DNA of 64,000 bases from Myxococcales bacterium (GTDB taxonomy: Bacteria; Myxococcota_A; Polyangia; Polyangiales; Polyangiaceae), in assembly GCA_005777185.1 (NCBI GenBank), contig SXNL01000359.1, forward strand, positions 1 to 64,000. The letters run 5' to 3'. Position 1 is the stretch's first letter. Each line of letters opens with the position of its first letter. Shown in pieces: positions 1-64,000 of this stretch. A program made the position numbers and the translations under genes. The notes below the pieces were generated by a model. The model was not told where the DNA came from. It saw only the letters and a list, made by a program, of their open reading frames with translations, and made no database searches.

Positions 1-120
1 CGGGGCCGGGCACCACCCCAGGAACGGGGCCGGGCACCACCCCAGGAACGGGGCCGGGCACCACCCCAGGAACGGGGCCGGGCACCACCCCAGGAACGGG
101 GCCGGGCACCACCCCAGGAA
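1..120 (+). repeat. Five perfect tandem 24-bp repeats inside pelB
   Basis: Five identical 24-base units lie head to tail. Each encodes the octapeptide GPGTTPGT in the pelB reading frame. The array probably continues left of the window, so the copy number is unknown. It runs into about 280 further bases of degenerate Gly/Pro/Thr/Ser codons (to about 400), apparently the same motif after divergence. Because 24 is a multiple of three, gain or loss of units would keep the frame. Confidence 0.95.
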
Positions 121-2780
121 CGGGGCCGGGGACGCGACCAGGCACCGGTATCGGACCTGGAACCCCGGGCACGAGCACCGGACCCGGAGCGCCAGGCACC
201 GGAGCGCCGGGCACGGGCACCGGCACCGGACCCGGAACCCCGGGCACGAGCACCGGACCCGGAACCCCGGGCACCGGAACGCCGGGCACAGGCACCGGCA
301 CCGGCACCGGAACCCCGGGCACGAGCACCGGACCCGGAACCCCCGGCACCGGCACCGGACCCGGAACCCCGGGCACCCCAGCCGCGCCCACGACGCCCGG
401 CGCGAAGAACGCCCGCGATCTGCTCCGCCGCTTCGCCCTCCTCGAGGAGCAGCGCGGCGCGTCCCTCTCCGCGGTGCAGGCCTACAAGCAGCTTCGCGAC
501 GCGTTCGGCCTCGACGGCACCGACGCGCGACGCTCGGGAGCTCTCCTATGGCGCCTCGACGATCCCCACGCCGCCTTCGACGTGATGCTCAGCGTCCCGG
601 CGGAGGCGCCCGGGAAGGATCTCCCTTACTGGACGCTCCTCGCCGAGCTCGCCGAGGAGCTCAACGAACGGCCCACCGCCCTCCAGGCGCTCCTCCAGAT
701 GCGCGCCCTCGGCGACCCGTCCGCTCCGCTCCTCCAGCGCCTCGCCACGGTGGAGAGCGCGAGCGGCCACCACTCCGAGGCGGCGTCGTACGCCGTCGAC
801 GCGTACCGGACGCAGCCCAACGCGCGCAACCTCTTCTTCGCCGCCGAGCTCCTCGAGAGGGTCGGCCGGGATCGCACGGTGGTCGCGCTCCTGCGGCACG
901 GCGCGGCCAAGGACAAGGAGATCCTCCGCCTCGACCTCTACTGGCGCACCCTCGGGACGTCCCTCCGCCGCATGGGTCACGTCGAGGAGGCCTGCTCCGC
1001 GTTCGACCAGGCCCTGCGCGTGGATCCGAACTCGTCCGTGGCGTTCGAGAGCGCGCTCCACTGCGCGCTCGAGAAGCACGACTCCCCGTCTCTGGCGCGC
1101 TACGTCGACGGTCCCTGGCGCGTCAAGGCCGAGAAGGAGCCGGAGCTCCTCGGCCCGATGGCCCGCGCGCTCATCCGGCTGAAGCGGCACCGCGAGGCGG
1201 TTGTCTACCTGACGCGCCTCGTCCGCGCGAAGCCGAAGGAGTACACGTGGCAGGTCGAGCTCGCCGACGAGCTCGACTTGATCGGGGACCACGCGCACGC
1301 CTACCGCGTACGTCGCCGCGCCCTGCTCGACCTCGTGCCGCGCGCGCTCATCGCGCTCAAGACGCCCCCCGGCGACACCGAGGCGAACGCCGTCATGGCC
1401 GCGAGGGCCCAGCTCGCCCGGCACTTCCAGGGCGCGGACAACGCCGCACGGTGGCTCGATCACATGATGCCGCGCACCCAGACCACCATCGAGGACCTCA
1501 CCGTCGCCGACCTCGCGCTCGCGTTCTACCTCGCGGACAACAACCCCGAGGCGGTGAGCCGCGTGCTCTACATGTCGCGCCGGGTCCGGCTCGGAGCGGA
1601 CCACGACACGCTGCTCACCATCGCCATCCAGCAGAACGACAGGATGCGCATCTCGCGCCTCCTCGCCCAGCCGTCCGACCGCCTCGCGAAGGACACGGAT
1701 CTCCACATCGAGGCGCTCCTCCTCGTCGCGCGCGAGAAGGAGGCCCTCCGCGCGATCGACGCCGCGCTCGACAGCACCGTCGTCGACAACCAGCGCGACG
1801 CCGTTCGCGTCCTCACGGTGGACCGGGCAGAGGTCGCCCAGCGCGTCGCGCCGACCGTCGGTGCGCAATACAACTACGACGGATACGGGCCCCTCATCGT
1901 GCACGGACCGCGCGTCGAAGGCTTCCTCCAGCTCGGCAGCGTCGGCCTCGACGGCGACTTCAAGCAGAACACGATGCTCACGAACAGCACCGACTTCCCG
2001 GCCGGGAACTACTCCGAGTACGAGGGCAACGTGGGCGCGCGCCTCCACGGCCCCCGGAGCGAGGCTCGCCTGTCGCTGGGCGTGAACACGCGCCAGGGCG
2101 TGACGTCCCCGCTCGGCACCCTCTCCCTCGATCGCGAGATACTTGCCCACGGCTCGTCGATCGATGCAAAGTTCCGATTTCAGGCTGTCCCCACCGACAC
2201 CCCGGTCATGCGCGCTGCGGGCGTACGCGACTCGGCCGAGGTGGGCGCCATCCTGGGCTTCACCGAACGCGACCGCTTCGAACTCCGCGCGATCGGCTTC
2301 CGGGAGCGCACCCTGAACCAGCACAACCTATCCATCGGGTACCTCGCGGATGTCGTCCTGGAGCACGACATCGTCAGGGCGCGCCCCCAGATCAGCGTGC
2401 TCGCCACGGGGGTCTTCCTCGGCCGCCGGCACGCCCGGCAGGCGGCGAACGCCCTCAAGAGGATCGGCATGCCAGACGAGCTCGGCCCCGAAGACCTGCT
2501 CCCGAGCACGGCGCAGGTCGGGACGCTCGGCGTGCACGTCCGCAACGGCGATCCGTCCACACCGTGGGGATCCGCGTCGTTCCCGCGTTACTCGGTCGGC
2601 TTCGACGCGGGCCGGCTGTGGCCCCAGGATCAGTGGGTCATCGAGGCGCGCGCGGCCGCCGGGATGAAGCTGATCGGCCGCGACATCCTGGGCGTCTCGG
2701 GCAACTACAACATCGGCGTCCTCGGGGCGCCCGACGATCCCTTCTACGGAGTCTCGATCCACTACGCACGAGGTTTGTGA
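1..2780 (+). CDS. pelB: PelB-like TPR / outer-membrane export protein (5' partial)
   Basis: The frame is open from the first bases of the window, so the true start lies to the left; about 925 residues are visible. Order: a Gly/Pro/Thr-rich repeat segment (about 130 residues), a helical TPR-type region (for example LGTSLRRMGHVEEACSAFDQ), and a C-terminal region from about base 1830 rich in alternating hydrophobic strands, as expected for an outer-membrane beta-barrel. In Pseudomonas, PelB is a TPR scaffold plus 16-stranded porin that guides Pel polysaccharide through the periplasm and outer membrane. Identity is inferred mainly from architecture and from the unmistakable pelC-G genes directly downstream. 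The low-complexity linker is not a feature I know from the Pseudomonas protein. pelA, normally first in the operon, is not in view. Confidence 0.8.
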   Translation, partial: GPGTTPGTGPGTTPGTGPGTTPGTGPGTTPGTGPGTTPGTGPGTRPGTGIGPGTPGTSTGPGAPGTGAPGTGTGTGPGTPGTSTGPGTPGTGTPGTGTGTGTGTPGTSTGPGTPGTGTGPGTPGTPAAPTTPGAKNARDLLRRFALLEEQRGASLSAVQAYKQLRDAFGLDGTDARRSGALLWRLDDPHAAFDVMLSVPAEAPGKDLPYWTLLAELAEELNERPTALQALLQMRALGDPSAPLLQRLATVESASGHHSEAASYAVDAYRTQPNARNLFFAAELLERVGRDRTVVALLRHGAAKDKEILRLDLYWRTLGTSLRRMGHVEEACSAFDQALRVDPNSSVAFESALHCALEKHDSPSLARYVDGPWRVKAEKEPELLGPMARALIRLKRHREAVVYLTRLVRAKPKEYTWQVELADELDLIGDHAHAYRVRRRALLDLVPRALIALKTPPGDTEANAVMAARAQLARHFQGADNAARWLDHMMPRTQTTIEDLTVADLALAFYLADNNPEAVSRVLYMSRRVRLGADHDTLLTIAIQQNDRMRISRLLAQPSDRLAKDTDLHIEALLLVAREKEALRAIDAALDSTVVDNQRDAVRVLTVDRAEVAQRVAPTVGAQYNYDGYGPLIVHGPRVEGFLQLGSVGLDGDFKQNTMLTNSTDFPAGNYSEYEGNVGARLHGPRSEARLSLGVNTRQGVTSPLGTLSLDREILAHGSSIDAKFRFQAVPTDTPVMRAAGVRDSAEVGAILGFTERDRFELRAIGFRERTLNQHNLSIGYLADVVLEHDIVRARPQISVLATGVFLGRRHARQAANALKRIGMPDELGPEDLLPSTAQVGTLGVHVRNGDPSTPWGSASFPRYSVGFDAGRLWPQDQWVIEARAAAGMKLIGRDILGVSGNYNIGVLGAPDDPFYGVSIHYARGL

Positions 2781-3364
2781 TGAACGGTCAAAAGGTGTTT
2801 GGTCATCCGCCGCGCGGCGGCGGTGCGTGGCACGCGTTGCGCTCCGTCGTGCACGGGTGCCTCATGGCGCTCGTGCTCGCGCTGGCCTTGTCGGCGTGCA
2901 CCACGACGCGGGCGTCGAAATCTCCCCCCATGAAGGCCAAGGCCAAGTGGGTGGTCCTGCCGGCCGCGAACCGCTCCACGACACCGCAGGCAGGCGAGCG
3001 CCTCGAGGCCATCCTCCTCGCGGGGATCCGGACGCGCGGCGTGACGGCGGTCGACCCGTACGTCTCCAACAAGGACGCCGAGGCGCAGATCCTGGAGAGC
3101 GACGATCAGCGCATCCTCGCCGCGCAGGAGTACGCCCGCGCGCACGGCTACCAGTACGCCCTCGCCGGCACCGTCCTCGAGTGGGGATACAAGGGCGACG
3201 GTGACGCGGCCGTCGGCCTCTCGGTCCGCGTCATCGACGTGCCGACCGGCGCCACCCTCTTCGTCGCCACCGGATCGCGGACCGGCTGGGGCCGGGCCAA
3301 CGTGACGGGTGACGCCGTGACCCTGACCGACGAGCTCCTGGACGCCATCAAGATCGAGCCATGA
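2780..3364 (+). CDS. pelC: PelC-like outer-membrane lipoprotein
   Basis: 194 residues. The start ATG overlaps the pelB stop (ATGA). A hydrophobic signal ends in the lipobox LSAC, with Cys40 as the lipidation site; the long n-region before it may mean the real start is a later codon. The mature part has the alternating alpha/beta pattern of PelC, including VVLPAANRS and a C-terminal TDELLDAI helix. Known PelC forms a dodecameric electronegative ring on the periplasmic face of the outer membrane, funnelling the cationic polymer toward PelB. Position between pelB and pelD and the overlap at both ends support translational coupling. Confidence 0.8.
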   Translation: MNGQKVFGHPPRGGGAWHALRSVVHGCLMALVLALALSACTTTRASKSPPMKAKAKWVVLPAANRSTTPQAGERLEAILLAGIRTRGVTAVDPYVSNKDAEAQILESDDQRILAAQEYARAHGYQYALAGTVLEWGYKGDGDAAVGLSVRVIDVPTGATLFVATGSRTGWGRANVTGDAVTLTDELLDAIKIEP

Positions 3365-4797
3365 CCCAGGCCGCGCCGAAAGCGGGGGGAGCGTCGCTGC
3401 GCCGCATCAAGGCGCCGCCGCCCACGCTCGACTCCCAGCTCCGAGCGTTCCTCCGGAGCCCGGAGTCGCGGCGCTACGCGGAGTCGCTCGGCATGACGGC
3501 GCTGGCGCCCGTCGTGGGCTGGCTCGTCCAGCCCATCGATCCCCTCTTCCTGAAGAACCGGTTCTCGTGGCTCATCGTCCCACCGGTCCTCATCGCGCTC
3601 CGGCACGGGTTCGGCCCCGGGACGACGAGCGCGCTCCTTCTCGTCGCCGCCGTGGTCTTCCGCAACCAGTCGCGCCCCGACGGATCGGGTCTCCCCACCG
3701 AGCTCCTTTTCGGCATGGTCGTTCTCGCGATGATCGTGGGCGAGATCGCCGCCTCGATGACGCGGCGGCTGGCGGCGATGGAGGCGGAGAACGACCACCT
3801 GCGCACGCAGTTCGAGGGCTTCTCGCGCAGCTACGCCCTGCTCGAGCTGTCCCACGAGCGCATGGAGCAGCGCTCCGAGGCCACGATCACGCCGCTCCGG
3901 GGCGCGCTGACGTCGCTCGCGGCGTGCACGAAGGACACGGGGGATGCCGCGCCGACCCTCGCGGCGCTCGCACCCAACACGCTCCTCATCATGCAGGCGT
4001 ATGGCAACGTCCTCTCCGCGGCCATCTACGCCGTCGGCAGCGGGGGAAAGATCGAGGGTGATCCGCTCGCCACGCTCGGGAAGCCCGCGCCGGTGCTCGC
4101 GACCGACCGCCTCGTCGCGGCCGCGCTGGACACGGCGGCGGTCACGTACGCGGCCCCGGGGATCAACGCGGACGAGACGCCCCTCCTGGTCGCCGTGCCC
4201 ATCATCGACGCGAAAGGCACCCGCCTCGGCGTGGTGGCGATCCACGCCATCCCCCTCTTCTCGCTCGAGTCGCTCAACCTGCGCCTCCTCCACGTCGTGG
4301 CCGGCTACGTCGGCGATCTCGTCAGCCCGAGCCGCTGGGAAGACTCCGGTGCGAAGGACGACTGGGCCCGCCTGCAGCGTCACCTCGATCGGGCGTGCGT
4401 CGAGGCGAGCGCCGGCCGGCTGCCCGGCGTCGCGATGGCGTTCTGGTGCAAGAAGGGGGATCGTGGGACGTCCGTGCTCGAGGGGTTGCTCGCGAAGGAC
4501 CTCCGCGTCACCGACTTCGCCATCCTCCAGCGGGACTCGGACGGGAACCCGATGATCTTCGCGGTGATGCCGCTGACGGACGAGCAGGGCTCCCTCGCCT
4601 TCCTCGCGCGCCTCGAGGGCCTCTGCCGCCAGCGTCTGGGCGCCGGCGTCGCGGCTCTGGGCATCCAGTCGCGCACGTGGATCCTCGGGGCGGAGTCGAA
4701 CCCGAAGGCGCTCGTCGCCGAGTTCAAGGACTGCCTCGCACCGGGCGCCGGGCAGAAGCTCGCCTCCCGCACGCCTTCGGCGTCGATGACCTCATGA
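3361..4797 (+). CDS. pelD: PelD-like c-di-GMP receptor, GAF / degenerate GGDEF
   Basis: 478 residues, overlapping pelC by ATGA. Three to four membrane segments occupy roughly residues 38-140. A coiled stretch and a GAF-like domain (about 150-330) follow, then a C-terminal domain lacking a catalytic GGDEF signature. In Pseudomonas PelD this last domain binds c-di-GMP through an RxxD inhibitory-site motif at 367-370. Here R382-V-T-D385 sits at the matching place, so c-di-GMP control of Pel assembly is likely conserved (inference). The protein is expected to sit in the inner membrane with PelE, PelF and PelG. Confidence 0.88.
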   Translation: MTQAAPKAGGASLRRIKAPPPTLDSQLRAFLRSPESRRYAESLGMTALAPVVGWLVQPIDPLFLKNRFSWLIVPPVLIALRHGFGPGTTSALLLVAAVVFRNQSRPDGSGLPTELLFGMVVLAMIVGEIAASMTRRLAAMEAENDHLRTQFEGFSRSYALLELSHERMEQRSEATITPLRGALTSLAACTKDTGDAAPTLAALAPNTLLIMQAYGNVLSAAIYAVGSGGKIEGDPLATLGKPAPVLATDRLVAAALDTAAVTYAAPGINADETPLLVAVPIIDAKGTRLGVVAIHAIPLFSLESLNLRLLHVVAGYVGDLVSPSRWEDSGAKDDWARLQRHLDRACVEASAGRLPGVAMAFWCKKGDRGTSVLEGLLAKDLRVTDFAILQRDSDGNPMIFAVMPLTDEQGSLAFLARLEGLCRQRLGAGVAALGIQSRTWILGAESNPKALVAEFKDCLAPGAGQKLASRTPSASMTS

Positions 4798-5804
4798 AGC
4801 GGGAGATCTGGATCCTCCTGCCCTTCGTCGCGGTGGCCACCGACGCCGTCGTGATCGCGATCGCCTTCGCGGGAGCGCGGGGACTGCCAGGGCTCGCGAC
4901 CGCGACCGTGCTCCACGCCGGCGCCGCGGCGTTCTACGGGTGGGTGCTCGATCAATCCCTGCGCCGGGTGGGCCGGAAGAGCGACCTGTTCGTGTTTCTC
5001 CTCGGCGCCACGGTGGCCTTCTTCATCCCCGTCTTCGGAGGCGCGGCCCTCACCGTCGCGCTCCTGACGGTCGCGACCGCGCGGCCCAAGGAGGACAAGA
5101 ACCCCGTGCAGTACCTCACCCTCCGCGCGCTCGTGGACCGGCAGCCGCCGACGCAGATCCACAGGCGGCGCCCCGCGGATCGGCTCGTGCACGTCGTGGG
5201 CGCGGGCCGCGCGGTCGACGACCGCTTCGAGGCCGTGCTGGCCGCGGCCTCGGCGACCTCGGCGACCACCATCGCGGTCCTCAGAGCGGCCCTCGCGGAC
5301 GCGTCCGAGGAGGTTCGCCTCTCCGCGTTCAGCAAGCTGGAGACGACGACCCGCGACCTCGAGAAGCGCATCGAGGAGGAGCGGGCGCTGCTCGAGGGCG
5401 CCTCGAAGGCGCAGGCGCTGGTCGTCCACGCGACGCTCGCCCAGCTCTACTTCCAGATCGCGTACCTCGGGCTCGCGGAGGGCGAGGTCTTCCGCCACAC
5501 GCTGAAGACCGCGGCCACGCACGCCGAGGAGGCCCGCAAGGGGACCTCGGATCCGCAGATGCTCTGGCTCCTCGGTCGAATCGCGCTCCTGCAGGCCACC
5601 CCGACCGAGCACCCGGAGGAGGCCAAGGGGGCGTTCGAGGAGGCCGTCGTCGAGGGCATTCCCGGCGGCGCCGTGCTGCTCGATCGCGCCGACGAGGCGT
5701 TCAGGCGACGGGCGTTCAAGGAGGTGCGAAAGGTCCTCTCCGAGGGCGCGGACTTGCCACACGACGACGTGGTCGTCAGAAGAATCCAGGAGTTCTGGCG
5801 TTGA
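4794..5804 (+). CDS. pelE: PelE-like inner-membrane TPR protein
   Basis: 336 residues, close to the length of Pseudomonas PelE. The ATG overlaps the pelD stop. N-terminal hydrophobic segments at about 5-27, 33-50 and 62-93 are followed by a soluble helical region with TPR-like helices (ALVVHATLAQLYFQIAYLGL, DPQMLWLLGRIALLQ). PelE is known as a membrane-embedded scaffold interacting with PelD, PelF and PelG. The assignment rests on position, topology and length, because PelE sequences diverge strongly. Confidence 0.8.
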   Translation: MKREIWILLPFVAVATDAVVIAIAFAGARGLPGLATATVLHAGAAAFYGWVLDQSLRRVGRKSDLFVFLLGATVAFFIPVFGGAALTVALLTVATARPKEDKNPVQYLTLRALVDRQPPTQIHRRRPADRLVHVVGAGRAVDDRFEAVLAAASATSATTIAVLRAALADASEEVRLSAFSKLETTTRDLEKRIEEERALLEGASKAQALVVHATLAQLYFQIAYLGLAEGEVFRHTLKTAATHAEEARKGTSDPQMLWLLGRIALLQATPTEHPEEAKGAFEEAVVEGIPGGAVLLDRADEAFRRRAFKEVRKVLSEGADLPHDDVVVRRIQEFWR

Positions 5805-7390
5805 GCACCGACACCAAGACCGCGCCCAAGAAGATCGAGAAGCCGAAGTTCGGCAAGCCCGACGTCAAGCTCAAGCGGGGCCAGAAGATCGCCGTCATGC
5901 TGGTGCTCGAGGGCACCTATCCGTACGTCAGCGGCGGCGTCTCGAGCTGGGTACACCAGATCGTCGGCGGGATGCCCAACATCAAGTTCGGGATCATCTT
6001 CGTCGGGGGAGATCCCGACCTGTACCAGGACTCCAAGTACAAGCTGCCGCCGAACCTCGTCCACCTCGAGGAGCACTTCCTCGCCACGGGCGCGATTCGC
6101 GAGCAGCCGCATCCCCACCACGGCGACGCCGAGTTCTTCAAGGTGTCGGGTGAGGTGCACGACTTCTTCCGCGATCAGACCGGGTGCCTACCGGCGCAGC
6201 TCCTGAAGACGCTGGCGAAACCCCTTGCCGAGCAGCCGGAGATGGCGCTCAAGGACTTCCTCTACAGCGAGCTGTCGTGGCAGGAGATCACCCGACGGTA
6301 CCACCGCAACTGCAGCCACCTGTCGTTCGTGGACTACTTCTGGACGATCCGGTCGGTGCACGCGCCGCTCTTCACGCTGGCGCGCGCGGCGAAGGTGGCC
6401 CCGAAGGCGGCCGTCTACCATACGGTCTCGACGGGCTTCGCGGGCTTCTGCGGATCCATCCTGGGACAGACCACCGGCCGCCCGCTCATCCTCACCGAGC
6501 ACGGGATCTACACGAAGGAGCGGCGCATCGAGCTCCTCGCCGCGCAGTGGCTCGCGGAGGCCGCCCCGGAGCTCGGAGCCGACGCGGCGGGCGGCATCGA
6601 CTACATCCGCCGCCTCTGGATCCGGTTCTTCGAGGGGATGGGCCGCCTCACGTACACGGTCGCCAACCCCATCATCTCGCTGTACGACGGCAACCGGCAG
6701 CGCCAGATCAAGGACGGCGCCGCGGAGGAGCGCGCGAGCGTCATCCCGAACGGGATCGACCTCGCGCGCCTCGTCCCCCTGCGCGCGAAGCGCCCCGCCA
6801 AGATCCCGCGCGTCGTCGGCCTTCTCGGCCGCGTCGTGCCGATCAAGGACGTGAAGACCTTCATCCGCATGATGCGCGTCCTCGCGAACTCGATCGAGGA
6901 CGTCGAGGGCTGGATCATCGGCCCGGACGACGAGGACACGACGTACGCCAACGAGTGCAAGAGCCTCGTCGCGAGCCTCGACCTCGAGAAGCACGTGAAA
7001 TTCCTCGGCTTCCAGCGCATCGAGGACGTCCTTCCCAAGCTCGGCTTGATGGTCCTCACCTCGATCAGCGAGGCGCAGCCGCTCGCGCTCCTCGAGGGCT
7101 TCGCGGCCGGCGTGCCCTGCGTGTCGACCGAGGTGGGCTGCTGCCGCGAGCTCGTGTACGGCACGACGGCACAGGACCGCGCTCTCGGCGCCTCGGGCCG
7201 CATCGTGCCCATCGCGAAGCCCGAGGCAGCCGCCGAGGCCGTCGCCGAGCTCCTCCTCGATCCGAACGCGTGGAGCCTCGCCCAGCAGGCAGGCATCGCA
7301 CGCGTCGAGAAGTTCTACACGCTCGAGAAGATGATCGCCCGATACCAGGACGTCTACCAGGAAGCGATCGCGCGCAGATGGCAGGAATAG
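5801..7390 (+). CDS. pelF: PelF-like GT4 glycosyltransferase (Pel polymerase)
   Basis: 529 residues from a TTG start that overlaps the pelE stop (TTGA). The first 24 residues are Lys-rich and precede the family signature EGTYPYVSGGVSSWVH. The C-terminal Rossmann half contains GLLGRVVPIKDVKTFI and the GT4 EX7E motif in SEAQPLALLEGFAAG. PelF is the cytosolic, nucleotide-sugar-dependent transferase that builds the GalNAc/GalN-rich polymer and is held at the membrane by the PelD/E/G complex. All hallmark motifs are present and the length is slightly above the 507 residues of the Pseudomonas enzyme. A later in-frame start cannot be excluded. Confidence 0.95.
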   Translation: MSTDTKTAPKKIEKPKFGKPDVKLKRGQKIAVMLVLEGTYPYVSGGVSSWVHQIVGGMPNIKFGIIFVGGDPDLYQDSKYKLPPNLVHLEEHFLATGAIREQPHPHHGDAEFFKVSGEVHDFFRDQTGCLPAQLLKTLAKPLAEQPEMALKDFLYSELSWQEITRRYHRNCSHLSFVDYFWTIRSVHAPLFTLARAAKVAPKAAVYHTVSTGFAGFCGSILGQTTGRPLILTEHGIYTKERRIELLAAQWLAEAAPELGADAAGGIDYIRRLWIRFFEGMGRLTYTVANPIISLYDGNRQRQIKDGAAEERASVIPNGIDLARLVPLRAKRPAKIPRVVGLLGRVVPIKDVKTFIRMMRVLANSIEDVEGWIIGPDDEDTTYANECKSLVASLDLEKHVKFLGFQRIEDVLPKLGLMVLTSISEAQPLALLEGFAAGVPCVSTEVGCCRELVYGTTAQDRALGASGRIVPIAKPEAAAEAVAELLLDPNAWSLAQQAGIARVEKFYTLEKMIARYQDVYQEAIARRWQE

Positions 7391-8742
7391 GCTTCGACCT
7401 CAGGCGCCACCTCCGCAAGGAGACCTACGTGGGCCTCCTCCGCGCGTACGGCCTCGCGGCCGTCGTGGGATCGGGGCCGTGGGTCGTCGCGATCGTGGGC
7501 ACGATCGTCATCGGCCTCGCGGCCCTCGTGTACCGGTCGACGGGCGCCGACGTGACGGTCTTCTTCGCCACGGTCACCCACCTCACCGCCGCATCGCTCG
7601 TCACATCGGGCCTCCTGCAGCTGGTGTTCACCCGCTTCATCGCAGACCGGCTGTTCGAGAAGAACCCCGACATCGTCGTCCCCAACCTGCTCGGCGCGCT
7701 CCTCGTGACGACCGCGGCCTCGGGCGGGCTCGGCGGGCTGTTCGCGCTGTTCGCGTTCAAGGGGATGTACACGTACCGGCTGCTGTTCATGCTCAATTTC
7801 GTCGTGCTGAACAACGTGTGGATCCTCTCGGTGTTCCTCACGTCGTTGAAGTCCTACCGCTCCGTGGTCATCCTCTTCCTCGGCGGGTACGGCACGGCCT
7901 TCATCCTCGCGCTGCTCCTCGCGCCGAAGGGCGCAGAGGGCCTGCTCCTCGCCTTCTTCGTCGGCCAGGCGATCCTCTTCTCGGCAACGCTCTGGCTGGT
8001 GGTCCGCGAGTACCCGACCTCGTTCCGCGTCGAGTTCCGGTTCCTCGACCGGCGAAAGGTGTTCCCGGTGCTCGCCGGGACGGGCGCGCTCTACAACGTG
8101 GGCGTCTGGATCGACAAGGTCATCTTCTGGTGGGCGCCCGAGACCGGCATCGAGGTCGTCGGACCGATCCACATGTCACCGATCTACGACGTGCCGATCT
8201 TCCTCGCCTACTTCACGATCATCCCGGGGATGGCCGTGTTCCTCGTGCGCATCGAGACCGACTTCGCGGACGCGTACGACAGCTTCTACAAGAGCATCCG
8301 CGAGGGTGCGTCGCTCGTCACGATCCAGCGCGGAGGGGACCGCATGGTCAAGGCTGCGCGCGACGGGATCTACGACATCTTCCGCGTGCAGGGGATCACG
8401 GTGGTCCTGTTCATCCTCATCGCGCCCCGGATCCTGCGCGCGCTCCACATCCCGCTGTCCTACACGCCGCTCCTCACGGTGGACGTGATCGCGACGGGGA
8501 TCCAGGTCGTGTTCCTGGCCATCCTGACGGTGCTGTTCTACCTCGACTACCGCAAGCTCTCGTTCACGCTGAACGTGCTGTTCTGCATGGCGAACCTGAT
8601 CCTGACCCTGCTGTCGATCCAGCTCGGGCCGCGGTTCTACGGGTACGGGTTCGCGGTGTCCCTGCTCATCGTGAGCACGGCGGGGATCGCGATCCTGACG
8701 CGGCGGTTGAAGCGGCTGGAGTACGAGACGTTCATGCGGTGA
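7378..8742 (+). CDS. pelG: PelG-like inner-membrane polysaccharide transporter
   Basis: 454 residues, nearly identical in length to Pseudomonas PelG (456). The start lies 13 bases inside pelF. About twelve hydrophobic segments cover the whole protein, beginning after GFDLRRHLRKETYVGLLRAYG, a typical PelG amino terminus. PelG belongs to the multidrug/oligosaccharidyl-lipid/polysaccharide (MOP) exporter superfamily and moves the growing polymer across the inner membrane. It is the last gene of the operon; the next gene starts about 75 bases later and is unrelated. No clear terminator hairpin with a T tract was seen after it. Confidence 0.93.
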   Translation: MAGIGFDLRRHLRKETYVGLLRAYGLAAVVGSGPWVVAIVGTIVIGLAALVYRSTGADVTVFFATVTHLTAASLVTSGLLQLVFTRFIADRLFEKNPDIVVPNLLGALLVTTAASGGLGGLFALFAFKGMYTYRLLFMLNFVVLNNVWILSVFLTSLKSYRSVVILFLGGYGTAFILALLLAPKGAEGLLLAFFVGQAILFSATLWLVVREYPTSFRVEFRFLDRRKVFPVLAGTGALYNVGVWIDKVIFWWAPETGIEVVGPIHMSPIYDVPIFLAYFTIIPGMAVFLVRIETDFADAYDSFYKSIREGASLVTIQRGGDRMVKAARDGIYDIFRVQGITVVLFILIAPRILRALHIPLSYTPLLTVDVIATGIQVVFLAILTVLFYLDYRKLSFTLNVLFCMANLILTLLSIQLGPRFYGYGFAVSLLIVSTAGIAILTRRLKRLEYETFMR

Positions 8743-8817
8743 CGGCGCGGAGCCGAGCCGTCGCGGGCGAAGGTTGATCGTGACCGGCAACACACCCCTC
8801 GCGTACGCTGGCCAGAG

Positions 8818-9390
8818 ATGAAGACCGCGCTCCTCACGGCCGCACTCGCCTCCTCGCTGCTCCTCGCGACGCGCGCCCATGGCGAGGTCGCGACGGTCCC
8901 CACCGATTGCCCGCCAGGCGCCGTCGGCAAGGCGACAGGCGCGTTCGGCTGGTGCGAGCCGACCGTGTGCCAGAACGATGTCCAGTGCCCGGGTGGCCAG
9001 GTCTGCCGCGCCGTCGGCCTCTGCGTGCAGGTCGGGAGCGTCGCGGCGGATCCGAGCGCGAAGCCGTCGACCCGGGACGCCTCCGGAGACAGGCTTGTGG
9101 CGACGGGCCGCTGCGGCCCGGACGGCGAGTGCCCGAAGGACACCGTGTGCAACAGGAAGGAGCGCTGCGTCGATCGGGCCGTGGCCGATCGCATGGCTCC
9201 GCTGGCCGCGCCGTCCGCCGCCGCCCTCCCCGCCACCACGCCAGCCGCCGACGGCGGAGGGAAGAAGTGTGGCTGTGACGTGCCCGGATCCCGCGCCATG
9301 TCCCCCTCCGCCCTCGCCCTGGGCTCGCTCGCCCTCGCGGCCCTCGTGGGCCGGCGCCGCCGTCCGGTGGATCGCGCTCTACCCAGGTAG
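8818..9390 (+). CDS. Cys-rich secreted protein with MYXO-CTERM-like tail
   Basis: 190 residues. The signal peptide ends near ARAHG (residues 1-22). Two short Cys-rich modules follow, each with the pattern C-x-x-D-x-x-C-P-x-G/K-x-x-C, a layout common in myxobacterial exported proteins. After an Ala/Pro linker the protein ends with KKCGCDVPG, a hydrophobic stretch and an RRRR cluster. This fits the MYXO-CTERM sorting signal (Cys motif, transmembrane helix, basic tail) associated with cell-surface anchoring in Myxococcota. No catalytic domain is visible. A short upstream region separates it from pelG, so it probably has its own promoter. Confidence 0.75.
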   Translation: MKTALLTAALASSLLLATRAHGEVATVPTDCPPGAVGKATGAFGWCEPTVCQNDVQCPGGQVCRAVGLCVQVGSVAADPSAKPSTRDASGDRLVATGRCGPDGECPKDTVCNRKERCVDRAVADRMAPLAAPSAAALPATTPAADGGGKKCGCDVPGSRAMSPSALALGSLALAALVGRRRRPVDRALPR

Positions 9391-9474
9391 AGCCACGTGA
9401 AGACCTGACGCGTCCGCTTTTCCCCGAGCGATGCGACGCACCTACATTGGCACACCTCTCGCTTGGGGAAGGTC

Positions 9475-10582
9475 ATGCGCTCCTTGGTCATCGCCTGCGC
9501 GGCCATCGCGGCCCTCGGCGGCTGCGCCCTCCCCGCGAGCGAGGAGGACACGGGCTCGGTCGGCGAGGGAGAGAACGAGGTGAAGGTCGACACACGCACT
9601 CCCCTCGCCCGCGCGCAGTACGACGCCAACGTCGCGTTCGTGCGGAGCTACACCGCGCGCTGCAAGACGACCGGGAACAACCCGCGCGCGCTCGTCACCG
9701 GCTTCGGGCGCTATCACGGACAACGCGAGCGGCCGCGTGGTGGCGAGCCTCGTGCCGGACGCGCGCTACCCCGAGACGACCGCGCCGCCGCCGGGCCGGA
9801 TCGATCCGCCGGCGCCGCAGCTCTCCGTCGGGACGAGCACCGTCGACGTCCCGGGCTTCGGCCCTGTCGACGTGTGCGGGATGATCCTGCCGGTGTACTG
9901 GGACGTCGCGTCGATCCTGATGGCGAAAGAGCTCGACGCGTTCCGCCCGGAGGTCGTCGTGATGAACGGCGTCGCGGGGCCGCGGCAGCCGATGTGGCTC
10001 GAGCTGGGGAGCATGAACAGGGCGGCGCGGAACGACGACGGATCGAACCACCTCCGCCCGGCGATCGCGCCGGGGGAGGCCTACGCGCCGATCGTGGATC
10101 GCGCCGACCTCGCGCAGCCCAACCTGATGACGTGGGGCAAGGTGCAGGCGGCCGCCGAGCAGACCCTCCTCCGGCTCGCGCACGAGCGCGCAGAGGGCGC
10201 CGAGCTCGGCGAGATCCTCCAGGGTGTCCGCCTCGCCGGCTTCCCGCGGACGTCGAACACGTACCTCTGCAACAACGTGACCTACGCGACGGGGCACCTG
10301 ATGTCGCACCCCGCCAAGCGCGTCACGCTCCTCCGCGCGAGCACGAAGGCGCGCGGCGTCCCCAACCAGGTCGACGTGACGATGGCGGCCGACCACCGCG
10401 CCACGCCGCGGATGTTCGTGCACTGGCCGAGCGCGCTGTCCCGGGGCCATCACGCGCACGCGGCCGAGATCCTCGAGGCGATCGTCGGCGCGCAGCTGTC
10501 GGCCCGCCGCGACGGGCAGCTTCCCACGCCCGGCGACAACGCCCAGGCGGCCCCAGGTCTGGTCGGAGGGTCATTCTTCTAG
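9475..10582 (+). pseudogene. Pyroglutamyl-peptidase I-like lipoprotein, frameshifted
   Basis: The start ATG follows a GGGAAGG ribosome-binding site and a lipobox ending in ALGGC (Cys17). The first frame runs through RALVTGFGRY, the amino-terminal hallmark of peptidase family C15. At about 9715 the family resemblance jumps to another frame, resuming with DNASGRVVASLVPDARYPET. The remaining frame reaches 10582 and keeps the C15 catalytic neighbourhoods: Glu in WLELGSMN, Cys in TYLCNNV and His in FVHWP. Without the shift this would be a complete exported C15 enzyme that removes N-terminal pyroglutamate. Either a one-base consensus error or a recent mutation; the downstream frame shows no decay. 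Confidence 0.8.
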
Positions 10583-10666
10583 CCTCGGAAGAATTTTCCT
10601 TGCTCACGCACCAAACTGAGTCATACCTGCACTTACCTTTCCGTTCATAGCGAGGTCCGCACCGCG

Positions 10667-12274
10667 ATGTCCCAGTTTTCCCGTTTTTTCCCGTTGTTTC
10701 CGGCCGTTGCACTGCTCCTCGGAGGCTGCGTCGCCCCCATCGAGGAGCCGACGGAGGAGCTCGAGGAGCCGTTCTCGAGCGACATCGCCACCCTCATGAA
10801 CTTCGAGTTCGACGGCGAGCTGGCCTCGAGCACGAACGCGAACCCGGCCGGGCAGATCCGGGCGCAGCTCCTCTACACGGTGGGCCACCTCAACGCGAAC
10901 AACAGCGTGGCACGCCTCGGCAACCTGACGCTCACGGGCGTGACGACGACCAGCGCGGCCGGCGTGTACCGGATCAAGTACCACGCGAAGCTCCCCGTCG
11001 CGTGGGGCTCGAAGGCGAACCTCCCGGCGTCGTACGCGCTCGCGCTGCCGATGCGGCTCGACGACGGAAAGTTCTTCGACACGTACGCGCGCAGGTGCAG
11101 CGACGAGCCTGGTTCGACGACGACGGCGAACTTCTGGTACCACTACCGGCCGCGGCAGCAGGGCTGCGCGCTGGCGACGGGCGCGGCGATGACCTCGACC
11201 GCGCGCGTCACGGTGAGCACGCAGAACACGGTCGCGAAGTACCCCGAGTACCAGCGCGTGTGGGAGGACGACGAGCTCGCGGTCGTCGCGGTGTTCGGCA
11301 AGTACGAGGTGGGCGGCGGGGTCGGCGACGCGGGCGTGGACGCGTACAACGAGTTCATCTCCACGATGAACGCCGAGTTCTCCCGGAGCGGCGTGACCAC
11401 GACGCCCGCGGCGCTGCCGGCGACGCCGTCGACGGTGGGGGACGTGACGTTCAAGGTGGCGCTCCCGAACGGGCGATCGATCACGCTCGTGGCGCTGCTC
11501 GTGGACGTGCTGAGCGGCGAGAACCCCACGTTCGACAGGCGGTACGCCGAGCTCACCCCGGGCGCGGATCTCATCATCTACAGCGGCCACGCGGGCCTGG
11601 GCGCGAACGTACGCTCGCTCGCGAACAAGGGGCGCTTCTTCCCCGGAAAGTACCAGGCGTTCTTCATCAACGGGTGCGACACCGAGGCGTACGTCGACAA
11701 CACGCTCGCGACGCGGCGCGCCGCGCTCAACGCCGACGATCCGTCGGGCACGAAGTACATGGACATCGTCACCAACGTGATGCCCGCATACTTCGTGTCG
11801 ATGCCGAACGCCTCGATGCAGCTCGTCCGCGCGCTCGCCAACCCGGCGACGCCGAAGACCTACAACGCGATCTTCAAGGGCATCGACCCGTCGCAGGTCG
11901 TGGTGGTGAACGGCGAGCAGGACAACACCTTCAACGCGTCGTACACGTGGCCCGCGAAGTGGCGCTCCAGGCAGGCGGGGACCGTCTCGAAGGGGCAGAC
12001 CGTGTCGTACTCGACCGAGATCTTGCCCGCGGGATCGTACGTGTTCACGATGACCCCGGACGTGGCCGCTCCGGGCGGGGACGCGGATCTGCACGTGCGC
12101 GTCGGCGACGCGCCGACGTTGACGTCGACCTACAAGTGCCCCTCGTACCTGTACAACTCGAACGAGCGCTGCAGCGCGGTCACCCTGTCGGCGCCCGCGA
12201 GGATCTTCTACTCGGCGACGGGCGACAAGACGGGCGTGTCGTCGGGGTACGTGATCCGCGCGTTCGCGCGGTAG
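10667..12274 (+). CDS. Lipoprotein with clan CD-like peptidase core and PPC-like domain
   Basis: 535 residues with a lipobox ALLLGGC (Cys21). The central region has the two signatures of caspase/gingipain-fold (clan CD) cysteine peptidases: a hydrophobic strand ending in a His-Gly-type turn (DLIIYSGHAG, His308) and a second strand ending in Cys (AFFINGCDT, Cys337). About 100 C-terminal residues (VSKGQTVSYSTEILPAGSYV onward) resemble a bacterial pre-peptidase C-terminal (PPC) domain. Activity is inferred, not proven: family membership is from motifs only, and the His-Cys distance is short. It is 84 bases downstream of another peptidase-like lipoprotein, suggesting surface protein or peptide turnover. 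Confidence 0.6.
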   Translation: MSQFSRFFPLFPAVALLLGGCVAPIEEPTEELEEPFSSDIATLMNFEFDGELASSTNANPAGQIRAQLLYTVGHLNANNSVARLGNLTLTGVTTTSAAGVYRIKYHAKLPVAWGSKANLPASYALALPMRLDDGKFFDTYARRCSDEPGSTTTANFWYHYRPRQQGCALATGAAMTSTARVTVSTQNTVAKYPEYQRVWEDDELAVVAVFGKYEVGGGVGDAGVDAYNEFISTMNAEFSRSGVTTTPAALPATPSTVGDVTFKVALPNGRSITLVALLVDVLSGENPTFDRRYAELTPGADLIIYSGHAGLGANVRSLANKGRFFPGKYQAFFINGCDTEAYVDNTLATRRAALNADDPSGTKYMDIVTNVMPAYFVSMPNASMQLVRALANPATPKTYNAIFKGIDPSQVVVVNGEQDNTFNASYTWPAKWRSRQAGTVSKGQTVSYSTEILPAGSYVFTMTPDVAAPGGDADLHVRVGDAPTLTSTYKCPSYLYNSNERCSAVTLSAPARIFYSATGDKTGVSSGYVIRAFAR

Positions 12275-12296
12275 GCGCCTCTCCCGCGATCCGCCG

Positions 12297-13046
12297 TCAG
12301 GCGGCGGCGCTCCGTCCGATCACGTGTCCGACGAAGAACGGGCCCATCTTGGCGATGAACTCGCTCGTCTGCCGCGTCTTCCGCATCGCCTGCACCAGGT
12401 GGCTCAGCGGGTGGAGATCCTTGCCGACGAGGCCGATCACGAACTCGTTGTCCCCCGCGTCGATGCCGTGGCAGGCGAGGCGGACGTCGTGGGCGAGCTC
12501 GGCCTGGCCGTAGGCCATGCCGAGTGCGGCGTGCTCGCGGAGGATGTGGCTCTGGTCGATGCCCTCGAGCTTCGCGAACGCGCCCGTGCGCCGGAGCGGG
12601 TACCAGACGTGCCAGGGGAAGGCGGCGTTCGTGACGTTCCGGACGAACCGGTAGAGGAGCGCGTCGAGGAGGTCGGGCTCGTGGCCGGTCGAGTAGCTGC
12701 GGCCGATCATCGCGTAGTCGTGGCGGAGCTCCGCCTCGCGCAGGCGCGCGTTGGCGTTGAAGGCGTCGCGGATCTTCGTCGCGAAGTGAGCCGGGTCCTC
12801 GCTCCACGTGAGGAGGCCGTAGCCGAAGGGGTTCATGGTGTCCGCGTAGAGGACCGCGTCGAGCGCACGCTCGCGGAGATCCGCGAGGATCTCGTCGCCG
12901 TACGCGCGGCTCCCCTCGCCGCCGTCCCACACCAGGAGCTGCATGAACAGCCGCCGGTTCGTCGCCTGCCGCTCGCCGTCCTTCTTGCCCCCGTACTCGG
13001 AGACGTCGATCACGGGGAGGCCCTTCGCTTCGGTGGGTTGGCTCAT
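12297..13046 (-). CDS. Chlorite dismutase / HemQ superfamily protein
   Basis: 249 residues. The middle and C-terminal parts match the haem-binding alpha/beta-barrel family that includes chlorite dismutase and coproheme decarboxylase: GYGLLTWSEDPAHFATKIR, then DNEFVIGLVGKDLHPLSHLV and MGPFFVGHVIG. A His in CHGIDAGDNEF is a candidate haem ligand. Whether it acts on coproheme, chlorite or neither cannot be told from the sequence; no other haem-synthesis gene is adjacent. The ATG overlaps the stop of the upstream zinc-ribbon gene by four bases, so the two are co-translated. Confidence 0.75.
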   Translation of the reverse strand: MSQPTEAKGLPVIDVSEYGGKKDGERQATNRRLFMQLLVWDGGEGSRAYGDEILADLRERALDAVLYADTMNPFGYGLLTWSEDPAHFATKIRDAFNANARLREAELRHDYAMIGRSYSTGHEPDLLDALLYRFVRNVTNAAFPWHVWYPLRRTGAFAKLEGIDQSHILREHAALGMAYGQAELAHDVRLACHGIDAGDNEFVIGLVGKDLHPLSHLVQAMRKTRQTSEFIAKMGPFFVGHVIGRSAAA

Positions 13047-13462
13047 GGTGGGGACGATTCTACGATCTCCCGGTACGCGATGACGAACCGATCGCGCAGC
13101 GCCGCGTCGTCGAGGCCACAAAAGTGCCCGCCCGCGTTCGAGCGGCCGAGGTGCTCGTGCGCGATGCATGTGCACGTCTCGTCGCGCTTGTTCGGACAGT
13201 CCGCGATGCGGCGCTCGATCACCTCCAGGAGCGGCTGCGGGAGGCGGTAGCCGTGGTGGTCGACGGCCTCGTCGTCGAGCGAGCCGCGACGCGACTCGCA
13301 ATAGGTCGCGACGCCGCGGAACGCGCACGCCCTGCAGGCGATGATCTGCACGTCGATCTCGTCCCACATCCAGCCGGGCTTCACGGCCAGCGTCGCGTCG
13401 ACGCCGAGGCCGACATCGCCGCAGTCGGGGCAGACCATGCCTCTCCGTACGCGCCGCGCCAT
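13043..13462 (-). CDS. Small Cys-rich zinc-ribbon-like protein
   Basis: 139 residues with CPDCG and CRAC pairs in the first half and a second Cys/His set (CPNKRDETCTCIAHEH) later, consistent with structural metal sites. The remainder is soluble with no signal peptide. I do not recognise the family. It is the first gene of a two-gene unit with the chlorite-dismutase-family gene, overlapping it by ATGA, and lies seven bases downstream of the acyl-CoA dehydrogenase, so it may be the distal part of that longer minus-strand operon. Confidence 0.7.
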   Translation of the reverse strand: MARRVRRGMVCPDCGDVGLGVDATLAVKPGWMWDEIDVQIIACRACAFRGVATYCESRRGSLDDEAVDHHGYRLPQPLLEVIERRIADCPNKRDETCTCIAHEHLGRSNAGGHFCGLDDAALRDRFVIAYREIVESSPP

Positions 13463-13468
13463 CCAGGC

Positions 13469-14665
13469 CTACACCAGCGTCTTCACCGTGCCGCGGAAGA
13501 AGTCGCGGGCCACTGTGACCTCGTGGACCTCGTCCGGGCCGTCGGCGATGCGTGCCGCGCGCGCGCCGCGGTACCAGGTCGAGAAGGGCATGTCCTCGCT
13601 GAAGCCCAGCGCCCCGTGGAGCTGGATCGCATCGTCGAGCACCTTGCACAGGAGGCGCGCCACGTGGGTCTTCGCCATCGAGGAGTAGGGGCGGGCCTCC
13701 TTGTCGAGGCCCTTCTCGAGCATCGACGCACAGTGGAGCGTCATGAGGTTCCCCGCGTGGAGACCCGCGACGTTGTCGAAGATCATCTTCTGCACGAGCT
13801 GATGGCGCGCGAGCTCCTTGCCGAAGCTCGTGCGCGCGAGGAGGTACGGCTTGCACATCTCGAGCGCGCGATCGGCCAGCCCGAGCCAGCGCATGCAGTG
13901 GGTGAGCCTCGCCGGGACGAGGCGCGCCTGCGCGAGGCGGAACCCCTGCCCTTCCCCGCCGAGCACGGCCGCGGCGCTCACGCGCACGCCGTGGTACTTG
14001 ATCTCCGCCTCGCGGTGGGCGAGCAGGGACGGCGCCATCACGGGCACGTCCCGGACGTGCTCGACGCCCTCGGCGTGGCGGTCGACGGCGAAGAGGGTGG
14101 CGCCCATGCGCGGATCGTCGCTGGTGCGTGCCATGACGATCAGGAACGCCGCGTCCCCGCCGCCGGTCGTGAACCACTTGTGGCCGTCGAGGACCCACCC
14201 GTCCCCCTCACGGCGCGCGGTCGTGCGGAGGTTCCCCGGATCGGAGCCCGCGCCCGGGGCGGGTTCGGTCATCGAGAAGCCGCTCGTGATCTCGCCGTTC
14301 ACGAGCGGGACGAGCCACCGCTCGCGCACCTCGGGGCTCGCGACCCGGATGAGGAGATCCATGTTCCCCTGGTCGGGCGCGTCGCAGTTGAACGCCGCGG
14401 CGCCCACCATCGAGCGTCCCATCTCGCGGAACAGGGCGCACATGCCCATGATGCCGAGGCCGAGGCCGCCCAGGTCCGCGGGCAGGTGGGGCGTGTAGAG
14501 GCCCGCCGCCCTGGCCTTCGCGCGCAGGGCCCGCAGCGTGGTGCGATCCTTCGCGCGGTCCTCCTCGACGACGCGGGCCTCGACGGGGAGGACCTCGTCG
14601 TCCATGAAGCGGCGCACCTGGTCGCGGAGGGTGGTGAGCTCGGGGCCGAGGTCGAAGTCGATCAT
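13469..14665 (-). CDS. Acyl-CoA dehydrogenase family protein
   Basis: 398 residues with the complete flavoprotein fold. The FAD-binding signature GFSMTEPAPGAGSDP is in the middle domain and DGHKWFTTGG follows. The C-terminal helical domain carries SFGKELARHQLVQKM and QLHGALGFSEDMP, the last near the usual Arg/flavin contacts. It oxidises an acyl-CoA thioester with transfer of electrons to ETF. The start overlaps the stop of the DUF6285 gene (ATGA). Together with the phosphotransferase upstream this is a split version of ACAD10/ACAD11, where a kinase-like domain is fused to an acyl-CoA dehydrogenase that degrades 4-hydroxy acids. Confidence 0.93.
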   Translation of the reverse strand: MIDFDLGPELTTLRDQVRRFMDDEVLPVEARVVEEDRAKDRTTLRALRAKARAAGLYTPHLPADLGGLGLGIMGMCALFREMGRSMVGAAAFNCDAPDQGNMDLLIRVASPEVRERWLVPLVNGEITSGFSMTEPAPGAGSDPGNLRTTARREGDGWVLDGHKWFTTGGGDAAFLIVMARTSDDPRMGATLFAVDRHAEGVEHVRDVPVMAPSLLAHREAEIKYHGVRVSAAAVLGGEGQGFRLAQARLVPARLTHCMRWLGLADRALEMCKPYLLARTSFGKELARHQLVQKMIFDNVAGLHAGNLMTLHCASMLEKGLDKEARPYSSMAKTHVARLLCKVLDDAIQLHGALGFSEDMPFSTWYRGARAARIADGPDEVHEVTVARDFFRGTVKTLV

Positions 14666-15063
14666 GGTCCGATCTCCCCCCCGACGACGAACCGCGGGCT
14701 GTTCACGGCCAGCTTCTCGATCAGTGTATTCTGCACGTGCTTCGTCACGAGGGCCTCCTCGTCCGGCGAGAGCCCCTCCCGGATCTTCGCGGCGAGCCGG
14801 CGGTTCCCCTCGGCGATCGCCCTCTTCATCGCGGGCATCGCCGTCGCTTCCGGCAGATCCGGGAAGATGCCCCGCAAGCGCGCGAGTTCCTCCCGGTTCT
14901 GCGCGTCCTCGCCGTCGCACTCCTGCGCCACGCTCGCGCAGAGGTGCGCCGCGATGAGGAGTCGGAAGGACACCTTGGGATCCGTCACGAGCGGCCGCAC
15001 CTCCTGCCCGAGGAACCTCGCGACCGCGAGGAGGATCGTCTCGCGTGTGGGCTCGTCCTGCAT
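14662..15063 (-). CDS. DUF6285 domain protein
   Basis: 133 residues, all-helical, cytosolic, beginning MQDEPTRETILLAVARFL and including VSFRLLIAAHLCASVAQE, the typical form of DUF6285. Function is unknown; the domain is regularly found between an APH-like phosphotransferase and an acyl-CoA dehydrogenase, exactly as here. It begins one base after the upstream phosphotransferase stop and overlaps the dehydrogenase start, so the three products are probably made in fixed ratio. Confidence 0.8.
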   Translation of the reverse strand: MQDEPTRETILLAVARFLGQEVRPLVTDPKVSFRLLIAAHLCASVAQECDGEDAQNREELARLRGIFPDLPEATAMPAMKRAIAEGNRRLAAKIREGLSPDEEALVTKHVQNTLIEKLAVNSPRFVVGGEIGP

Positions 15064-16095
15064 CTACAGCCTCCCTCGCTCGATGAGGCGCAGGGCCTCG
15101 TGCTCCATCTCGGCGGCGCGGCGGCCGATCGCGACCAGCTCGAAGTCGGCGGCGCCGCCGTGGACGTACCGCTCGCCCTGGTACACGCTGCCCACCGCCC
15201 AGTTGAGGTTGCCGAACACCTCCCAGTAGTGGAGGAGCGCAAGGTCGAGGTGCACGCCGGACGCCGCCTCGTACGCCTCGTAGAAGGGCTCGCGCCTGGA
15301 GAAGCCACCGACCGGGAGGTCGTTCTTGCCGAAGCGCCAATCGCGCACGCTGATCCAGGCGAGGTCCTCGTAGCGCGAGCCGAAGTGGGCGAACTCCCAG
15401 TCGAGGATCGCGGAGAGGCCATCGGGCGTGACGAGGAAGTTGCCCGTGCGGAAGTCGCCGTGCGTGAGGACCCACGGCTCGGGCGGCGGCGCGTGCGCGA
15501 GGAGCCACCGGTGGATCAGCTCCAGCGCGGGGCGCGGCGCGTGCATCGCGTCGATCGACGTGCGGATCCGCGCGAGGTGGATGTGCGCAGCGCCGGCCGA
15601 CGAGCGCTCGGCCTCGCTCGCCGCCGTGGCGCCGTGGACCTCGGGCGCGCTCCCCGGGGTGATCTCGTGGATGCGCGCGAGCTCGCGGGCGAGGGCACGC
15701 GGCAGCTCCTGGCGCGCTCCGGCGAGGTGCGGGGCGGAGACGACCTTGCGGCCGATGGCCTCGCCCTCGGCCCAGTCGAGGAAGTAGAAGCCCGCCCCCT
15801 CGCGGAGGAGCCCCTCTCCGGGAAAGCGCGCACGCGGCGTCTTCACGCCCGCGCGGACCGCCGCCTCGATCGCGCGGAGCTCGTCCTTCCGGCGGAGGCT
15901 CTGCGGCAGCGACGTCGCCGCGTCGCTGCGGAGGGCGAGGCGGCACCTCTCGCCGTCGAGGACGGCGTCGACACGCAGGTTCTCCTGGCACGCGCCCCCG
16001 AGGAGCGGCTCGACGGAGGTGACGTCCACGGCCCGGCCCGTCGCGGCGGCGAGGTGGCTCGCGATCCTCGCGGGGAGAGAGCGGTCAGGCTCCAT
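15064..16095 (-). CDS. APH-like phosphotransferase (ACAD10-type)
   Basis: 343 residues with the aminoglycoside-phosphotransferase/choline-kinase fold. The catalytic loop is THGDFRTGNFLV and the metal-binding segment is ILDWEFAHFG, both intact. In ACAD10/11 systems this domain phosphorylates the hydroxyl of a hydroxyacyl-CoA so that the partner dehydrogenase module can eliminate phosphate. That role is therefore more likely than antibiotic resistance. First gene of the minus-strand operon; a short divergent intergenic space separates it from the lipoprotein gene at 16147. Confidence 0.9.
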   Translation of the reverse strand: MEPDRSLPARIASHLAAATGRAVDVTSVEPLLGGACQENLRVDAVLDGERCRLALRSDAATSLPQSLRRKDELRAIEAAVRAGVKTPRARFPGEGLLREGAGFYFLDWAEGEAIGRKVVSAPHLAGARQELPRALARELARIHEITPGSAPEVHGATAASEAERSSAGAAHIHLARIRTSIDAMHAPRPALELIHRWLLAHAPPPEPWVLTHGDFRTGNFLVTPDGLSAILDWEFAHFGSRYEDLAWISVRDWRFGKNDLPVGGFSRREPFYEAYEAASGVHLDLALLHYWEVFGNLNWAVGSVYQGERYVHGGAADFELVAIGRRAAEMEHEALRLIERGRL

Positions 16096-16146
16096 GGAAG
16101 CGGTGGTGTATCACGCCTGAGCGGCGGACGTGTATCTTCGAGCCCG

Positions 16147-18909
16147 ATGAAGCGGCTCGCACCCCTCCTCGCGCTGCTGACCCTCGCGATCGCCTGCGCG
16201 TCGCTCGATCCCATCCCCCACGGCGAGTGCGGGAACCGGGTGATCGAGGCGCACGAGGACTGCGACGTCTTCGCGGCCGGACCGGGCACGGTCTGCCGTG
16301 CCCCCGGCGAGGAGGGTGAGTGCCGCCTGGACTGCGCGCGCGGGAAGTGCCCCGGGGGCTGGGGTTGTGGCGTGGACCGGATCTGCCGGCAGCCTTCCGG
16401 CGCCTTCGTCGAGGGCGGCGTCCTCGCGTCGGGCGTGAACAAGCTCCGCGTCGGGGATCTCGACGGCGACGAGCGCGCCGACGTCGTCAGCTCGACGGCG
16501 CTCCTGCCCGACGGGACCGCGAAGACGCGCGTCCACTTCGTGGGGAGCGACGGAAGACCGGACGGCTCCCTCGACATCGGGCGCATCGGCTCCGCGGAGG
16601 TCGTCCCCCTCGGCCGCGGCCGCGCGATCCTCGGCACCCGGATCGGCGCCGTCCACTTCACGGTGGACGCGGCGCGCGAGCTCGTACCCGCGCTCAACCC
16701 GGTGGCGATCACGGAGGGCGCGGCCGTGTTCTTCCCGGTGTTCGTCGATCCCCGCCGACCCGCGCCCGAGGGCGCGAGGGATGTCGTCTCGGAGCTCTTC
16801 GTCGCGCGGGCGCTACCGGACGGCGAGGTCGTACTCGAGGACGCGGCGACGACGCCCCACGAGATCGCACGCCTCGGGCGCGTGGACGTGAAGCGGGTCC
16901 GGTTCCTCACGGGCGCCCCGGGGCGACCGCTCCGCCTGACCCCGTCGAGCTCGATCTGCGGCGACATCCTGGCCTGGGAGATCGGCGGACGGAAGGTCAC
17001 GCTCGCGTCGCCCTGCGTCTTCGTGACGAATGCGTCGCCCGCCGTGCAGGCCGCGACCGGCAGCCCGGTGATCACCTACGAGCTCCCGAGCACCTTCGCG
17101 CCGACCACGGGCATCGAGTCCGTGTTCGTCGGCAACGCGTTCGACGCGACGTCGCAGGAGATCTACCTCGCGGGCCGCGATCTCACGGACGGCCTCGCGC
17201 GCCTCTTCACCATCGACCCCCTGCGCGGCATCTCGTCGTTCACGAACCGCACGACCGCTCTCCCGCTCCGCACGGGCGTCGTGGCCGTCGGCGACCTCGA
17301 CGGCGACGGCAAAGGCGACGTCGTGACGTCCCAGCGCCTTCTCCTCTCGCGCGGCGCGAGCGCGGCCCCGGCGGATGGGGGCGCCCCCGCCGCGGACGGC
17401 GGGTCGCCGCTCGCGGTGTCGACGCTGATGAAGCTCGACAGCGCGTGGACGGAGGCGGTCGTCGGGGACTTCGACGGCGACGGTCGCACCGACGTCACGG
17501 CGCGCGTGGCGGGCAAGGCGGACCTGGATCTCGTGACGGTGCACGGCGTCGGGCCCACGCTCGCTGCCGTCCGCACGGAGGGCGCGCCGGAGATGCTCGC
17601 CGCCGGCGACTTCGACGGCGACGGCGTCTCGGGCGTCGCCTATGCGGAGCCGGCACCGAGCGTCGGCGGGGCACCGGCGTCGCGGGTCCGAATCGTCCAT
17701 GGCAGCCGCGACGGGGGTCCCCGTGGAACGGTCACCGTCGGCGTCGTCACGAACCTGGTGGCCCTGACCAACGCGGGCGCGCTCGACGGCGGCGCGATCC
17801 TGGGCGCGCTCGACAACCTCCTCGTCACGACGATAGGAGCGGACGACGACGGCCGCACGCGGACACGCTCCTACCTGGTCCTCGGCTCGGCGGAGCGCAT
17901 CCCGACCGCGCCGATCCTGCCCGTGGGGGGCATCTCGGCGGCCGCCGTCGCCGCGAGGCTCGGGTCGCGAACGGCGAGGGACGTCCTGATGCTGCCGTTC
18001 CTCCTCACCCCGTGCACGTGTGATGGATCGCTGCTCCAGGACCACTGCGTGCGGGGCGCGTCGTACGCGCCGGTCGCCCTCTCCCGGAGCTCCCCCACCG
18101 GGAGCGAGCACTGTGGTTCACGGCCCGCGCCGTGGCCCATGACAGCGGCACCGCCCCAGATCCGCCTCCTTGCGTCGAAGAAACCCGTCGACTGCCGGAT
18201 CGGGGACTTCACGACGGTGTTCGCCCTCGACGCGGTGCGCCTGGCCGCGGGCGACCTCGACGGGGACGGCAGGGACGAGGTCATCGTGGTCGCGTCGACC
18301 AACGACGCCATCGGCGATCCGCAGCCGAAGCTCGGGCCCGGGCAGGTGTTCCTCGTGCGTCAGCGCGCGAGCGCCCCCGAGGAGGACTGTCGGCTGGCGT
18401 CCGCGGCGAAGTTCGGAACGCTCGAGACGACGCCGATCGCCACGCTGACGCGGGCCATCGATCGCGACGCGGACCTGGCGATCGCCGACGTCGACGGAGA
18501 CGGCAGGAACGACGTCGTGCTCGTCCAGGGGATCTCCGACGCGCGCGAGCTCGTGGTCCTGTTCAACGAGGGAAGCGGGAAGCTGGCGGCGCCCGCCGTC
18601 GTGGCGAAAGCATCGGCGTTCGGCTTCGCGCGCGTGCTCGCGGGCCCGCCGTCCCTCGTCGCGGCCGTGACGCAGGAGTCCGGCGTGGCGCTACAGAGGC
18701 TCGACATGAAGCGCGGCGGCGTGGCGACGAACGTGCCGCTCGCGCCCGGCCTCGATCGCGCGATCACGGCGGTGACCCTCCAGATCGGCCGGCCGCTCGA
18801 GGCGGTGTCCGCCATCGTCGGGGGCGACGTGGACGGGGACGGCGTGGACGACCTCGTCGTGGTGGACCGCGGCGAGGCGCGCGTCTTCCGCGGACGGGCC
18901 AGGGATTGA
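16147..18909 (+). CDS. Large FG-GAP/VCBS-repeat lipoprotein
   Basis: 920 residues. A lipobox TLAIAC places the lipidated Cys at residue 17. A Cys-rich module (residues 25-85) precedes many FG-GAP-type repeats recognisable by D-x-D-G-D segments such as GDLDGDERADVV, GDLDGDGKGDVV, GDFDGDGRTDVT and GDVDGDGVDDLV. These are predicted Ca-binding loops of a beta-propeller. A second Cys cluster lies near residues 620-690. Such proteins are abundant in Myxococcota and are presumed surface or outer-membrane adhesion or scaffold proteins; no enzyme domain is present. The start was chosen because only it gives a signal peptide; the same frame is open far upstream by composition alone. Confidence 0.85.
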   Translation: MKRLAPLLALLTLAIACASLDPIPHGECGNRVIEAHEDCDVFAAGPGTVCRAPGEEGECRLDCARGKCPGGWGCGVDRICRQPSGAFVEGGVLASGVNKLRVGDLDGDERADVVSSTALLPDGTAKTRVHFVGSDGRPDGSLDIGRIGSAEVVPLGRGRAILGTRIGAVHFTVDAARELVPALNPVAITEGAAVFFPVFVDPRRPAPEGARDVVSELFVARALPDGEVVLEDAATTPHEIARLGRVDVKRVRFLTGAPGRPLRLTPSSSICGDILAWEIGGRKVTLASPCVFVTNASPAVQAATGSPVITYELPSTFAPTTGIESVFVGNAFDATSQEIYLAGRDLTDGLARLFTIDPLRGISSFTNRTTALPLRTGVVAVGDLDGDGKGDVVTSQRLLLSRGASAAPADGGAPAADGGSPLAVSTLMKLDSAWTEAVVGDFDGDGRTDVTARVAGKADLDLVTVHGVGPTLAAVRTEGAPEMLAAGDFDGDGVSGVAYAEPAPSVGGAPASRVRIVHGSRDGGPRGTVTVGVVTNLVALTNAGALDGGAILGALDNLLVTTIGADDDGRTRTRSYLVLGSAERIPTAPILPVGGISAAAVAARLGSRTARDVLMLPFLLTPCTCDGSLLQDHCVRGASYAPVALSRSSPTGSEHCGSRPAPWPMTAAPPQIRLLASKKPVDCRIGDFTTVFALDAVRLAAGDLDGDGRDEVIVVASTNDAIGDPQPKLGPGQVFLVRQRASAPEEDCRLASAAKFGTLETTPIATLTRAIDRDADLAIADVDGDGRNDVVLVQGISDARELVVLFNEGSGKLAAPAVVAKASAFGFARVLAGPPSLVAAVTQESGVALQRLDMKRGGVATNVPLAPGLDRAITAVTLQIGRPLEAVSAIVGGDVDGDGVDDLVVVDRGEARVFRGRARD

Positions 18910-19002
18910 GGAGAGGGGCTGGCCCTCGGGCGGAACAGCTGCGAATTACCGCTAGCTTCCGGCGCCCGCCGCGCTAGAGTCCCGCACCCGAAGAGGTGCG
19001 CC

Positions 19003-19872
19003 GTGACGATCAAGCCTTCCGATCTCCATACGATTCCTCTCTTCCGCGGCATCCCCGACGCGCAGCTCGCCGAGCTTCTGGGCGCGTTCGAGAAGGTGAG
19101 CCGCAAGCAGAAGACCGTGATCTTCCGCGCCGGTGACACGCCCGACCGCTTCGAGCTTCTCGTGAAGGGGGAGCTCCTGGTCGAGGAGGAGGGGGCCGCC
19201 AGGTTCACGCTTCGGCCCGTGAGCCCCGTGGGCGAGCTCGGCGCGCTCACGCACATCCCGCGCAGCACGACGGCCACGGCCATCACCGACGTCGAGCTCC
19301 TCGAGCTCCCGGTGACGGATCTCCTCGGCTTCTTCGAGAAGAACGCCGACATCGGCTTCGCGTTCTACCGCAACCTCCTGGGCGTCGTGAGCGACAAGGT
19401 CCGGCGCGACCGCCGTCGCATGGACGAGATGCGCGGAAACATCATTCGCACGCAGAAGGCGATGAAGTCCATGCGCGAGCTGGTCCTCGCGGCGCACGAG
19501 ACCGAGCTGTCGCGCCCGCTCTTCGAGCAGCTCGACGACCTCATCCAGAACAACCGGCGCGCGAACTACCGCGTCACGCCCGCCCCGGGCTACTCGGCGA
19601 AGCTGCGACTCGACGACGGCAAGTTCCTCGACGTGCTCGAGGTGAGCCAGGGTTACCTCAAGCTCGACGGCAAGACCGCGGAGCTGACGCGGGACCGCTC
19701 GTTCTGGGCGGGCGTGCTGGTGCTGCCGACGGACGAGATCCTGGTGTCGGGGAGCATCACGCGCGAGGCGAAGGACGGCGTCGTCGTGAAGCTCGACACC
19801 CTGGTCGACGAGTTCAAGGCGAAGCTGGACGACTACACGACGAAGCTGCAGCTGCTCGATTTCGTGGTGTAG
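19003..19872 (+). CDS. Cyclic-nucleotide-binding domain protein
   Basis: 289 residues from a GTG start. Residues 8-125 form a CRP/cNMP-binding beta-roll (IPLFRGIPDAQLAELLGAF, then PVGELGALTHIPRSTTATA in the phosphate-binding cassette position). A helical linker (about 125-180) follows, then a C-terminal beta-rich domain of about 100 residues (NYRVTPAPGYSAKLRLDDG). No helix-turn-helix is visible, so it is probably a ligand-controlled adaptor rather than a transcription factor. The C-terminal part might be a divergent PilZ-type domain, but the diagnostic Arg motif is not clear. The next gene starts 19 bases later. Confidence 0.75.
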   Translation: MTIKPSDLHTIPLFRGIPDAQLAELLGAFEKVSRKQKTVIFRAGDTPDRFELLVKGELLVEEEGAARFTLRPVSPVGELGALTHIPRSTTATAITDVELLELPVTDLLGFFEKNADIGFAFYRNLLGVVSDKVRRDRRRMDEMRGNIIRTQKAMKSMRELVLAAHETELSRPLFEQLDDLIQNNRRANYRVTPAPGYSAKLRLDDGKFLDVLEVSQGYLKLDGKTAELTRDRSFWAGVLVLPTDEILVSGSITREAKDGVVVKLDTLVDEFKAKLDDYTTKLQLLDFVV

Positions 19873-19891
19873 AACCGTCGGCGGTCCGCCG

Positions 19892-20674
19892 ATGTTCTAC
19901 TACCTATCGAAGATCCTCGACCTCGGGCTGTCTCCGCTGACGTGGACGCTCGTCCTCCTCGCGCTCGGGATCCCGTGGCGCCGGCGCATGCGGTGGAGGC
20001 GCCGGCAGCGGCTATCGCTGCTGCTCGCCTTCTTCGTGCTCCTCTTCTTCTCGCTGGAGCCGGTGTCGGCGCGCCTCCGCTGGCGTCTCGAGGCCGACGT
20101 ACGCCCGGCGACGCTCCCGCCCGGTGAGACGTACGACGCGATCATCCTCCTCGGCGGTGTCGTCGACGAGCGCCCCGCGGAGCAGTGGCACGCCTTCGCG
20201 TTCAACGAGAACTCCGAGCGCCTCCTCGCGACCTTCGACCTCCTCCGTGAGGGCCGCGCGGCGGCGGTCATCATCACCAGCGCCCCCACCCCGGGGATCG
20301 CGGAGGAGGCGCGCGAGTCCCCCGTCCTCGGCGCCCAGCTCGAGCGCTGGGGCATCCCGCGTGAGCGCATCGTGCTCGAGGAGCGAGCGCGGAACACCCG
20401 GGAGAACGCGGTCTTTTCCGCCGAGATCGCTCGCGCCCGCGGGTGGTCGCGCCTGCTCCTGGTGACGAGCGCGTTCCACATGCCGCGGGCGCTCGGGTGC
20501 TTCCGCAAGGTGGGGCTCCCCGTCACGCCATTCGCGGCCGACTACAAGGCCTACGATCCGGCGCGGTACCCGCTCTCGTGGGAGCCCCGATCGAAGCACT
20601 TCGAGCACAGCGCCTCCGCGCTGCGAGAATTCTCGGGGATCTGGATCTATCGACTACGCGGCTACTCCGAGTGA
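19892..20674 (+). CDS. YdcF/SanA-type DUF218 membrane protein
   Basis: 260 residues. Two N-terminal membrane segments (about 15-30 and 41-56, with an Arg-rich cytosolic loop between) precede a DUF218 Rossmann-like domain with YDAIILLGGVVDE, the conserved E-x-x-A-x-N-T-x-E-N-A segment (EERARNTRENAVFSAE) and LLVTSAFHMPRA. ElyC/SanA relatives act in envelope integrity and lipid-carrier-linked polymer metabolism. It probably forms an operon with the cyclic-nucleotide-binding protein. A short inverted repeat (TCGGCGG/CCGCCGA) sits immediately at its start codon and could mask it. Confidence 0.85.
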   Translation: MFYYLSKILDLGLSPLTWTLVLLALGIPWRRRMRWRRRQRLSLLLAFFVLLFFSLEPVSARLRWRLEADVRPATLPPGETYDAIILLGGVVDERPAEQWHAFAFNENSERLLATFDLLREGRAAAVIITSAPTPGIAEEARESPVLGAQLERWGIPRERIVLEERARNTRENAVFSAEIARARGWSRLLLVTSAFHMPRALGCFRKVGLPVTPFAADYKAYDPARYPLSWEPRSKHFEHSASALREFSGIWIYRLRGYSE

Positions 20675-20697
20675 ACCCGATTTGCTAGCTTGGGGGC

Positions 20698-22269
20698 ATG
20701 CGCCGCCTTGCCGTTCCCGTGCTCGTCCTGTCCGTCGTCGCCGCCTGCTCCTCCGCCGATCCGACGCCCGCGCAGAAGACCGATCCCCCCAAGCCTGCGA
20801 CGCGCACCTTCAAGGCGCTCGAGCCGCTCGCGAGCGCGAAGACCACGCTCGACGTGACGTTCACACCGAAGATCGCGCGGCGGCTTTCGTCGGCGGGGCA
20901 GAACCCCGTGAAGCCCGACGCGCTCGACGGCTACCTGAAGGAAGGAGCGGGCGACCAGACGACGCTCCCCGGCGTGCCGCACGCGACGCGCGTCATCGAC
21001 GCCTCGACGCCGCCCGCCGCGGGCCCGAAAGCCAAGCGCCTCACGCGCTTCGTGCACGTGCCCGACTTCCAGATCGCGGACGACGAGTCCCCGACGCGGC
21101 TCGCCCGCTTCGACACCTCCGAGGGCACCGACGCCGCCGCGCGTCCGCAGGACGCGTACCAGTGCCGCGTCCTCAACGCGACGGTGCGCACGGTCAACGC
21201 GCTCCACAAGAAGGACCCGATCGACTTCGTCCTGCTCGGCGGAGACAACGCCGACAGCGCGCAGCAGAACGAGGTGGAGTGGGTACTGGGAATCCTCGGC
21301 GGCGCCGCGTCGGTCCAGTGCGACTCGGGCGACGACACCGACATGATCGCGGGGCCCGACAACGACGGGAAGGATCCTTTCAAGCCCGAAGGCCTGCTCA
21401 TGAAGTGGCTCTGGGTCACGGGAAACCACGACATGCTCGTCCAGGGCAACGTGAAGGTGGACGAGGGCACCAAGCTCAAGGCGGTCGGCAACACCACGGC
21501 CGGCGGCACGCGCAACTACAGCACGGACAAGCGCGGGCCCATCGAGTCCGGCGACTTCATCGTGCCCGACCCGAAGCGCGCGCTCCTCGATCGCAAGGCG
21601 CTGATGGCGAAAATCGCGGCGGACGGCGATGGCCACGGCGTCGGCGCGAAGCAGAAGGAGCTCGGCAAGGCCATCTACACCCACGACGTCGCGGGCACGC
21701 CCATCCGCTTCCTCGTGCTCGACACGGGCACCGAGACGGGCGGCGACGCGGGGATCATCCGGCGCGGCGACCTCGACGGGGTCATCAAGCCTCTGCTCGA
21801 CCAGGCGAAGACCGAGGGCAAGTGGGTCATCCTCGCCTCGCACCACGCGGTCGGGAGCCTCACCCTCGACGGCGGCGCGCTCGGCTCGAAGCAGGCCGAC
21901 GCGGTACCGCCCGACGAGTGGGTCGAGGTCGTGGGCGCGTACCCGAACGTGATCTTCAGCATGGTCGGGCACACGCACCAGCACAAGGTGGCGCCCGTGA
22001 CGCCGAAGGCAGGGCACGCGTGGTGGGAGGTGATGACGAGCGCGATCGCGGACTACCCGCACCAGTTCCGCACGATCGAGGTCTTCGACCAGGACAACGG
22101 CTGGATCATGATGCGCGCGACGTGCGTCGACTACGCGACGGACGGAGATCCGGTGGCAGCGGAGGGGAAGCGGCGGGGGGTCATCGATTTCGTCTCCGGG
22201 TGGCTGCCCGACAACGGGCCGGGCGCGGACAAGGACCGGAACGTCGAGCTGTGGATCAAGAAGCCTTGA
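20698..22269 (+). CDS. Metallophosphoesterase lipoprotein
   Basis: 523 residues with lipobox SVVAAC (Cys17). The calcineurin-like metallophosphoesterase core has LLGGDNAD, VTGNHDM, LASHHAVG and VGHTHQHK. The first metal motif reads VPDFQ, a D-x-Q instead of the common D-x-H, as in some TIGR03767-type phosphoesterases. It should be a periplasmic or surface phosphohydrolase with a dinuclear metal centre; the substrate is unknown. An insertion of about 100 residues separates the GNHD motif from the C-terminal metal motifs. The downstream gene overlaps its stop codon. Confidence 0.88.
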   Translation: MRRLAVPVLVLSVVAACSSADPTPAQKTDPPKPATRTFKALEPLASAKTTLDVTFTPKIARRLSSAGQNPVKPDALDGYLKEGAGDQTTLPGVPHATRVIDASTPPAAGPKAKRLTRFVHVPDFQIADDESPTRLARFDTSEGTDAAARPQDAYQCRVLNATVRTVNALHKKDPIDFVLLGGDNADSAQQNEVEWVLGILGGAASVQCDSGDDTDMIAGPDNDGKDPFKPEGLLMKWLWVTGNHDMLVQGNVKVDEGTKLKAVGNTTAGGTRNYSTDKRGPIESGDFIVPDPKRALLDRKALMAKIAADGDGHGVGAKQKELGKAIYTHDVAGTPIRFLVLDTGTETGGDAGIIRRGDLDGVIKPLLDQAKTEGKWVILASHHAVGSLTLDGGALGSKQADAVPPDEWVEVVGAYPNVIFSMVGHTHQHKVAPVTPKAGHAWWEVMTSAIADYPHQFRTIEVFDQDNGWIMMRATCVDYATDGDPVAAEGKRRGVIDFVSGWLPDNGPGADKDRNVELWIKKP

Positions 22270-22877
22270 AGAGGGTCGTGGCCTTCGTCCTCCTCGGCGG
22301 CGTCGTCGGGTGCGACAAGCTCACGACGAGCTGGGCCGGACCGCCCGGCACGGTCGTACCGCTCTCGAGCGGACAGCCGGCCCCTGGCGCGACCGGCAAG
22401 CCGATCCAGGCCACGGCGCTCGCCGCGATCGACGCGGGGGCCGAGCTGTCGGACTTCGCGCAGGCGAAGGAGTACCGGAAGAACGGTCAGACGTGGATGG
22501 CGCGCATGCTCGTCGAGAAGAAGGCCCTCTCGGACGCCGGAACGAAAGAGGATGTGCAGTTCCTCGCGGAGATCTGCGCCGATCAGGGCGACACGAAGTG
22601 CGTCGACGCGTGCAACAAGAAGCTGGGGACCAAGATGTCCGCGAAGACGAAGGGGTCGGCCGCGGTCGACCCCGGCCTCCCCTCCGCGATCCCCGACGAC
22701 GACCTCGCGAAGGCGCGCGAGGCGCTCCACCGCGGCGACAAGAAGCGGGCGCGCGCCATCCTCGAGCCGCGGATGCTGGAGAACAAGGCGTCGCACGACG
22801 AGATCCAGCTGCTCCACGAGCTGTGCCGGCTCGAGGACGACAAGATGTGCATGGCGCTGTGCAAGACGCGGCTGTAG
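22266..22877 (+). CDS. Small TPR-like lipoprotein
   Basis: 203 residues from a TTG start that overlaps the preceding stop (TTGA); this start gives a compact signal with lipobox GVVGC (Cys16), which no later start would. The rest is charged and helical with paired Cys residues near the two helix blocks (EICADQGDTKCVDACNKKL and HELCRLEDDKMCMALCKTRL), suggesting two related Cys-stapled helical repeats. No known family was recognised. Translational coupling to the phosphoesterase lipoprotein suggests a shared envelope role. Confidence 0.75.
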   Translation: MKRVVAFVLLGGVVGCDKLTTSWAGPPGTVVPLSSGQPAPGATGKPIQATALAAIDAGAELSDFAQAKEYRKNGQTWMARMLVEKKALSDAGTKEDVQFLAEICADQGDTKCVDACNKKLGTKMSAKTKGSAAVDPGLPSAIPDDDLAKAREALHRGDKKRARAILEPRMLENKASHDEIQLLHELCRLEDDKMCMALCKTRL

Positions 22878-22888
22878 CGAGCGGGACG

Positions 22889-22910
22889 GCCGGGCGAGCT
22901 TCGGCCCGGC
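22889..22910. terminator. Hairpin between convergent genes
   Basis: A perfect 7-bp stem (GCCGGGC / GCCCGGC) with an 8-base loop lies in the 37-base gap between two converging operons. There is no T tract, so intrinsic termination is not assured, but the position suits a bidirectional terminator. Confidence 0.4.
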
Positions 22911-22914
22911 GGCG

Positions 22915-23250
22915 CTAGGGGGTCCGCTTCAGCGCGGTGATCCGGAGCGGCCCGTCCTTCGTCTCGGTGAAGGTGAACTCGACCTTGTCGCCCGGCTTCA
23001 CGCCGACCATCTGGTCCCCCGACACCGCGAAGCCCATGGTCATCGCCTTCATGTAGCCGGGGATGTCCTCGTGGGCGATCCGCACTACGCCCGTCTTCGT
23101 GTCGAACGTCTGGACCGTGCCTCGCGTGGAGCGGACCTCCAGGTCGGCGGCGGCCGGGGGCGCATCCTTCTTGCACGCGGTGAGGACCTCGCCCGAGAGG
23201 GCAAGGACGAGGAGGGTCCCCGCCGCGAGCGTGGAGGAGCGCGTGATCAT
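22915..23250 (-). CDS. CusF-like copper-binding lipoprotein
   Basis: 111 residues with a signal ending VLTAC (lipidated Cys26). The mature domain is the small OB-fold of the CusF/copper-binding family: GTVQTFDTKTGVVRIAHEDI, then PGYMKAMTMGF. The metal ligands expected from CusF are His in RIAHED and the two Met of AMTM; the Trp that stacks on Cu(I) in CusF is replaced (Met). Many homologues occur with SCO or copper-efflux genes; here the partner is an aminotransferase whose stop codon region overlaps this start (ATGA), so both come from one transcript. Confidence 0.8.
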   Translation of the reverse strand: MITRSSTLAAGTLLVLALSGEVLTACKKDAPPAAADLEVRSTRGTVQTFDTKTGVVRIAHEDIPGYMKAMTMGFAVSGDQMVGVKPGDKVEFTFTETKDGPLRITALKRTP

Positions 23251-24506
23251 CGCCCGTTCACCAGGTCGTCCAGATGGTTCATCGCCTTCTCCAGTGTATC
23301 CTTGTGGGGTCCGAACGAGAACCGCACGTAGGACTTGAAACGCGACGGGCGGCCGCTCCGGCGCTTGCCGGGGTTCACGTCGAAGAACTCGCCGGGGACG
23401 CAGATGACCTTCTTCTCGAGCGCCGCGCGGAAGAAGCCCATCCCCTCGGAGAGAGGCGCCGGGAGATTCGACACGTTGCCCCAGCAGTAGAACGTGCCGT
23501 CCGGGACGCGGTCGAAGCGAACGCCGATGCGCTCGAGGCGCGACAGCATGCGGTCGCGCTTGTCGCGGAAGGCGGCGTGAATCGCGAGGGTCTCCTGCAC
23601 GACGTGCGCCTCGCCGAGCAGGGGTACGGCCGCGCGCTGGAGCGGCTTCGATCCGCCGCCGTCCAGGAAGGAGCCCGCGCTCGCGAAGCCCTCGATCACG
23701 CGCCGCGGGCCGACCGCCCACGTGATGCGCCAGCCGGGGTAGCGCCAGTTCTTGGTGAAGCCGTCGAAGATCACCACCGGATCCTCCTCGACGTCGCGGA
23801 CGTAGCGGGCCGCGCTCTCGACGGGGAGCTGCCCTGGCCGCACGCGGTAGATGTAGTGCGAGTAGAACTCGTCGAGCAGCAGCGTGCAGTCGAGGTCGCG
23901 GGCGGCGGAGACCCACCGCTCGAGGTCCTCGCCCTCGACGAGCTTGCCGGTCGGGTTGCACGGGTTCGACAGCAGCACCGCAGACAGGCCGCGGCCGAGG
24001 ACCTCGCGGCGGAGATCGTCGGCCGTGAACGAGTACCCGCGCTCTCCGTCGAGGAGGATCGGGATCGAGGTGAACGCCTTGAAGATGTCGAGGAGCTCCT
24101 CGTACGCGGTGTAGTCGGGGATGAAGTGCCCGAGGTTGATCTGCCCGAGGCTCGCGGCGGCGCGCGTGAGGGCGGCGCGCCCTCCGCCCGAGACGCAGAC
24201 GTTGTCCGCCGTGTAGCGGCTGCCGCGGCCCTTGCGGTAGAGCGTGTTGTAGAGATCCGCGATGGCCTCGCGGAGCTCGCGCAGACCACCGACGGGCGCG
24301 TACTCCTGGTCGTCCACGTGGATCTCGATCGCGCGAACCCGCGCCGGCGCGCCGTCGAGATCGGCCGTCTCCGGCTGGCCCTGGCCCAGGTTGCACCAGT
24401 CCGGATCCTGCGTGGAGAAGCCGAGCTTGTTGGCCTCGCTCGTCACGTAGATCACCCCCGTCTTCGGGACGGGGCGGAACGCGTGGGGTCCGGGGTCTTC
24501 GGCCAT
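23247..24506 (-). CDS. PLP-dependent class I/II aminotransferase
   Basis: 419 residues with the fold-type I aminotransferase pattern: LGQGQPET near the amino end, YTADNVCVSGGGRAAL for the phosphate-binding glycine region, SNPCNPTGKLV, LLLDEFYSHY and DGFTKNWRYPGWRITW, with Lys in FTKNWRYPG as the PLP Schiff-base residue. Substrate cannot be assigned. The start codon lies only a few bases from the predicted transcription start of a strong promoter, so the mRNA may be nearly leaderless. Second gene of the unit is the CusF-like lipoprotein, an unusual partner. Confidence 0.9.
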   Translation of the reverse strand: MAEDPGPHAFRPVPKTGVIYVTSEANKLGFSTQDPDWCNLGQGQPETADLDGAPARVRAIEIHVDDQEYAPVGGLRELREAIADLYNTLYRKGRGSRYTADNVCVSGGGRAALTRAAASLGQINLGHFIPDYTAYEELLDIFKAFTSIPILLDGERGYSFTADDLRREVLGRGLSAVLLSNPCNPTGKLVEGEDLERWVSAARDLDCTLLLDEFYSHYIYRVRPGQLPVESAARYVRDVEEDPVVIFDGFTKNWRYPGWRITWAVGPRRVIEGFASAGSFLDGGGSKPLQRAAVPLLGEAHVVQETLAIHAAFRDKRDRMLSRLERIGVRFDRVPDGTFYCWGNVSNLPAPLSEGMGFFRAALEKKVICVPGEFFDVNPGKRRSGRPSRFKSYVRFSFGPHKDTLEKAMNHLDDLVNGR

Positions 24507-24518
24507 GTCTCGCAACCG

Positions 24519-24532
24519 ATTGTAATTACAAT
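24519..24532. promoter_or_regulatory. 14-bp palindromic operator ATTGTAATTACAAT
   Basis: A perfect inverted repeat without spacer that covers the -10 element of the minus-strand promoter. Flanks extend the symmetry imperfectly (AACC on the left, GGTT on the right, offset by one base). The placement is that of a repressor site. No regulator gene is adjacent except the ECF sigma operon, and the motif matches no binding site I can name with confidence. Confidence 0.65.
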
Positions 24533-24548
24533 GGTTTCGCCGTGTCAA
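24519..24548 (-). promoter_or_regulatory. Sigma-70-type promoter of the aminotransferase operon
   Basis: Read on the minus strand: TTGACA (plus-strand 24543-24548), an 18-bp spacer, then TACAAT (24519-24524). Both hexamers are near consensus and stand out in a very GC-rich region. The transcription start should fall about 24512, leaving roughly six bases before the ATG at 24506. Confidence 0.7.
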
Positions 24549-24594
24549 TCGCGGCGGAAATTTCGGGTGCCCCGCCGGCGACGGATCGCGGACC

Positions 24595-25236
24595 ATGTTC
24601 GCGGCCCTGCTCATGGACAAGCCGTCCGCGCTCCCGCCAGCCGCGACCGCACGGGCATCGGCGCCGACGCGCCGACGCTTCGAGGCCGAGGCGCGCGAGC
24701 TCGCGCCGCTCGTGCGCGCGGTCATCGCGGCGGTGCTGCGCGAGGGCGTGCACCACCCGGACGTGGAGGACGCGACGAACGAGACTCTGCGGCGCGCGCT
24801 CGAGAGCGAGAGCACGGTCCACGGCCCGATTCGCCCCTGGGTGCTCGGCATCGCGCGGCACGTCGCGCTCGACGTGCACCGCGCGCGCAAGCGAAGGCGC
24901 ACGCGCGAGGTGGAGGAGCCGCACACCGAGGAGCCCGCGAGCGTGCGCTTCGTCGAGGGCCTCGCGGATCCGGGCGCGCGGCAGGACGACGAGTTCGCGC
25001 GCAAGCAGCAGCTCGAGAAGATCGTGAGCCTCCTCGACACGCTGCCCGAGGGCCAGCGCAACGCGCTCGTGCTCTTCCACGCCGAGGGACTCGGGTACCA
25101 GGAGATCGCCGCGCGCCTCGGCGTGCCCCTCGGGACGGTCGCGACCTGGGTGACGCGCGCGCGCCGGGCCCTCGCCGAGGCGCTCGAGGACGAGGTTCTG
25201 GGGGCGAAGGATCCACGCAAAGGAAGGAAGCCATGA
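24595..25236 (+). CDS. ECF-type sigma factor
   Basis: 213 residues. Region 2 spans about 35-105 (VEDATNETLRRALE, then PWVLGIARHVALDVHRARKRR) and region 4 about 140-200 (TLPEGQRNALVLFHAEGLGY, EIAARLGVPLGTVATWVTRA), the usual helix-turn-helix. Region 3 is absent, as in ECF factors. A second ATG six codons on is also possible. It is divergent from the aminotransferase operon; a GGAAAT about 40 bases upstream of the ATG could be the -35 of an autoregulated ECF promoter (weak). The next gene is its probable anti-sigma factor. Confidence 0.92.
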   Translation: MFAALLMDKPSALPPAATARASAPTRRRFEAEARELAPLVRAVIAAVLREGVHHPDVEDATNETLRRALESESTVHGPIRPWVLGIARHVALDVHRARKRRRTREVEEPHTEEPASVRFVEGLADPGARQDDEFARKQQLEKIVSLLDTLPEGQRNALVLFHAEGLGYQEIAARLGVPLGTVATWVTRARRALAEALEDEVLGAKDPRKGRKP

Positions 25237-25781
25237 GACAGGAACTCCTCCCGCCCGAGCTGGTCTGGGGTGAAGGCGGTCACGTGAGCGACGTCGTGCT
25301 CACGACGATCGGCGACGGCGAGGCCGGGGTGCCGCCCGACGCCCGCGCGCACGTCGACGGGTGTGTGAAGTGCAAAGCCGCCCTCGGCAACGTGGCTCTC
25401 CTCTCGCTGTACGCGCACGAGAACATCGTCGCCGCGCGGGATCTCGGGATGCTCGACGCGAGGGCGAAGGACGCCGCGGCCGCGACCGCGACCGCGAGCT
25501 TTCGGTTCCCGTTCGGCGCCGTCGTCTTCGCCTTCGCCCTGGCGCTCGTGACGTGCATCCCGGGCATCCTGGAGGCGCCCGACGACGCGCGGAGCGCCGG
25601 CGAGTTCGTGCAGCGCAACCTGCACGTGCTGATGCACCACTTCACCACGTCGCTCCGCGTCTCCGAGGGCGCCGCCTCGCAGGGCGCGCTCGTCCTCACC
25701 GTGACGTCGACGCTGTTCCTCACGTTTCTCGCCCTCCTCGTCGCGCGCCGCAAGGCCGCACACCACCCGGAGAGCCCGTAG
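25233..25781 (+). CDS. Membrane anti-sigma factor-like protein
   Basis: 182 residues starting at an ATG overlapping the sigma stop, preceded by the strong ribosome-binding site AGGAAGGA. The cytosolic part contains HVDGCVKCKAAL, resembling the H-x3-C-x2-C motif of zinc-binding anti-sigma domains. Two membrane segments follow (about 88-110 and 147-168) enclosing a short extracytoplasmic loop. It most likely sequesters the upstream sigma factor at the membrane; the assignment rests on coupling, motif and topology. Confidence 0.75.
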   Translation: MRQELLPPELVWGEGGHVSDVVLTTIGDGEAGVPPDARAHVDGCVKCKAALGNVALLSLYAHENIVAARDLGMLDARAKDAAAATATASFRFPFGAVVFAFALALVTCIPGILEAPDDARSAGEFVQRNLHVLMHHFTTSLRVSEGAASQGALVLTVTSTLFLTFLALLVARRKAAHHPESP

Positions 25782-27191
25782 ATGTCGCGCCTGGAGAGTC
25801 CCATGTCCGTTCGATCGAAGCAGTGGTTCCGTAGGCTCCTCGTGGTGATCGCGCTCGCGGTGGGCGTCGGTCTCCTCTCGCGGGGCTCGCTCGCGAGCGT
25901 CACCGCGGCAGGCGCGTGGCCCGAGCGGGAGAAGAAGGTCTCGGTGCGCCTGGCGGGCACGCGCACGGAGGCCATCGAGAAGCTCGCGGACGTGGCGGGC
26001 TGGAGCGTCGTCCTCCCGACGAGCCTGAACGAGGACGGCGAGAAGCTCGACGTGGTCGTGAAGGACCAGGCTCCGCTCGACGCGCTCGAGGCGATCCTCC
26101 ACCCGGGCGACTTCGTCGCCACGCGCAAGGGGCAGATCGTGACGGTCCGGAAGGCCGAGGCCAGGGACGCCGACGCGACCACGGTGATCGCGACGCCTCC
26201 CACCGCTCCGACACCGCCCACCGCTCCGACGCCGCCCACCGCTCCGACGCCGCCTGCCACGGTCGACGCGCCGGTCGACGCCGCCGTCGCGAGCAAGACC
26301 GACGCGAAGGAGCACGGTACGCGCGAGGGCGAGGATCGCACCGTGATGGGCGGGAACCTCACCATCGGCAAGGACGAGGTGGTCGCCGACGTGGCCGTCC
26401 TCGGTGGGAACGTCGACGTGTACGGCACGGTGACGGGTGACATCGCGGTCACGGGGGGATCCGTGAAGGTCCACGACGGGGCGCACGTGCGCGGCGACGC
26501 GACGGCCATCGGCGGAGCGCTCGAGCTCGAGCGCGGGGCGCGCGTCGACGGCGACGTCGGCGTCGTCGCAGGCTACCTGAAGCGGCACCCGGGCTCGATC
26601 ATCCGCGGGAAGATCGTCGACAGCGAGGGCCCGCGGAAGGCGCGGTCCTCGGTGGGCGAGGGGAAGCAGGGCCCCGATCACGACGTCGAGCCCGCCGCGG
26701 AGCCATCGTTCCTCTCGCGCGTCCACGACAAGATCGGCAGCTCGCTCCGGCGCGCGACGCTGCTCTACGTGTTCGGCGTGATGATGCTCGCCGTCGCGAG
26801 CCGACGCATGGAGTCGCTCCGGATCGAGGTCGCCTCGCGGCCGATGCGCTCGGTCGCGCTCGGCGTCGTGGCGGGGATCGGCGCGGTCGGCGTACTGGTG
26901 CTTCTGTGCATCACGATCATCGGGATCCCGCTCGCGGCGCTCCTCGCGCTCGGCGGCGTGGTGGCCGTGTACGCGGGCATCGTCGCCGTGCTGACCACGA
27001 TGGGCGCCGGGCTCCTCGGACACCGAACGAAGAACCCCTACGTGCACCTCGCGGCCGGCTGCGTCCTGTTCTTCCTCATCGGCGCGCTACCGTGGGTCGG
27101 AGGGCTCCTCACCACGGTCGTGACGCTGATGGCGATCGGCGTGTGCGCGAGCACGCGGGTCGGAGGTGCGGCGCGACGGGTCACCTCGTGA
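25782..27191 (+). CDS. STN-like / bactofilin-like membrane protein
   Basis: 469 residues. After a signal or anchor segment (about 18-36) comes an STN-like domain (residues 50-125: VSVRLAGTRTEAIEKLADVA, ending in QIVTVRK), a Pro/Thr linker of three identical 18-bp-encoded PPTAPT units, then a polymer-forming beta-helix of the bactofilin/YjbE type (GGNLTIGKDEVVADVAVLGG, GGSVKVHDGAHVRGDATAIG). Four membrane segments form the C-terminal third. It begins directly after the anti-sigma stop, so it is probably part of the sigma operon and either a sensor input or an envelope target. I know no characterised protein with this domain order. Confidence 0.75.
   Translation: MSRLESPMSVRSKQWFRRLLVVIALAVGVGLLSRGSLASVTAAGAWPEREKKVSVRLAGTRTEAIEKLADVAGWSVVLPTSLNEDGEKLDVVVKDQAPLDALEAILHPGDFVATRKGQIVTVRKAEARDADATTVIATPPTAPTPPTAPTPPTAPTPPATVDAPVDAAVASKTDAKEHGTREGEDRTVMGGNLTIGKDEVVADVAVLGGNVDVYGTVTGDIAVTGGSVKVHDGAHVRGDATAIGGALELERGARVDGDVGVVAGYLKRHPGSIIRGKIVDSEGPRKARSSVGEGKQGPDHDVEPAAEPSFLSRVHDKIGSSLRRATLLYVFGVMMLAVASRRMESLRIEVASRPMRSVALGVVAGIGAVGVLVLLCITIIGIPLAALLALGGVVAVYAGIVAVLTTMGAGLLGHRTKNPYVHLAAGCVLFFLIGALPWVGGLLTTVVTLMAIGVCASTRVGGAARRVTS
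26196..26249 (+). repeat. Three 18-bp tandem repeats encoding PPTAPT
   Basis: Three units of 18 bases, differing only at a few third positions, encode the proline-threonine linker between the STN-like and beta-helix domains. The near identity suggests recent duplication by slippage. Confidence 0.9.
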
Positions 27192-27560
27192 CGTCGAGCG
27201 TGCCGGCCAGCTTGCCCTTCGGGTCCCGGCACCTCCAGCATGTAGCGGATCGCCTCCACGGCGAAGGCGTTCGTGGCCAGGTCCCAGAAGGCCAGATCCC
27301 GCGCGGCGAGCGCCAGAGGGACCGCCTTGGTCTCGCCGGGCTCGAGGTGCACACGGGCGAACGCGCGGAGGTCGCGCGGCGCTCGCTCCACCCTCGAGCC
27401 CTGCGCCGAGACGTAGAGCTGCACCACCTCGTCGCCCGCGACGTTGCCGGTGTTCGTCACGTCCACGGTCGCTGTGACGGTGCCCGACCTCGGGATCTCC
27501 GCCGCCGAGAGGCGCAGCCGCGCGTACGCAAACGTCGTGTACGAGAGAAAGCCACATTCG
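27181..27560 (-). pseudogene. C-terminal remnant of a GH3 glycosidase
   Basis: About 125 residues match the fibronectin-III-like C-terminal domain of glycoside hydrolase family 3: LSYTTFAYARLRLS, TVDVTNTGNVAGDEVVQLYV, then RAFARVHLEPGETKAVPLAL and AARDLAFWD. Near 27230 an apparent single-base insertion throws the frame out; in the neighbouring frame the natural end RDPKGKLAGTLDVTR and a stop follow at 27181. Everything upstream of the LSYTT motif, including both catalytic domains (over 600 residues), is missing. It overlaps the 3' end of the STN/bactofilin-like gene by 11 bases. A truncated, non-functional relic of a beta-glucosidase-type enzyme. Confidence 0.8.
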
Positions 27561-27629
27561 ACGCGTGCGGAGACCCTGTCGAACGGAGGAAGCTGGGCCT
27601 CGTCCCGCGGGGGGGCGCCCGCGCGCCCG

Positions 27630-28091
27630 TCAGGAGCCGAGCCTGCGTCGGTTCCACGCGTGCTCCCGCTGCATGCCCTCCTCGGTGAGGCGCGTGATGT
27701 GCTTCTCGAGCTGCCCTCCGATGAGCGGGATCTCGCACTTGACGGCGAAGGTCACGACGTACGAGGAGCCCGTCCCCCGGGCCTCGATGGCAACGTCCCC
27801 CGTGATGGTCGTCCGCGCCGACGGGATGGAGACGGTCATCCGCGCCTTCCTCGCCTCGGGATCCCAGGTCTTCGTGTCGGTCACGCGGTTCCGCGGTGCG
27901 AGGAAGCGCTTCGCGAACGGAGGGACCTCCGCGAGGACTTCGCGCGTGTTCGTGACGGTGGTGCCGGTGGAGCTGACGTCGATGCTCGTGTCCCCGAAGG
28001 CCTCGCTGCGCGCCTGGACCGTCGCCGAATCGGAGAGGAGCGCGTAGACGACGTCGGGGGCCTGGTCGTAGGTGAACCGCAGGGTCGGCAT
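27630..28091 (-). CDS. DUF2505 family (START-like) protein
   Basis: 153 residues from MPTLRFTYDQ; an in-frame ATG eight codons further upstream is less likely. The pattern fits DUF2505, a START/SRPBCC-type fold: amino-terminal strand, AFGDTSIDVSSTGTTVTNTR, VPPFAKRFLAP and the C-terminal PLIGGQLEKHITR helix. Members probably bind hydrophobic ligands, but none is assigned. A second DUF2505 protein is encoded at 59451. Confidence 0.75.
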   Translation of the reverse strand: MPTLRFTYDQAPDVVYALLSDSATVQARSEAFGDTSIDVSSTGTTVTNTREVLAEVPPFAKRFLAPRNRVTDTKTWDPEARKARMTVSIPSARTTITGDVAIEARGTGSSYVVTFAVKCEIPLIGGQLEKHITRLTEEGMQREHAWNRRRLGS

Positions 28092-28111
28092 GGTCGTGGA
28101 GCGTAGCAGGA

Positions 28112-28309
28112 TCACCGGTACCAGCCCGCGTCCATCCAGAGGTGCGAGGCGCCGCCGTCCAGTAGTGCTGCCCGGTCGCGACCGGGACGTTCCACGACGC
28201 GACCTTGGCCTCCACGCGGGCCTTGACCGGCTTGGCCTCGGCAGCCTTCGGGTGGTCGAGGTCCGAGAGGTCGGCCTTTGACCTCCCCCGCCCGGCGGTA
28301 CCAGGGAAA
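28112..28309 (-). pseudogene. Unidentified gene remnant, frameshifted
   Basis: A short stretch reads as protein-like sequence (VKARVEAKVASWNVPVATGQ, then HYWTA). At about 28155 the sensible reading jumps one frame to ASHLWMDAGWYR followed by a stop at 28112. No start codon or 5' part exists: 200 bases upstream another gene ends. The fragment is therefore probably the C-terminus of a lost gene. The family was not recognised. The region has no other plausible gene. Confidence 0.45.
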
Positions 28310-28312
28310 ATG

Positions 28313-28867
28313 TCAGCCCGGTTCGAGGCTGAGCAGGTCGCCGGCGAGGTGGTACACGCGGTAGCCGGCGCCATGCGTGACCAGGTCGAAGAGGGCTGCC
28401 CCCACGGTGAAGCTGTGTCCGCCGACCTCGATGTGGAACGTGTCCGGCGACCGCGAGTGGCGCACCCGCGTCTTCGACGCGGGCCCCTCCGCGAGCGCGC
28501 AGCCCCCCCCATCGTACTGCCGGCGCCGCTTGCCGACGCTCAGGAACTGGAACACCGCCAGCGCCGCGAACACCAGGGACAGGAGGACGCCAGCCCCTGC
28601 CATCGCGTAGACGGCGTTCATGTCGACGCGCTCGACGGGCTCGCGGAGCGTGCTGTAGAAGAACGCCGCGCCGCCGGTGCCGCCGAGGATGGTGAGGATG
28701 GCCAGCAAGACCAGGAAGACCGCGCAGCCGATCCCGGACCTCCGGCCCCGCGACGTCTGCGAGGGGTGAAGCCGCCCCGCGCGGTTCATCGCGAGGTGCT
28801 CCCGGCCGAAGCCGTGAGCGCGGCCCAGCTGGTCGACGTACGCTTGCAGGTTGGGTGCCGGCATCAT
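28313..28867 (-). CDS. Small membrane protein, unknown
   Basis: 184 residues beginning MMPAPNLQAYVDQLGRA. Two membrane segments (about 45-72 and 84-108) are followed by a basic cluster GKRRRQYD and a compact beta-rich C-terminal domain (TFHIEVGGHSFTVGAALFDL, GYRVYHLAGDLLSLEPG). The tail resembles a small ligand or lipid-binding domain seen in membrane proteins of unknown role. It follows the next gene upstream by four bases, so the two are an operon. Confidence 0.65.
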   Translation of the reverse strand: MMPAPNLQAYVDQLGRAHGFGREHLAMNRAGRLHPSQTSRGRRSGIGCAVFLVLLAILTILGGTGGAAFFYSTLREPVERVDMNAVYAMAGAGVLLSLVFAALAVFQFLSVGKRRRQYDGGGCALAEGPASKTRVRHSRSPDTFHIEVGGHSFTVGAALFDLVTHGAGYRVYHLAGDLLSLEPG

Positions 28868-28871
28868 GGCG

Positions 28872-29483
28872 TCACGCGACCCGGGCGCGGGCGGACGCGA
28901 GCACGACGTGGAGCGGGATCTCCAGGTCCTGGAGGCTGCTCGGATCGCGCCCGAAGGAAAGGCAGATCTCGCCGCGATCGTACGACAGCGCGTACTCGCC
29001 CACCGGTAGCGCCGCGAGGGCCGCGCGGACGTTGGGATCGACGAGCGCGCGGGCGGCGTCGGGCACATCGCATTTCATCTGCACGATCCGATCGAAGGCC
29101 GGATCGCCGGTCGGCACGGCGTGGAAGTGAGGTTGGAAGCCATAGCCTCGTTCGATCTGCACGTTGAAGGCCCGCTGCGCGGGGGCATAGGCGCGGGCGT
29201 GCGCCCGCGTCCCGCGCCGGTGCATGCGCCCGCTCTGCTCGTGCGTGAACACGAGCCGGACGGGCGTGCCCTGCACGTTGCCCTCGAGGATCTTCGAGCG
29301 CGTCGACGGGCCCGTGAAGCTCCCGCCGTCCTCCTCGCGGAACGCGATCCCGAACTTCTTCGCGCACGCGGGCCAGATCGCGTCCTGCGCCCGGAGGAAG
29401 CGGACGATCGCGATCACGATCCCGATGAAGACGACGCCGCCGGCGACGATCATCGCCCACTGCTGCATCTCGTAGGTGCTCAT
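28872..29483 (-). CDS. Membrane-anchored protein, unknown
   Basis: 203 residues from MSTYEMQQW; an ATG ten codons further upstream is also in frame. A single membrane segment at about 8-28 anchors a cytosolic or periplasmic domain with no recognised motif. The distal part (IVQMKCDVPDAARALVDPNV, then GEYALSYDRGEICLSFG) looks like a mixed alpha/beta domain. Co-transcribed with the gene at 28313. Confidence 0.6.
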   Translation of the reverse strand: MSTYEMQQWAMIVAGGVVFIGIVIAIVRFLRAQDAIWPACAKKFGIAFREEDGGSFTGPSTRSKILEGNVQGTPVRLVFTHEQSGRMHRRGTRAHARAYAPAQRAFNVQIERGYGFQPHFHAVPTGDPAFDRIVQMKCDVPDAARALVDPNVRAALAALPVGEYALSYDRGEICLSFGRDPSSLQDLEIPLHVVLASARARVA

Positions 29484-29550
29484 CGCCAGCAGCATGGCCG
29501 CGAATTTTGCCACGTTTGCGACGCGTCAACAACCGAACTGGTGACCAAGA

Positions 29551-30495
29551 TCAGTCCTCGCAGCGCTCGTTGGTGACCTTCGGGAGGAGCACGCGCGCCC
29601 GCCTGAGCGCGTCGGGCGTCGGACTCGAGCCCGAGGCCAGACGGAGCGTCATCTCCCTCCTGCCAGAGGCCTCGACGATGGCCGTCGCGAGCGGGGCGCC
29701 GCCGTTGTCGAGGACGTACGCGACGCCTCCCCTCGGGGAGCGCGCCGTGGTCGCGACGGTGAACGTCGGAGCCGAGACCTCCTTCACCATGTCGGCGAAG
29801 ACATAGCCCTTCGGCGCCACGCCGCGCACTTCGGCTGGCTTCGAGACGGGATCGGGACCGTAGCAGCGTGCCTGCCTCAGGTTCACGACGACGCGGTAGC
29901 GCGTGTCACGATCGAACTGGTCCGAGCGCAGCCGGAGCGTGCTCGCCCGCCTCGTCGCGGTGAGGACGGTGAAGTACACGCGGTCCCCGCCGGTCTTCTC
30001 GAGGAAGCCGGTGCTCTCGGGGCGGACGCCATCCTCCTCGCCGGCCCCGATCATGATGCGGAAGGCCCCGTCGACGATGTCGACGTTCGTGATGGGCACC
30101 TCCGCGACGCCCGCGGGCGCGGCGCTCGTGTTGCCGGCGTCGATGAGCACGTACTGGCCCACGGCCTCGGTGGCCGAGAACCCGCGCTCACCGAAGGAGG
30201 CCCTCAAGGTCGAGGTGGCGTCGTCGACCGAGCGTACCTTCCCGCGGCCTCCCGCGCGGAGCGCGCCGTCGCAGGTCACGAGGTAGACGTCCTTGCTCCG
30301 ATCGACACGTAGTCCCTTCGGGTTGGAGAAGGCGATGCGCGCCTCGCCGCTGGTGTCGGAGGTCTCGATCTTGCCGAGGATGTGGCCGTAGGGTGTGGCG
30401 GGAGGGCCCGCACACCGAGGGGCGGCGTGGGCGAGCGGGGTCGAAGCGGCGAGCACGAGCGCGGGGACGGACACGAACGAGAGGATCTTGTGCAT
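29551..30495 (-). CDS. Exported protein of unknown function
   Basis: 314 residues. A signal peptide (residues 1-24, cleavage near AHAAP) is followed by beta-rich sequence in two parts: an OB- or SH3-like region with ILGKIETSDTSGEARIAFSN and LRVDRSKDVYLVTCDG, and a C-terminal region ending in PKVTNERCED. Three Cys are spaced widely. No family assignment. It is monocistronic by spacing (about 67 and 97 bases to its neighbours). Confidence 0.6.
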   Translation of the reverse strand: MHKILSFVSVPALVLAASTPLAHAAPRCAGPPATPYGHILGKIETSDTSGEARIAFSNPKGLRVDRSKDVYLVTCDGALRAGGRGKVRSVDDATSTLRASFGERGFSATEAVGQYVLIDAGNTSAAPAGVAEVPITNVDIVDGAFRIMIGAGEEDGVRPESTGFLEKTGGDRVYFTVLTATRRASTLRLRSDQFDRDTRYRVVVNLRQARCYGPDPVSKPAEVRGVAPKGYVFADMVKEVSAPTFTVATTARSPRGGVAYVLDNGGAPLATAIVEASGRREMTLRLASGSSPTPDALRRARVLLPKVTNERCED

Positions 30496-30592
30496 GAGGG
30501 GCCCCCTCGCAAGGCGGGTGCCAGGCGAACGGCCGTGGAGATTCGCAGGGATCGCGCGTACCCGGCGGGGCGCGCCCGGGCGCGCCCAGGGG

Positions 30593-31840
30593 TCAGGCGC
30601 CGCGGAGCACGCGGGCGGGTTCGAGGCGTGAGGCCCGAAAGGCCGGATGGAGGGACGCGGCCACCGTGGCGATGAGCACGACGAGCGCGGGCTCGTAGAA
30701 ACCAGACGCGGAGAGCACGGGCCGGACCACGAACGAGTCGGACTCGAAGATGGGGTGCGACACGAACCAGCGCGCGACGCCCCAGCCGAGCGCGCAGCCA
30801 GCGACGACGCCGAGGAGCCCGATCGCGAGCGCCTGGAGGACGAACGCGAGGAAGACCTCGCCGCGAGAGAAGCCAATCGCGGACAGGAGCGCCACGTCGC
30901 GGCGGCGCTGGAGCACGTTGATGTAGAGCAGGGACCAGATGGGGATGGTCACCGCGATCACGACCATCGTGTGCGACACGGTGCCGAGCGTCTCGTTCGC
31001 GCGGATCGCGCTCTTGAGGATGTGCGAGTCCTCCGCCCACGTGAGCGCGCGCGAGCCGGGCAGCGCGGACTCGACGGCCCTCGCGAGGCCCTCCGCGCGG
31101 CGCGGGCCGAGGCGACTCTGGGTGACCACCCCCTCGTCGCGTCGGTGCTCGCCCGCGTACACGAACACGCGCGACGCCGCCCTCGGCTGACCGAGCGAGG
31201 AAGCGAGCCAGGCCCTGTCGACGAACACCGACTCGAACGCCCCGAACGCTCCGCCGACGATTCCTTGTATTCTGCATGGTTCGCGCAGGTAGCCGCCCTG
31301 CTGGCTCTGCTCGGCGTCGTCGCCGGCGTCGGGCGGCGGGAGGAGGACGGCGAGGTCGATCGTGTCGCCCGTCGTCACGCCGAGCCGCGTGGCCAAGGAA
31401 CTGCCGAGGAGGAGCGTGCGGTGCGACGGCGTGGAGCGCGCGAGCGGGCCGCCGTCCCGGAGGGTGAACGGGAAGGCCTCCGCGCCGGGATCCAGCCCGT
31501 ACACCTGCGCCGCGAGGACGTTGCCCCCGCGCGACACGACGCCGGGCAGCACGAGCGCCGGCACGGCGGCTCGCACGCCGGCGACCCCACGGATCGCGCG
31601 CGCCGCCGCCTCGCCGTCCTCGAGGACGCGGCCGGTGGCGGGCTGGACACGGACGTCGCCCTGCCCGTGCGTCACGGCCTGGTCGATGAGCTCCGCGGTG
31701 TAGCCGACCAGGTTCGCCGTGTTGGGGATCTGCAGGCCGACCGCCGCGGCGACGGCGGCGACGAGGAGCACGAGCGAGAGTCGGCTGTGGAGGAGCGAAC
31801 GACGGGCGAGGAAGAGGAGCAGCGAGGCCGGTGCGCGCAT
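30593..31840 (-). CDS. FtsX/LolCE/MacB-type ABC permease
   Basis: 415 residues. One membrane segment near residues 18-40, a large periplasmic domain (about 40-260), then three membrane segments in the FtsX domain, which includes VLQRRRDVALLSAIGFSRGE and ends HPAFRASRLEPARVLRGA, the classic C-terminal signature. Such permeases transport lipoproteins or act mechanically on periplasmic partners with a LolD-like ATPase. No ATPase gene lies beside it in this window. Its start overlaps the stop of the upstream oxygenase gene (TGATG). Confidence 0.88.
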   Translation of the reverse strand: MRAPASLLLFLARRSLLHSRLSLVLLVAAVAAAVGLQIPNTANLVGYTAELIDQAVTHGQGDVRVQPATGRVLEDGEAAARAIRGVAGVRAAVPALVLPGVVSRGGNVLAAQVYGLDPGAEAFPFTLRDGGPLARSTPSHRTLLLGSSLATRLGVTTGDTIDLAVLLPPPDAGDDAEQSQQGGYLREPCRIQGIVGGAFGAFESVFVDRAWLASSLGQPRAASRVFVYAGEHRRDEGVVTQSRLGPRRAEGLARAVESALPGSRALTWAEDSHILKSAIRANETLGTVSHTMVVIAVTIPIWSLLYINVLQRRRDVALLSAIGFSRGEVFLAFVLQALAIGLLGVVAGCALGWGVARWFVSHPIFESDSFVVRPVLSASGFYEPALVVLIATVAASLHPAFRASRLEPARVLRGA

Positions 31841-32616
31841 CAGGAGGCGCCGCGCGGGCGCTCGAACAGGTGGGACAGGCCGAAGTAGACGAGCGCGTTC
31901 CCGAGCTTCATGCGCGCGGCGTAGATGCCGCCGGGGCGCCGGCCCCGCCGCACGTAGGTGAACGCGAACGTGATCCGCGTCTCGCCCTCGCGGAGCGGAG
32001 TCACGCGGTGGTACGCCCGTGTGCCGCAGAAGAAGGCGAAGGTGCCCGGGCGGGTACGCATCGATCGCGTGAGCGGGCCGCCAGGCTCGTCGCGCCGGGT
32101 CTCGATCTCCAGGCGACTCTCGGTGTCGTCGACCAGGCCGACGATCGTCGAGAACGAGTCGCCCGGCTCGCACCCACACTCGTCGTAGTGCCAGTCCATG
32201 AAGTCACCGCCCTTCGTGTACGTGTAGAGGGCGGAGGCATGGGCCTCGGCGGCGTCGCGGTGATCCAGGGGCGTGCCCGTGACGCGCTCGAACACGGCCA
32301 GGAGCTCGGGCGACCGGTGCAGCGCGTGGAGCGCCGGCGCTTCGCGAACGATCGTGGGGTGGGCCACGGCGCCCGCCTTGCGCACGAAGGGCGCGTGGAT
32401 GCGGACCGCGCGCGGGAGGAGGGCGCGCGCCTCGGCGATCATTTCGCCGAGCAGCGGCTCGGGGATCGGCGCCGGCAACACGACGACGCCACCGTCCTCG
32501 CTGTACCGCCGCGCCATCTCGCGCTCGTCGAGGGATCCCACGAACGCGCGCAGGAGGGACTCTCGATCCGCGGCGGGCGACGCCTGGGTGGCCAGCATCG
32601 GACGATCATGGCACAT
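31840..32616 (-). CDS. 2OG-Fe(II) oxygenase family protein
   Basis: 258 residues, jelly-roll dioxygenase. The iron-binding HxD is in DWHYDECG, the distal His in AYHRVTPL and the 2-oxoglutarate-binding Arg in GETRITFAFTY, all spaced as in prolyl-hydroxylase-like enzymes. Two start codons near the 5' end are possible (MCHDRP or MLATQ). Substrate unknown. Translationally coupled to the ABC permease downstream, an unexplained pairing. Confidence 0.85.
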   Translation of the reverse strand: MCHDRPMLATQASPAADRESLLRAFVGSLDEREMARRYSEDGGVVVLPAPIPEPLLGEMIAEARALLPRAVRIHAPFVRKAGAVAHPTIVREAPALHALHRSPELLAVFERVTGTPLDHRDAAEAHASALYTYTKGGDFMDWHYDECGCEPGDSFSTIVGLVDDTESRLEIETRRDEPGGPLTRSMRTRPGTFAFFCGTRAYHRVTPLREGETRITFAFTYVRRGRRPGGIYAARMKLGNALVYFGLSHLFERPRGAS

Positions 32617-32645
32617 GAACAGGTTCTCCGCCTAAGCTCGGAGCG

Positions 32646-33848
32646 ATGCCCGACACGCCCGACCTCGACACGGCGTCCTGGTACGCCCTCGGGATCCCGC
32701 TCTACTTCCTCTACGTGGGGATCGAGATCGCGCTCGCGCGCCGCCGGAAGGAGCAGATCTTCGGGTTCGCGGAGACCCTCTCGAACCTGAGCGCCGGCCT
32801 CGGGACGCTCGTGATCGGCCTCTTCGCGGGCCCCTGGGTGCTGCGCGCGTGGAATCTCGTCCACGACCACGTGGCGCCGTGGCGATGGCCCACCACCGGG
32901 GCTTGGAAGCTGCCCGCGGCGCTCGTGATCGCGGACCTCTGCTACTACGCGTATCATCGCGCGGGCCACAGGTTCGCGCTGTTCTGGGCGATTCATGGCA
33001 TTCACCATCAGCACGAGCACCTGAACTCCTCGGTCGGGTTCCGCCTCGAGTGGCTCGCCGATCCGTACGCGGCCCTCTTCTTCGGGCTCATGCCGCTCGC
33101 GGGCATCGACTCCACGACCGGGTTCGCGGCGCTCGCGCTCCTGTCGTTCTACGCCCTGACGGCGCACTCGGCGGGGGTCCCGCGGCCGTCGTGGGGCTTC
33201 CTGATCTCGCCCGCAATCCACGGCTCGCACCACTCCCGCGACGCCAGGTTCGCGGAGAAGAACTATGGCGCCATGCTCGGCATCTGGGACCGGATGTTCG
33301 GCACGTGGCTCGAGCCCGAGCCGGGGGAGGCGATGCGGCGCGACGTGCCGTCCATCTCGCGCACGCACGACGGCGTGACCACGCAGTTCACGCTCGTCCT
33401 GGAGCTCGCGAGAGCGGTCCGCGCGAAGCGCAGCCTCGCAGAGCGCGTCGCGCTGCTGCTGTCGAGGCCCGTCGTGGCCGGCCCGCACGCGCCGCTCCGG
33501 GAGGACGCGGAGCTGGATCGGACGACGCGCGGGTACGCGCTCACGCATTTCGTCGCGCTCGCCCTCCTCGGCGTGTGGCTCCTCTCCGTGAGGGTCGTGC
33601 GCCCGCTCGCCGTCGAGGTCGTTGCGTCCGCGACGATCCTCGCAGGGCTCTACACGCTCGGTGGGATACTCGACGGGAGGGCGCGGGCGCGTGAGCACGA
33701 GCGCGTTCGCCTCTTCCTGACCGTGCTCGCCGGCGCGGGGCTCGGGCTGCATGCGCCTGTCGTGGGGGCGCTCGTGGCCGCGGGCGCCATGGCCGGTCTC
33801 TTCGGATGGACCCAGCTCGATCGGCGCGGGTCGCAGCGGACGTCCTGA
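32646..33848 (+). CDS. Sterol desaturase / fatty acid hydroxylase family
   Basis: 400 residues. About four membrane segments in the first 200 residues frame the eight-His di-iron set HRAGH, HGIHHQHE and HGSHHSRD. The C-terminal 130 residues add further hydrophobic helices, a form seen in bacterial relatives of alkylglycerol monooxygenase-type proteins. It hydroxylates or desaturates a lipid substrate at the membrane; the substrate is not predictable. The next gene starts 34 bases later in the same direction. Confidence 0.9.
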   Translation: MPDTPDLDTASWYALGIPLYFLYVGIEIALARRRKEQIFGFAETLSNLSAGLGTLVIGLFAGPWVLRAWNLVHDHVAPWRWPTTGAWKLPAALVIADLCYYAYHRAGHRFALFWAIHGIHHQHEHLNSSVGFRLEWLADPYAALFFGLMPLAGIDSTTGFAALALLSFYALTAHSAGVPRPSWGFLISPAIHGSHHSRDARFAEKNYGAMLGIWDRMFGTWLEPEPGEAMRRDVPSISRTHDGVTTQFTLVLELARAVRAKRSLAERVALLLSRPVVAGPHAPLREDAELDRTTRGYALTHFVALALLGVWLLSVRVVRPLAVEVVASATILAGLYTLGGILDGRARAREHERVRLFLTVLAGAGLGLHAPVVGALVAAGAMAGLFGWTQLDRRGSQRTS

Positions 33849-33882
33849 CCCTGACGCGGCGTGGCCGTGGTATGCCCGCCGC

Positions 33883-34737
33883 ATGCCGAACCTTCGCCTC
33901 CGGCAGAAGACCAACCTGTCGTCGTTCCGCCGCATCGCGATAGGCACGTGGCGGACGTCCTACAATCCGGCCGTGTACGGCGCGCTCGCGCTGCGCGCGG
34001 AGCGGGTGCTCGCCTACGTCGACGAGATCCGCCGGCGCACCGGCAAGCGCCTCACGCTCTCGCACCTGATGGCCAAGGCCGTCGCGATGACGCTCCACGA
34101 GATGCCGGACGCGAACGCCATCCTGCGGCGCAACCGCATCTACCTCCGCGAGGACATCGGGGTCTTCTTCCAGGTCGCCCTCGAGGACGACAAGACGGGC
34201 GAGATCGACCTCAGCGGCGCGACTTTGTTCGATGCGCACGAGAAGTCCATGGTCGAGATCGTCGACGAGTTCGAGGCCAAGGTCGGCGCCGTGCGCAAGA
34301 GGGAGGACAAGAACCTCGAGGGCTCGCGCAACCTCTTCAAGAAGATCCCGTTCCGCTTGCTCAACGCGGCCCTCGATCTCCTGGGGTGGCTGAGCTTCGA
34401 GCTCAACCTCGACCTGCGCTGGGCTGGCGTACCCAGGGATCCCTTCGGCTCCGCCATGGTGACGAACATCGGATCGCTCGGGCTGGAGGAGGCGTTCGTC
34501 CCGCTCGTGCCGTACAGCCGGGTGCCGCTCCTCCTCGCGCTCGGCGCGGTGAAGGAGGAGGCGGTCGTCGAGGGGGGGGAGGTGAAGGTCGGGAAGGTGA
34601 TCCGCGCGTTCGCGACGTTCGATCACCGGGTGCTCGACGGCATGCACGCGGCCCGCATGTCCAGGACCCTGAAGCGAATCTTCGAGGATCCCGAGAGGGA
34701 GCTCGGACCGCTGCCGCCGGAGGCACCGCCCGCCTGA
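33883..34737 (+). CDS. 2-oxoacid dehydrogenase E2-type acyltransferase domain protein
   Basis: 284 residues. Only the catalytic acyltransferase domain is present, with no lipoyl or E1/E3-binding domain. The conserved DHRVLDG motif (H-x3-D-G) lies near the C-terminus and GSAMVTNIGSLG matches the CoA-binding core. Stand-alone proteins of this fold cannot work as a normal E2 swinging-arm enzyme and may transfer acyl groups to another acceptor; the tandem lipid-modifying enzyme upstream hints at an acyl-lipid role (inference). Confidence 0.82.
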   Translation: MPNLRLRQKTNLSSFRRIAIGTWRTSYNPAVYGALALRAERVLAYVDEIRRRTGKRLTLSHLMAKAVAMTLHEMPDANAILRRNRIYLREDIGVFFQVALEDDKTGEIDLSGATLFDAHEKSMVEIVDEFEAKVGAVRKREDKNLEGSRNLFKKIPFRLLNAALDLLGWLSFELNLDLRWAGVPRDPFGSAMVTNIGSLGLEEAFVPLVPYSRVPLLLALGAVKEEAVVEGGEVKVGKVIRAFATFDHRVLDGMHAARMSRTLKRIFEDPERELGPLPPEAPPA

Positions 34738-34759
34738 GCGCGCGCCCCGACCTCGCAGG

Positions 34760-35989
34760 TCAGCGGCAGCTGGGCGTCGTGTCGAGACGCTCGGTCGAGG
34801 CCATCTCGTTCCACTTCCCGAAGATCTGCGTCGCGAGCCGGTGGCTCTCGGTCGCACCCTGCGCCTTGTCGCTTGGCTCTACGGTCCACGACCGCATCGT
34901 GAGCGGCACGTGACGGACGCCGTTGACGGTCACCTTGCCGTCGGCGCCCCTGGTGAGGCCGAGATAGAGCACGATGGTGGTCTTGCGCGCCAGAGCCGTC
35001 TGGCCGCTCACGAAGTTGCCGAGCGAGTAGACGACGAACCCTTCGCGGCCATCGGGGGTCAGGTGCTTCTCCCACGGCTGCAGCACGTGGGGGTGGTTGC
35101 CGACGATCGCCGTCGCTCCCGCGTCGAGCAGCCGGTGCGCGAGCTTCTTCTGGTCGGCGCTGGGGTTGTGCTCGTACTCGTTGCCCCAGTGCGGCGTGAC
35201 GATGACCGCATCCGCCTCGCCGCGGGAGCGCAGACCCTTGATGACCTCCTCGATCTCGGACGTCTGCTGGAAGCAGAGCAGGACCTGCTTCTTCGCGTCG
35301 GGGATGCCGTTGGTGCCGTAGGTGCAGGCGATCCAGGCGACGCGCACGCCGTTTCGCTCCGTGACGACGTGCCACGGCCGCGCTGGCTCGTCCGCGGGGC
35401 GCGTCCCGGTGAAGGGCAGACCGCCGGCCGTGAGGGCGGCGATGGTGCGATCGGCGCCGGCCGAGCGGCGATCCAGCGAGTGGTTGTTGGCGGTCGAGAC
35501 GACGTCGATCCCCGACTCGAGGAGGCTCGCGACGAGCGAGCCGTGGTAGTTGAACATCGGGTAGCTCGTGTAGACGACGCCGTCGAACACCTTGCCGGGA
35601 TCGCGGACCGTCGCGCCGGTCGCGGTCGTACCCGCGGCGGACGGTCCCTCGAAGTTCGCGTACGCGAGGTCGGCCTGCTTGATCAGCGGCTCGGCGCCCC
35701 GCCAGAGGCTGTGATGCCCGTCCTCTGCGGTGTAGGCCTGCTTCTGCAGCGGCGAGTGGAGGAGGACGTCTCCGAGCGCGGCGATGGTGATCCGCGTACC
35801 CGGGCGGCACGGATCCGTGAACGTGAGCGGGCCCTGCGCGACCGGGAGGGACAGCGCCTCGGCGGTCGTCGGCTCGGGGCCGTCGAGGGTGTCGTCGTCG
35901 GACCCGGCGTCCACCGTCGTGCACCCGCCCGCCGAACCGGCGAGCCCGAGGGCCAGGGCGAGGACGGGGATCGCGCGTGGAGAAGCCAC
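34760..35989 (-). CDS. CapA-family lipoprotein
   Basis: 409 residues with lipobox GSAGGC (Cys23). The CapA/PGA-type metallophosphatase fold is seen from ITIAALGDVLLHSP, STANNHSLDR, VTPHWGNEYEHNP and VGNHPHVLQP, all typical metal-site segments. CapA proteins are linked to poly-gamma-glutamate export or related envelope polymers, but most lone homologues are uncharacterised. Other poly-glutamate genes (capB/capC) are absent here. Last gene of a minus-strand run. Confidence 0.87.
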   Translation of the reverse strand: MASPRAIPVLALALGLAGSAGGCTTVDAGSDDDTLDGPEPTTAEALSLPVAQGPLTFTDPCRPGTRITIAALGDVLLHSPLQKQAYTAEDGHHSLWRGAEPLIKQADLAYANFEGPSAAGTTATGATVRDPGKVFDGVVYTSYPMFNYHGSLVASLLESGIDVVSTANNHSLDRRSAGADRTIAALTAGGLPFTGTRPADEPARPWHVVTERNGVRVAWIACTYGTNGIPDAKKQVLLCFQQTSEIEEVIKGLRSRGEADAVIVTPHWGNEYEHNPSADQKKLAHRLLDAGATAIVGNHPHVLQPWEKHLTPDGREGFVVYSLGNFVSGQTALARKTTIVLYLGLTRGADGKVTVNGVRHVPLTMRSWTVEPSDKAQGATESHRLATQIFGKWNEMASTERLDTTPSCR

Positions 35990-36028
35990 GGTCGATCCAT
36001 ACCACGGCTGCGCTGCGAGCGGACGCCG

Positions 36029-36949
36029 TCAGCCCGGATCCCTGCAGCAGCGAAACCCGGTCGAGTAGTCGTGGTACCCGAACCCGTGCGCGATCGTGCG
36101 GTAGGCGCACCCGTCGCCGTGCTCGCGCGTGTCGAGCCAGAAGCCTCCCTGGAAGGTGCCGTTCGGATCCGCCGTCCACTCGTGGAGGTTTCCCACCATG
36201 TCGAACACGCCCTGATCGCTCACGCACCGCGGGTACGATCCCGTGGGCGCGACCGTGCCGGGGAGCTGGTCGTTCATCGGGTCGTTCAGCTCGGCCATGC
36301 CCCAGCCGCGCTTCATCGTGTCGGCGTGGAGCTGCATCATGGGCGCGGCGCCCGAGTCCTTGCACTGTGCATGTATTCGCTTCGGGCCGTACGGGAAGGA
36401 GTAGCCCTGGCTGCCCCCGCACGCGGCGCGCCACTCGACCGGGTGACAGAGGCGCTTGCCCGCGCGCTTGCACGCGGCGTCGGCCACCGCCCCGCTGATG
36501 TACGCCTGAGGAAGCACGCCCGGGACGCTGCGAGCGACGAACGCGCGATCGCCGCCGGGGATCTCGTGCGCGGGCCACCGGGACGTCGCGCCGTCGTCGC
36601 CGCGCACGACCAGAGATCCCTCCCAGCGGTCGACGCAGAAGCGCCCGCCGATCGACGCCATCTCGGAGGGACAGGCGCCCGCGCGGGCCGGCGGCAGCGT
36701 GCCCTCCGCCACGGGCCAGAGCCGCGGCGGCGCGTAGGCGAGGATCGCGTGCTCGATCGTGCCCGGCGCGCCCTTCGCGACGCCTCGCCCCGGGGCGACG
36801 AGGCACGGGTCGAGCGCGAGGAGGGCGTTCGCGACCTGGGCGCGACACTCGGGCGGCACCGTCTCCGGCGCCGCCGCACGCGCTGCGGGGAGCGCGAAGC
36901 CGAGGGCGAGGAGCGGCAGGAGGAGGAGTCCGCGCGTGAGCCTCACCAT
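36029..36949 (-). CDS. Exported FGE (SUMF1)-domain protein
   Basis: 306 residues from the ATG giving a signal peptide (hydrophobic RGLLLLPLLALGFALPA); a longer in-frame start lacks this. The formylglycine-generating-enzyme fold is recognisable from FCVDRWEGSL, GKRLCHPVEWRAACGG, DMVGNLHEWTAD and TGFRCCRDPG at the end. Authentic FGE oxidises a sulfatase Cys and needs two active-site Cys. Here a Cys pair lies in the last motif, but no sulfatase is nearby, so many such proteins may bind rather than modify partners. Confidence 0.85.
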   Translation of the reverse strand: MVRLTRGLLLLPLLALGFALPAARAAAPETVPPECRAQVANALLALDPCLVAPGRGVAKGAPGTIEHAILAYAPPRLWPVAEGTLPPARAGACPSEMASIGGRFCVDRWEGSLVVRGDDGATSRWPAHEIPGGDRAFVARSVPGVLPQAYISGAVADAACKRAGKRLCHPVEWRAACGGSQGYSFPYGPKRIHAQCKDSGAAPMMQLHADTMKRGWGMAELNDPMNDQLPGTVAPTGSYPRCVSDQGVFDMVGNLHEWTADPNGTFQGGFWLDTREHGDGCAYRTIAHGFGYHDYSTGFRCCRDPG

Positions 36950-36995
36950 GCGTGAAACGCTAACAGACGTGCGGGCAGTCCGCACGAAAGCGGCC

Positions 36996-38138
36996 TCAGG
37001 GGAGGCCCGCCGCGAACCTCGGAAGCGAGGCCCATCCGGCGCGATGCGACAGCACGGCGCACGCGTCGATCCACGGGCCGCCGCCGATCGGCGCGTCGTA
37101 GTGGCCTGTGACCGCGACGAACGCCGCGCGTGCGCGCCCTTGCACGACGGGGGAGGCGCGGAAGCGGACGTCCAGGAAGGAAGGGGAAGCGAACGCGACG
37201 CGGTCCCGGTCGCCGGAGCGGACCCTTCGCGTCACCTCCACGGGCGGGCCTGCAGGGGACGTCAGCGCGGCGGCCGAGGGGGACATCGGGACAGGGTCGA
37301 GGGTGGCCTCCGCGCGGCGCGCGAGCGCCACGTCGTCGATCCGCCAGAAGCGCCGCGTGCCCTCGAGCCGGATCTTCACACGGGCGCCGTTCGTCGGGAG
37401 ATCGAGCGGGAGCGCGACGCGGCGCCCGGCTCCGGGGCCGATCGCGCGGACGCTCCACGTGCGTGCGGCCTCGCCGCCGACGGTCGCCGTCACGGCGAGC
37501 GGGATGCCGAGCCGCACGGTCTCGTCGTCCATGACCTCGCGGCGACACGCCGCCGAGCAGTCCTCGCCGGTCACCCACCGCATGAACGGCCCCATCCCCT
37601 GCCCCATCCGCGCGAGGTACCGGGCGAAGGCGTCCTCCGCGAAGGGCGTCATGCTCGCCGTGAGGACGATCGCCGCGCGCGCCTCCACGGCGTCCGTCGT
37701 CACGGTCCACGCCTCGCGCATCCCCCCCTCCAGCACGTCGCGGTCGAGAGGCAGCACCGAGGGCTCGGCGGCGCGCGCGATCGCCACGATCTCGCCGTCC
37801 TCTCCCGCGACGGGGTCCACGCCGGGCTCGTGATCGAGGACGAGGAGCTCCACGCGATCGATCCGCGCGGTCGACGCTCCCGACGCGTCGATGCGGACGC
37901 GGTACTCGCCGTCCACGTCGCCGAGGCGCCCCACGGCGACCCTGTCCTCGCGCGCAGCCCACGGGAACATCGACCCCGCGAGCACCGCCACGGGCGCCCT
38001 GCGCCCGGTGGCCTCCTGGCCGGTGACGCGCGGGCACGAGGCGGCCGGCGCTGCGCGAGGGGGTCGCCGCGCCCGCGTCGACGCGAGCGCGATCGCGAGG
38101 AGGACCGCCCCGACGGCGATCCGGAGGGGCGCCTTCAC
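36996..38138 (-). CDS. Secreted or anchored protein, unknown
   Basis: 380 residues from a GTG start that overlaps the stop of the upstream aminotransferase (GTGA). A hydrophobic stretch near the start (APLRIAVGAVLLAIALAST) could be a signal anchor. The body is beta-rich with a Cys pair in GEDCSAACRREV and segments such as RVKIRLEGTRRFWRIDDVAL that suggest a carbohydrate-binding-like fold. No family recognised. Confidence 0.6.
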   Translation of the reverse strand: MKAPLRIAVGAVLLAIALASTRARRPPRAAPAASCPRVTGQEATGRRAPVAVLAGSMFPWAAREDRVAVGRLGDVDGEYRVRIDASGASTARIDRVELLVLDHEPGVDPVAGEDGEIVAIARAAEPSVLPLDRDVLEGGMREAWTVTTDAVEARAAIVLTASMTPFAEDAFARYLARMGQGMGPFMRWVTGEDCSAACRREVMDDETVRLGIPLAVTATVGGEAARTWSVRAIGPGAGRRVALPLDLPTNGARVKIRLEGTRRFWRIDDVALARRAEATLDPVPMSPSAAALTSPAGPPVEVTRRVRSGDRDRVAFASPSFLDVRFRASPVVQGRARAAFVAVTGHYDAPIGGGPWIDACAVLSHRAGWASLPRFAAGLP

Positions 38139-39544
38139 CGGCCCTCGTCGCGCGAGAGTCGCCGCTCGATCAGCCGCCCGCCTGCGCCCCGTACGAACCG
38201 GACGAAGTCCTCGTTCTCCTCGAGCGATGCCCCGAGGGCGTCCGAGAACGCGTCGATCTCCTCGCCGCTGACGACCAGCGGCGGCTCGATACGGAGCACG
38301 TTCGGATCGTGCGCCGGCACCTGCGTCAGGAACCCTCGCTCCAGCATCCGCTGCGCGATCCAGTAGGCGAAGAGCTCGCGCGCGATCCGGTTCGGGATCC
38401 CCAGCGTGAGCACGGTCGCGACGCCCTCCGTCGGCGGCGCAAACTCGACCGCCCACATGAGCCCCTTCCCGCGCGCCTGCCCGAGCGTCGCGTGCCTCCG
38501 CTCGAGATCCGCCAGGCGTTGCCCGAGCCTCGCGGCCATCTCCCCCACGTGCGCGAGGAGCGTGGCGTCGATGAGCTCCAGCGTCCTGCGCGCGACCGAG
38601 CACGCGAGCGCGCCGCCCCCGTACGTGTTGGCAACCAGCTCGCAGTCCTGCATCCGCCCGTACGCGCGCCGCTGCCACGCCGGGCTCGTGGAGTACCCTC
38701 CGATCGGCACGAGGCCGCCGGACAATGCCTTCGCGTAGCAGAGGACGTCCGGCGCGACGCCCATGCCCTCGTACGCGAAGAGGGTGCCCGTCCTGCCCAA
38801 CCCCGTCTGCGCCTCGTCGAACACGAGCGCTGTCCCGTGCTTCGTGCACAGCGCGCGGAGCCCCACGAAGTACGACGGATCCGCCAGCCTCACGCCACCC
38901 TCGAACTGGATGGGCTCGACGATGAAGGCCGCGAAGCGCTCCGTCCGGAGGTTCCGCTCCGCGGCGTCCAGGTCGCCGAACGGGACGGCCTCCGTGCCCG
39001 GGAGCGACGGGAACGGCTCGCGCATGCGCGACGATCCCATCACCGAGAGCGCGCCGAGCGTCACGCCGTGGTAGCTCCGGTCGCAGTGGAGCACGCCCGG
39101 CCTCCGCGTCGCGGCGTACGCGAGCTTGAGCGCCCCCTCGACGGCCTCCGATCCGCTGTTCACCAGCTGCGCGCGGGACAGATCCGGGTGCAGGCGCGCG
39201 GCGAGCGCCTCCGCGAGGAGCCCCGCTTCACGCTGCGGCGCGAGCTGCACGAACGACGGGAGGTTCGCGCGGAGGGACGCCTCGGCCGCGCGGACGATCT
39301 CGGCGTGGTTGTAGCCGAGCGGCACCGCGCCGCAGCCCGCGAGGAAGTCCACGTAGACGCGCCCCTCGGCGTCCCACATGCGCGTGCCCTGCGCGCGCAC
39401 GAACAGCCGCCCATACCCCAGGAGATCGAGGGCCTCGGTCCACTTCGGGTTGATGTAGCGCGCATGCCGGTCGAAGCCGCGGCGGGTCTCGCCGGGATCG
39501 CCGCCTCCGGGCGGCGAGCCGACGTCATCCCTTGTAGTATGCAT
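38135..39544 (-). CDS. Class III (ornithine-type) aminotransferase
   Basis: 469 residues with the full fold-type I class III pattern: DFLAGCGAVPLGYNH, LVNSGSEAVEGALK, LVFDEAQTGLGRTG and the PLP lysine in CYAKALSGGLVPIGG. Family members use ornithine, acetylornithine, putrescine or related omega-amino substrates; the exact one is unknown. The first codons overlap the end of the aldo/keto reductase gene by 20 bases, so the two are co-transcribed; a later start is possible. Confidence 0.92.
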   Translation of the reverse strand: MHTTRDDVGSPPGGGDPGETRRGFDRHARYINPKWTEALDLLGYGRLFVRAQGTRMWDAEGRVYVDFLAGCGAVPLGYNHAEIVRAAEASLRANLPSFVQLAPQREAGLLAEALAARLHPDLSRAQLVNSGSEAVEGALKLAYAATRRPGVLHCDRSYHGVTLGALSVMGSSRMREPFPSLPGTEAVPFGDLDAAERNLRTERFAAFIVEPIQFEGGVRLADPSYFVGLRALCTKHGTALVFDEAQTGLGRTGTLFAYEGMGVAPDVLCYAKALSGGLVPIGGYSTSPAWQRRAYGRMQDCELVANTYGGGALACSVARRTLELIDATLLAHVGEMAARLGQRLADLERRHATLGQARGKGLMWAVEFAPPTEGVATVLTLGIPNRIARELFAYWIAQRMLERGFLTQVPAHDPNVLRIEPPLVVSGEEIDAFSDALGASLEENEDFVRFVRGAGGRLIERRLSRDEGR

Positions 39545-40511
39545 ACTTCGACGCCGACGCGGCGATGCGCGACTCGACCGACGCGCGTGACGCCGCGTCC
39601 AGCGGGGTGGCCCGGCGCCCGATCGCGAGGTTGCCCTCGACCTCCGCGACCGAGGAGCAGCCGATGATCATCGTGTCACAGAGGGCCATCGCGTAGCGGA
39701 TCGCCTCGTCGGCGGTCATCACGCCGTCCTGGACGAGCATGCCCCGGGACAGCACCTTCATGCCGATCACGGCCGCGCCGATGCGGCGCGCCTCGGGGAT
39801 GACCGTCGTGATGAACGGCGCCCGCGCGGGGTCGGCGGCGTTGATCGGGAGGAGAACCGCGTCGAACGGAAACCGCTGCAGGGCCGCCGCGAGCACGCCC
39901 GGATCATGGTGACCCGTCACGCCGATGAAGCGGACGCGCCCCTCCTTCTTCGCCTGCTCCGCCGCACGCACGGCTCCATCCGGGGCGAGGATCCGATCCA
40001 CGTCGTCCATCGAGCGGAGATCGTGCATCTGCCAGAGGTCGAGGTGGTCGGTCCCGAGCCGCTTGAGGCTGTCGTCGAGCAGGGCGAGCGCGCCTTCCTT
40101 CGTGCGCTCGTGCGTCTTCGACGCGAGGAACAGCCTGTCCCGCGCGCCGGGCGAAGCGCGAAAGGCCGCACCGTAGTAGTCCTGGCTGGAGGCGTACGCG
40201 GGCGCGGTGTCGCAGTACTTCACGCCGGCCGCGAACGCGGCCTGGATCACCGGGACGGCCTCTGCGGCACGCCCGCTCGTCCGCAAGACCCCCTCGCCGC
40301 CGAGGGAGACGGCCTCGACGGCGACACCGGTGCGGCCGAGCATGCGAGGCGCGGCCGGCGCCGAAGGCGGTGACTCGGGCGGGAGCGCCGTCGTCGTGGC
40401 GGCCTTCGGGGCGTCTCGCGCGCGATCGCACGCGGCGCCCAGAACGAGCGGGAGCGCCCCGACGCCGAGGAGGATGTCTCTGCGGCCCTGCGTTCGGAGG
40501 TCTCGCGCCAT
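39525..40511 (-). CDS. Exported aldo/keto reductase
   Basis: 328 residues. The amino terminus GRRDILLGVGALPLVLGAAC looks like a Tat-type twin-Arg signal ending in a lipobox (Cys28), so the enzyme may be a periplasmic lipoprotein. The AKR barrel is clear: GVKYCDTAPAYASSQDYYG with the catalytic Asp and Tyr, LFLASKTHERT for Lys, and DLWQMHDL with His in the expected place. Substrate unknown. First gene of the minus-strand operon with the class III aminotransferase. Confidence 0.85.
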   Translation of the reverse strand: MARDLRTQGRRDILLGVGALPLVLGAACDRARDAPKAATTTALPPESPPSAPAAPRMLGRTGVAVEAVSLGGEGVLRTSGRAAEAVPVIQAAFAAGVKYCDTAPAYASSQDYYGAAFRASPGARDRLFLASKTHERTKEGALALLDDSLKRLGTDHLDLWQMHDLRSMDDVDRILAPDGAVRAAEQAKKEGRVRFIGVTGHHDPGVLAAALQRFPFDAVLLPINAADPARAPFITTVIPEARRIGAAVIGMKVLSRGMLVQDGVMTADEAIRYAMALCDTMIIGCSSVAEVEGNLAIGRRATPLDAASRASVESRIAASASKYAYYKG

Positions 40512-40569
40512 CGGGGAAGCGTAATACACATCGACGCGATCATCTCGAATGACGTGCTAAGCCACGCTT

Positions 40570-41526
40570 GTGAACATCCTCCTCGTCGGGGCCGGCGCGG
40601 TCGGCCAGGTGTACGGTCACCACCTCAAGAAGGGCGGCGCGAAGGTGAGCTTCTTCGTGCGCCCGAAGGCCGCGGCGGCCGTCCGGGAGAAGATGGTTCT
40701 CTACCCGCTCACGCGACGCGACGAGCGGACGCCGGTGACCTTCGAGGCCGACGGCGTGTTCACGTCGACGGAGGAGATCGCGGCGGCAGGAGAGAGGGAG
40801 CGTTGGGACGAGGTGTGGTTCTGTGTCCCCGCGAACGCCCTCGACGAGGCGTGGCTCGCGTCGATCGCCGCGGCGGTCGGGGACGCCCGGATCGTGGCCC
40901 TGCCGCCGGGCCTCACCGCCGAGGAGAAGATCCGTCGCGCGTTCCCGGGACGCGACGTCGTGCCCGGCCTCATCGGCATCCTCAGCTACCAGGCGCCGCT
41001 CCCCGGCGAGGAGGTGCCCGAGCCCGGCATCGCCTACTGGTGCCCGCCCGGCTCGCCGACCGCGTTCGGCGGACCGCGTGGCGCGGAGGTCGCCGAGGAG
41101 CTCGACAGCGGCGGGTGCCCCGCGGTCGCGAAGAAGGATGTCGGCGCGACGAGCGCGCTCGGAGGGTGCGTCTTGATGCCCACGATGGCGGCGCTGGAGG
41201 CCGCGGGGTGGTCGTTCGACGCGTTCCGGCGAGGCGAGATGCCGCAGATGGCGGCGGCGGCGGCGCGCGAGGCGCTCGCGATCACGGCAGCGCGCCTCGA
41301 CGTGGGCGTCCCGTTCTTCGCGTTCTTCGTGCGAGGGTGGGTGCTCCGGCTCGTCGCGTGGCTCGCGCCGAGGTTCGTGCCGACCGATCTGGAGGCGTTC
41401 CTCCGGCACCACTTCAAGAAGGTCGGCGGGCAGACGCGCCTCTTGTTCGCGGACTTCCGCAAGGACGGAAACGAGCGGGGGATGAAGACGGAGGCGCTCG
41501 CGGCGCTCGCGGCGAAGCTGGTGTAG
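40570..41526 (+). CDS. ApbA/PanE-type ketopantoate reductase family
   Basis: 318 residues from a GTG start. The amino-terminal Rossmann motif VGAGAVGQVYG (G-x-G-x-x-G) binds NADP(H) and the C-terminal helical part includes GGCVLMPTMAALEAAGW and the FRKDGNERGMKTE tail. Ketopantoate reductase makes pantoate for coenzyme A, but lone members often act on other 2-oxo or hydroxy acids, and no other pantothenate gene is adjacent. Divergent from the aldo/keto reductase operon. Confidence 0.8.
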   Translation: MNILLVGAGAVGQVYGHHLKKGGAKVSFFVRPKAAAAVREKMVLYPLTRRDERTPVTFEADGVFTSTEEIAAAGERERWDEVWFCVPANALDEAWLASIAAAVGDARIVALPPGLTAEEKIRRAFPGRDVVPGLIGILSYQAPLPGEEVPEPGIAYWCPPGSPTAFGGPRGAEVAEELDSGGCPAVAKKDVGATSALGGCVLMPTMAALEAAGWSFDAFRRGEMPQMAAAAAREALAITAARLDVGVPFFAFFVRGWVLRLVAWLAPRFVPTDLEAFLRHHFKKVGGQTRLLFADFRKDGNERGMKTEALAALAAKLV

Positions 41527-41531
41527 CGGGC

Positions 41532-42185
41532 TCAGAACAGCACGCCGACGCGCAGCAGATCGATCGTCGGCGTGACATTGTTGCCGAGGGCGCCGGCGAC
41601 GCTGGCGATGCCTGCGTCGATCTGGAAGGGCAGACCGTCAGGGAGCGTCGTCGAGAGCGAGGGGCTGATCGGGATGTGCACGCCCACGTCCACGCCGATC
41701 GAGAAGCCGCTGCGCATCGTCCACAGCGCACCGATCCGGGGGTTCACGAACCAGGTCTCGGCCTCGGCGGACTGGGAGTACGAGCCCAGCACGCCGAGGT
41801 TCGCCGTGGCGGTCGCCTTCATCGTCTGGTGCCCGGCGCGGAGACCGATGAAGAAGGCGTTCTGGAAGGGGAAGACCCGCGCGTCCGCCGAGATCGCCGA
41901 GAGCTTCGCCTCGACTCCGTAGACCGAGGTCTCCGGGAGCAAGCTGTACTCGACACCGAACGCGGCCACGCGATCCAGCTTCACCATGGCCTCGATGGCC
42001 AGGGGACGGGGGAAGCCGACGCCAGCGAGGGCACCGACGCGGAAGCCGGTTGCCTCCTCGCTCGGGCGATCGACCGGGGCCCCGGCGGGCGGTGGCGGTT
42101 CGGAGGACAGCGGGTCGGCAAGGGCCGAGGGAGACCAGAGCGCGGCCGTGGCCACGAGGGCCAGGGCCATTGCGGAGCGTTTCAA
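41532..42185 (-). CDS. Outer-membrane beta-barrel-like protein, unknown
   Basis: 217 residues with a signal peptide ending at SALA-DP. The mature part has a repeating pattern of amphipathic strands (VAAFGVEYSLLPETSVYGVE, FFIGLRAGHQTM) and ends in an aromatic residue (VGVLF), as outer-membrane proteins do. No named family. Its 3' end lies five bases from the end of the convergent ketopantoate-reductase-like gene. Confidence 0.65.
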   Translation of the reverse strand: MKRSAMALALVATAALWSPSALADPLSSEPPPPAGAPVDRPSEEATGFRVGALAGVGFPRPLAIEAMVKLDRVAAFGVEYSLLPETSVYGVEAKLSAISADARVFPFQNAFFIGLRAGHQTMKATATANLGVLGSYSQSAEAETWFVNPRIGALWTMRSGFSIGVDVGVHIPISPSLSTTLPDGLPFQIDAGIASVAGALGNNVTPTIDLLRVGVLF

Positions 42186-42270
42186 TGTGCACCTCTCCGC
42201 TTCCTCGTGCGAGGCGCGGGGGAAGATCGATCACCCACGCGAGAATTTTTCGGCGGCGCCGGACCTCCCG

Positions 42271-42996
42271 TCAGTCGAGGCGCTCGAGCACGACCTCGGG
42301 CGCGCCGGGCGGGCCGTACGGCCCCTCGAAGCGCGCGACGCGCCACGGACTCGCCAGCTCGAACCACATGCGGTACTTCGGCGCAAACGGCTTCGCCAGG
42401 CGCGACAGGAGCGAGCCGAGGGCGACCCAGTCGTTCAGGTCCGGATACATCACCGCCTCCTCGACGTCGATCGAGCGACCGCTCGCCGTCTTGATCGTGG
42501 TGCGGCCCACGCGCTCGAAGTACACCTTGGCGACGAAGCGATCGTTGATCCACGCGTAGACGCTGCGGCGGTCGTCGTCGCGAGGAAAGTAGCAGAGGAG
42601 GAACGGGAGGAAGACCTCCGGGTAGGTGGCGCGAGGGAGCCCGATCTCGTCGTGCAGGAAGTCCTCCACCTTCTCGTCGCGGACGACGCGCCCGTCGGTC
42701 TGCACGCTCCGCCGCGCGAGGGCGCGCGCGAGGAGGCCGTCGGGGCCCTGCGTGCAGGAGAGCGACTCGGTGAGCGTCCCGTGGAGGATGGGGTGGTCCA
42801 TCTCGACACGCAGGCCGCCCGGCTCCGCCACGTGGCGGACCACGCTCACGGGGTCGGCGCCCCGCGAGATCATCCGATGCGCGTCGAGGATGGTGTGGAA
42901 GGACCGCTTCTCGCGCGCGCGGATCGCGTAGCGCACCTCGCCCTCGAAGCCGACGGGCGGTCCGGGGACCTGGGTGACCTTGGCCACGGCGGACAT
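42271..42996 (-). CDS. Cytosolic protein, unknown
   Basis: 241 residues, no signal peptide or membrane segment. Beta-rich with pieces such as FEGEVRYAIRAREKRSFHTI and YAWINDRFVAKVYFERVGR. No recognised family; a lipid or ligand-binding fold is possible but unsupported. Flanked by gaps of 85 and 45 bases, so likely monocistronic. Confidence 0.55.
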   Translation of the reverse strand: MSAVAKVTQVPGPPVGFEGEVRYAIRAREKRSFHTILDAHRMISRGADPVSVVRHVAEPGGLRVEMDHPILHGTLTESLSCTQGPDGLLARALARRSVQTDGRVVRDEKVEDFLHDEIGLPRATYPEVFLPFLLCYFPRDDDRRSVYAWINDRFVAKVYFERVGRTTIKTASGRSIDVEEAVMYPDLNDWVALGSLLSRLAKPFAPKYRMWFELASPWRVARFEGPYGPPGAPEVVLERLD

Positions 42997-43041
42997 GTAG
43001 TCATCGCGGGCCGACGCGTCAACGTCGGAGCGCGGGCGCGA

Positions 43042-44517
43042 TCATCGCAGCACGGACTTCGGGAGCGGCAGCTCCCCCGAGCCGAGCTTCGTCTCGTTGT
43101 CGATGAACGTCGTCTCCTTCGAGACCCGCACCTCGGCGGCGCCGAGATCGCCCGTACGCCCCGACTCGACGAGGAAGGACCCTCCCTGCACGTGCACTGC
43201 GACCTTGTTCCTGTGAAACGTCCCACCCGTGACCTGCGCCCGGCCACCCGCGGCCGCGAGGCCGATGAGCGCGCTGTCGACCACCTGCGTGTCCTCGAGC
43301 GTCACCGTCGTGTCCTCGCCGAGGATGACGCCGTGGCCGAAGCCGAAGCCCGGCGCGGCGCGCGTGCGGGTCACGGTCGAGCGCGAGAGCGCGATCTCGG
43401 CGCCACCCCCGCGCACCGCGAGCACGCCGACGCCCGTGGCGCGGTCGATCGCGCTGTTCGACAGCACGATCTTCCCGCCTTCGCCCACCGAGAAGCCCGC
43501 GCCGGTCCCGGTGGGCGTCGCCTCCGTCGTGTCGCGCACGAAGAGGGCGGTGCCCGACAGCGTGCCCGTGCGCTCCACCTCGATGCCCGCGAGGATCGCG
43601 TGCGCGATGCTGAGGTGATCGATCGTCGCGCGGCCGCCGCTCGCGACGATGCCTACCGCGTAGCTCACGCCGGGGGCGGTGATGGTCCGCGTGCCGTCGA
43701 TGAACGTGCGCTTCACGTCGAGCACGGCGTCGCTCAGGAACATGCCGATGCCGTGGGTCCCCCACAGCACGGAGCCCTGCACCGACAGCTCGGCCTTGTC
43801 CGTGATCTGCACGCCGATGCCGCTCTTCGTTCGCGACGTGGAGCTCCGCGTCGGGGACCTGCGCGCTCGTCTTCGGCCCGAGGATCACGACGTCGGTGAG
43901 GTCGACGTGGCTCTTCTCGTTCTGGGCGATCACGCCGACGCTCTCGTGATCGGCGATCGTCGTGCGGGCCACGGAGGCCGACCCCGCGAGGAACGCGATC
44001 ACCCCGTGGCCACGCGCGAGGGGCGCGCGTACCCGGGAGCCCCGCAGGACGGAGTCCTCGACGACGGCGGTGCCACCCTCGGCCGCGACCGACGCGTCGC
44101 CGACGACGTCCCGGACGATCGCACGCCTGAGGACCACCTTCCCGCCCTGGGTGACGCGGACCCCGGACGCGCGGCTCGAGCCCTGCGGCGCCTGCCGCGC
44201 GATCACCACATCCTTCAGCGTGGCGAGCGTGCCGCCGGTCGCCACGAAGACGCCGTCGGTGCCACCGATCACGGTGGCGCCCTCGACCTCGAGCGTGCTC
44301 TTGCCGCCCACCGCGATGCCCCAGCCCCACTTCCCCGCGGCGTCGAGCGACGCGCCCTCGATCTTCACGCGACCGCGCTCGAGCCATCGACGTACAGGCC
44401 CGCGCCCGCCGCGGCGTCGGGGCCGGCGGTCCCCGGCGGGGCGGCGCTCGTGGAGCTACAGGCCGCGAGGGCGGACGCGAGGGCGTCGACGAGGGGGAAT
44501 GCGCGTGTCCGTGTCAC
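43042..44517 (-). pseudogene. Right-handed beta-helix lipoprotein, broken by two frameshifts
   Basis: A GTG at 44517 opens a reading with lipobox-like ASALAAC then SSTSAAPPGT, and continues to GAGLYVDGSS, where the frame meets a stop. Near 44386 the sense moves to a neighbouring frame that reads as a parallel beta-helix (VKIEGASLDAAGKWG, EVEGATVIGGTDGVFVATGG) down to DVVILGPKTSAQ. Near 43830 it shifts again to SGIGVQITDKAELSVQGS and runs to a stop at 43042. Stacked repeats of G-V-x-V-x-x-G-x type occur throughout. The whole would be a surface lipoprotein of about 490 residues. Two shifts in one gene suggest decay, but both parts keep good codon use. Confidence 0.7.
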
Positions 44518-44556
44518 GGAGCGAGTGTGGCATTTCCGCGGCCTCGCGCCATCCCA

Positions 44557-44985
44557 TCAAACCCCCGCCACCGTCACGTGGAGCGTGCGGCGGTGCGGGG
44601 TTGCGCGGTGCTCCCAGAGGTAGATCGCCTGCCCGGTGCCGAGCGCGAGGCGACCGCCCTCGACGGGTACCACCTCGCTGGTCTTCAGGAACGCGGCGCG
44701 CGCGTGCGCCGGCATGTCGTCTGGCCCCTCGTCGTCGTGTTCCCACGGGCCGAAGGCGGGGGATTCGGGAGCGATGGCGTCCAGCCAACGCTCCAGATCG
44801 CGCCGCACCGAGGGGCTCGCGTTCTCCTGGATGACGAGGCTCGCCGACGTGTGTCGCAAGAAGACCGTGCAGGTGCCGGCACGGACGGCCGACGCGCGCA
44901 CGACCTCGGCGATCCGCTCGGTGACGTCGAGCATGCCCCGGCCAGGCGTGCGTATGTCGAGGGTGACCTGGTGGATGCGGGACAT
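44557..44985 (-). CDS. yjbQ: YjbQ family protein (UPF0047)
   Basis: 142 residues from MSRIHQVTLDI; the frame stays open further upstream but the extra residues come from heptamer repeats. Conserved features of the family are present: HTSASLVIQENASPSVRRDL, then GTGQAIYLWEHR near the end. YjbQ has thiamine-phosphate-synthase side activity, but its physiological role is unsettled. Small cytosolic homotrimeric fold, with no thiamine genes nearby. Confidence 0.9.
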   Translation of the reverse strand: MSRIHQVTLDIRTPGRGMLDVTERIAEVVRASAVRAGTCTVFLRHTSASLVIQENASPSVRRDLERWLDAIAPESPAFGPWEHDDEGPDDMPAHARAAFLKTSEVVPVEGGRLALGTGQAIYLWEHRATPHRRTLHVTVAGV

Positions 44986-45012
44986 CGGCGAGCGGAGCGT
45001 AACACCGCGCCT

Positions 45013-45054
45013 GCCGTCCGTGGTCCGCCGTCCGCCGTCCGCTGTCCGCTGTCT
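45013..45054. repeat. Heptamer tandem repeat, six units of GCCGTCC type
   Basis: Six consecutive 7-base units (GCCGTCC, GTGGTCC, GCCGTCC twice, GCTGTCC, GCTGTCT) lie in the divergent space upstream of yjbQ. The same heptamer in inverse orientation recurs twice at 47993-48006. Length, lack of spacers and position argue for simple slippage repeats or binding sites. Confidence 0.8.
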
Positions 45055-45084
45055 GCGCCGGCGCCGCGCGCGTAGGATCGCGCC

Positions 45085-45777
45085 ATGCCGCACCCTCCCC
45101 GTCCACGATGCCGCGTGCGCGCCACGGCGCTCGGCGGCGCGCTCGTGCTCCTCGCGAGCACGCCCGCCCGCGCAGACGTCGCCCGCGACGACACGGATGC
45201 GCGCTACGCGGAGATCCTGGCGGGCTTCGAGGCGAACCAGGGGGCCGAGGCGCTGTGGTGGAACGGCTGGACGTTGTTCTACGGCCTCGCCGCCACCGCG
45301 CAGGGCACCGTGGCGCTCGCGGCGACCGATCCAGGCCTCCGCGTCGACGCCAGCGTGGGCGCGACGAAGGCGACGCTGGCGATCGGAGGGATGCTCCTCT
45401 TCACGCCGCGTACGGCGATCCGCGCGACCTCCGTGTTACGCGGGATGGACGGGAGCAGCGCCTTCGCGCGTACACGAAGGCTGGCCGTCGCGGAGAAGCT
45501 CCTGGAGCGCGCGGCGGAGGACGCCGCGTTCGGCACGTCGTGGGTCGCGCACCTGAGCGTTGCGCTCGTGAACCTCGGCGGCGCGTACGTGCAGTGGGTG
45601 GGCTACCGTCGCACGGCGGAGGGCTGGCTGGGCCTCGCCGTCGGCCTCGCGGCCGGGGAGGCCGCGATCCTCAGCCGACCGACGGGCTCCGGGAGGCTGT
45701 GGAGGGGGTACTCGCGCGTGCACGGGTGGACGATCGCGCCGACGGCCGAGGGGGTGGTGGTGATCAAGACCTTCTGA
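45085..45777 (+). CDS. Exported membrane-associated protein, unknown
   Basis: 230 residues with a signal peptide (cleavage near PARADV). The mature part alternates charged and hydrophobic helices: LWWNGWTLFYGLAATAQG, ATLAIGGMLLFTPR and GWLGLAVGLAAGEAAIL, so two or three membrane helices or a helical outer-membrane-associated fold are possible. No recognised family. Divergent from yjbQ across the heptamer repeat. Confidence 0.6.
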   Translation: MPHPPRPRCRVRATALGGALVLLASTPARADVARDDTDARYAEILAGFEANQGAEALWWNGWTLFYGLAATAQGTVALAATDPGLRVDASVGATKATLAIGGMLLFTPRTAIRATSVLRGMDGSSAFARTRRLAVAEKLLERAAEDAAFGTSWVAHLSVALVNLGGAYVQWVGYRRTAEGWLGLAVGLAAGEAAILSRPTGSGRLWRGYSRVHGWTIAPTAEGVVVIKTF

Positions 45778-45859
45778 CGGCAGTCGCGCCATGCGACGTC
45801 GGGCCGTGCGCCGGCGCTGGCCCCCAGCAGCGCCCGTGCGATGCGGGCTGTCGTCTTCC

Positions 45860-46711
45860 TCAGCCGCGGCACATGGCCTTGATGCGCGCCACGCCGACCG
45901 GCTTCGGCGTGAGGGACGCGGCGAACGCGCGCGCCTCGGCCTCCGTGACGAAGTAGACGCCAACAGCGAGGGTCTCGTCTGGCTTGCGGAGCGCGGCCGC
46001 CGCCCCGACGTCGCACCCCAGTGAACCGACGCCGAACGTGACCCCGAGCTCGAGCCCGCGACCCTTCAGCGCGGCGATGGAGGCCTTCATCTCGGGCGTC
46101 TCCTTGCCGGCGCCGAGCGCCGTGTACACCGCCCAGTAGGACTCGCCATGGCGCTGACGGACCGCCTTCGGGGTCCCCGCGGTCCTGGCGTCGCCCGGCG
46201 CGGCCGCGTACGCGCAGACGGAGAAGTCGGAACCCTCCCAGCAAGCGGAGTCGGCCTTCGAGCGACGTGCCTCGCCCCACCTCGAGTTGATGCCGGCGGC
46301 CGTGAGGCCCCGCACCTCGGCGACCCCGGGCGATGTGATGCTCACAGTGAGCACGGTGGCGCCCGACATCGCCGGCTGATCGAGGGGCGTGACGCTGAAG
46401 CTGCCGCCCGACCCCTCGGGGCGGAACGTGCACGCGCCGTCGTACCGCGTCTTCCCCTGGCCCGTGACCTTGCAGCGTGCAGGCGGCTTCGCCCGATCCG
46501 CGTCCGCGCTCGCGCTCACGGCCGCGGTCGACGCGCTCACGGCCGCGGTCGACGCGCTCACGGCCGCGGGGACGGCCGATCCGGGGACGCTCGTGGAGGA
46601 GGCCGCGGCGGATGCCATCGGCTGTCCCGTGGCGGCGGGCGCCGGGCCATCGCAGGGTCCCAGGAGGAGCAGGGCGGAGAGGAGAGTGCGCGAGGAGGAG
46701 AGCAAGCTCAT
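45860..46711 (-). CDS. Lipoprotein-like exported protein with repeat linker
   Basis: 283 residues from MSLLSSSRTLL. The signal LLSALLLLGPC has a possible lipobox Cys. A Ser/Ala linker with repeated AAVSAST units (21-base repeats at 46512-46569) precedes a globular domain with six Cys, including KVTGQGKTRYDGACTF, ACWEGSDFSVCAYA and a C-terminal MCRG. No family assignment. An in-frame ATG eight codons further upstream gives a more basic n-region and is less likely. Confidence 0.6.
   Translation of the reverse strand: MSLLSSSRTLLSALLLLGPCDGPAPAATGQPMASAAASSTSVPGSAVPAAVSASTAAVSASTAAVSASADADRAKPPARCKVTGQGKTRYDGACTFRPEGSGGSFSVTPLDQPAMSGATVLTVSITSPGVAEVRGLTAAGINSRWGEARRSKADSACWEGSDFSVCAYAAAPGDARTAGTPKAVRQRHGESYWAVYTALGAGKETPEMKASIAALKGRGLELGVTFGVGSLGCDVGAAAALRKPDETLAVGVYFVTEAEARAFAASLTPKPVGVARIKAMCRG
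46512..46569 (-). repeat. 21-bp tandem repeats, about 2.8 copies
   Basis: Two exact and one partial 21-base unit encode AAVSAST in the linker of the lipoprotein-like gene. Period is a multiple of three, so copy changes preserve the frame. Confidence 0.88.
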
Positions 46712-46777
46712 CGCGCGCCTTCTACCCAATCGCATCCGGCATGACCAGCCGGGTCGACGGACCGCCTCTGGCCGCGG

Positions 46778-47923
46778 TCACGCCGCGACGCTCGACCCGC
46801 GCCCCACCTCCTCCAGCCGCCTCCCCAGATCACGCCGCGTCCTCGCGTACTCCTCCGCCTCCAGCAGGTGACCCATGATCCCGTACCGCTCCCACTCGCC
46901 GCCTCGTGCGCGCTCCGGGAGCGAGGTCCGCATGTCATCCGGCAGCGCGGCGAGCGCTCCGCGCAGCGCCGCCACGATCGGCGCGCCGCCCTGCTCCACG
47001 CACCAGAGCACCACGTCCCACCCGTGTGCCGCGTGCCGCCCTTCGTCGCGCGCGATCTCCCGGAGCACGAACGCGATCTCGGGCCGTTCGCACCGCCTCG
47101 CGAGCTTCGCGATGATCCTCGCGGAGACCCCCTCGTGGAGCGCTCCGTCGATGAGCGAGCCGGTGGCGAGCGTCGCCAGCGCGACGATCCGTGGCCTGGG
47201 CACGCTCGCGTTCGCCTTCGCCCCGGGGAAATCGCCGGGCTCGATGGCGCGCCCATCGATCGCTCGCGCGAGGGTGAAGCACAGCTCCGTGTGGCGGATC
47301 TCGTCGATCGCGTCCTCCTGGGCCGCGCGCACGAGCGCGGGCGGCGCGCCGAGCGTCATCAGCTCGAGCGTATGGCGGGCGAACGCAGCGACCGAAGCGT
47401 GCTCGGTGCGCCCGTTCTCCCTCCACGCCCCGGCGAGCTCGTCGCGCACCACGACGGGCAGGTCGAGCGGCGCGCGATCGCGGAGCAGCCACGACTGCCC
47501 GGTGCGCACCCGCGGCAGCAGCACGCGCCCGAAACTCCGGATCTGGCGCCCGCGCGAGAACGTCATCGTCGACAGAACGGCGGCGAACGCGCCGAGCGTG
47601 GACATGATCGCACCGGCGGCGACGCCGAAGATGGCGACCGACGAGGCGAAGACGGTGTCCACGGGCACCGGATCGCGCGCGACGCCCATCAGGTAACGCG
47701 CGCCGGACATCACGCCAGCAAGCGCGAGGCCCGCCGAGACGAGGAACGCCGTCGTACCCGGGAAGCTGCCGGTCGCCGCCACCCCCAGCACGAGGCCCGC
47801 CGCGAGCACGAGCGCGATCGCGACAACCCCGGCGAAGTTGGCGCGCCCACGCGACGGAACGCGCGAGGCGGCGTGGGTGGGTTCGAGGTGGGGAGGCGTC
47901 GTGGAGGAGGAGCCGTCGGCCAT
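46778..47923 (-). CDS. Membrane protein with ferritin-like di-iron domain
   Basis: 381 residues. Two or three membrane helices in the first 150 residues are followed by a four-helix di-iron domain: EHASVAAFARHTLEL (E-x6-H type), DEIRHTELCFTLA (E-x-x-H), LHEGVSARI and ARDEGRHAAHGWD (E-x-x-H). These are the repeated Glu and E-x-x-H ligands of ferritin-like oxygen-activating proteins. A membrane-tethered di-iron protein of this type is uncommon and its role unknown. Adjacent genes offer no clue. Confidence 0.7.
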   Translation of the reverse strand: MADGSSSTTPPHLEPTHAASRVPSRGRANFAGVVAIALVLAAGLVLGVAATGSFPGTTAFLVSAGLALAGVMSGARYLMGVARDPVPVDTVFASSVAIFGVAAGAIMSTLGAFAAVLSTMTFSRGRQIRSFGRVLLPRVRTGQSWLLRDRAPLDLPVVVRDELAGAWRENGRTEHASVAAFARHTLELMTLGAPPALVRAAQEDAIDEIRHTELCFTLARAIDGRAIEPGDFPGAKANASVPRPRIVALATLATGSLIDGALHEGVSARIIAKLARRCERPEIAFVLREIARDEGRHAAHGWDVVLWCVEQGGAPIVAALRGALAALPDDMRTSLPERARGGEWERYGIMGHLLEAEEYARTRRDLGRRLEEVGRGSSVAA

Positions 47924-47992
47924 GGGTGAGAGACGACCTTGCGGGCGGTTTTGTTCCACGGCCGACAATCGGCGGGCGGCGGCTCCGACCAG

Positions 47993-48006
47993 GGACGGCG
48001 GACGGC
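47993..48006. repeat. Two tandem heptamers GGACGGC
   Basis: Inverse-orientation copies of the unit seen at 45013, in the space between the ferritin-like gene and the DUF3160 gene. Confidence 0.7.
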
Positions 48007-48054
48007 GGCCAGGGTTCCGTGTCACAGTCCCCCTGCCCAGGCGACCTACCCACC

Positions 48055-50772
48055 ATGGCTCACCGCAGATCCACCCGCGCGCTCGTAGCCTTCGTCTCGC
48101 TCGTCGCCCTGGTCGCGGGTTGCCACAAGGCGGTCCGTACCCCGGATCGCGCCGCCATCGTGAGGCTCCAACCGGCGGAGGAGCCCGCGGACGCCGGCGT
48201 CGAGCCCCTGCGCTCGATCCGCGTCGAGGACGGCGGCGCGTGCCAAGGCGCCACCGCGCTCTCCGAGGCGGAGCGGTCCGTCGCCGAGTGGAAGAGGGCC
48301 GAGATGGCGGCGCGAGACGCACGGGGCGGTTCACCCGACGACCACGGCATGAACGATCACCGCGTCTCGTCGAAGGACGTGTGCGCCCCCGCCGAGACCA
48401 ACCTCTCCGCCGAGGCGCGACGAATCCTCGCCGCCACGCACGGCCCCCGCGTCGCGGCTTCCCCCGCGTGGAACGGAAAGGCACCGCTCGCGTACATGGA
48501 TCGCATCGACGGTCGCTACCGGCTCACCGCCCACGAGAAGGAGCTCCTCGCGCGGAACGGATTCGTGGCCACCGAGCGCCTCGTCCAGGACTCCTACGGG
48601 ATGGCGTTCCATGACGTGTTCCAGTCGGAGCTGCCCGTGTTCGTGTCGATGGACGCGCTGTTCCACGCCGTCTCGTCCGCTCACGACGCGGTGATCGGCG
48701 ACTTCGAGGAGCGCCGCCTGAAGCCCGCCCTCGAGGAGCTCGTCGCCCGCCTGCACTGCGCGCTCCCCGCCCACAAGGACGCGTATCCGCCCGAAATCGC
48801 GAGCGATCTAGACCTCTACCTGACCGTCGCCCGCGCCCTCGCGGGGCAGATCTGGGAGCTCGACCACGATCCCGAGGCGAAGCGCATCGTCGCGCTCGCC
48901 GGCGCCGCCGAGGGCCTCGCCGGGATGCCGGACGCAGCGGAGCCGTTCGTCCTTTTCGGGCGGCCCCGGGTCGTGGACTTCTCGGTATACCGGCCCCGCG
49001 GTCGCTACGCGTCACGGCCCGCGCTCGGCAGCTACTTCCTGGCCGCCACGTGGCTGTCTCGCCTCGAGCTCAACCTCGTCTCGCGGTCGAGCCGGAGCTC
49101 GCACCCCGCCGCGTCGCCCGATCCCACGGAGACGCCGCGAGAGGCCACGCTCGCACTCGCACTCGCCGACCTCGTGGAGAAGGCGGGCGCGCTGCCGCTC
49201 GTGGAGATGCTGGACCGTGCGTGGTCCCTCCTCGGCGGCAAGCGCGAGGACGTGTCCATCACCGACCTCGTCGCGCTGCGGAAGAAGACCGGCATCGCCT
49301 CGCTCAAGGATCCCGCGGCCGTGCAGCGCGCGCTCGCTCGCGCCATCGGCGCCGACTTCCGGCGGACGGCGCGCCTGCACTTCATGCCGGAGAACAGCCC
49401 CGAGCTCCCCGCGATCGCCACCGTCCTCGGGCCCCGCGTCGTGGCCGATACGGTCGCGACGCGCACGCTCGTCCACGACGAGACGCCGCAGCGGTACATG
49501 CTGCACGCGGCGGACATGGCGTACGCGCTCGGCCACGATCGCGCCAAGGCGTACCTCGCACCGGACCTGACCGCCTTCCCCACGCTCGGAGCCCAGCTCG
49601 ACAAGGCCCGGCACATCGTGAAGAGCGAGCCCAGGGACGGCGACCTCTACCGCACGTGGCTCTCGGCCGCGAGCGCGCTCTCGGAGACGCCGCGGGAGGG
49701 CGTGCGCCCGGGCTTCATGGGCAAGCCCGCGTACGCGGACATGCGGCTGGGGTCGGCGATCGTCGCCTTCGGCCAGGTACGCCACGCGTACGTGCTCGTC
49801 GCCGGCCAGGGCTACGACGCGTACGGCTGCGAGATCCCCGACGGGTACGTCGAGCCTGCGCCGGAGGCGCTCGATCGGCTCATCGCGTACGCCCGCACAG
49901 GGGAGACCGCGTTCACCGCGCTCGACCCCGTCGACATGGGCGAGGCGCGCGCCTATTTCGCGAAGCTCGGAGAGACGCTGTCGGTCCTGAGGAGGATCGT
50001 CGAGCACGAGCTCGCGGGGACACCCCTCTCGGAGGCCGAGAAGCGCTGGCTCGGGATGATCGCGGAGTACACGCCTGTCGACCCCACGTGCATGGACAGC
50101 TGCGCCCCGCCTCAGTACTCGGGGTGGTGGTTCGGGCTCTTCCCGAAGCGCAAGGACGGCCTGTCCGACGGCCAGTTCATCGCCGACTACTACACGTCGA
50201 CGAACCATGGCCAGGTGGCCTACGTCGGCGCGGAGCGGCCCGTCATGGGCTTCTTCGCCGTCGAGCAGGGCGGGCGCGCGCGCCTCTTCGCGGGGCCGCT
50301 CGCGCGGGGCTACGGGCACACGGGCCCGATCGACAGGCGACTGACCGACGAGGACGCCCTCGCCCTCCCGACGGGCGCGCGGGTGCGCCCATGGACGGAC
50401 AGTTACCTCGCGCCGCGGCCCGCGCCGCCGGACGTGAAGGTGACGCTCATCGCGGGGGGGGCGACCCGGCCCGACTCGGTACGCGGCGACCGCAGGCCAC
50501 CGCCGTCGCGGACGGTCACGTGGACCTTCGAGGTCGAGGGTGTGGTGCCCCTCGGCGCGTTGTCGCTCACGATCCTGGACCATCACCGGAAGGCGATCGC
50601 GGAGAGGCAGCTCACGGGGGGGGCGAGGGTCACGGCGTCGTTCACGCTGCCGCGGGGCGTGCGCGTGGAGGGCCTCCGGCTTCGCGTCGGCACCCACGAG
50701 CACGTGCACACGGACGACCAGGGGCAGGGCCTCTCCTTCGGGCTGGGCAAGCTCACGCCAGGCCCCCCCTGA
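48055..50772 (+). CDS. DUF3160 lipoprotein
   Basis: 905 residues, lipobox ALVAGC (Cys23). After a short linker the DUF3160 pattern begins (LTAHEKELLARNGFVATERL, FHDVFQSELPVFVSMDALFH), a large all-helical repeat-like domain of unknown function found mostly in exported proteins. Later parts include TARLHFMPENSPELPA and YTPVDPTCMDSCAPPQYSGW with two Cys, and a C-terminal beta-sandwich (TVTWTFEVEGVVPLGALSLT). Structure or polysaccharide-related roles have been suggested for relatives, but no reaction is known. Confidence 0.88.
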   Translation: MAHRRSTRALVAFVSLVALVAGCHKAVRTPDRAAIVRLQPAEEPADAGVEPLRSIRVEDGGACQGATALSEAERSVAEWKRAEMAARDARGGSPDDHGMNDHRVSSKDVCAPAETNLSAEARRILAATHGPRVAASPAWNGKAPLAYMDRIDGRYRLTAHEKELLARNGFVATERLVQDSYGMAFHDVFQSELPVFVSMDALFHAVSSAHDAVIGDFEERRLKPALEELVARLHCALPAHKDAYPPEIASDLDLYLTVARALAGQIWELDHDPEAKRIVALAGAAEGLAGMPDAAEPFVLFGRPRVVDFSVYRPRGRYASRPALGSYFLAATWLSRLELNLVSRSSRSSHPAASPDPTETPREATLALALADLVEKAGALPLVEMLDRAWSLLGGKREDVSITDLVALRKKTGIASLKDPAAVQRALARAIGADFRRTARLHFMPENSPELPAIATVLGPRVVADTVATRTLVHDETPQRYMLHAADMAYALGHDRAKAYLAPDLTAFPTLGAQLDKARHIVKSEPRDGDLYRTWLSAASALSETPREGVRPGFMGKPAYADMRLGSAIVAFGQVRHAYVLVAGQGYDAYGCEIPDGYVEPAPEALDRLIAYARTGETAFTALDPVDMGEARAYFAKLGETLSVLRRIVEHELAGTPLSEAEKRWLGMIAEYTPVDPTCMDSCAPPQYSGWWFGLFPKRKDGLSDGQFIADYYTSTNHGQVAYVGAERPVMGFFAVEQGGRARLFAGPLARGYGHTGPIDRRLTDEDALALPTGARVRPWTDSYLAPRPAPPDVKVTLIAGGATRPDSVRGDRRPPPSRTVTWTFEVEGVVPLGALSLTILDHHRKAIAERQLTGGARVTASFTLPRGVRVEGLRLRVGTHEHVHTDDQGQGLSFGLGKLTPGPP

Positions 50773-50821
50773 CCCACGATGCCCCGTGCTATCCTCGCGA
50801 CAGAGGGGGAACGACCTACCC

Positions 50822-52576
50822 GTGACCGACGACATCGCCTCCCTCATCACCGCGCTCCGACAGGCGCGCACCTTCGAGGACGCGGCCATGACGACGCTCA
50901 CCGCGATGCTGGACGTCGGGACGGGCGCGCTCGCCGCGTCCTCGTTCGCGGGGCGCGGGCGCATCCTCCGCGGCATGGTGCACCTCCGGCCGGGCGACGG
51001 CTACAGGCGCCTCGTGGTGGCCGATCTCGGCAACCCCGCGTCGAGCTCGCCTGCGGTCCAGGCCGCCCACTCGCTTCCGTCCACGTCGGCGTGGCGCTGG
51101 GTGGTCGAGCGCGGACTGCCCGTCGCGATCGACGTGAACGTCGGCGTCGTCGAGGCCGGCGGCTCCGAGCAGCCCATCCAGTCCGCGGCGGGGGGCGTCA
51201 GCCAGGAGACGCGCGCGCGCCTCCTCGACCGCGAGGTGACCCACCTGTTCGCGATCCCCCTCCGCGCGCCCGGCGGGACGATCGACGGCATGATCTCCAT
51301 GGAGGCCGACTGCCGTGCCGCGATCGGGCGGCCGTTCGTGTTCACGACCTGCCAGGACACGCTCCAGCAGATGACGGACGTGGCGGAGCTCTTCCTCTGC
51401 ACGCTTCCTCTGCGGACCACCGCGGCACCCGTCCCGGACGAGCACCTCCCCGTGATCGGCGCGTCGATGGCGGGCGTGATCCAGATGCTCGGCGTCTTCG
51501 CGCAGCAGGAGGAGACGCTCCTCCTCTCCGGGCCCACCGGCTCCGGCAAGTCGCGGCTCGCGCGGTGGTGCCACGCCCGGTCGGCCCGGAACGGCAAGGT
51601 CTTCGAGACGCTCGACCTCTCGACGGTCCCCGAGGAGCTGCAGATGGCCGAGCTCGTGGGGTGGCGAAAGGGAGCGTTCACCGGCGCCGTCAAGGACACG
51701 GCGGGGGCGCTCACCCGCGCCGAAGGCGGCTCCCTCTTCATCGACGAGGTCGACAAGCTCTCGCTGAAGGCTCAGGCGGGCCTCCTCCGCGTCCTCGAGG
51801 AGCGCCGCTACCGGCCGCTCGGCGACAGCGCGACCGAGAAGGCCGCGGACGTCCGCTTCCTCGTCGGCACGAACACCCGTCTCGCGGAGCGCGTGCGTAG
51901 CGGAGCGTTCCGGGAGGACCTCTACTTTCGCATCAACGTGCTCCCGCTCCGCGTGCCGCCGCTCAAGGAGCGCCGCGACGAGATCGCCCTGTGGGCCGCC
52001 CACATGCTCGCGCGCAGGCAGAACCGATCGATGGGGGGCGACGCCAGTCTGTCCGAGCAGGCAAAGGATCTCCTGCAAGGGCAGCCGTGGCCCGGGAACC
52101 TGCGGCAACTCGACAACATCGTGCGCCGCGCGTACGCGCTCGCGCTGATGGACATCGACGCGGCGACGCATCCGCTCGTCATCGAGGCGCTCCACGTCCA
52201 GCGGGCCCTCGCGTACGAGGAGGGTGCGGGGAACCGCTCGCTGATCGACCTCTTCCAGTCCACCGCCGCCGAGTTCGTGAACGAGGCGGAGCGACGGCGC
52301 GCGGCCGGGGGCGTGCTCGACCTCGACTTCGCGGACGCGCTGCGGGGGTTCGCGGTGGGCGTCGCGATCGAGCGCGAGGGGAGCAAGGAGGCGGCGCTGC
52401 GCTTGCTCGGCAAAGGCGTGATCGTCGACCAGCGCAACTACAGCAAGCTCGTGCAGCGCGACCTCGCCCGCGTCGAGGCGTTCTGCCGCCTCCTCGGGGA
52501 GCGCTCCCTCCCCGCGTTCGTCGCCCCCGAGGCGGAAGGCTCCGGGCGCCCCGGCGGCGGGCATTCGAGCCACTAG
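50822..52576 (+). CDS. GAF / AAA+ sigma-54 activator
   Basis: 584 residues from a GTG start. An amino-terminal GAF-like sensor (about 1-210) precedes the AAA+ domain of bacterial enhancer-binding proteins: Walker A GPTGSGKS (residues 237-244), the sigma-54-contacting GAFTGA (284-289), Walker B SLFIDEVDK (about 305) and FREDLYFRINVLPLRVPPL. It can therefore remodel sigma-54 holoenzyme. The C-terminal 100 residues contain REGSKEAALRLLGKGVIVDQ, perhaps a degenerate Fis-like helix-turn-helix, but no clear one. The kinase gene 100 bases downstream may act on it. Confidence 0.9.
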   Translation: MTDDIASLITALRQARTFEDAAMTTLTAMLDVGTGALAASSFAGRGRILRGMVHLRPGDGYRRLVVADLGNPASSSPAVQAAHSLPSTSAWRWVVERGLPVAIDVNVGVVEAGGSEQPIQSAAGGVSQETRARLLDREVTHLFAIPLRAPGGTIDGMISMEADCRAAIGRPFVFTTCQDTLQQMTDVAELFLCTLPLRTTAAPVPDEHLPVIGASMAGVIQMLGVFAQQEETLLLSGPTGSGKSRLARWCHARSARNGKVFETLDLSTVPEELQMAELVGWRKGAFTGAVKDTAGALTRAEGGSLFIDEVDKLSLKAQAGLLRVLEERRYRPLGDSATEKAADVRFLVGTNTRLAERVRSGAFREDLYFRINVLPLRVPPLKERRDEIALWAAHMLARRQNRSMGGDASLSEQAKDLLQGQPWPGNLRQLDNIVRRAYALALMDIDAATHPLVIEALHVQRALAYEEGAGNRSLIDLFQSTAAEFVNEAERRRAAGGVLDLDFADALRGFAVGVAIEREGSKEAALRLLGKGVIVDQRNYSKLVQRDLARVEAFCRLLGERSLPAFVAPEAEGSGRPGGGHSSH

Positions 52577-52675
52577 CGAATAGAATCGTCATTTCCAGCA
52601 CTTGAAAGGGCGTGCCCGAACGTCATATCGCGGGCGCACGGACGACATTCACGCTATCGTGTCGGAGGAGGCCTG

Positions 52676-55210
52676 TTGCCCGACCTTCGAGTGCCCGACG
52701 CTGTGAGCGTGCAGCGGTCGTCTCTGGACACAGAGGCGGGTGGGGTCCTGCTCGCGGACGACGAGGTCGCGGCGGCCCGCCCGCGCATCGCGGATCGCTA
52801 CGATCTCGCGTACAACCTGGGCGTCGGCGCGCACGGAGTCGTGTGGGAGGCGCACGATCGGCTGAGCGGCGAGACGGTGGCGATCAAGCTCTTCGCGGCG
52901 CAACTCGAGGCGCGGATCCGGCGCGAGATCGTCGTACTCAGGCTGCTGCGCCTCCCCGGCGTGGTGCGGCTCCTCGACGAGGGGGTCGATCAGGGGGTCG
53001 CGTTCATCGTCATGGAGCGCGTGGAGGGCGACCCGTTCCCCGCAGACGGGCGGCCCTGGGAGCAGATCGAGGACGCGACCGTCACCTTGCTGGAGACGCT
53101 GGCGCGGGTGCACGCCGCGGGCGTCGTGCACCGCGATCTCAAGCCAGCCAACGTCCTCGTGAGCGACGCCGGGCAAGTCACCGTGCTCGACTTCGGCATC
53201 TCCTACTTCGGGGGGCCACGCGAGGAGCTCGCGCCCGGCGACGACGAGCTCCTCGGGACGCCGCTCTACTTCGCGCCGGAGCAGGTCCGCGGGGAGGAGG
53301 TCTCGCCAGCGACCGACCTGTACGCCCTCGGCGTGATGCTGTTCCACGCGCTCTCCGGGGAGTTTCCCCACGAGGCCGAGAGCGTCGCCGACCTCCTCAG
53401 ACAGCGCCTCCGCGTGCCCGCGCCCCGCCTCGACACGTCCCGCGTGCCGCCGCACGTCGCCGCCGTCGTCCACCAGATGCTCGAGCGCGAGCCCGACGAT
53501 CGGCCGTCGTCCGCGATGGAGGTGCTCCGGGCGCTCCGCGGTGAGCCGGCGGCGAAGCTCGACGTCCTCGCGGCGCTCCCTCCCTCCGCGGACGGGGTCT
53601 ACTCCGAGGAAGCGCTGCGCGGCCTCTTCCTCGGGCAAGATCGTCTGCTCCACCTCCGCGAGGACGCGGCGCGCGCCCTCTGGGTGCGGACGCGCGGTCA
53701 GGAAGCGCGGGTCGCGAGGGAGCTCGCGGCGTGGGAGCGCGCGCGGCTGGTGCGGCGCGCCGGATCGGGGATCTTTATCGACCGCGACGCGATCGACCGG
53801 CTCGAGGCGGGCCTCTTCGTGGCAGAGCCGGGTGAGGAGCCGCGCCTGGGCCTCTTCGCGAAGGTGATCGACCTCATCGTGACCGGCGCGACGGGCCCGT
53901 CCATTGCCGCGGCCGCGAGCGACCTCGCCGCCGAGCTCGCGCGCGAGGGCCTCCTCGGCAAGGCCACCATCGCGCTCGCGGAGGGCGTGCACGCGCTCCG
54001 GTGGTGCGGCGACCGGGACGCGGCGATGCTGGTGACACTGCTCGGGCGGTGGCTGGAGATCGCGCTCGTCGAGGAGACGCCCGCGGCCCTGGATCGCGTG
54101 CTGTACGAGATCTGCCGCGCGCCGATCGACGATCCACGCATCGCGAACCTGGAGGCCCTCGCGCGGGCAGGAATCGCCGTCCTCACCGCGCCGCCTTCCC
54201 GCGCCATCGATCTCATCGACGCGGTCCGTCCGTTCGACGACCTGGGACTCGAGCGGCTGCGCCACGGGCTCCGCGCCGCGGTGGCCCAGGACGGGGGACC
54301 GGACTGGCACGAGATGGTCCTCGCCGACGTCGCGCGGTGGGCGGAGCCCCTCGACGATCCTCGCACCAAGTCGAGCCTCGCCTTCTGGCGCGGGCGGCTG
54401 GCGCACCAGAAGAACGACTTCGAGGCTGCAGCCCGCCTCTACTTCGAGGCCGCTTCCGACGCCGCGTGGACCACCGAGCGGGTGACCCGCATGATGCACG
54501 GCGCGCTCGCGCTGATGGAGACGCTCCAGCACAGGCGCGCGTCGATGTGGGCGGGCGCCGCGACCGACCTCGCCGCCCGGTGCCGGAACCCGCTCGCCGA
54601 GGCGCGCGGGGAGGCGGCGGTCCGGTGCGCCGCGTACCGTGCGGGCCTGCTCACGGAGCCGGATCTCGACCTCGTGGACGCCGTGGGCACGCTCGGCGTG
54701 CCGGAGGCCGAGGCGCAGATCTGCTTCATCGAGGCCACCGTCGCGTGGCGTAGCGGACGACGAAAGGTCGCGCTCGACCTCGCGGCGCGCGCCCGAAGGC
54801 TGTGGAGCGTCCTCGGGAGGCCGTGGAGCGTGCTCCTCGCGCGCGCCCTGATGTTCGCGTCCGGCGGCGCGGTCGCGCCGGGCGATCTGGATCTGATGAT
54901 CGAGCGAGCCGCGGCGTGCCCGGCGCTCGGTGTGGGCATCCAGGTGATGGGCCTGCTCGGGCTCGGCCTCCGGGATCGCGGCGTGGGCACACTGCGGTGC
55001 TCCTTCCGCCGGCGGCTCACGGCCGGGATCCCGCGGGAGCGGTGGGGCGAGCGCGTGGACGTGCTCACGGTGAACGAGGCGCTGGACGTGTTGACCGACG
55101 ACGTCGAGGCGACGGGCGAGCGCGCCTACGGCGGCGCGCCCACCTCGGACGCGGACTCGGGCGTGCGGGCGAACATCCTACCCGACGAGGCGGGGGAGAC
55201 GACGGGGTAG
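52676..55210 (+). CDS. Ser/Thr protein kinase with C-terminal helical region
   Basis: 844 residues from a TTG start with a GGAGGAGG ribosome-binding site four bases upstream. The kinase domain (about 40-285) has the glycine loop LGVGAHGVV, Lys71 in VAIKLF, the catalytic loop HRDLKPAN (152-159) and DFG (172-174), all intact. The remaining 550 residues are helical and TPR-like, without a membrane segment, ending in a variable acidic tail. Soluble Hanks-type kinases with helical tails are frequent in Myxococcota and often pair with sigma-54 activators, as here. Confidence 0.92.
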   Translation: MPDLRVPDAVSVQRSSLDTEAGGVLLADDEVAAARPRIADRYDLAYNLGVGAHGVVWEAHDRLSGETVAIKLFAAQLEARIRREIVVLRLLRLPGVVRLLDEGVDQGVAFIVMERVEGDPFPADGRPWEQIEDATVTLLETLARVHAAGVVHRDLKPANVLVSDAGQVTVLDFGISYFGGPREELAPGDDELLGTPLYFAPEQVRGEEVSPATDLYALGVMLFHALSGEFPHEAESVADLLRQRLRVPAPRLDTSRVPPHVAAVVHQMLEREPDDRPSSAMEVLRALRGEPAAKLDVLAALPPSADGVYSEEALRGLFLGQDRLLHLREDAARALWVRTRGQEARVARELAAWERARLVRRAGSGIFIDRDAIDRLEAGLFVAEPGEEPRLGLFAKVIDLIVTGATGPSIAAAASDLAAELAREGLLGKATIALAEGVHALRWCGDRDAAMLVTLLGRWLEIALVEETPAALDRVLYEICRAPIDDPRIANLEALARAGIAVLTAPPSRAIDLIDAVRPFDDLGLERLRHGLRAAVAQDGGPDWHEMVLADVARWAEPLDDPRTKSSLAFWRGRLAHQKNDFEAAARLYFEAASDAAWTTERVTRMMHGALALMETLQHRRASMWAGAATDLAARCRNPLAEARGEAAVRCAAYRAGLLTEPDLDLVDAVGTLGVPEAEAQICFIEATVAWRSGRRKVALDLAARARRLWSVLGRPWSVLLARALMFASGGAVAPGDLDLMIERAAACPALGVGIQVMGLLGLGLRDRGVGTLRCSFRRRLTAGIPRERWGERVDVLTVNEALDVLTDDVEATGERAYGGAPTSDADSGVRANILPDEAGETTG

Positions 55211-55230
55211 GAGGGAGGCGGGCGCTGGGC

Positions 55231-55246
55231 GGGCGAGGCTTCGCCC
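55231..55246 (+). terminator. Hairpin after the kinase gene
   Basis: GGGCGA and TCGCCC form a perfect 6-bp stem with a 4-base loop, 20 bases after the kinase stop. No T tract follows, so a weak or Rho-assisted terminator at best. Confidence 0.35.
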
Positions 55247-55325
55247 CGGTCATCAAACGGTCATTTCCGCCACGGGCTCGGCTCGGCTCGGGCCTGAGTC
55301 CGGTACGCTCGACAGCACTCTGCCC

Positions 55326-56402
55326 ATGCCGTTCTCGTTCACGCTCGGTCCCACCCCCGAGACGGTGCCGCCCCCAGGGTACGAGTACCGATCGATCGAT
55401 CGATCCGTACTCAAGCCGCTCTACGATCGCTTCTTCGTGAAGCCGCTCGTCCACCGGCTGACGGATCGCACCGCGCCCAACGACGTGTCGCTTGCGTCGC
55501 AGCTGTGCGCGCTGGTCCCTGTGGTGGCCGCGCTCCTCCTCGGGATCTTCTCGGCGCGGTGGGTCTGGTACCTCGTGGTCCCGCTCGGGTACCTCGGCTA
55601 CATCGTCCTCGACTACGCCGACGGAGCGCACGCGCGGCGGACCGGCACCTCCTCACCCCTCGGCGAGCTGGTCGACCACTGGTGCGACGCCTGGAACTCG
55701 GTGCTCCTCCCCGCGGTGTGGGGACACGCGCTCGGCGCGCCGGCCTGGGTGTGCTGCCTGCTCGGGGCGCTCACGGGGCTGGCGTACGTCCAGGCCATGG
55801 TCGACCACCGCGAGACGGGCACGATGCGCATGGACTTCCTGGGTGCCGGCGAGGCGATGACGTTCATGATGCTGTCGATGATCCCGCTGGGCGTCGTCGG
55901 CCGCGAGGCCATGGGCCGCATCGAGCTGCCCCTCGACATACGCCTGGTCGACTTCCTCTTCGTCGGCTGCGGGGTCGGGAGTGGCGTCACCGCGATCGTG
56001 ATGGTCGCACGTCGTGGGTTCTCGGCCGCCCTCGGAAGCGCCTGGTTCATCGTCGCCGCCGGGGTCGGCGTGCTGTGGGTCGGGCTCGGGCTCCACCTCG
56101 TCGTAGGGATGTTCCTGATCTCGGGGTTGTGCGCGATCCACGCGGGGAGGAACGTGCTCGGGCGCACGGCCGGCCTCGACGTTCGCGCGGACGCGACGAC
56201 TCTCCTCCTGCTGGTGGCGTGCTTCCTCGCGTCGCGGACGCCGCAGCTCCACGGTTCACAGAACATCCTCGGCGCGGCGGCCGCGGTCGCGGCGATCACG
56301 CGCGCGGTCGGGGACTTCGTGTGGGGCCTTCGCGCGCTGCGGTTCTGGCTGCGCAGGCGCGAGCTCCTGGGCGTGCTGGCGCCACGGCTCGCCTCTCGCT
56401 GA
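55326..56402 (+). CDS. CDP-alcohol phosphatidyltransferase family
   Basis: 358 residues with about eight to ten membrane helices. The catalytic motif DG-x2-AR-x8-G-x3-D-x3-D is complete (residues about 99-121: DGAHARR, then LGELVDHWCD), so Asp residues for CDP-alcohol and metal are in place. The length and topology resemble eukaryotic choline/ethanolamine phosphotransferases rather than small bacterial PgsA. It probably joins an alcohol head group to a lipid; the head group is not predictable. Own transcription unit by spacing. Confidence 0.9.
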   Translation: MPFSFTLGPTPETVPPPGYEYRSIDRSVLKPLYDRFFVKPLVHRLTDRTAPNDVSLASQLCALVPVVAALLLGIFSARWVWYLVVPLGYLGYIVLDYADGAHARRTGTSSPLGELVDHWCDAWNSVLLPAVWGHALGAPAWVCCLLGALTGLAYVQAMVDHRETGTMRMDFLGAGEAMTFMMLSMIPLGVVGREAMGRIELPLDIRLVDFLFVGCGVGSGVTAIVMVARRGFSAALGSAWFIVAAGVGVLWVGLGLHLVVGMFLISGLCAIHAGRNVLGRTAGLDVRADATTLLLLVACFLASRTPQLHGSQNILGAAAAVAAITRAVGDFVWGLRALRFWLRRRELLGVLAPRLASR

Positions 56403-56455
56403 CGGAGGGGGGACAGCCCTTGACGCCGGGCTGGGTGGCGCCGTAGTCGCGCTGC

Positions 56456-57694
56456 ATGAAGATCTCCACCGCGACCTCGCTCTCCGGCATCCTCGCCGTC
56501 ACGGCCCTCCTCGGGTGCAACCTCCTCAAGAAGAAGGACGACGGCAACGAGCCGAAGGTCACGACCGAGACCCGATCCGCCGGGGGCTCGTCGGGCGCGA
56601 CGACCGAGAGCACGTCCAAGCCGGGCGCCGGCTGCAAGCTCGAGGACGTCGAGGCCGACTTCACGCTGAAGAAGGGCTGCTCCGTCACGGTCGAGGACAT
56701 CGTCCACGTGCGCAAGAACGCGACCCTCCGCATCGAGCCCGGCGTGAAGCTCATGTTCAAGACCGCGGCGATGCTGGTGGTGGAGGAAGGCAAGCTCGTC
56801 GCCAAGGGAACCCAGAAGGAGCCCATCACGATGACGAGCGCCAACGCGACCCAGGCCGCCGGGGACTGGGCGGGCGTCCACTTCAAGGAGCACGCGGGCG
56901 CGGGCAGCGAGCTCGACTTCGTGAGCATGGAGTTCACGGGGAACGATCGGGACTACGCCGAGGGCGCCGTCACGCTCCACGATCAGCGCTCACCGGGTCG
57001 GGTCTCCATCACGAACTCCACCTTCTCGAACGGCGCGCTGAAGGCCGTGGCCAACAAGTCGCCCAAGGGAGCCTTCGCGAAGTTCACCGGCAACAAGATG
57101 AAAGGCCACAAGAAGGGGTCGCTCGATGGGTCGCCGGAGGTGCTGGCGTCCGTGGGGACCGGGAACACGTTCGGTGATCCGCTCTACACGCGCGGTGACG
57201 TCGTCGAGTCGCTGACGTGGCCCGCGTTCGACGCGCCCGTCGTGGTCGACGCGCCCGTGCACGTGCGCGGCGAGAAGGCAGCCGCCATCCTCACGCTCGC
57301 GCCGAAGACGACGCTGCGCTTCGCCGAGGGCGCGCTCCTCGCCGTCGGGCAAGGCAACGGCGGCGGCCTCGTCGCGCGCGAGGCGACGATGACGAGCGTG
57401 AACGCCTCCCCACACGCAGGGGACTGGGGCGGCGTCCACCTCCACGAGCGCGCGGCGAACGTGACCATCGAGGGATCGACGATCGAGTACGCGGGGCAGG
57501 AGGTCGATTACGCGAAGGGGGCCATCACCTTCCACCTCGCGACGAAGGGCACGCGCGGCATCAAGATCTCGGGCAACACGTTTCGCCACAACAAGCATGG
57601 CGCCTTCGGTGCGCCCGAGCACGACTGCGGACCGTTCGTCGGGGCGGCGGAGAAGAACAGGAGCGAGGGCGACCCGCTCTGCGCGAAGGAGTAG
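56456..57694 (+). CDS. Right-handed beta-helix lipoprotein
   Basis: 412 residues with lipobox TALLGC (Cys21), a Ser/Thr/Gly linker, then two similar halves each beginning with a hydrophobic strand block (DIVHVRKNATLRIEPGVKLM; PVHVRGEKAAAILTLAPKTT) and containing GDWAGVHFKEHA or GDWGGVHLHERA and YAEGAVTLHD or YAKGAITFHL. The internal duplication is evident. It appears intact, in contrast to the broken relative at 43042. Presumed surface protein; no catalytic motif. Confidence 0.8.
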   Translation: MKISTATSLSGILAVTALLGCNLLKKKDDGNEPKVTTETRSAGGSSGATTESTSKPGAGCKLEDVEADFTLKKGCSVTVEDIVHVRKNATLRIEPGVKLMFKTAAMLVVEEGKLVAKGTQKEPITMTSANATQAAGDWAGVHFKEHAGAGSELDFVSMEFTGNDRDYAEGAVTLHDQRSPGRVSITNSTFSNGALKAVANKSPKGAFAKFTGNKMKGHKKGSLDGSPEVLASVGTGNTFGDPLYTRGDVVESLTWPAFDAPVVVDAPVHVRGEKAAAILTLAPKTTLRFAEGALLAVGQGNGGGLVAREATMTSVNASPHAGDWGGVHLHERAANVTIEGSTIEYAGQEVDYAKGAITFHLATKGTRGIKISGNTFRHNKHGAFGAPEHDCGPFVGAAEKNRSEGDPLCAKE

Positions 57695-57732
57695 AGCGGC
57701 GCGGTACGAGGATTGCATTCCCGCCCGCGGCG

Positions 57733-58214
57733 ATGCCCGTGCCTCCCAGCTCGATTCCCCCGACCTCGACTTCCGGCTTCACCTGGCTCCGATCGCGGCT
57801 CACGCCCCGCGAGAACGAGATGTTCGGTGCGCTCCTGGACATGTACGTGATGACCCTGTCGATGCAGTTCCAGATGCAGTCGGGAGGAGGGGCATTCTCG
57901 TCCGATGATCACGCGCTCGCCATCCGCGTCACCATCGAGTGGGCCCGGCACCGTTTCCCCGATCTCCAGGTGAACCACCACGTCCCCGACGCCGTCGGCG
58001 CGCGTGGAAAGACCAGTCGCCCGACGCGAAGCTCGCGTGGCTCCACGACGGGAGGAAAGAGGCGCACCCCCAGGTGAGCCCTCGTAGGTTCTTACGAGCC
58101 ACTCGTAGGTTCCTACGAGCGAGCGGGACGACGTCCTCCCGGATTCCAGCGAAGAGCCCATGGCTCGCGTCGGCACGTACTTTGCTTACTGGCGGGAGGG
58201 GTCGTGCGTCGTAG
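57733..58214 (+). pseudogene. Small unknown protein, probable frameshift
   Basis: The first 89 residues from MPVPPSSIPP (including LTPRENEMFGALLDMYVMTL and DDHALAIRVTIEWARHRFPD) look coding. After DAVGAR at about 57998 this frame becomes an Arg/Ser/Thr-rich string, while the neighbouring frame gives WKDQSPDAKLAWLHDGRKEA, which looks like natural protein, and stays open to 58214. The likely original product is 125-160 residues. The tail of the extended frame is encoded by the 18-bp palindromes and may not be protein at all. No family recognised. Confidence 0.5.
58081..58119. repeat. Two tandem 18-bp palindromes, 21-bp spacing
   Basis: CTCGTAGG-TT-CCTACGAG at 58102-58119 is a perfect inverted repeat; the copy at 58081-58098 differs by one base in the right arm. 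They are separated by three bases, so equivalent positions are 21 bp (two helical turns) apart, on the same face of DNA. No T tract. About 150 bases upstream of the UDP-sugar-pyrophosphorylase-like gene, suggesting a double operator or paired RNA hairpins. Confidence 0.7.
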
Positions 58215-58271
58215 TGGGCACTTCGACGCACGATCTTCTTTTTGTGCGTACCCCGGGTGAAGATGCGGGCC

Positions 58272-59402
58272 ATGTCCCTCGCGACCGAGCTCGCCGATCT
58301 GCCCGAGGAGATGCGCGCGCGCCTCGCTCATGCGGGCTTCGACGAGGCGCGGTGGCTCGAACTGGCCGGCTCCATCCGCACCCCGGAGGCGCGGCGCGCG
58401 CGGGAGGAGAAGAACCGGGTCACCGGCGACGTGCGCCCGCCCGCGCCTGGCGTGATCGCCCGCGTGCGGGCGGAGGACGAGGCGCGGCTGCGCACGATCG
58501 GGCGGGACGCCCTCTCCCGCGGGGAGCTCGCGTTCATCGTGATGGCGGGCGGAATGGCCACCCGGATGGGCGGCGTCGTGAAGGCCCTCGTCGTCGCGTT
58601 CGAGGGCAAGACCTTCCTCGATCTCCGCCTGGGGGAGAACCGCTCGCTCACGGCCCGATGCGGCGCGGAGATCCCCCTGTGGCTCATGACGAGCGAGGCG
58701 ACGCACGCCGGGATCACGGGCGCGCTCGAGAAGGCCGGGGCCGGCCCCCACGTGCGGGCCTTCACCCAGGATCTCTCGCTCCGCATGACCCGCGAGGGAG
58801 GGCTCTTCCGTGACCACGACGGCCTTCCCAGCGTCTACGCGACGGGCCACGGCGACCTCGTCGACGCTGTCCGACGCTCCGGGTACCTCGACGCGTTCCT
58901 GACGCGCGGTGGCAAGTACGTATGGATCGCGAACCTCGACAACCTCGGCGCGACCGTGGACGACGCCATCCTCGGGCACTTCATCGAGACGGGGAAGGAC
59001 GTGATGGTCGAGGTCTGTGACAAGGTGGGCTCCGATCGCGGCGGGATCCCCGTCTCCGTCGATGGCAAGGTCCAGGTCCTGGAGGAGTTCCGCCTGCCGC
59101 CGGGCTTCGACGCGAGCGCCGTCCGCGTGTTCAACACGAACACCTTCCTCGTCCGCGCCGACGCGCTCGCCCGCGCGACCATCCCCTGGAACTGGTTCTA
59201 CGTCGAAAAGAAGGCCGACGGCGGTGTGGCCGTGCAGTTCGAGCGGCTCCTGCAGGAGCTGACGAGCGCCCTCCCCTCCGCGTACCTCGGCGTGCCCCGT
59301 GAAGGCGACGCCACGCGCTTCCTGCCCGTGAAGGACCACGACGAGCTCGCCGCGAGGCGCGCGGACATCGAGCGGATCGCGCGCGCGCGCGGCATGGTTT
59401 GA
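58272..59402 (+). CDS. UDPGP-family (UAP/UGP-like) pyrophosphorylase
   Basis: 376 residues from ATGTCCCTC; an ATG three codons earlier is also in frame. The nucleotide-binding motif reads VMAGGMATRMGGVVKALV, a variant of the G-G-x-A/G-T-R-x-G signature of eukaryote-type UDP-sugar pyrophosphorylases with a Lys in the expected place. YVWIANLDNLGATVDD is the uridine-binding segment and GDLVDAVRRSGYL matches the family. It makes a UDP-sugar from UTP and a hexose-1-phosphate; the sugar is unknown. It could supply UDP-sugars for the Pel operon, though it is about 50 kb away. Confidence 0.85.
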   Translation: MSLATELADLPEEMRARLAHAGFDEARWLELAGSIRTPEARRAREEKNRVTGDVRPPAPGVIARVRAEDEARLRTIGRDALSRGELAFIVMAGGMATRMGGVVKALVVAFEGKTFLDLRLGENRSLTARCGAEIPLWLMTSEATHAGITGALEKAGAGPHVRAFTQDLSLRMTREGGLFRDHDGLPSVYATGHGDLVDAVRRSGYLDAFLTRGGKYVWIANLDNLGATVDDAILGHFIETGKDVMVEVCDKVGSDRGGIPVSVDGKVQVLEEFRLPPGFDASAVRVFNTNTFLVRADALARATIPWNWFYVEKKADGGVAVQFERLLQELTSALPSAYLGVPREGDATRFLPVKDHDELAARRADIERIARARGMV

Positions 59403-59450
59403 GCGTCCTCGCACCGCGGAGTCCCTTGGTGTAGCCTCGACGCCTCGCCG

Positions 59451-59963
59451 GTGCACTTCGAGATCTGCCACGAGTTCGACATCCCGCTCGACGCGCTCGA
59501 GCTCGCTGTCCTGTCGCCCGATCTCGTGGAGTCCCTGAAGCTCCGGCTCCGCGACGCGCCCGCCGTCGACCAGAAGGAGCACGATCTCGAGGGCCACCGG
59601 ATGCGGCGCCTGTGGAGCTTCCGCGGCAACGTGAAGGTGCCGTCGTTCGCAGGCCGCTTCGAGAACGTCGGGAAGGACGTCTGGGCCTGGGACGAGCGAC
59701 TCGACTACGATCTCCGCCGCCACGCCTCCGACTGGACGATCGTTCCGCGCGTGAAGCCCGGGTGGGAGAAGTACTTCTCGGGCGGCGGCTCGTACCAGCT
59801 GTTCCCGCTGGGCGCAGGGCGGAGCAAGCGCGTCGTCTCCGGCCGCGTGGAGCTGCGCCTACCGGTCGTGCGGGGGGTCGCGGAGAAGCGCATGTACCAG
59901 GAGCTGAAACGCACGTTCGACGCCGAGGCCGAGACGCTGAGGGAGATGGCGACGCTCTCGTGA
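59451..59963 (+). CDS. DUF2505 family (START-like) protein
   Basis: 170 residues from a GTG start. Features of DUF2505 are visible: an amino-terminal strand HFEICHEFDIPLDALELAVL, a central RFENVGKDVWAWDERLDYDL and a C-terminal helix MYQELKRTFDAEAETLREMA. Likely a hydrophobic-ligand carrier or cyclase-like protein, function unknown. It ends 22 bases before the SppA fusion gene and is probably co-transcribed. Confidence 0.7.
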   Translation: MHFEICHEFDIPLDALELAVLSPDLVESLKLRLRDAPAVDQKEHDLEGHRMRRLWSFRGNVKVPSFAGRFENVGKDVWAWDERLDYDLRRHASDWTIVPRVKPGWEKYFSGGGSYQLFPLGAGRSKRVVSGRVELRLPVVRGVAEKRMYQELKRTFDAEAETLREMATLS

Positions 59964-59985
59964 GCGCCGGGAACGAGAGGACACC

Positions 59986-62556
59986 TTGAGCTTTCGCACG
60001 TACACCCGCCTCGCATCGCCGATCGCCGCCGCCTCGGCGCTCGCCGTCCTCGGCGCCCTCGCCACGATCGGCCCGCGCGACGCCGCCGCGGGCGAGCCGT
60101 TCCCGACGCGGGCCGAGCGGCTCCCTGCGCCCGGCAAGAGCGCCGCGAGCGAGGACACGCTCGACGCGCTCGTCCTCAACCCGGCCAACCTGGCGAACAT
60201 GCCGTCGCGCGAGGCGCGGTACACGTACGTGCGCTGCGAGGACACGCGCAAGGTGGCCTGTGGCCATGCGGTCCAGGTGGGCGCGCCGCTCCCCTTTTTC
60301 GACCTCGCGACAGGCCTCCGCCTCGACTTCGTGCAGCCGCCGGGCGGGCCGAACGGCGCGGGCTTCCCCTACGACGGCGTCGACTACGTGTGGCTCACAT
60401 GGGGCCTCGCGCACCGCACGAGCGAGCGCACGCAGATCGGCGTCACCGCGCAGACGTCGTACTCGACCAACCTGTACACGGACAGGCTCTTCGGCCTGAG
60501 CGCGGGCTTCTCGTACAGACCCATGACCCGGCTCGGCTTTTCGCTCGTCGGCCACGATCTCAACGGCCCGAGCGTGCAGCGGTTGCCGCCGTTCGGCCGC
60601 CCCGTCCTCGCGCGGAGCTGGACGGGCGGGCTCTCGTTCCGCCCGCTCCAGACGCGCGCGCTCGACGTCGGCGCGGAGCTCCGGTACTTCGAGGTGCTCG
60701 ACGCGTGGCGCCCGCGCCTCACCCTGGGCGTCGACGTCCCGGGCGTGGGGCGCGCGCGGGGCGATCTGGAGGTTCAGAACCTGGGCAACGACGCGACGCG
60801 CGGCGTGGTCGCCACCGCCGGGGTCGAGATCGCCTTTGGCGGGTTCTCGGCGGGCGGGGGCGCGATGTTCGGCAACGGCCTCGGCAGCCCGCAGAGCGTC
60901 GGCGCATACGCGAACCTCGGGATCACGGGCTACACGAGCCCGGGCGTCCCCCGTTCGGAGCGCGCGGTGTCGTTCCGCGTCGAGTCCACGCCCGGCCCGC
61001 GCACGCACGCTGCCCAGCTCCGCCGGCTCTGGCGCCTCGCCGAGGACCGCGAGATCGCGGCCGTCACGATGATCCTCCGCGCCGAGCCCGCAGGCTCGTA
61101 CGCGCACGCCGAGGAGCTCGCGGACGCGTTCCGCGTGCTGAAGGCCCATGGCAAGAAGGTGATCTGCCACTGGGAGGAGGCCGGTCCCAAGGCCCTCTAC
61201 GCTTGCGCGAGCGCGGACAAGATCGTGATCAACCCGGCCGGCGGCCTCCGGTACTCGGGCATGAAGTCCACGCACATCTACCTCGCCGGCCTCCTCAAGA
61301 AGATCGGTGTGAGGGCCGAGTTCGTGCGCATCGGCGCGCACAAGTCCGCGCCCGAGCAGTTCATGAACGAGCACGCGAGCCCCGTGGCCAAGCGGGACCA
61401 GGAGGATCTCCTCGCGCAGATCGACGCGGTCTTCACGGAGAACCTCGTGAGGTACCGGAAGCTCCCGGCCGCGCACATCAAGGCGGTGACCGCCACCGGT
61501 CCCTTCACGGCGACCGAGGCTCGCGATGCCCGCTTCGTGGACGGGTTCGCCTTCGACGACGAGATCGAGCGCGCCACGCAGGACGTCGTCGGCCGGAAGG
61601 TGAGCCTGGAGAAGTACGAGGACGAGACGCGCGCCCCCTCGACGTTCGGCTCGCGCGGCAGGGTGGCGATCCTCTACGTCGACGGCGACATGATCGACGG
61701 TCGCTCGAAGAAGATCCCCATCCTGGACCAGCGCCTCGTCGGCTCCTACACCATCGCCGAGGCCGCGAAGAAGCTCAAGGACGACAGCGACGTCAAGGCG
61801 GTGGTCCTCCGCATCGAGACGGGCGGTGGATCGTCGATGGCCGCCGACGTGATGTGGCGCGAGCTCAAGACGCTCGGAGAGAAGAAGCCGCTCATCGTGT
61901 CGATGGGGTCGGTCGCCGCGAGCGGCGGGTACTACATCGCGTCCGCGTCGAAGACGATCTACGCGTGCCCGCTCACGATCACCGGCTCGATCGGCATCTT
62001 CTACGGCAAGGCCGACACGAGCGAGCTCCTGGGCAAGCTCGGCGTGAACGTCGAGGTGCGCAAGACCACGCCGCGCGCGGACGCGGAGTCCCTGTTCCGC
62101 GGCTTCACCGAGGACGAGCGCCGGGAGCTCGAGAAGAAGATCGCGCAGTTCTACGGCATCTTCCTCGATCGCGTGTCGAGCGGGCGCGGCATGAGCAAGG
62201 ACGCGGTCGACCTCGTCGGCCAGGGCCGCGTCTGGACGGGCCAGCAGGCGATGGAGCGCGGGCTCGTCGACAAGATGGGCGGCCTCCGGCACGCGCTCGA
62301 GGCGGCGCGCGCGGCGGCGAACCTGCCGGACGACGCGCCCATCGTCGAGGCCCCCACGCGAGAGACGACGCTCCTCGAGAAGGCCCTCGAGCTCGCTGGC
62401 CTCCAGGCCTCGTCGCCGCTCGCGGCGTCGTTCCCCCCGCAGCTCCGCGACGCGGCGCGCGCGGTCGCTCCGTTCGCCGTGTTCGCGGAGGGCCAGCCGC
62501 TCGCGATGATGGAGTGGATCCCCCTCGAAGCGACGTCCGGAACAGACGAGGAGTAG
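59986..62556 (+). CDS. SppA-type protease fused to N-terminal beta-barrel
   Basis: 856 residues from a TTG start with a GAGAGGA ribosome-binding site. A signal peptide (to about residue 36) precedes a beta-strand-rich region (about 45-340: LRLDFVQPPG, FSYRPMTRLGFSLVGHDLN) resembling an outer-membrane barrel or autotransporter-like domain. A complete SppA/peptidase S49 tandem follows. The catalytic Lys is K453 in GAHKSAPE and the nucleophile is S646 in VAASGGYY. Classical SppA degrades cleaved signal peptides in the inner membrane; fusion to an amino-terminal barrel would place S49 activity at the outer membrane, an unusual arrangement that deserves checking. Confidence 0.85.
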   Translation: MSFRTYTRLASPIAAASALAVLGALATIGPRDAAAGEPFPTRAERLPAPGKSAASEDTLDALVLNPANLANMPSREARYTYVRCEDTRKVACGHAVQVGAPLPFFDLATGLRLDFVQPPGGPNGAGFPYDGVDYVWLTWGLAHRTSERTQIGVTAQTSYSTNLYTDRLFGLSAGFSYRPMTRLGFSLVGHDLNGPSVQRLPPFGRPVLARSWTGGLSFRPLQTRALDVGAELRYFEVLDAWRPRLTLGVDVPGVGRARGDLEVQNLGNDATRGVVATAGVEIAFGGFSAGGGAMFGNGLGSPQSVGAYANLGITGYTSPGVPRSERAVSFRVESTPGPRTHAAQLRRLWRLAEDREIAAVTMILRAEPAGSYAHAEELADAFRVLKAHGKKVICHWEEAGPKALYACASADKIVINPAGGLRYSGMKSTHIYLAGLLKKIGVRAEFVRIGAHKSAPEQFMNEHASPVAKRDQEDLLAQIDAVFTENLVRYRKLPAAHIKAVTATGPFTATEARDARFVDGFAFDDEIERATQDVVGRKVSLEKYEDETRAPSTFGSRGRVAILYVDGDMIDGRSKKIPILDQRLVGSYTIAEAAKKLKDDSDVKAVVLRIETGGGSSMAADVMWRELKTLGEKKPLIVSMGSVAASGGYYIASASKTIYACPLTITGSIGIFYGKADTSELLGKLGVNVEVRKTTPRADAESLFRGFTEDERRELEKKIAQFYGIFLDRVSSGRGMSKDAVDLVGQGRVWTGQQAMERGLVDKMGGLRHALEAARAAANLPDDAPIVEAPTRETTLLEKALELAGLQASSPLAASFPPQLRDAARAVAPFAVFAEGQPLAMMEWIPLEATSGTDEE

Positions 62557-62561
62557 GCGAG

Positions 62562-63932
62562 GTGGCGTGGCGCGACCGCGGCGTCCTGCCCCCGGGGCTG
62601 CCGTTCCCGTCGCCGGCGTTCACGTTCCTTTGGTGGAAGTTCCCGTACCCGCTCCTCGAGGACTCGCAGAGGAGGTACGGCGACACGTTCACGCTCCGGC
62701 TCGCCGGGCTGCCCCCGGTCGTGATGTTCTCGAACCCGGAGGTCGTCCGCCAGGTCTTCCTGGACGACGGCACGACGATGGAAGCGGGCCGCTTCAACCG
62801 CTCGCTCGCCGTCCTCCTCGGCGAGCGGAGCGTGCTCATGACAGACGGCCGCACGCACGCGCGCAAGCGAAAGCTCCTCATGCCGCCGTTCCACGGCGCG
62901 CGCATGCAGGCCTACGCGCGCGCGATGCTCGACCTGTCGGATCGCGCCATCGACGCCTTCCCCCGCAGCGCGGCGTTCTCCCTCCACCCCTTCATGCAGG
63001 AGGTCACGCTCCGCGTGATCGTGCGGACCATCTTCGGAGCGCTCGCTCGTGTGGAGGACAAGCTCGTGGCGCAGCTCGGGGAGGTCCTCGACGTCGGCAC
63101 GAGCATCAGCCTGCTCATCCCCGCGTTGCGGAGGAACCTGTGGGGGCGGAGCCCGTACGCCCGCTTCATGGCGGCGAGCCGCGAGGCCGATCGCACCCTC
63201 TTCGCCGACATACGGGCGCGGCGCGAGAGCGGCGAGCGAGGGGACGACGTGCTCTCGCTCCTCCTCGACGCGCGCGACGAGGACGGCGAGCCGATGCCGG
63301 ACGACGAGCTGCGCGACGAGCTCGTCACCCGGCGCGGGGCCGGCCCCGAGACGACCGCGCCCGCGCTCACCGGGGCGGTCCGCTGGATCGTGGAGAGGCC
63401 CGCCGTGCTCGCGCGCCTGCGCGCGGAGCTACCGCCCGACAAGTGCGGCGATCCCGCGGCCATCGAGAAGAGCCCGTGGCTCGACGCCATCGTGCGCGAG
63501 GCGCTTCGCCTGCAGCCGGTGATTCCCCTCGTCGGTCGCGTCCTCGCGCGACCGGTGTCCCTCGGCGGATGGGATCTTCCGGAGGGGGTTGCCGTCGCGT
63601 GCTCGATCTACCTCGCGCAGCGCCGCCCCGAGATCTACACGGACCCGACCGAGTTCGATCCGGCCCGCTTCCTCGGGCGCGGCAAGCCGAGCGCGGCCTT
63701 CGGCGCGTCCGAGCTGTTCCCGTTCGGCGGCGGGATCCGCCGCTGCATCGGCATGGCGTTCGCGCTCTACGAGATGAAGATGGTCCTCGCCCGCCTGTTC
63801 GCGCGCACGGATCTCGAGATCGCGCACCGCCCCGTGAAGGTGGCGCGCCGGAGCATCACGATGGTGCCCAAGCACGGGCTGCGCGTGCGGCTCTCGCGGC
63901 GCGAGCCGCGACCTACGCCGCCCGGAGCGTGA
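62562..63932 (+). CDS. Cytochrome P450
   Basis: 456 residues from a GTG start six bases after the SppA stop, suggesting co-transcription. The K-helix E-x-x-R is in IVREALRL and the haem-binding loop FPFGGGIRRCIG has the thiolate Cys395. The I-helix motif that normally reads AGxET(T) is preceded by unusual residues (TRRGAGPETT), so oxygen activation may be altered or there may be local base-call errors. The family is close to bacterial unspecific monooxygenases of the CYP110/CYP4-like type. No redox partner gene is next to it. Confidence 0.9.
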   Translation: MAWRDRGVLPPGLPFPSPAFTFLWWKFPYPLLEDSQRRYGDTFTLRLAGLPPVVMFSNPEVVRQVFLDDGTTMEAGRFNRSLAVLLGERSVLMTDGRTHARKRKLLMPPFHGARMQAYARAMLDLSDRAIDAFPRSAAFSLHPFMQEVTLRVIVRTIFGALARVEDKLVAQLGEVLDVGTSISLLIPALRRNLWGRSPYARFMAASREADRTLFADIRARRESGERGDDVLSLLLDARDEDGEPMPDDELRDELVTRRGAGPETTAPALTGAVRWIVERPAVLARLRAELPPDKCGDPAAIEKSPWLDAIVREALRLQPVIPLVGRVLARPVSLGGWDLPEGVAVACSIYLAQRRPEIYTDPTEFDPARFLGRGKPSAAFGASELFPFGGGIRRCIGMAFALYEMKMVLARLFARTDLEIAHRPVKVARRSITMVPKHGLRVRLSRREPRPTPPGA

Positions 63933-64000
63933 TCACCACCACCGCCGGCGCCACCCCGATGCGAATCGGCGGGCCCGTGGTACCGAGACCCGGGTGCACG
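63913..64000 (-). CDS. Metallophosphoesterase C-terminus (partial)
   Basis: The last 28 codons of a minus-strand gene read VHPGLGTTGPPIRIG, then VITLRAA and TAG. The G-x-G-T-T-G-x-P-x-R-x-G segment is the usual tail of YkuE-type metallophosphoesterases. The start lies beyond the window. Its 3' end overlaps the P450 stop region by 20 bases in convergent orientation. Confidence 0.7.
   Translation of the reverse strand, partial: VHPGLGTTGPPIRIGVAPAVVVITLRAA

Follow-up and report, generated by a model that had tools for sequence, protein, structure and literature searches.

Accounts of SppA in Gram-negative bacteria describe an enzyme of the inner membrane whose task is to dispose of used signal peptides. 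In a stretch of 64,000 nucleotides from a Myxococcales bacterium (contig SXNL01000359.1, positions 1 to 64,000; hereafter the window), one gene for such a protease also encodes some 300 strand-rich residues, which a preliminary description, made from the sequence alone, had read as an outer-membrane-like barrel. The locus raises the question of what this additional domain is, how widely it is joined to the protease, and on which side of which membrane – and to what end – the protease is held.

An export signal, a predicted barrel and a tandem protease in one gene

The coordinates and residue numbers given in the preliminary description are exact. The frame (59986-62556, + strand) is uninterrupted over 856 aa, starts with TTG and has no further in-frame start codon upstream, and the order of its parts is confirmed: an export signal, a barrel domain of approximately 300 residues, for which AlphaFold2 (AF2) predicts 14 strands, and a complete tandem S49 peptidase (Table 1). 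The signal-peptide region was modelled as a helix (residues 12-27) of low confidence that lies outside the fold. A chance fusion or an artefact of assembly is ruled out, because 40 further loci in Myxococcota, and loci in other phyla as well, encode the same two-part protein.

Table 1. Parts of the barrel-SppA fusion gene and its neighbours in the window
Feature	Position	Strand	Basis and remarks
UTP-glucose-1-phosphate uridylyltransferase-like gene, upstream	58242..59402	+	Pfam UDPGP, E 1.2e-42
DUF2505-like gene, ends 22 nt before the fusion gene	59451..59963	+	Pfam PF10698, E 2.9e-5, just below cut-off
Shine-Dalgarno-like AGAGGA	59976..59981	+	4 nt before TTG, read in the sequence
Barrel-SppA fusion gene	59986..62556	+	TTG start, 856 codons and a stop codon; architecture shared by 40 directly read relatives
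Signal peptide, residues 1-35	59986..60090	+	hydrophobic core, AAA-G junction near residue 35; from sequence
Putative N-terminal hatch/plug, residues 37-75, NPA motif N65-P66-A67	60094..60210	+	motif conservation, FadL alignments
Predicted 14-stranded FadL/PorV-type barrel, residues 76-314	60211..60927	+	AF2, structure matches, amphipathic strands, profile match
Linker from barrel to S49 domain, residues 315-325	60928..60960	+	AF2: last barrel strand ends at 314, next starts at 326
First S49 domain, residues 326-545, general base K453 (codon 61342-61344)	60961..61620	+	Pfam, NCBIfam, 3bez alignment
Second S49 domain, residues 559-802, nucleophile S646 (codon 61921-61923)	61660..62391	+	PF01343 best stretch 631-780; SppA_dom 560-775
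Cytochrome P450 gene, 5 nt downstream of the fusion gene	62562..63932	+	Pfam p450, E 4.7e-55

That the S49 tandem is complete, with K453 and S646 as its active-site residues, is borne out by domain models, structural alignment and conservation. Pfam PF01343 finds two S49 stretches (E 5e-61); the NCBIfam domain model SppA_dom scores 208.9 bits against a cut-off of 155.45, while the equivalog SppA_67K, at 308.1 bits, falls marginally below its cut-off of 311.45. E. coli SppA (3bez) aligns over residues 350-802 of the fusion protein and places K453 and S646 at the catalytic lysine and serine, which we take to be K209 and S409 of the E. coli enzyme, assuming a constant 25-residue offset in the chain numbering of 3bez. 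K453 is kept in all 41 homologues and S646 in 40 of them. The Ser-Lys dyad is divided between the domains, the lysine lying in the first and the serine in the second.

In this arrangement the fusion resembles E. coli SppA (protease IV, 67K type; PDB 3bez/3bf0), also an S49 tandem with the lysine first and the serine second; the two are 27% identical over about 488 alignment columns and superpose with a TM-score of 0.83-0.85, normalised by target length. They differ at the N-terminus: the E. coli protein is anchored in the inner membrane by one transmembrane segment (PMC9360617), whereas in the fusion the signal peptide is followed by a predicted barrel and only then by the first S49 domain. 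The fusion is thus a variant and not a standard E. coli-type SppA.

Within the window (58242-63932) the gene is part of a tight same-strand cassette comprising the UDPGP-like, DUF2505-like, barrel-SppA and P450 genes. Clustering of neighbours placed a UDPGP-like relative upstream in 16 of 41 loci and found a DUF2505-like cluster in eight loci; no recurrence of the P450 gene was seen in the loci of relatives. A conserved operon was considered as a clue to function and set aside: the cassette (UDPGP-like, DUF2505-like) is family-level only, and neighbours differ elsewhere.

Fold and family of the N-terminal domain

Residues 1-333 of the window protein match no Pfam or NCBIfam family. The N-terminal parts of 41 relatives gave only weak matches, for the most part to families of outer-membrane barrels (OMP_b-brl, MipA, Toluene_X/FadL, TraF_2); Pfam Toluene_X itself has no match in the window protein and is weakly matched in four of the 41 (E down to 0.0047). 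Structure prediction with AF2, for which 41 homologues served as input, gave pLDDT values of 86.7 (full protein) and 87.6 (N-terminal domain alone), and the same 14 strands (residues 76-314) appear in both models. The closed barrel that the preliminary description anticipated is therefore what prediction returns, and a strand count accompanies it.

Comparison of the domain model with solved structures (VIA) points to a single superfamily. The matches are FadL, CymD, TodX, PorV and FadL-like subunits of the Bacteroidota BAM complex, with Z-scores of 21-26 (best match: Z 26.0, 3.0 A over 257 residues); outside the FadL superfamily, OmpG comes next with Z 17.6. In the alignments to FadL the matched part starts at residues 1-9 of FadL, so the hatch is covered. 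A helix at residues 61-71 bears an N-P-A motif of which N65 and P66 are at least 90% conserved among the 41 relatives, and FadL entries mutated in N33, in P34 or in the whole NPA stretch occur among the structural matches; from this we infer that the motif is equivalent to the NPA of FadL.

Profile-profile comparison relates the domain to stand-alone proteins that belong mostly to the NCBIfam PorV/PorQ family (hhalign 98.6%, E 4.8e-16). The family model itself (NF033709) returned 0 families for window positions 59986-60984, and the domain is, on sequence grounds, a relative and not a member of that family. A search of PDB sequences with the N-terminal profile produced only chance-level matches (PorV, E 0.72). 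The strands have the pattern expected of a membrane barrel: averaged over the family, the alternation of hydrophobic and polar residues is 1.34 versus 0.53 in within-strand shuffles, none of 5,000 shuffles being as high, and strands of the S49 domains show no such alternation (p 0.57). Together these data support, as a prediction, the assignment of the domain to the FadL/PorV superfamily as a plugged 14-stranded barrel, and with it the original reading of the protein as an SppA with an outer-membrane-like barrel.

Each of the two groups of known barrels shares features with the domain and differs from the fusion. FadL, TodX and CymD (OMPP1 family), which are channels for hydrophobic compounds, have the 14 strands, the N-terminal hatch and the NPA motif; unlike the fusion they are stand-alone proteins, are longer (360-444 residues) and carry no C-terminal enzyme. 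The PorV/PorQ family (type IX secretion and relatives) and BamG resemble the domain in profile, as described above for PorV/PorQ, and in structure (Z 25 for PorV, Z 21-23 for FadL-like chains of the Bacteroidota BAM), but the PorV/PorQ-family members seen have no protease domain. No description of an SppA-barrel fusion was found in the literature (open-licence PMC papers). Each half is of a known kind; the combination is a widespread, conserved and undescribed architecture that relocates a familiar protease. Since neither Pfam nor NCBIfam has a name for the barrel, these genes are probably annotated simply as 'SppA'. The fusion adds a protease to the few FadL/PorV-type barrels with known roles beyond transport, such as PorV and BamG.

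Distribution and ancestry of the fusion

The preliminary description had framed the fusion as something to be surveyed among Myxococcota; it is not a myxobacterial speciality. Within that phylum, a search with a single N-terminal sequence gave matches in 42 of 284 genomes and a barrel-profile search gave matches in 199 of the 284, mostly in frames of about 800 aa or more. All 40 of these loci that were fetched proved to be the fusion, and Nannocystis poenicansa (L079) is a named carrier. Direct reading established the fusion in other phyla as well: in Poribacteria (L085, L168), in a TA06 candidate (L093) and in Zixibacteria, both at the locus L090 and at ten further loci (L190-L199) from genomes searched around it. 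The Zixibacteria search returned barrel-profile matches in 60 of 60 genomes, many with a frame of about 800 residues. In the 41 genomes of the Bacteroidota search, tandem SppA proteins almost always have about 600 residues and no barrel; two genomes have frames of 827 and 841 residues with the N-terminal match, and on this sequence evidence a few Bacteroidota probably also carry the fusion.

Two further kinds of protein came to light during these searches. A metagenome-assembled genome of Fibrobacterota encodes an SppA with about 300 extra N-terminal residues and a FANPAG motif (L130:3984-6440, +); its N-terminal part lies below detection by the barrel profile and is assigned by the motif only, so that it is possibly an independent, or a very diverged, barrel fusion. 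Three proteins of about 620-650 aa from the Zixibacteria search (L200, L201, L202) are PorV/FadL-like barrels that carry C-terminal TPR repeats and no protease: a second family of barrel fusions, with the module at the same end.

The genome from which the window derives holds a second SppA, on contig C206 (G000:C206, L035:4211-6070, - strand), with 620 aa from ATG and no barrel. Its N-terminus is lipobox-like (LALLATVAC-TG / LLATVAC-TGR), and, as far as this incomplete genome shows, both of its SppA proteins lack an obvious inner-membrane helix anchor. The earlier statement that SppA is otherwise an inner-membrane enzyme does not always hold here, the second copy having the look of a lipoprotein. 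Elsewhere in Myxococcota, SppA proteins of lipoprotein-like, transmembrane-like and short (about 300 residues) types occur. Lipoprotein- and transmembrane-type proteins share the S49 tandem of the fusion and differ from it in the lack of a barrel and in a lipobox-like or hydrophobic N-terminus.

They also stand apart from it in a tree built from 149 S49 tandems. All but one of the 48 Myxococcota barrel forms (47) fall in one group there (support 86), and those from Zixibacteria, Poribacteria and TA06 in another (14 rows, support 88), while the lipoprotein-like and the transmembrane-like or barrel-less proteins occupy groups separate from the barrel forms. The barrel label requires three changes on the tree compared to 48 in shuffles, and the starred branches force only one. 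The fusion may have had a single origin. In two nearly complete genomes, G067 (96% complete) and G203 (99% complete), a single frame at the barrel-profile locus (839 and 987 residues, respectively) accounts for both SppA-domain matches; as far as incomplete genomes can tell, the only SppA there is apparently the barrel form. Many other carriers also keep further SppA genes, in which case the role of the fusion may be specialised rather than that of signal-peptide clearance.

Orientation of the protease and its possible roles

The predicted structure bears directly on which side of the membrane the protease faces. In the window protein odd-numbered loops average 10.4 residues and even-numbered loops 4.2, and odd loops are the longer in 41 of 41 relatives. 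A barrel of 14 strands with an N-terminal plug and loops of such asymmetry should, by the usual pattern, have both termini in the periplasm; given an even number of strands and a periplasmic hatch, the C-terminus – and hence the protease, which follows the last strand after a linker of about 11 residues (AF2 elements) – is periplasmic. By this predicted topology, the protease almost certainly sits on the periplasmic face of the outer membrane and not outside. The preliminary description had proposed that substrates are digested at the outer membrane or beyond it, conceivably in predation; a site beyond the membrane is not supported, given the strand number, loops and linker.

We consider it likely that the fusion is an outer-membrane-tethered, periplasm-facing SppA that clears released signal peptides together with membrane-derived peptides. 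The fusion, the conserved dyad, the barrel fold, the periplasmic side (from topology) and the breadth of occurrence come from computation; localisation, activity, oligomeric state and substrates are what we infer for the protein. It would be exported by Sec; its barrel, closed by the N-terminal hatch of the same chain, would insert in the outer membrane and would replace the N-terminal transmembrane helix of E. coli SppA as the anchor; the short linker would then hold the two-domain Ser-Lys protease at the inner face of the outer membrane. Substrates would most likely be signal peptides already released into the periplasm and hydrophobic fragments gathering at the outer membrane, and a seat in that membrane could favour such fragments, or debris of lipoproteins and outer-membrane proteins. 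A review describes E. coli SppA as acting on signal peptides that have already left the membrane for the periplasm (PMC9360617), and an outer-membrane seat is thus compatible with the ordinary SppA job. The Zixibacteria barrels with C-terminal TPR domains support the notion of the barrel as a platform for a C-terminal module. If the proposal is true, the outer membrane can serve as the base from which signal peptides, or peptides of some other kind, are cleared.

The barrel may be more than an anchor, and two alternatives that make it so appear equally improbable. According to the first, hydrophobic peptides (antimicrobial, prey-derived or environmental) in the outer membrane enter through the FadL-like hatch or a lateral gate and pass directly to the S49 site below, making the protein an import-and-digest unit. 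The closest solved folds (FadL, TodX and CymD) do carry hydrophobic compounds, the hatch and NPA motif are conserved, and the linker puts the protease near the mouth of the barrel. However, PorV and BamG, which share the fold, are described as serving protein secretion and barrel assembly and not the transport of small molecules (PMC12578637); moreover strand 3 is unbroken in the model, and a FadL mutant without the S3 kink ties for best match. All told, we regard this conduit as unlikely. Were it true, it would couple uptake of peptides to their breakdown in one polypeptide, across several phyla.

The second alternative, by analogy with other barrels of this fold, is one of quality control: the barrel would dock on BAM or another outer-membrane machine, and SppA would trim or destroy stalled clients. 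Precedent exists in BamG, a FadL homologue that is a subunit of the Bacteroidota BAM complex (PMC12578637), and in PorV, a shuttle in the type IX secretion system (T9SS; PMC5562754). Deletion of sppA in Flavobacterium columnare, which raises outer-membrane vesicles 3.8-fold (PMC13236525), also fits, and may be a sign that SppA has some bearing on the outer membrane. Yet no conserved bam or secretion gene adjoins the fusion in the 41 loci, and most of the Bacteroidota SppA proteins sampled have no barrel; this role, too, we think improbable.

The view of the preliminary description, in which an outward-facing protease breaks down extracellular or prey protein, has very little probability left. 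Many myxobacteria are predators, and Nannocystis poenicansa is among the carriers, but the even strand number, the long odd and short even loops, the N-terminal hatch and the position of the protease after the last strand all oppose it; occurrence of the fusion in Zixibacteria, Poribacteria, TA06 and probably a few Bacteroidota argues against a device specific to predation, and the role is rejected on topology and breadth. Slighter still is the chance that the N-terminal part is a soluble beta domain and the protein an ordinary periplasmic SppA: family models are silent on this part of the window protein and its barrel is predicted, but the alternation within strands and the lead of the FadL superfamily over the next fold, along with the profile homology to PorV/PorQ, lead us to reject it.

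One barrel-SppA copy departs from the conserved dyad. At 5651-8188 of G052:C12 (L060) the motif AASGGYY reads AGGAGYY, which changes S646 to G and leaves the lysine in place; judged by its sequence, this copy is probably a dead protease. A second, truncated N-terminal match follows it at the end of the contig.
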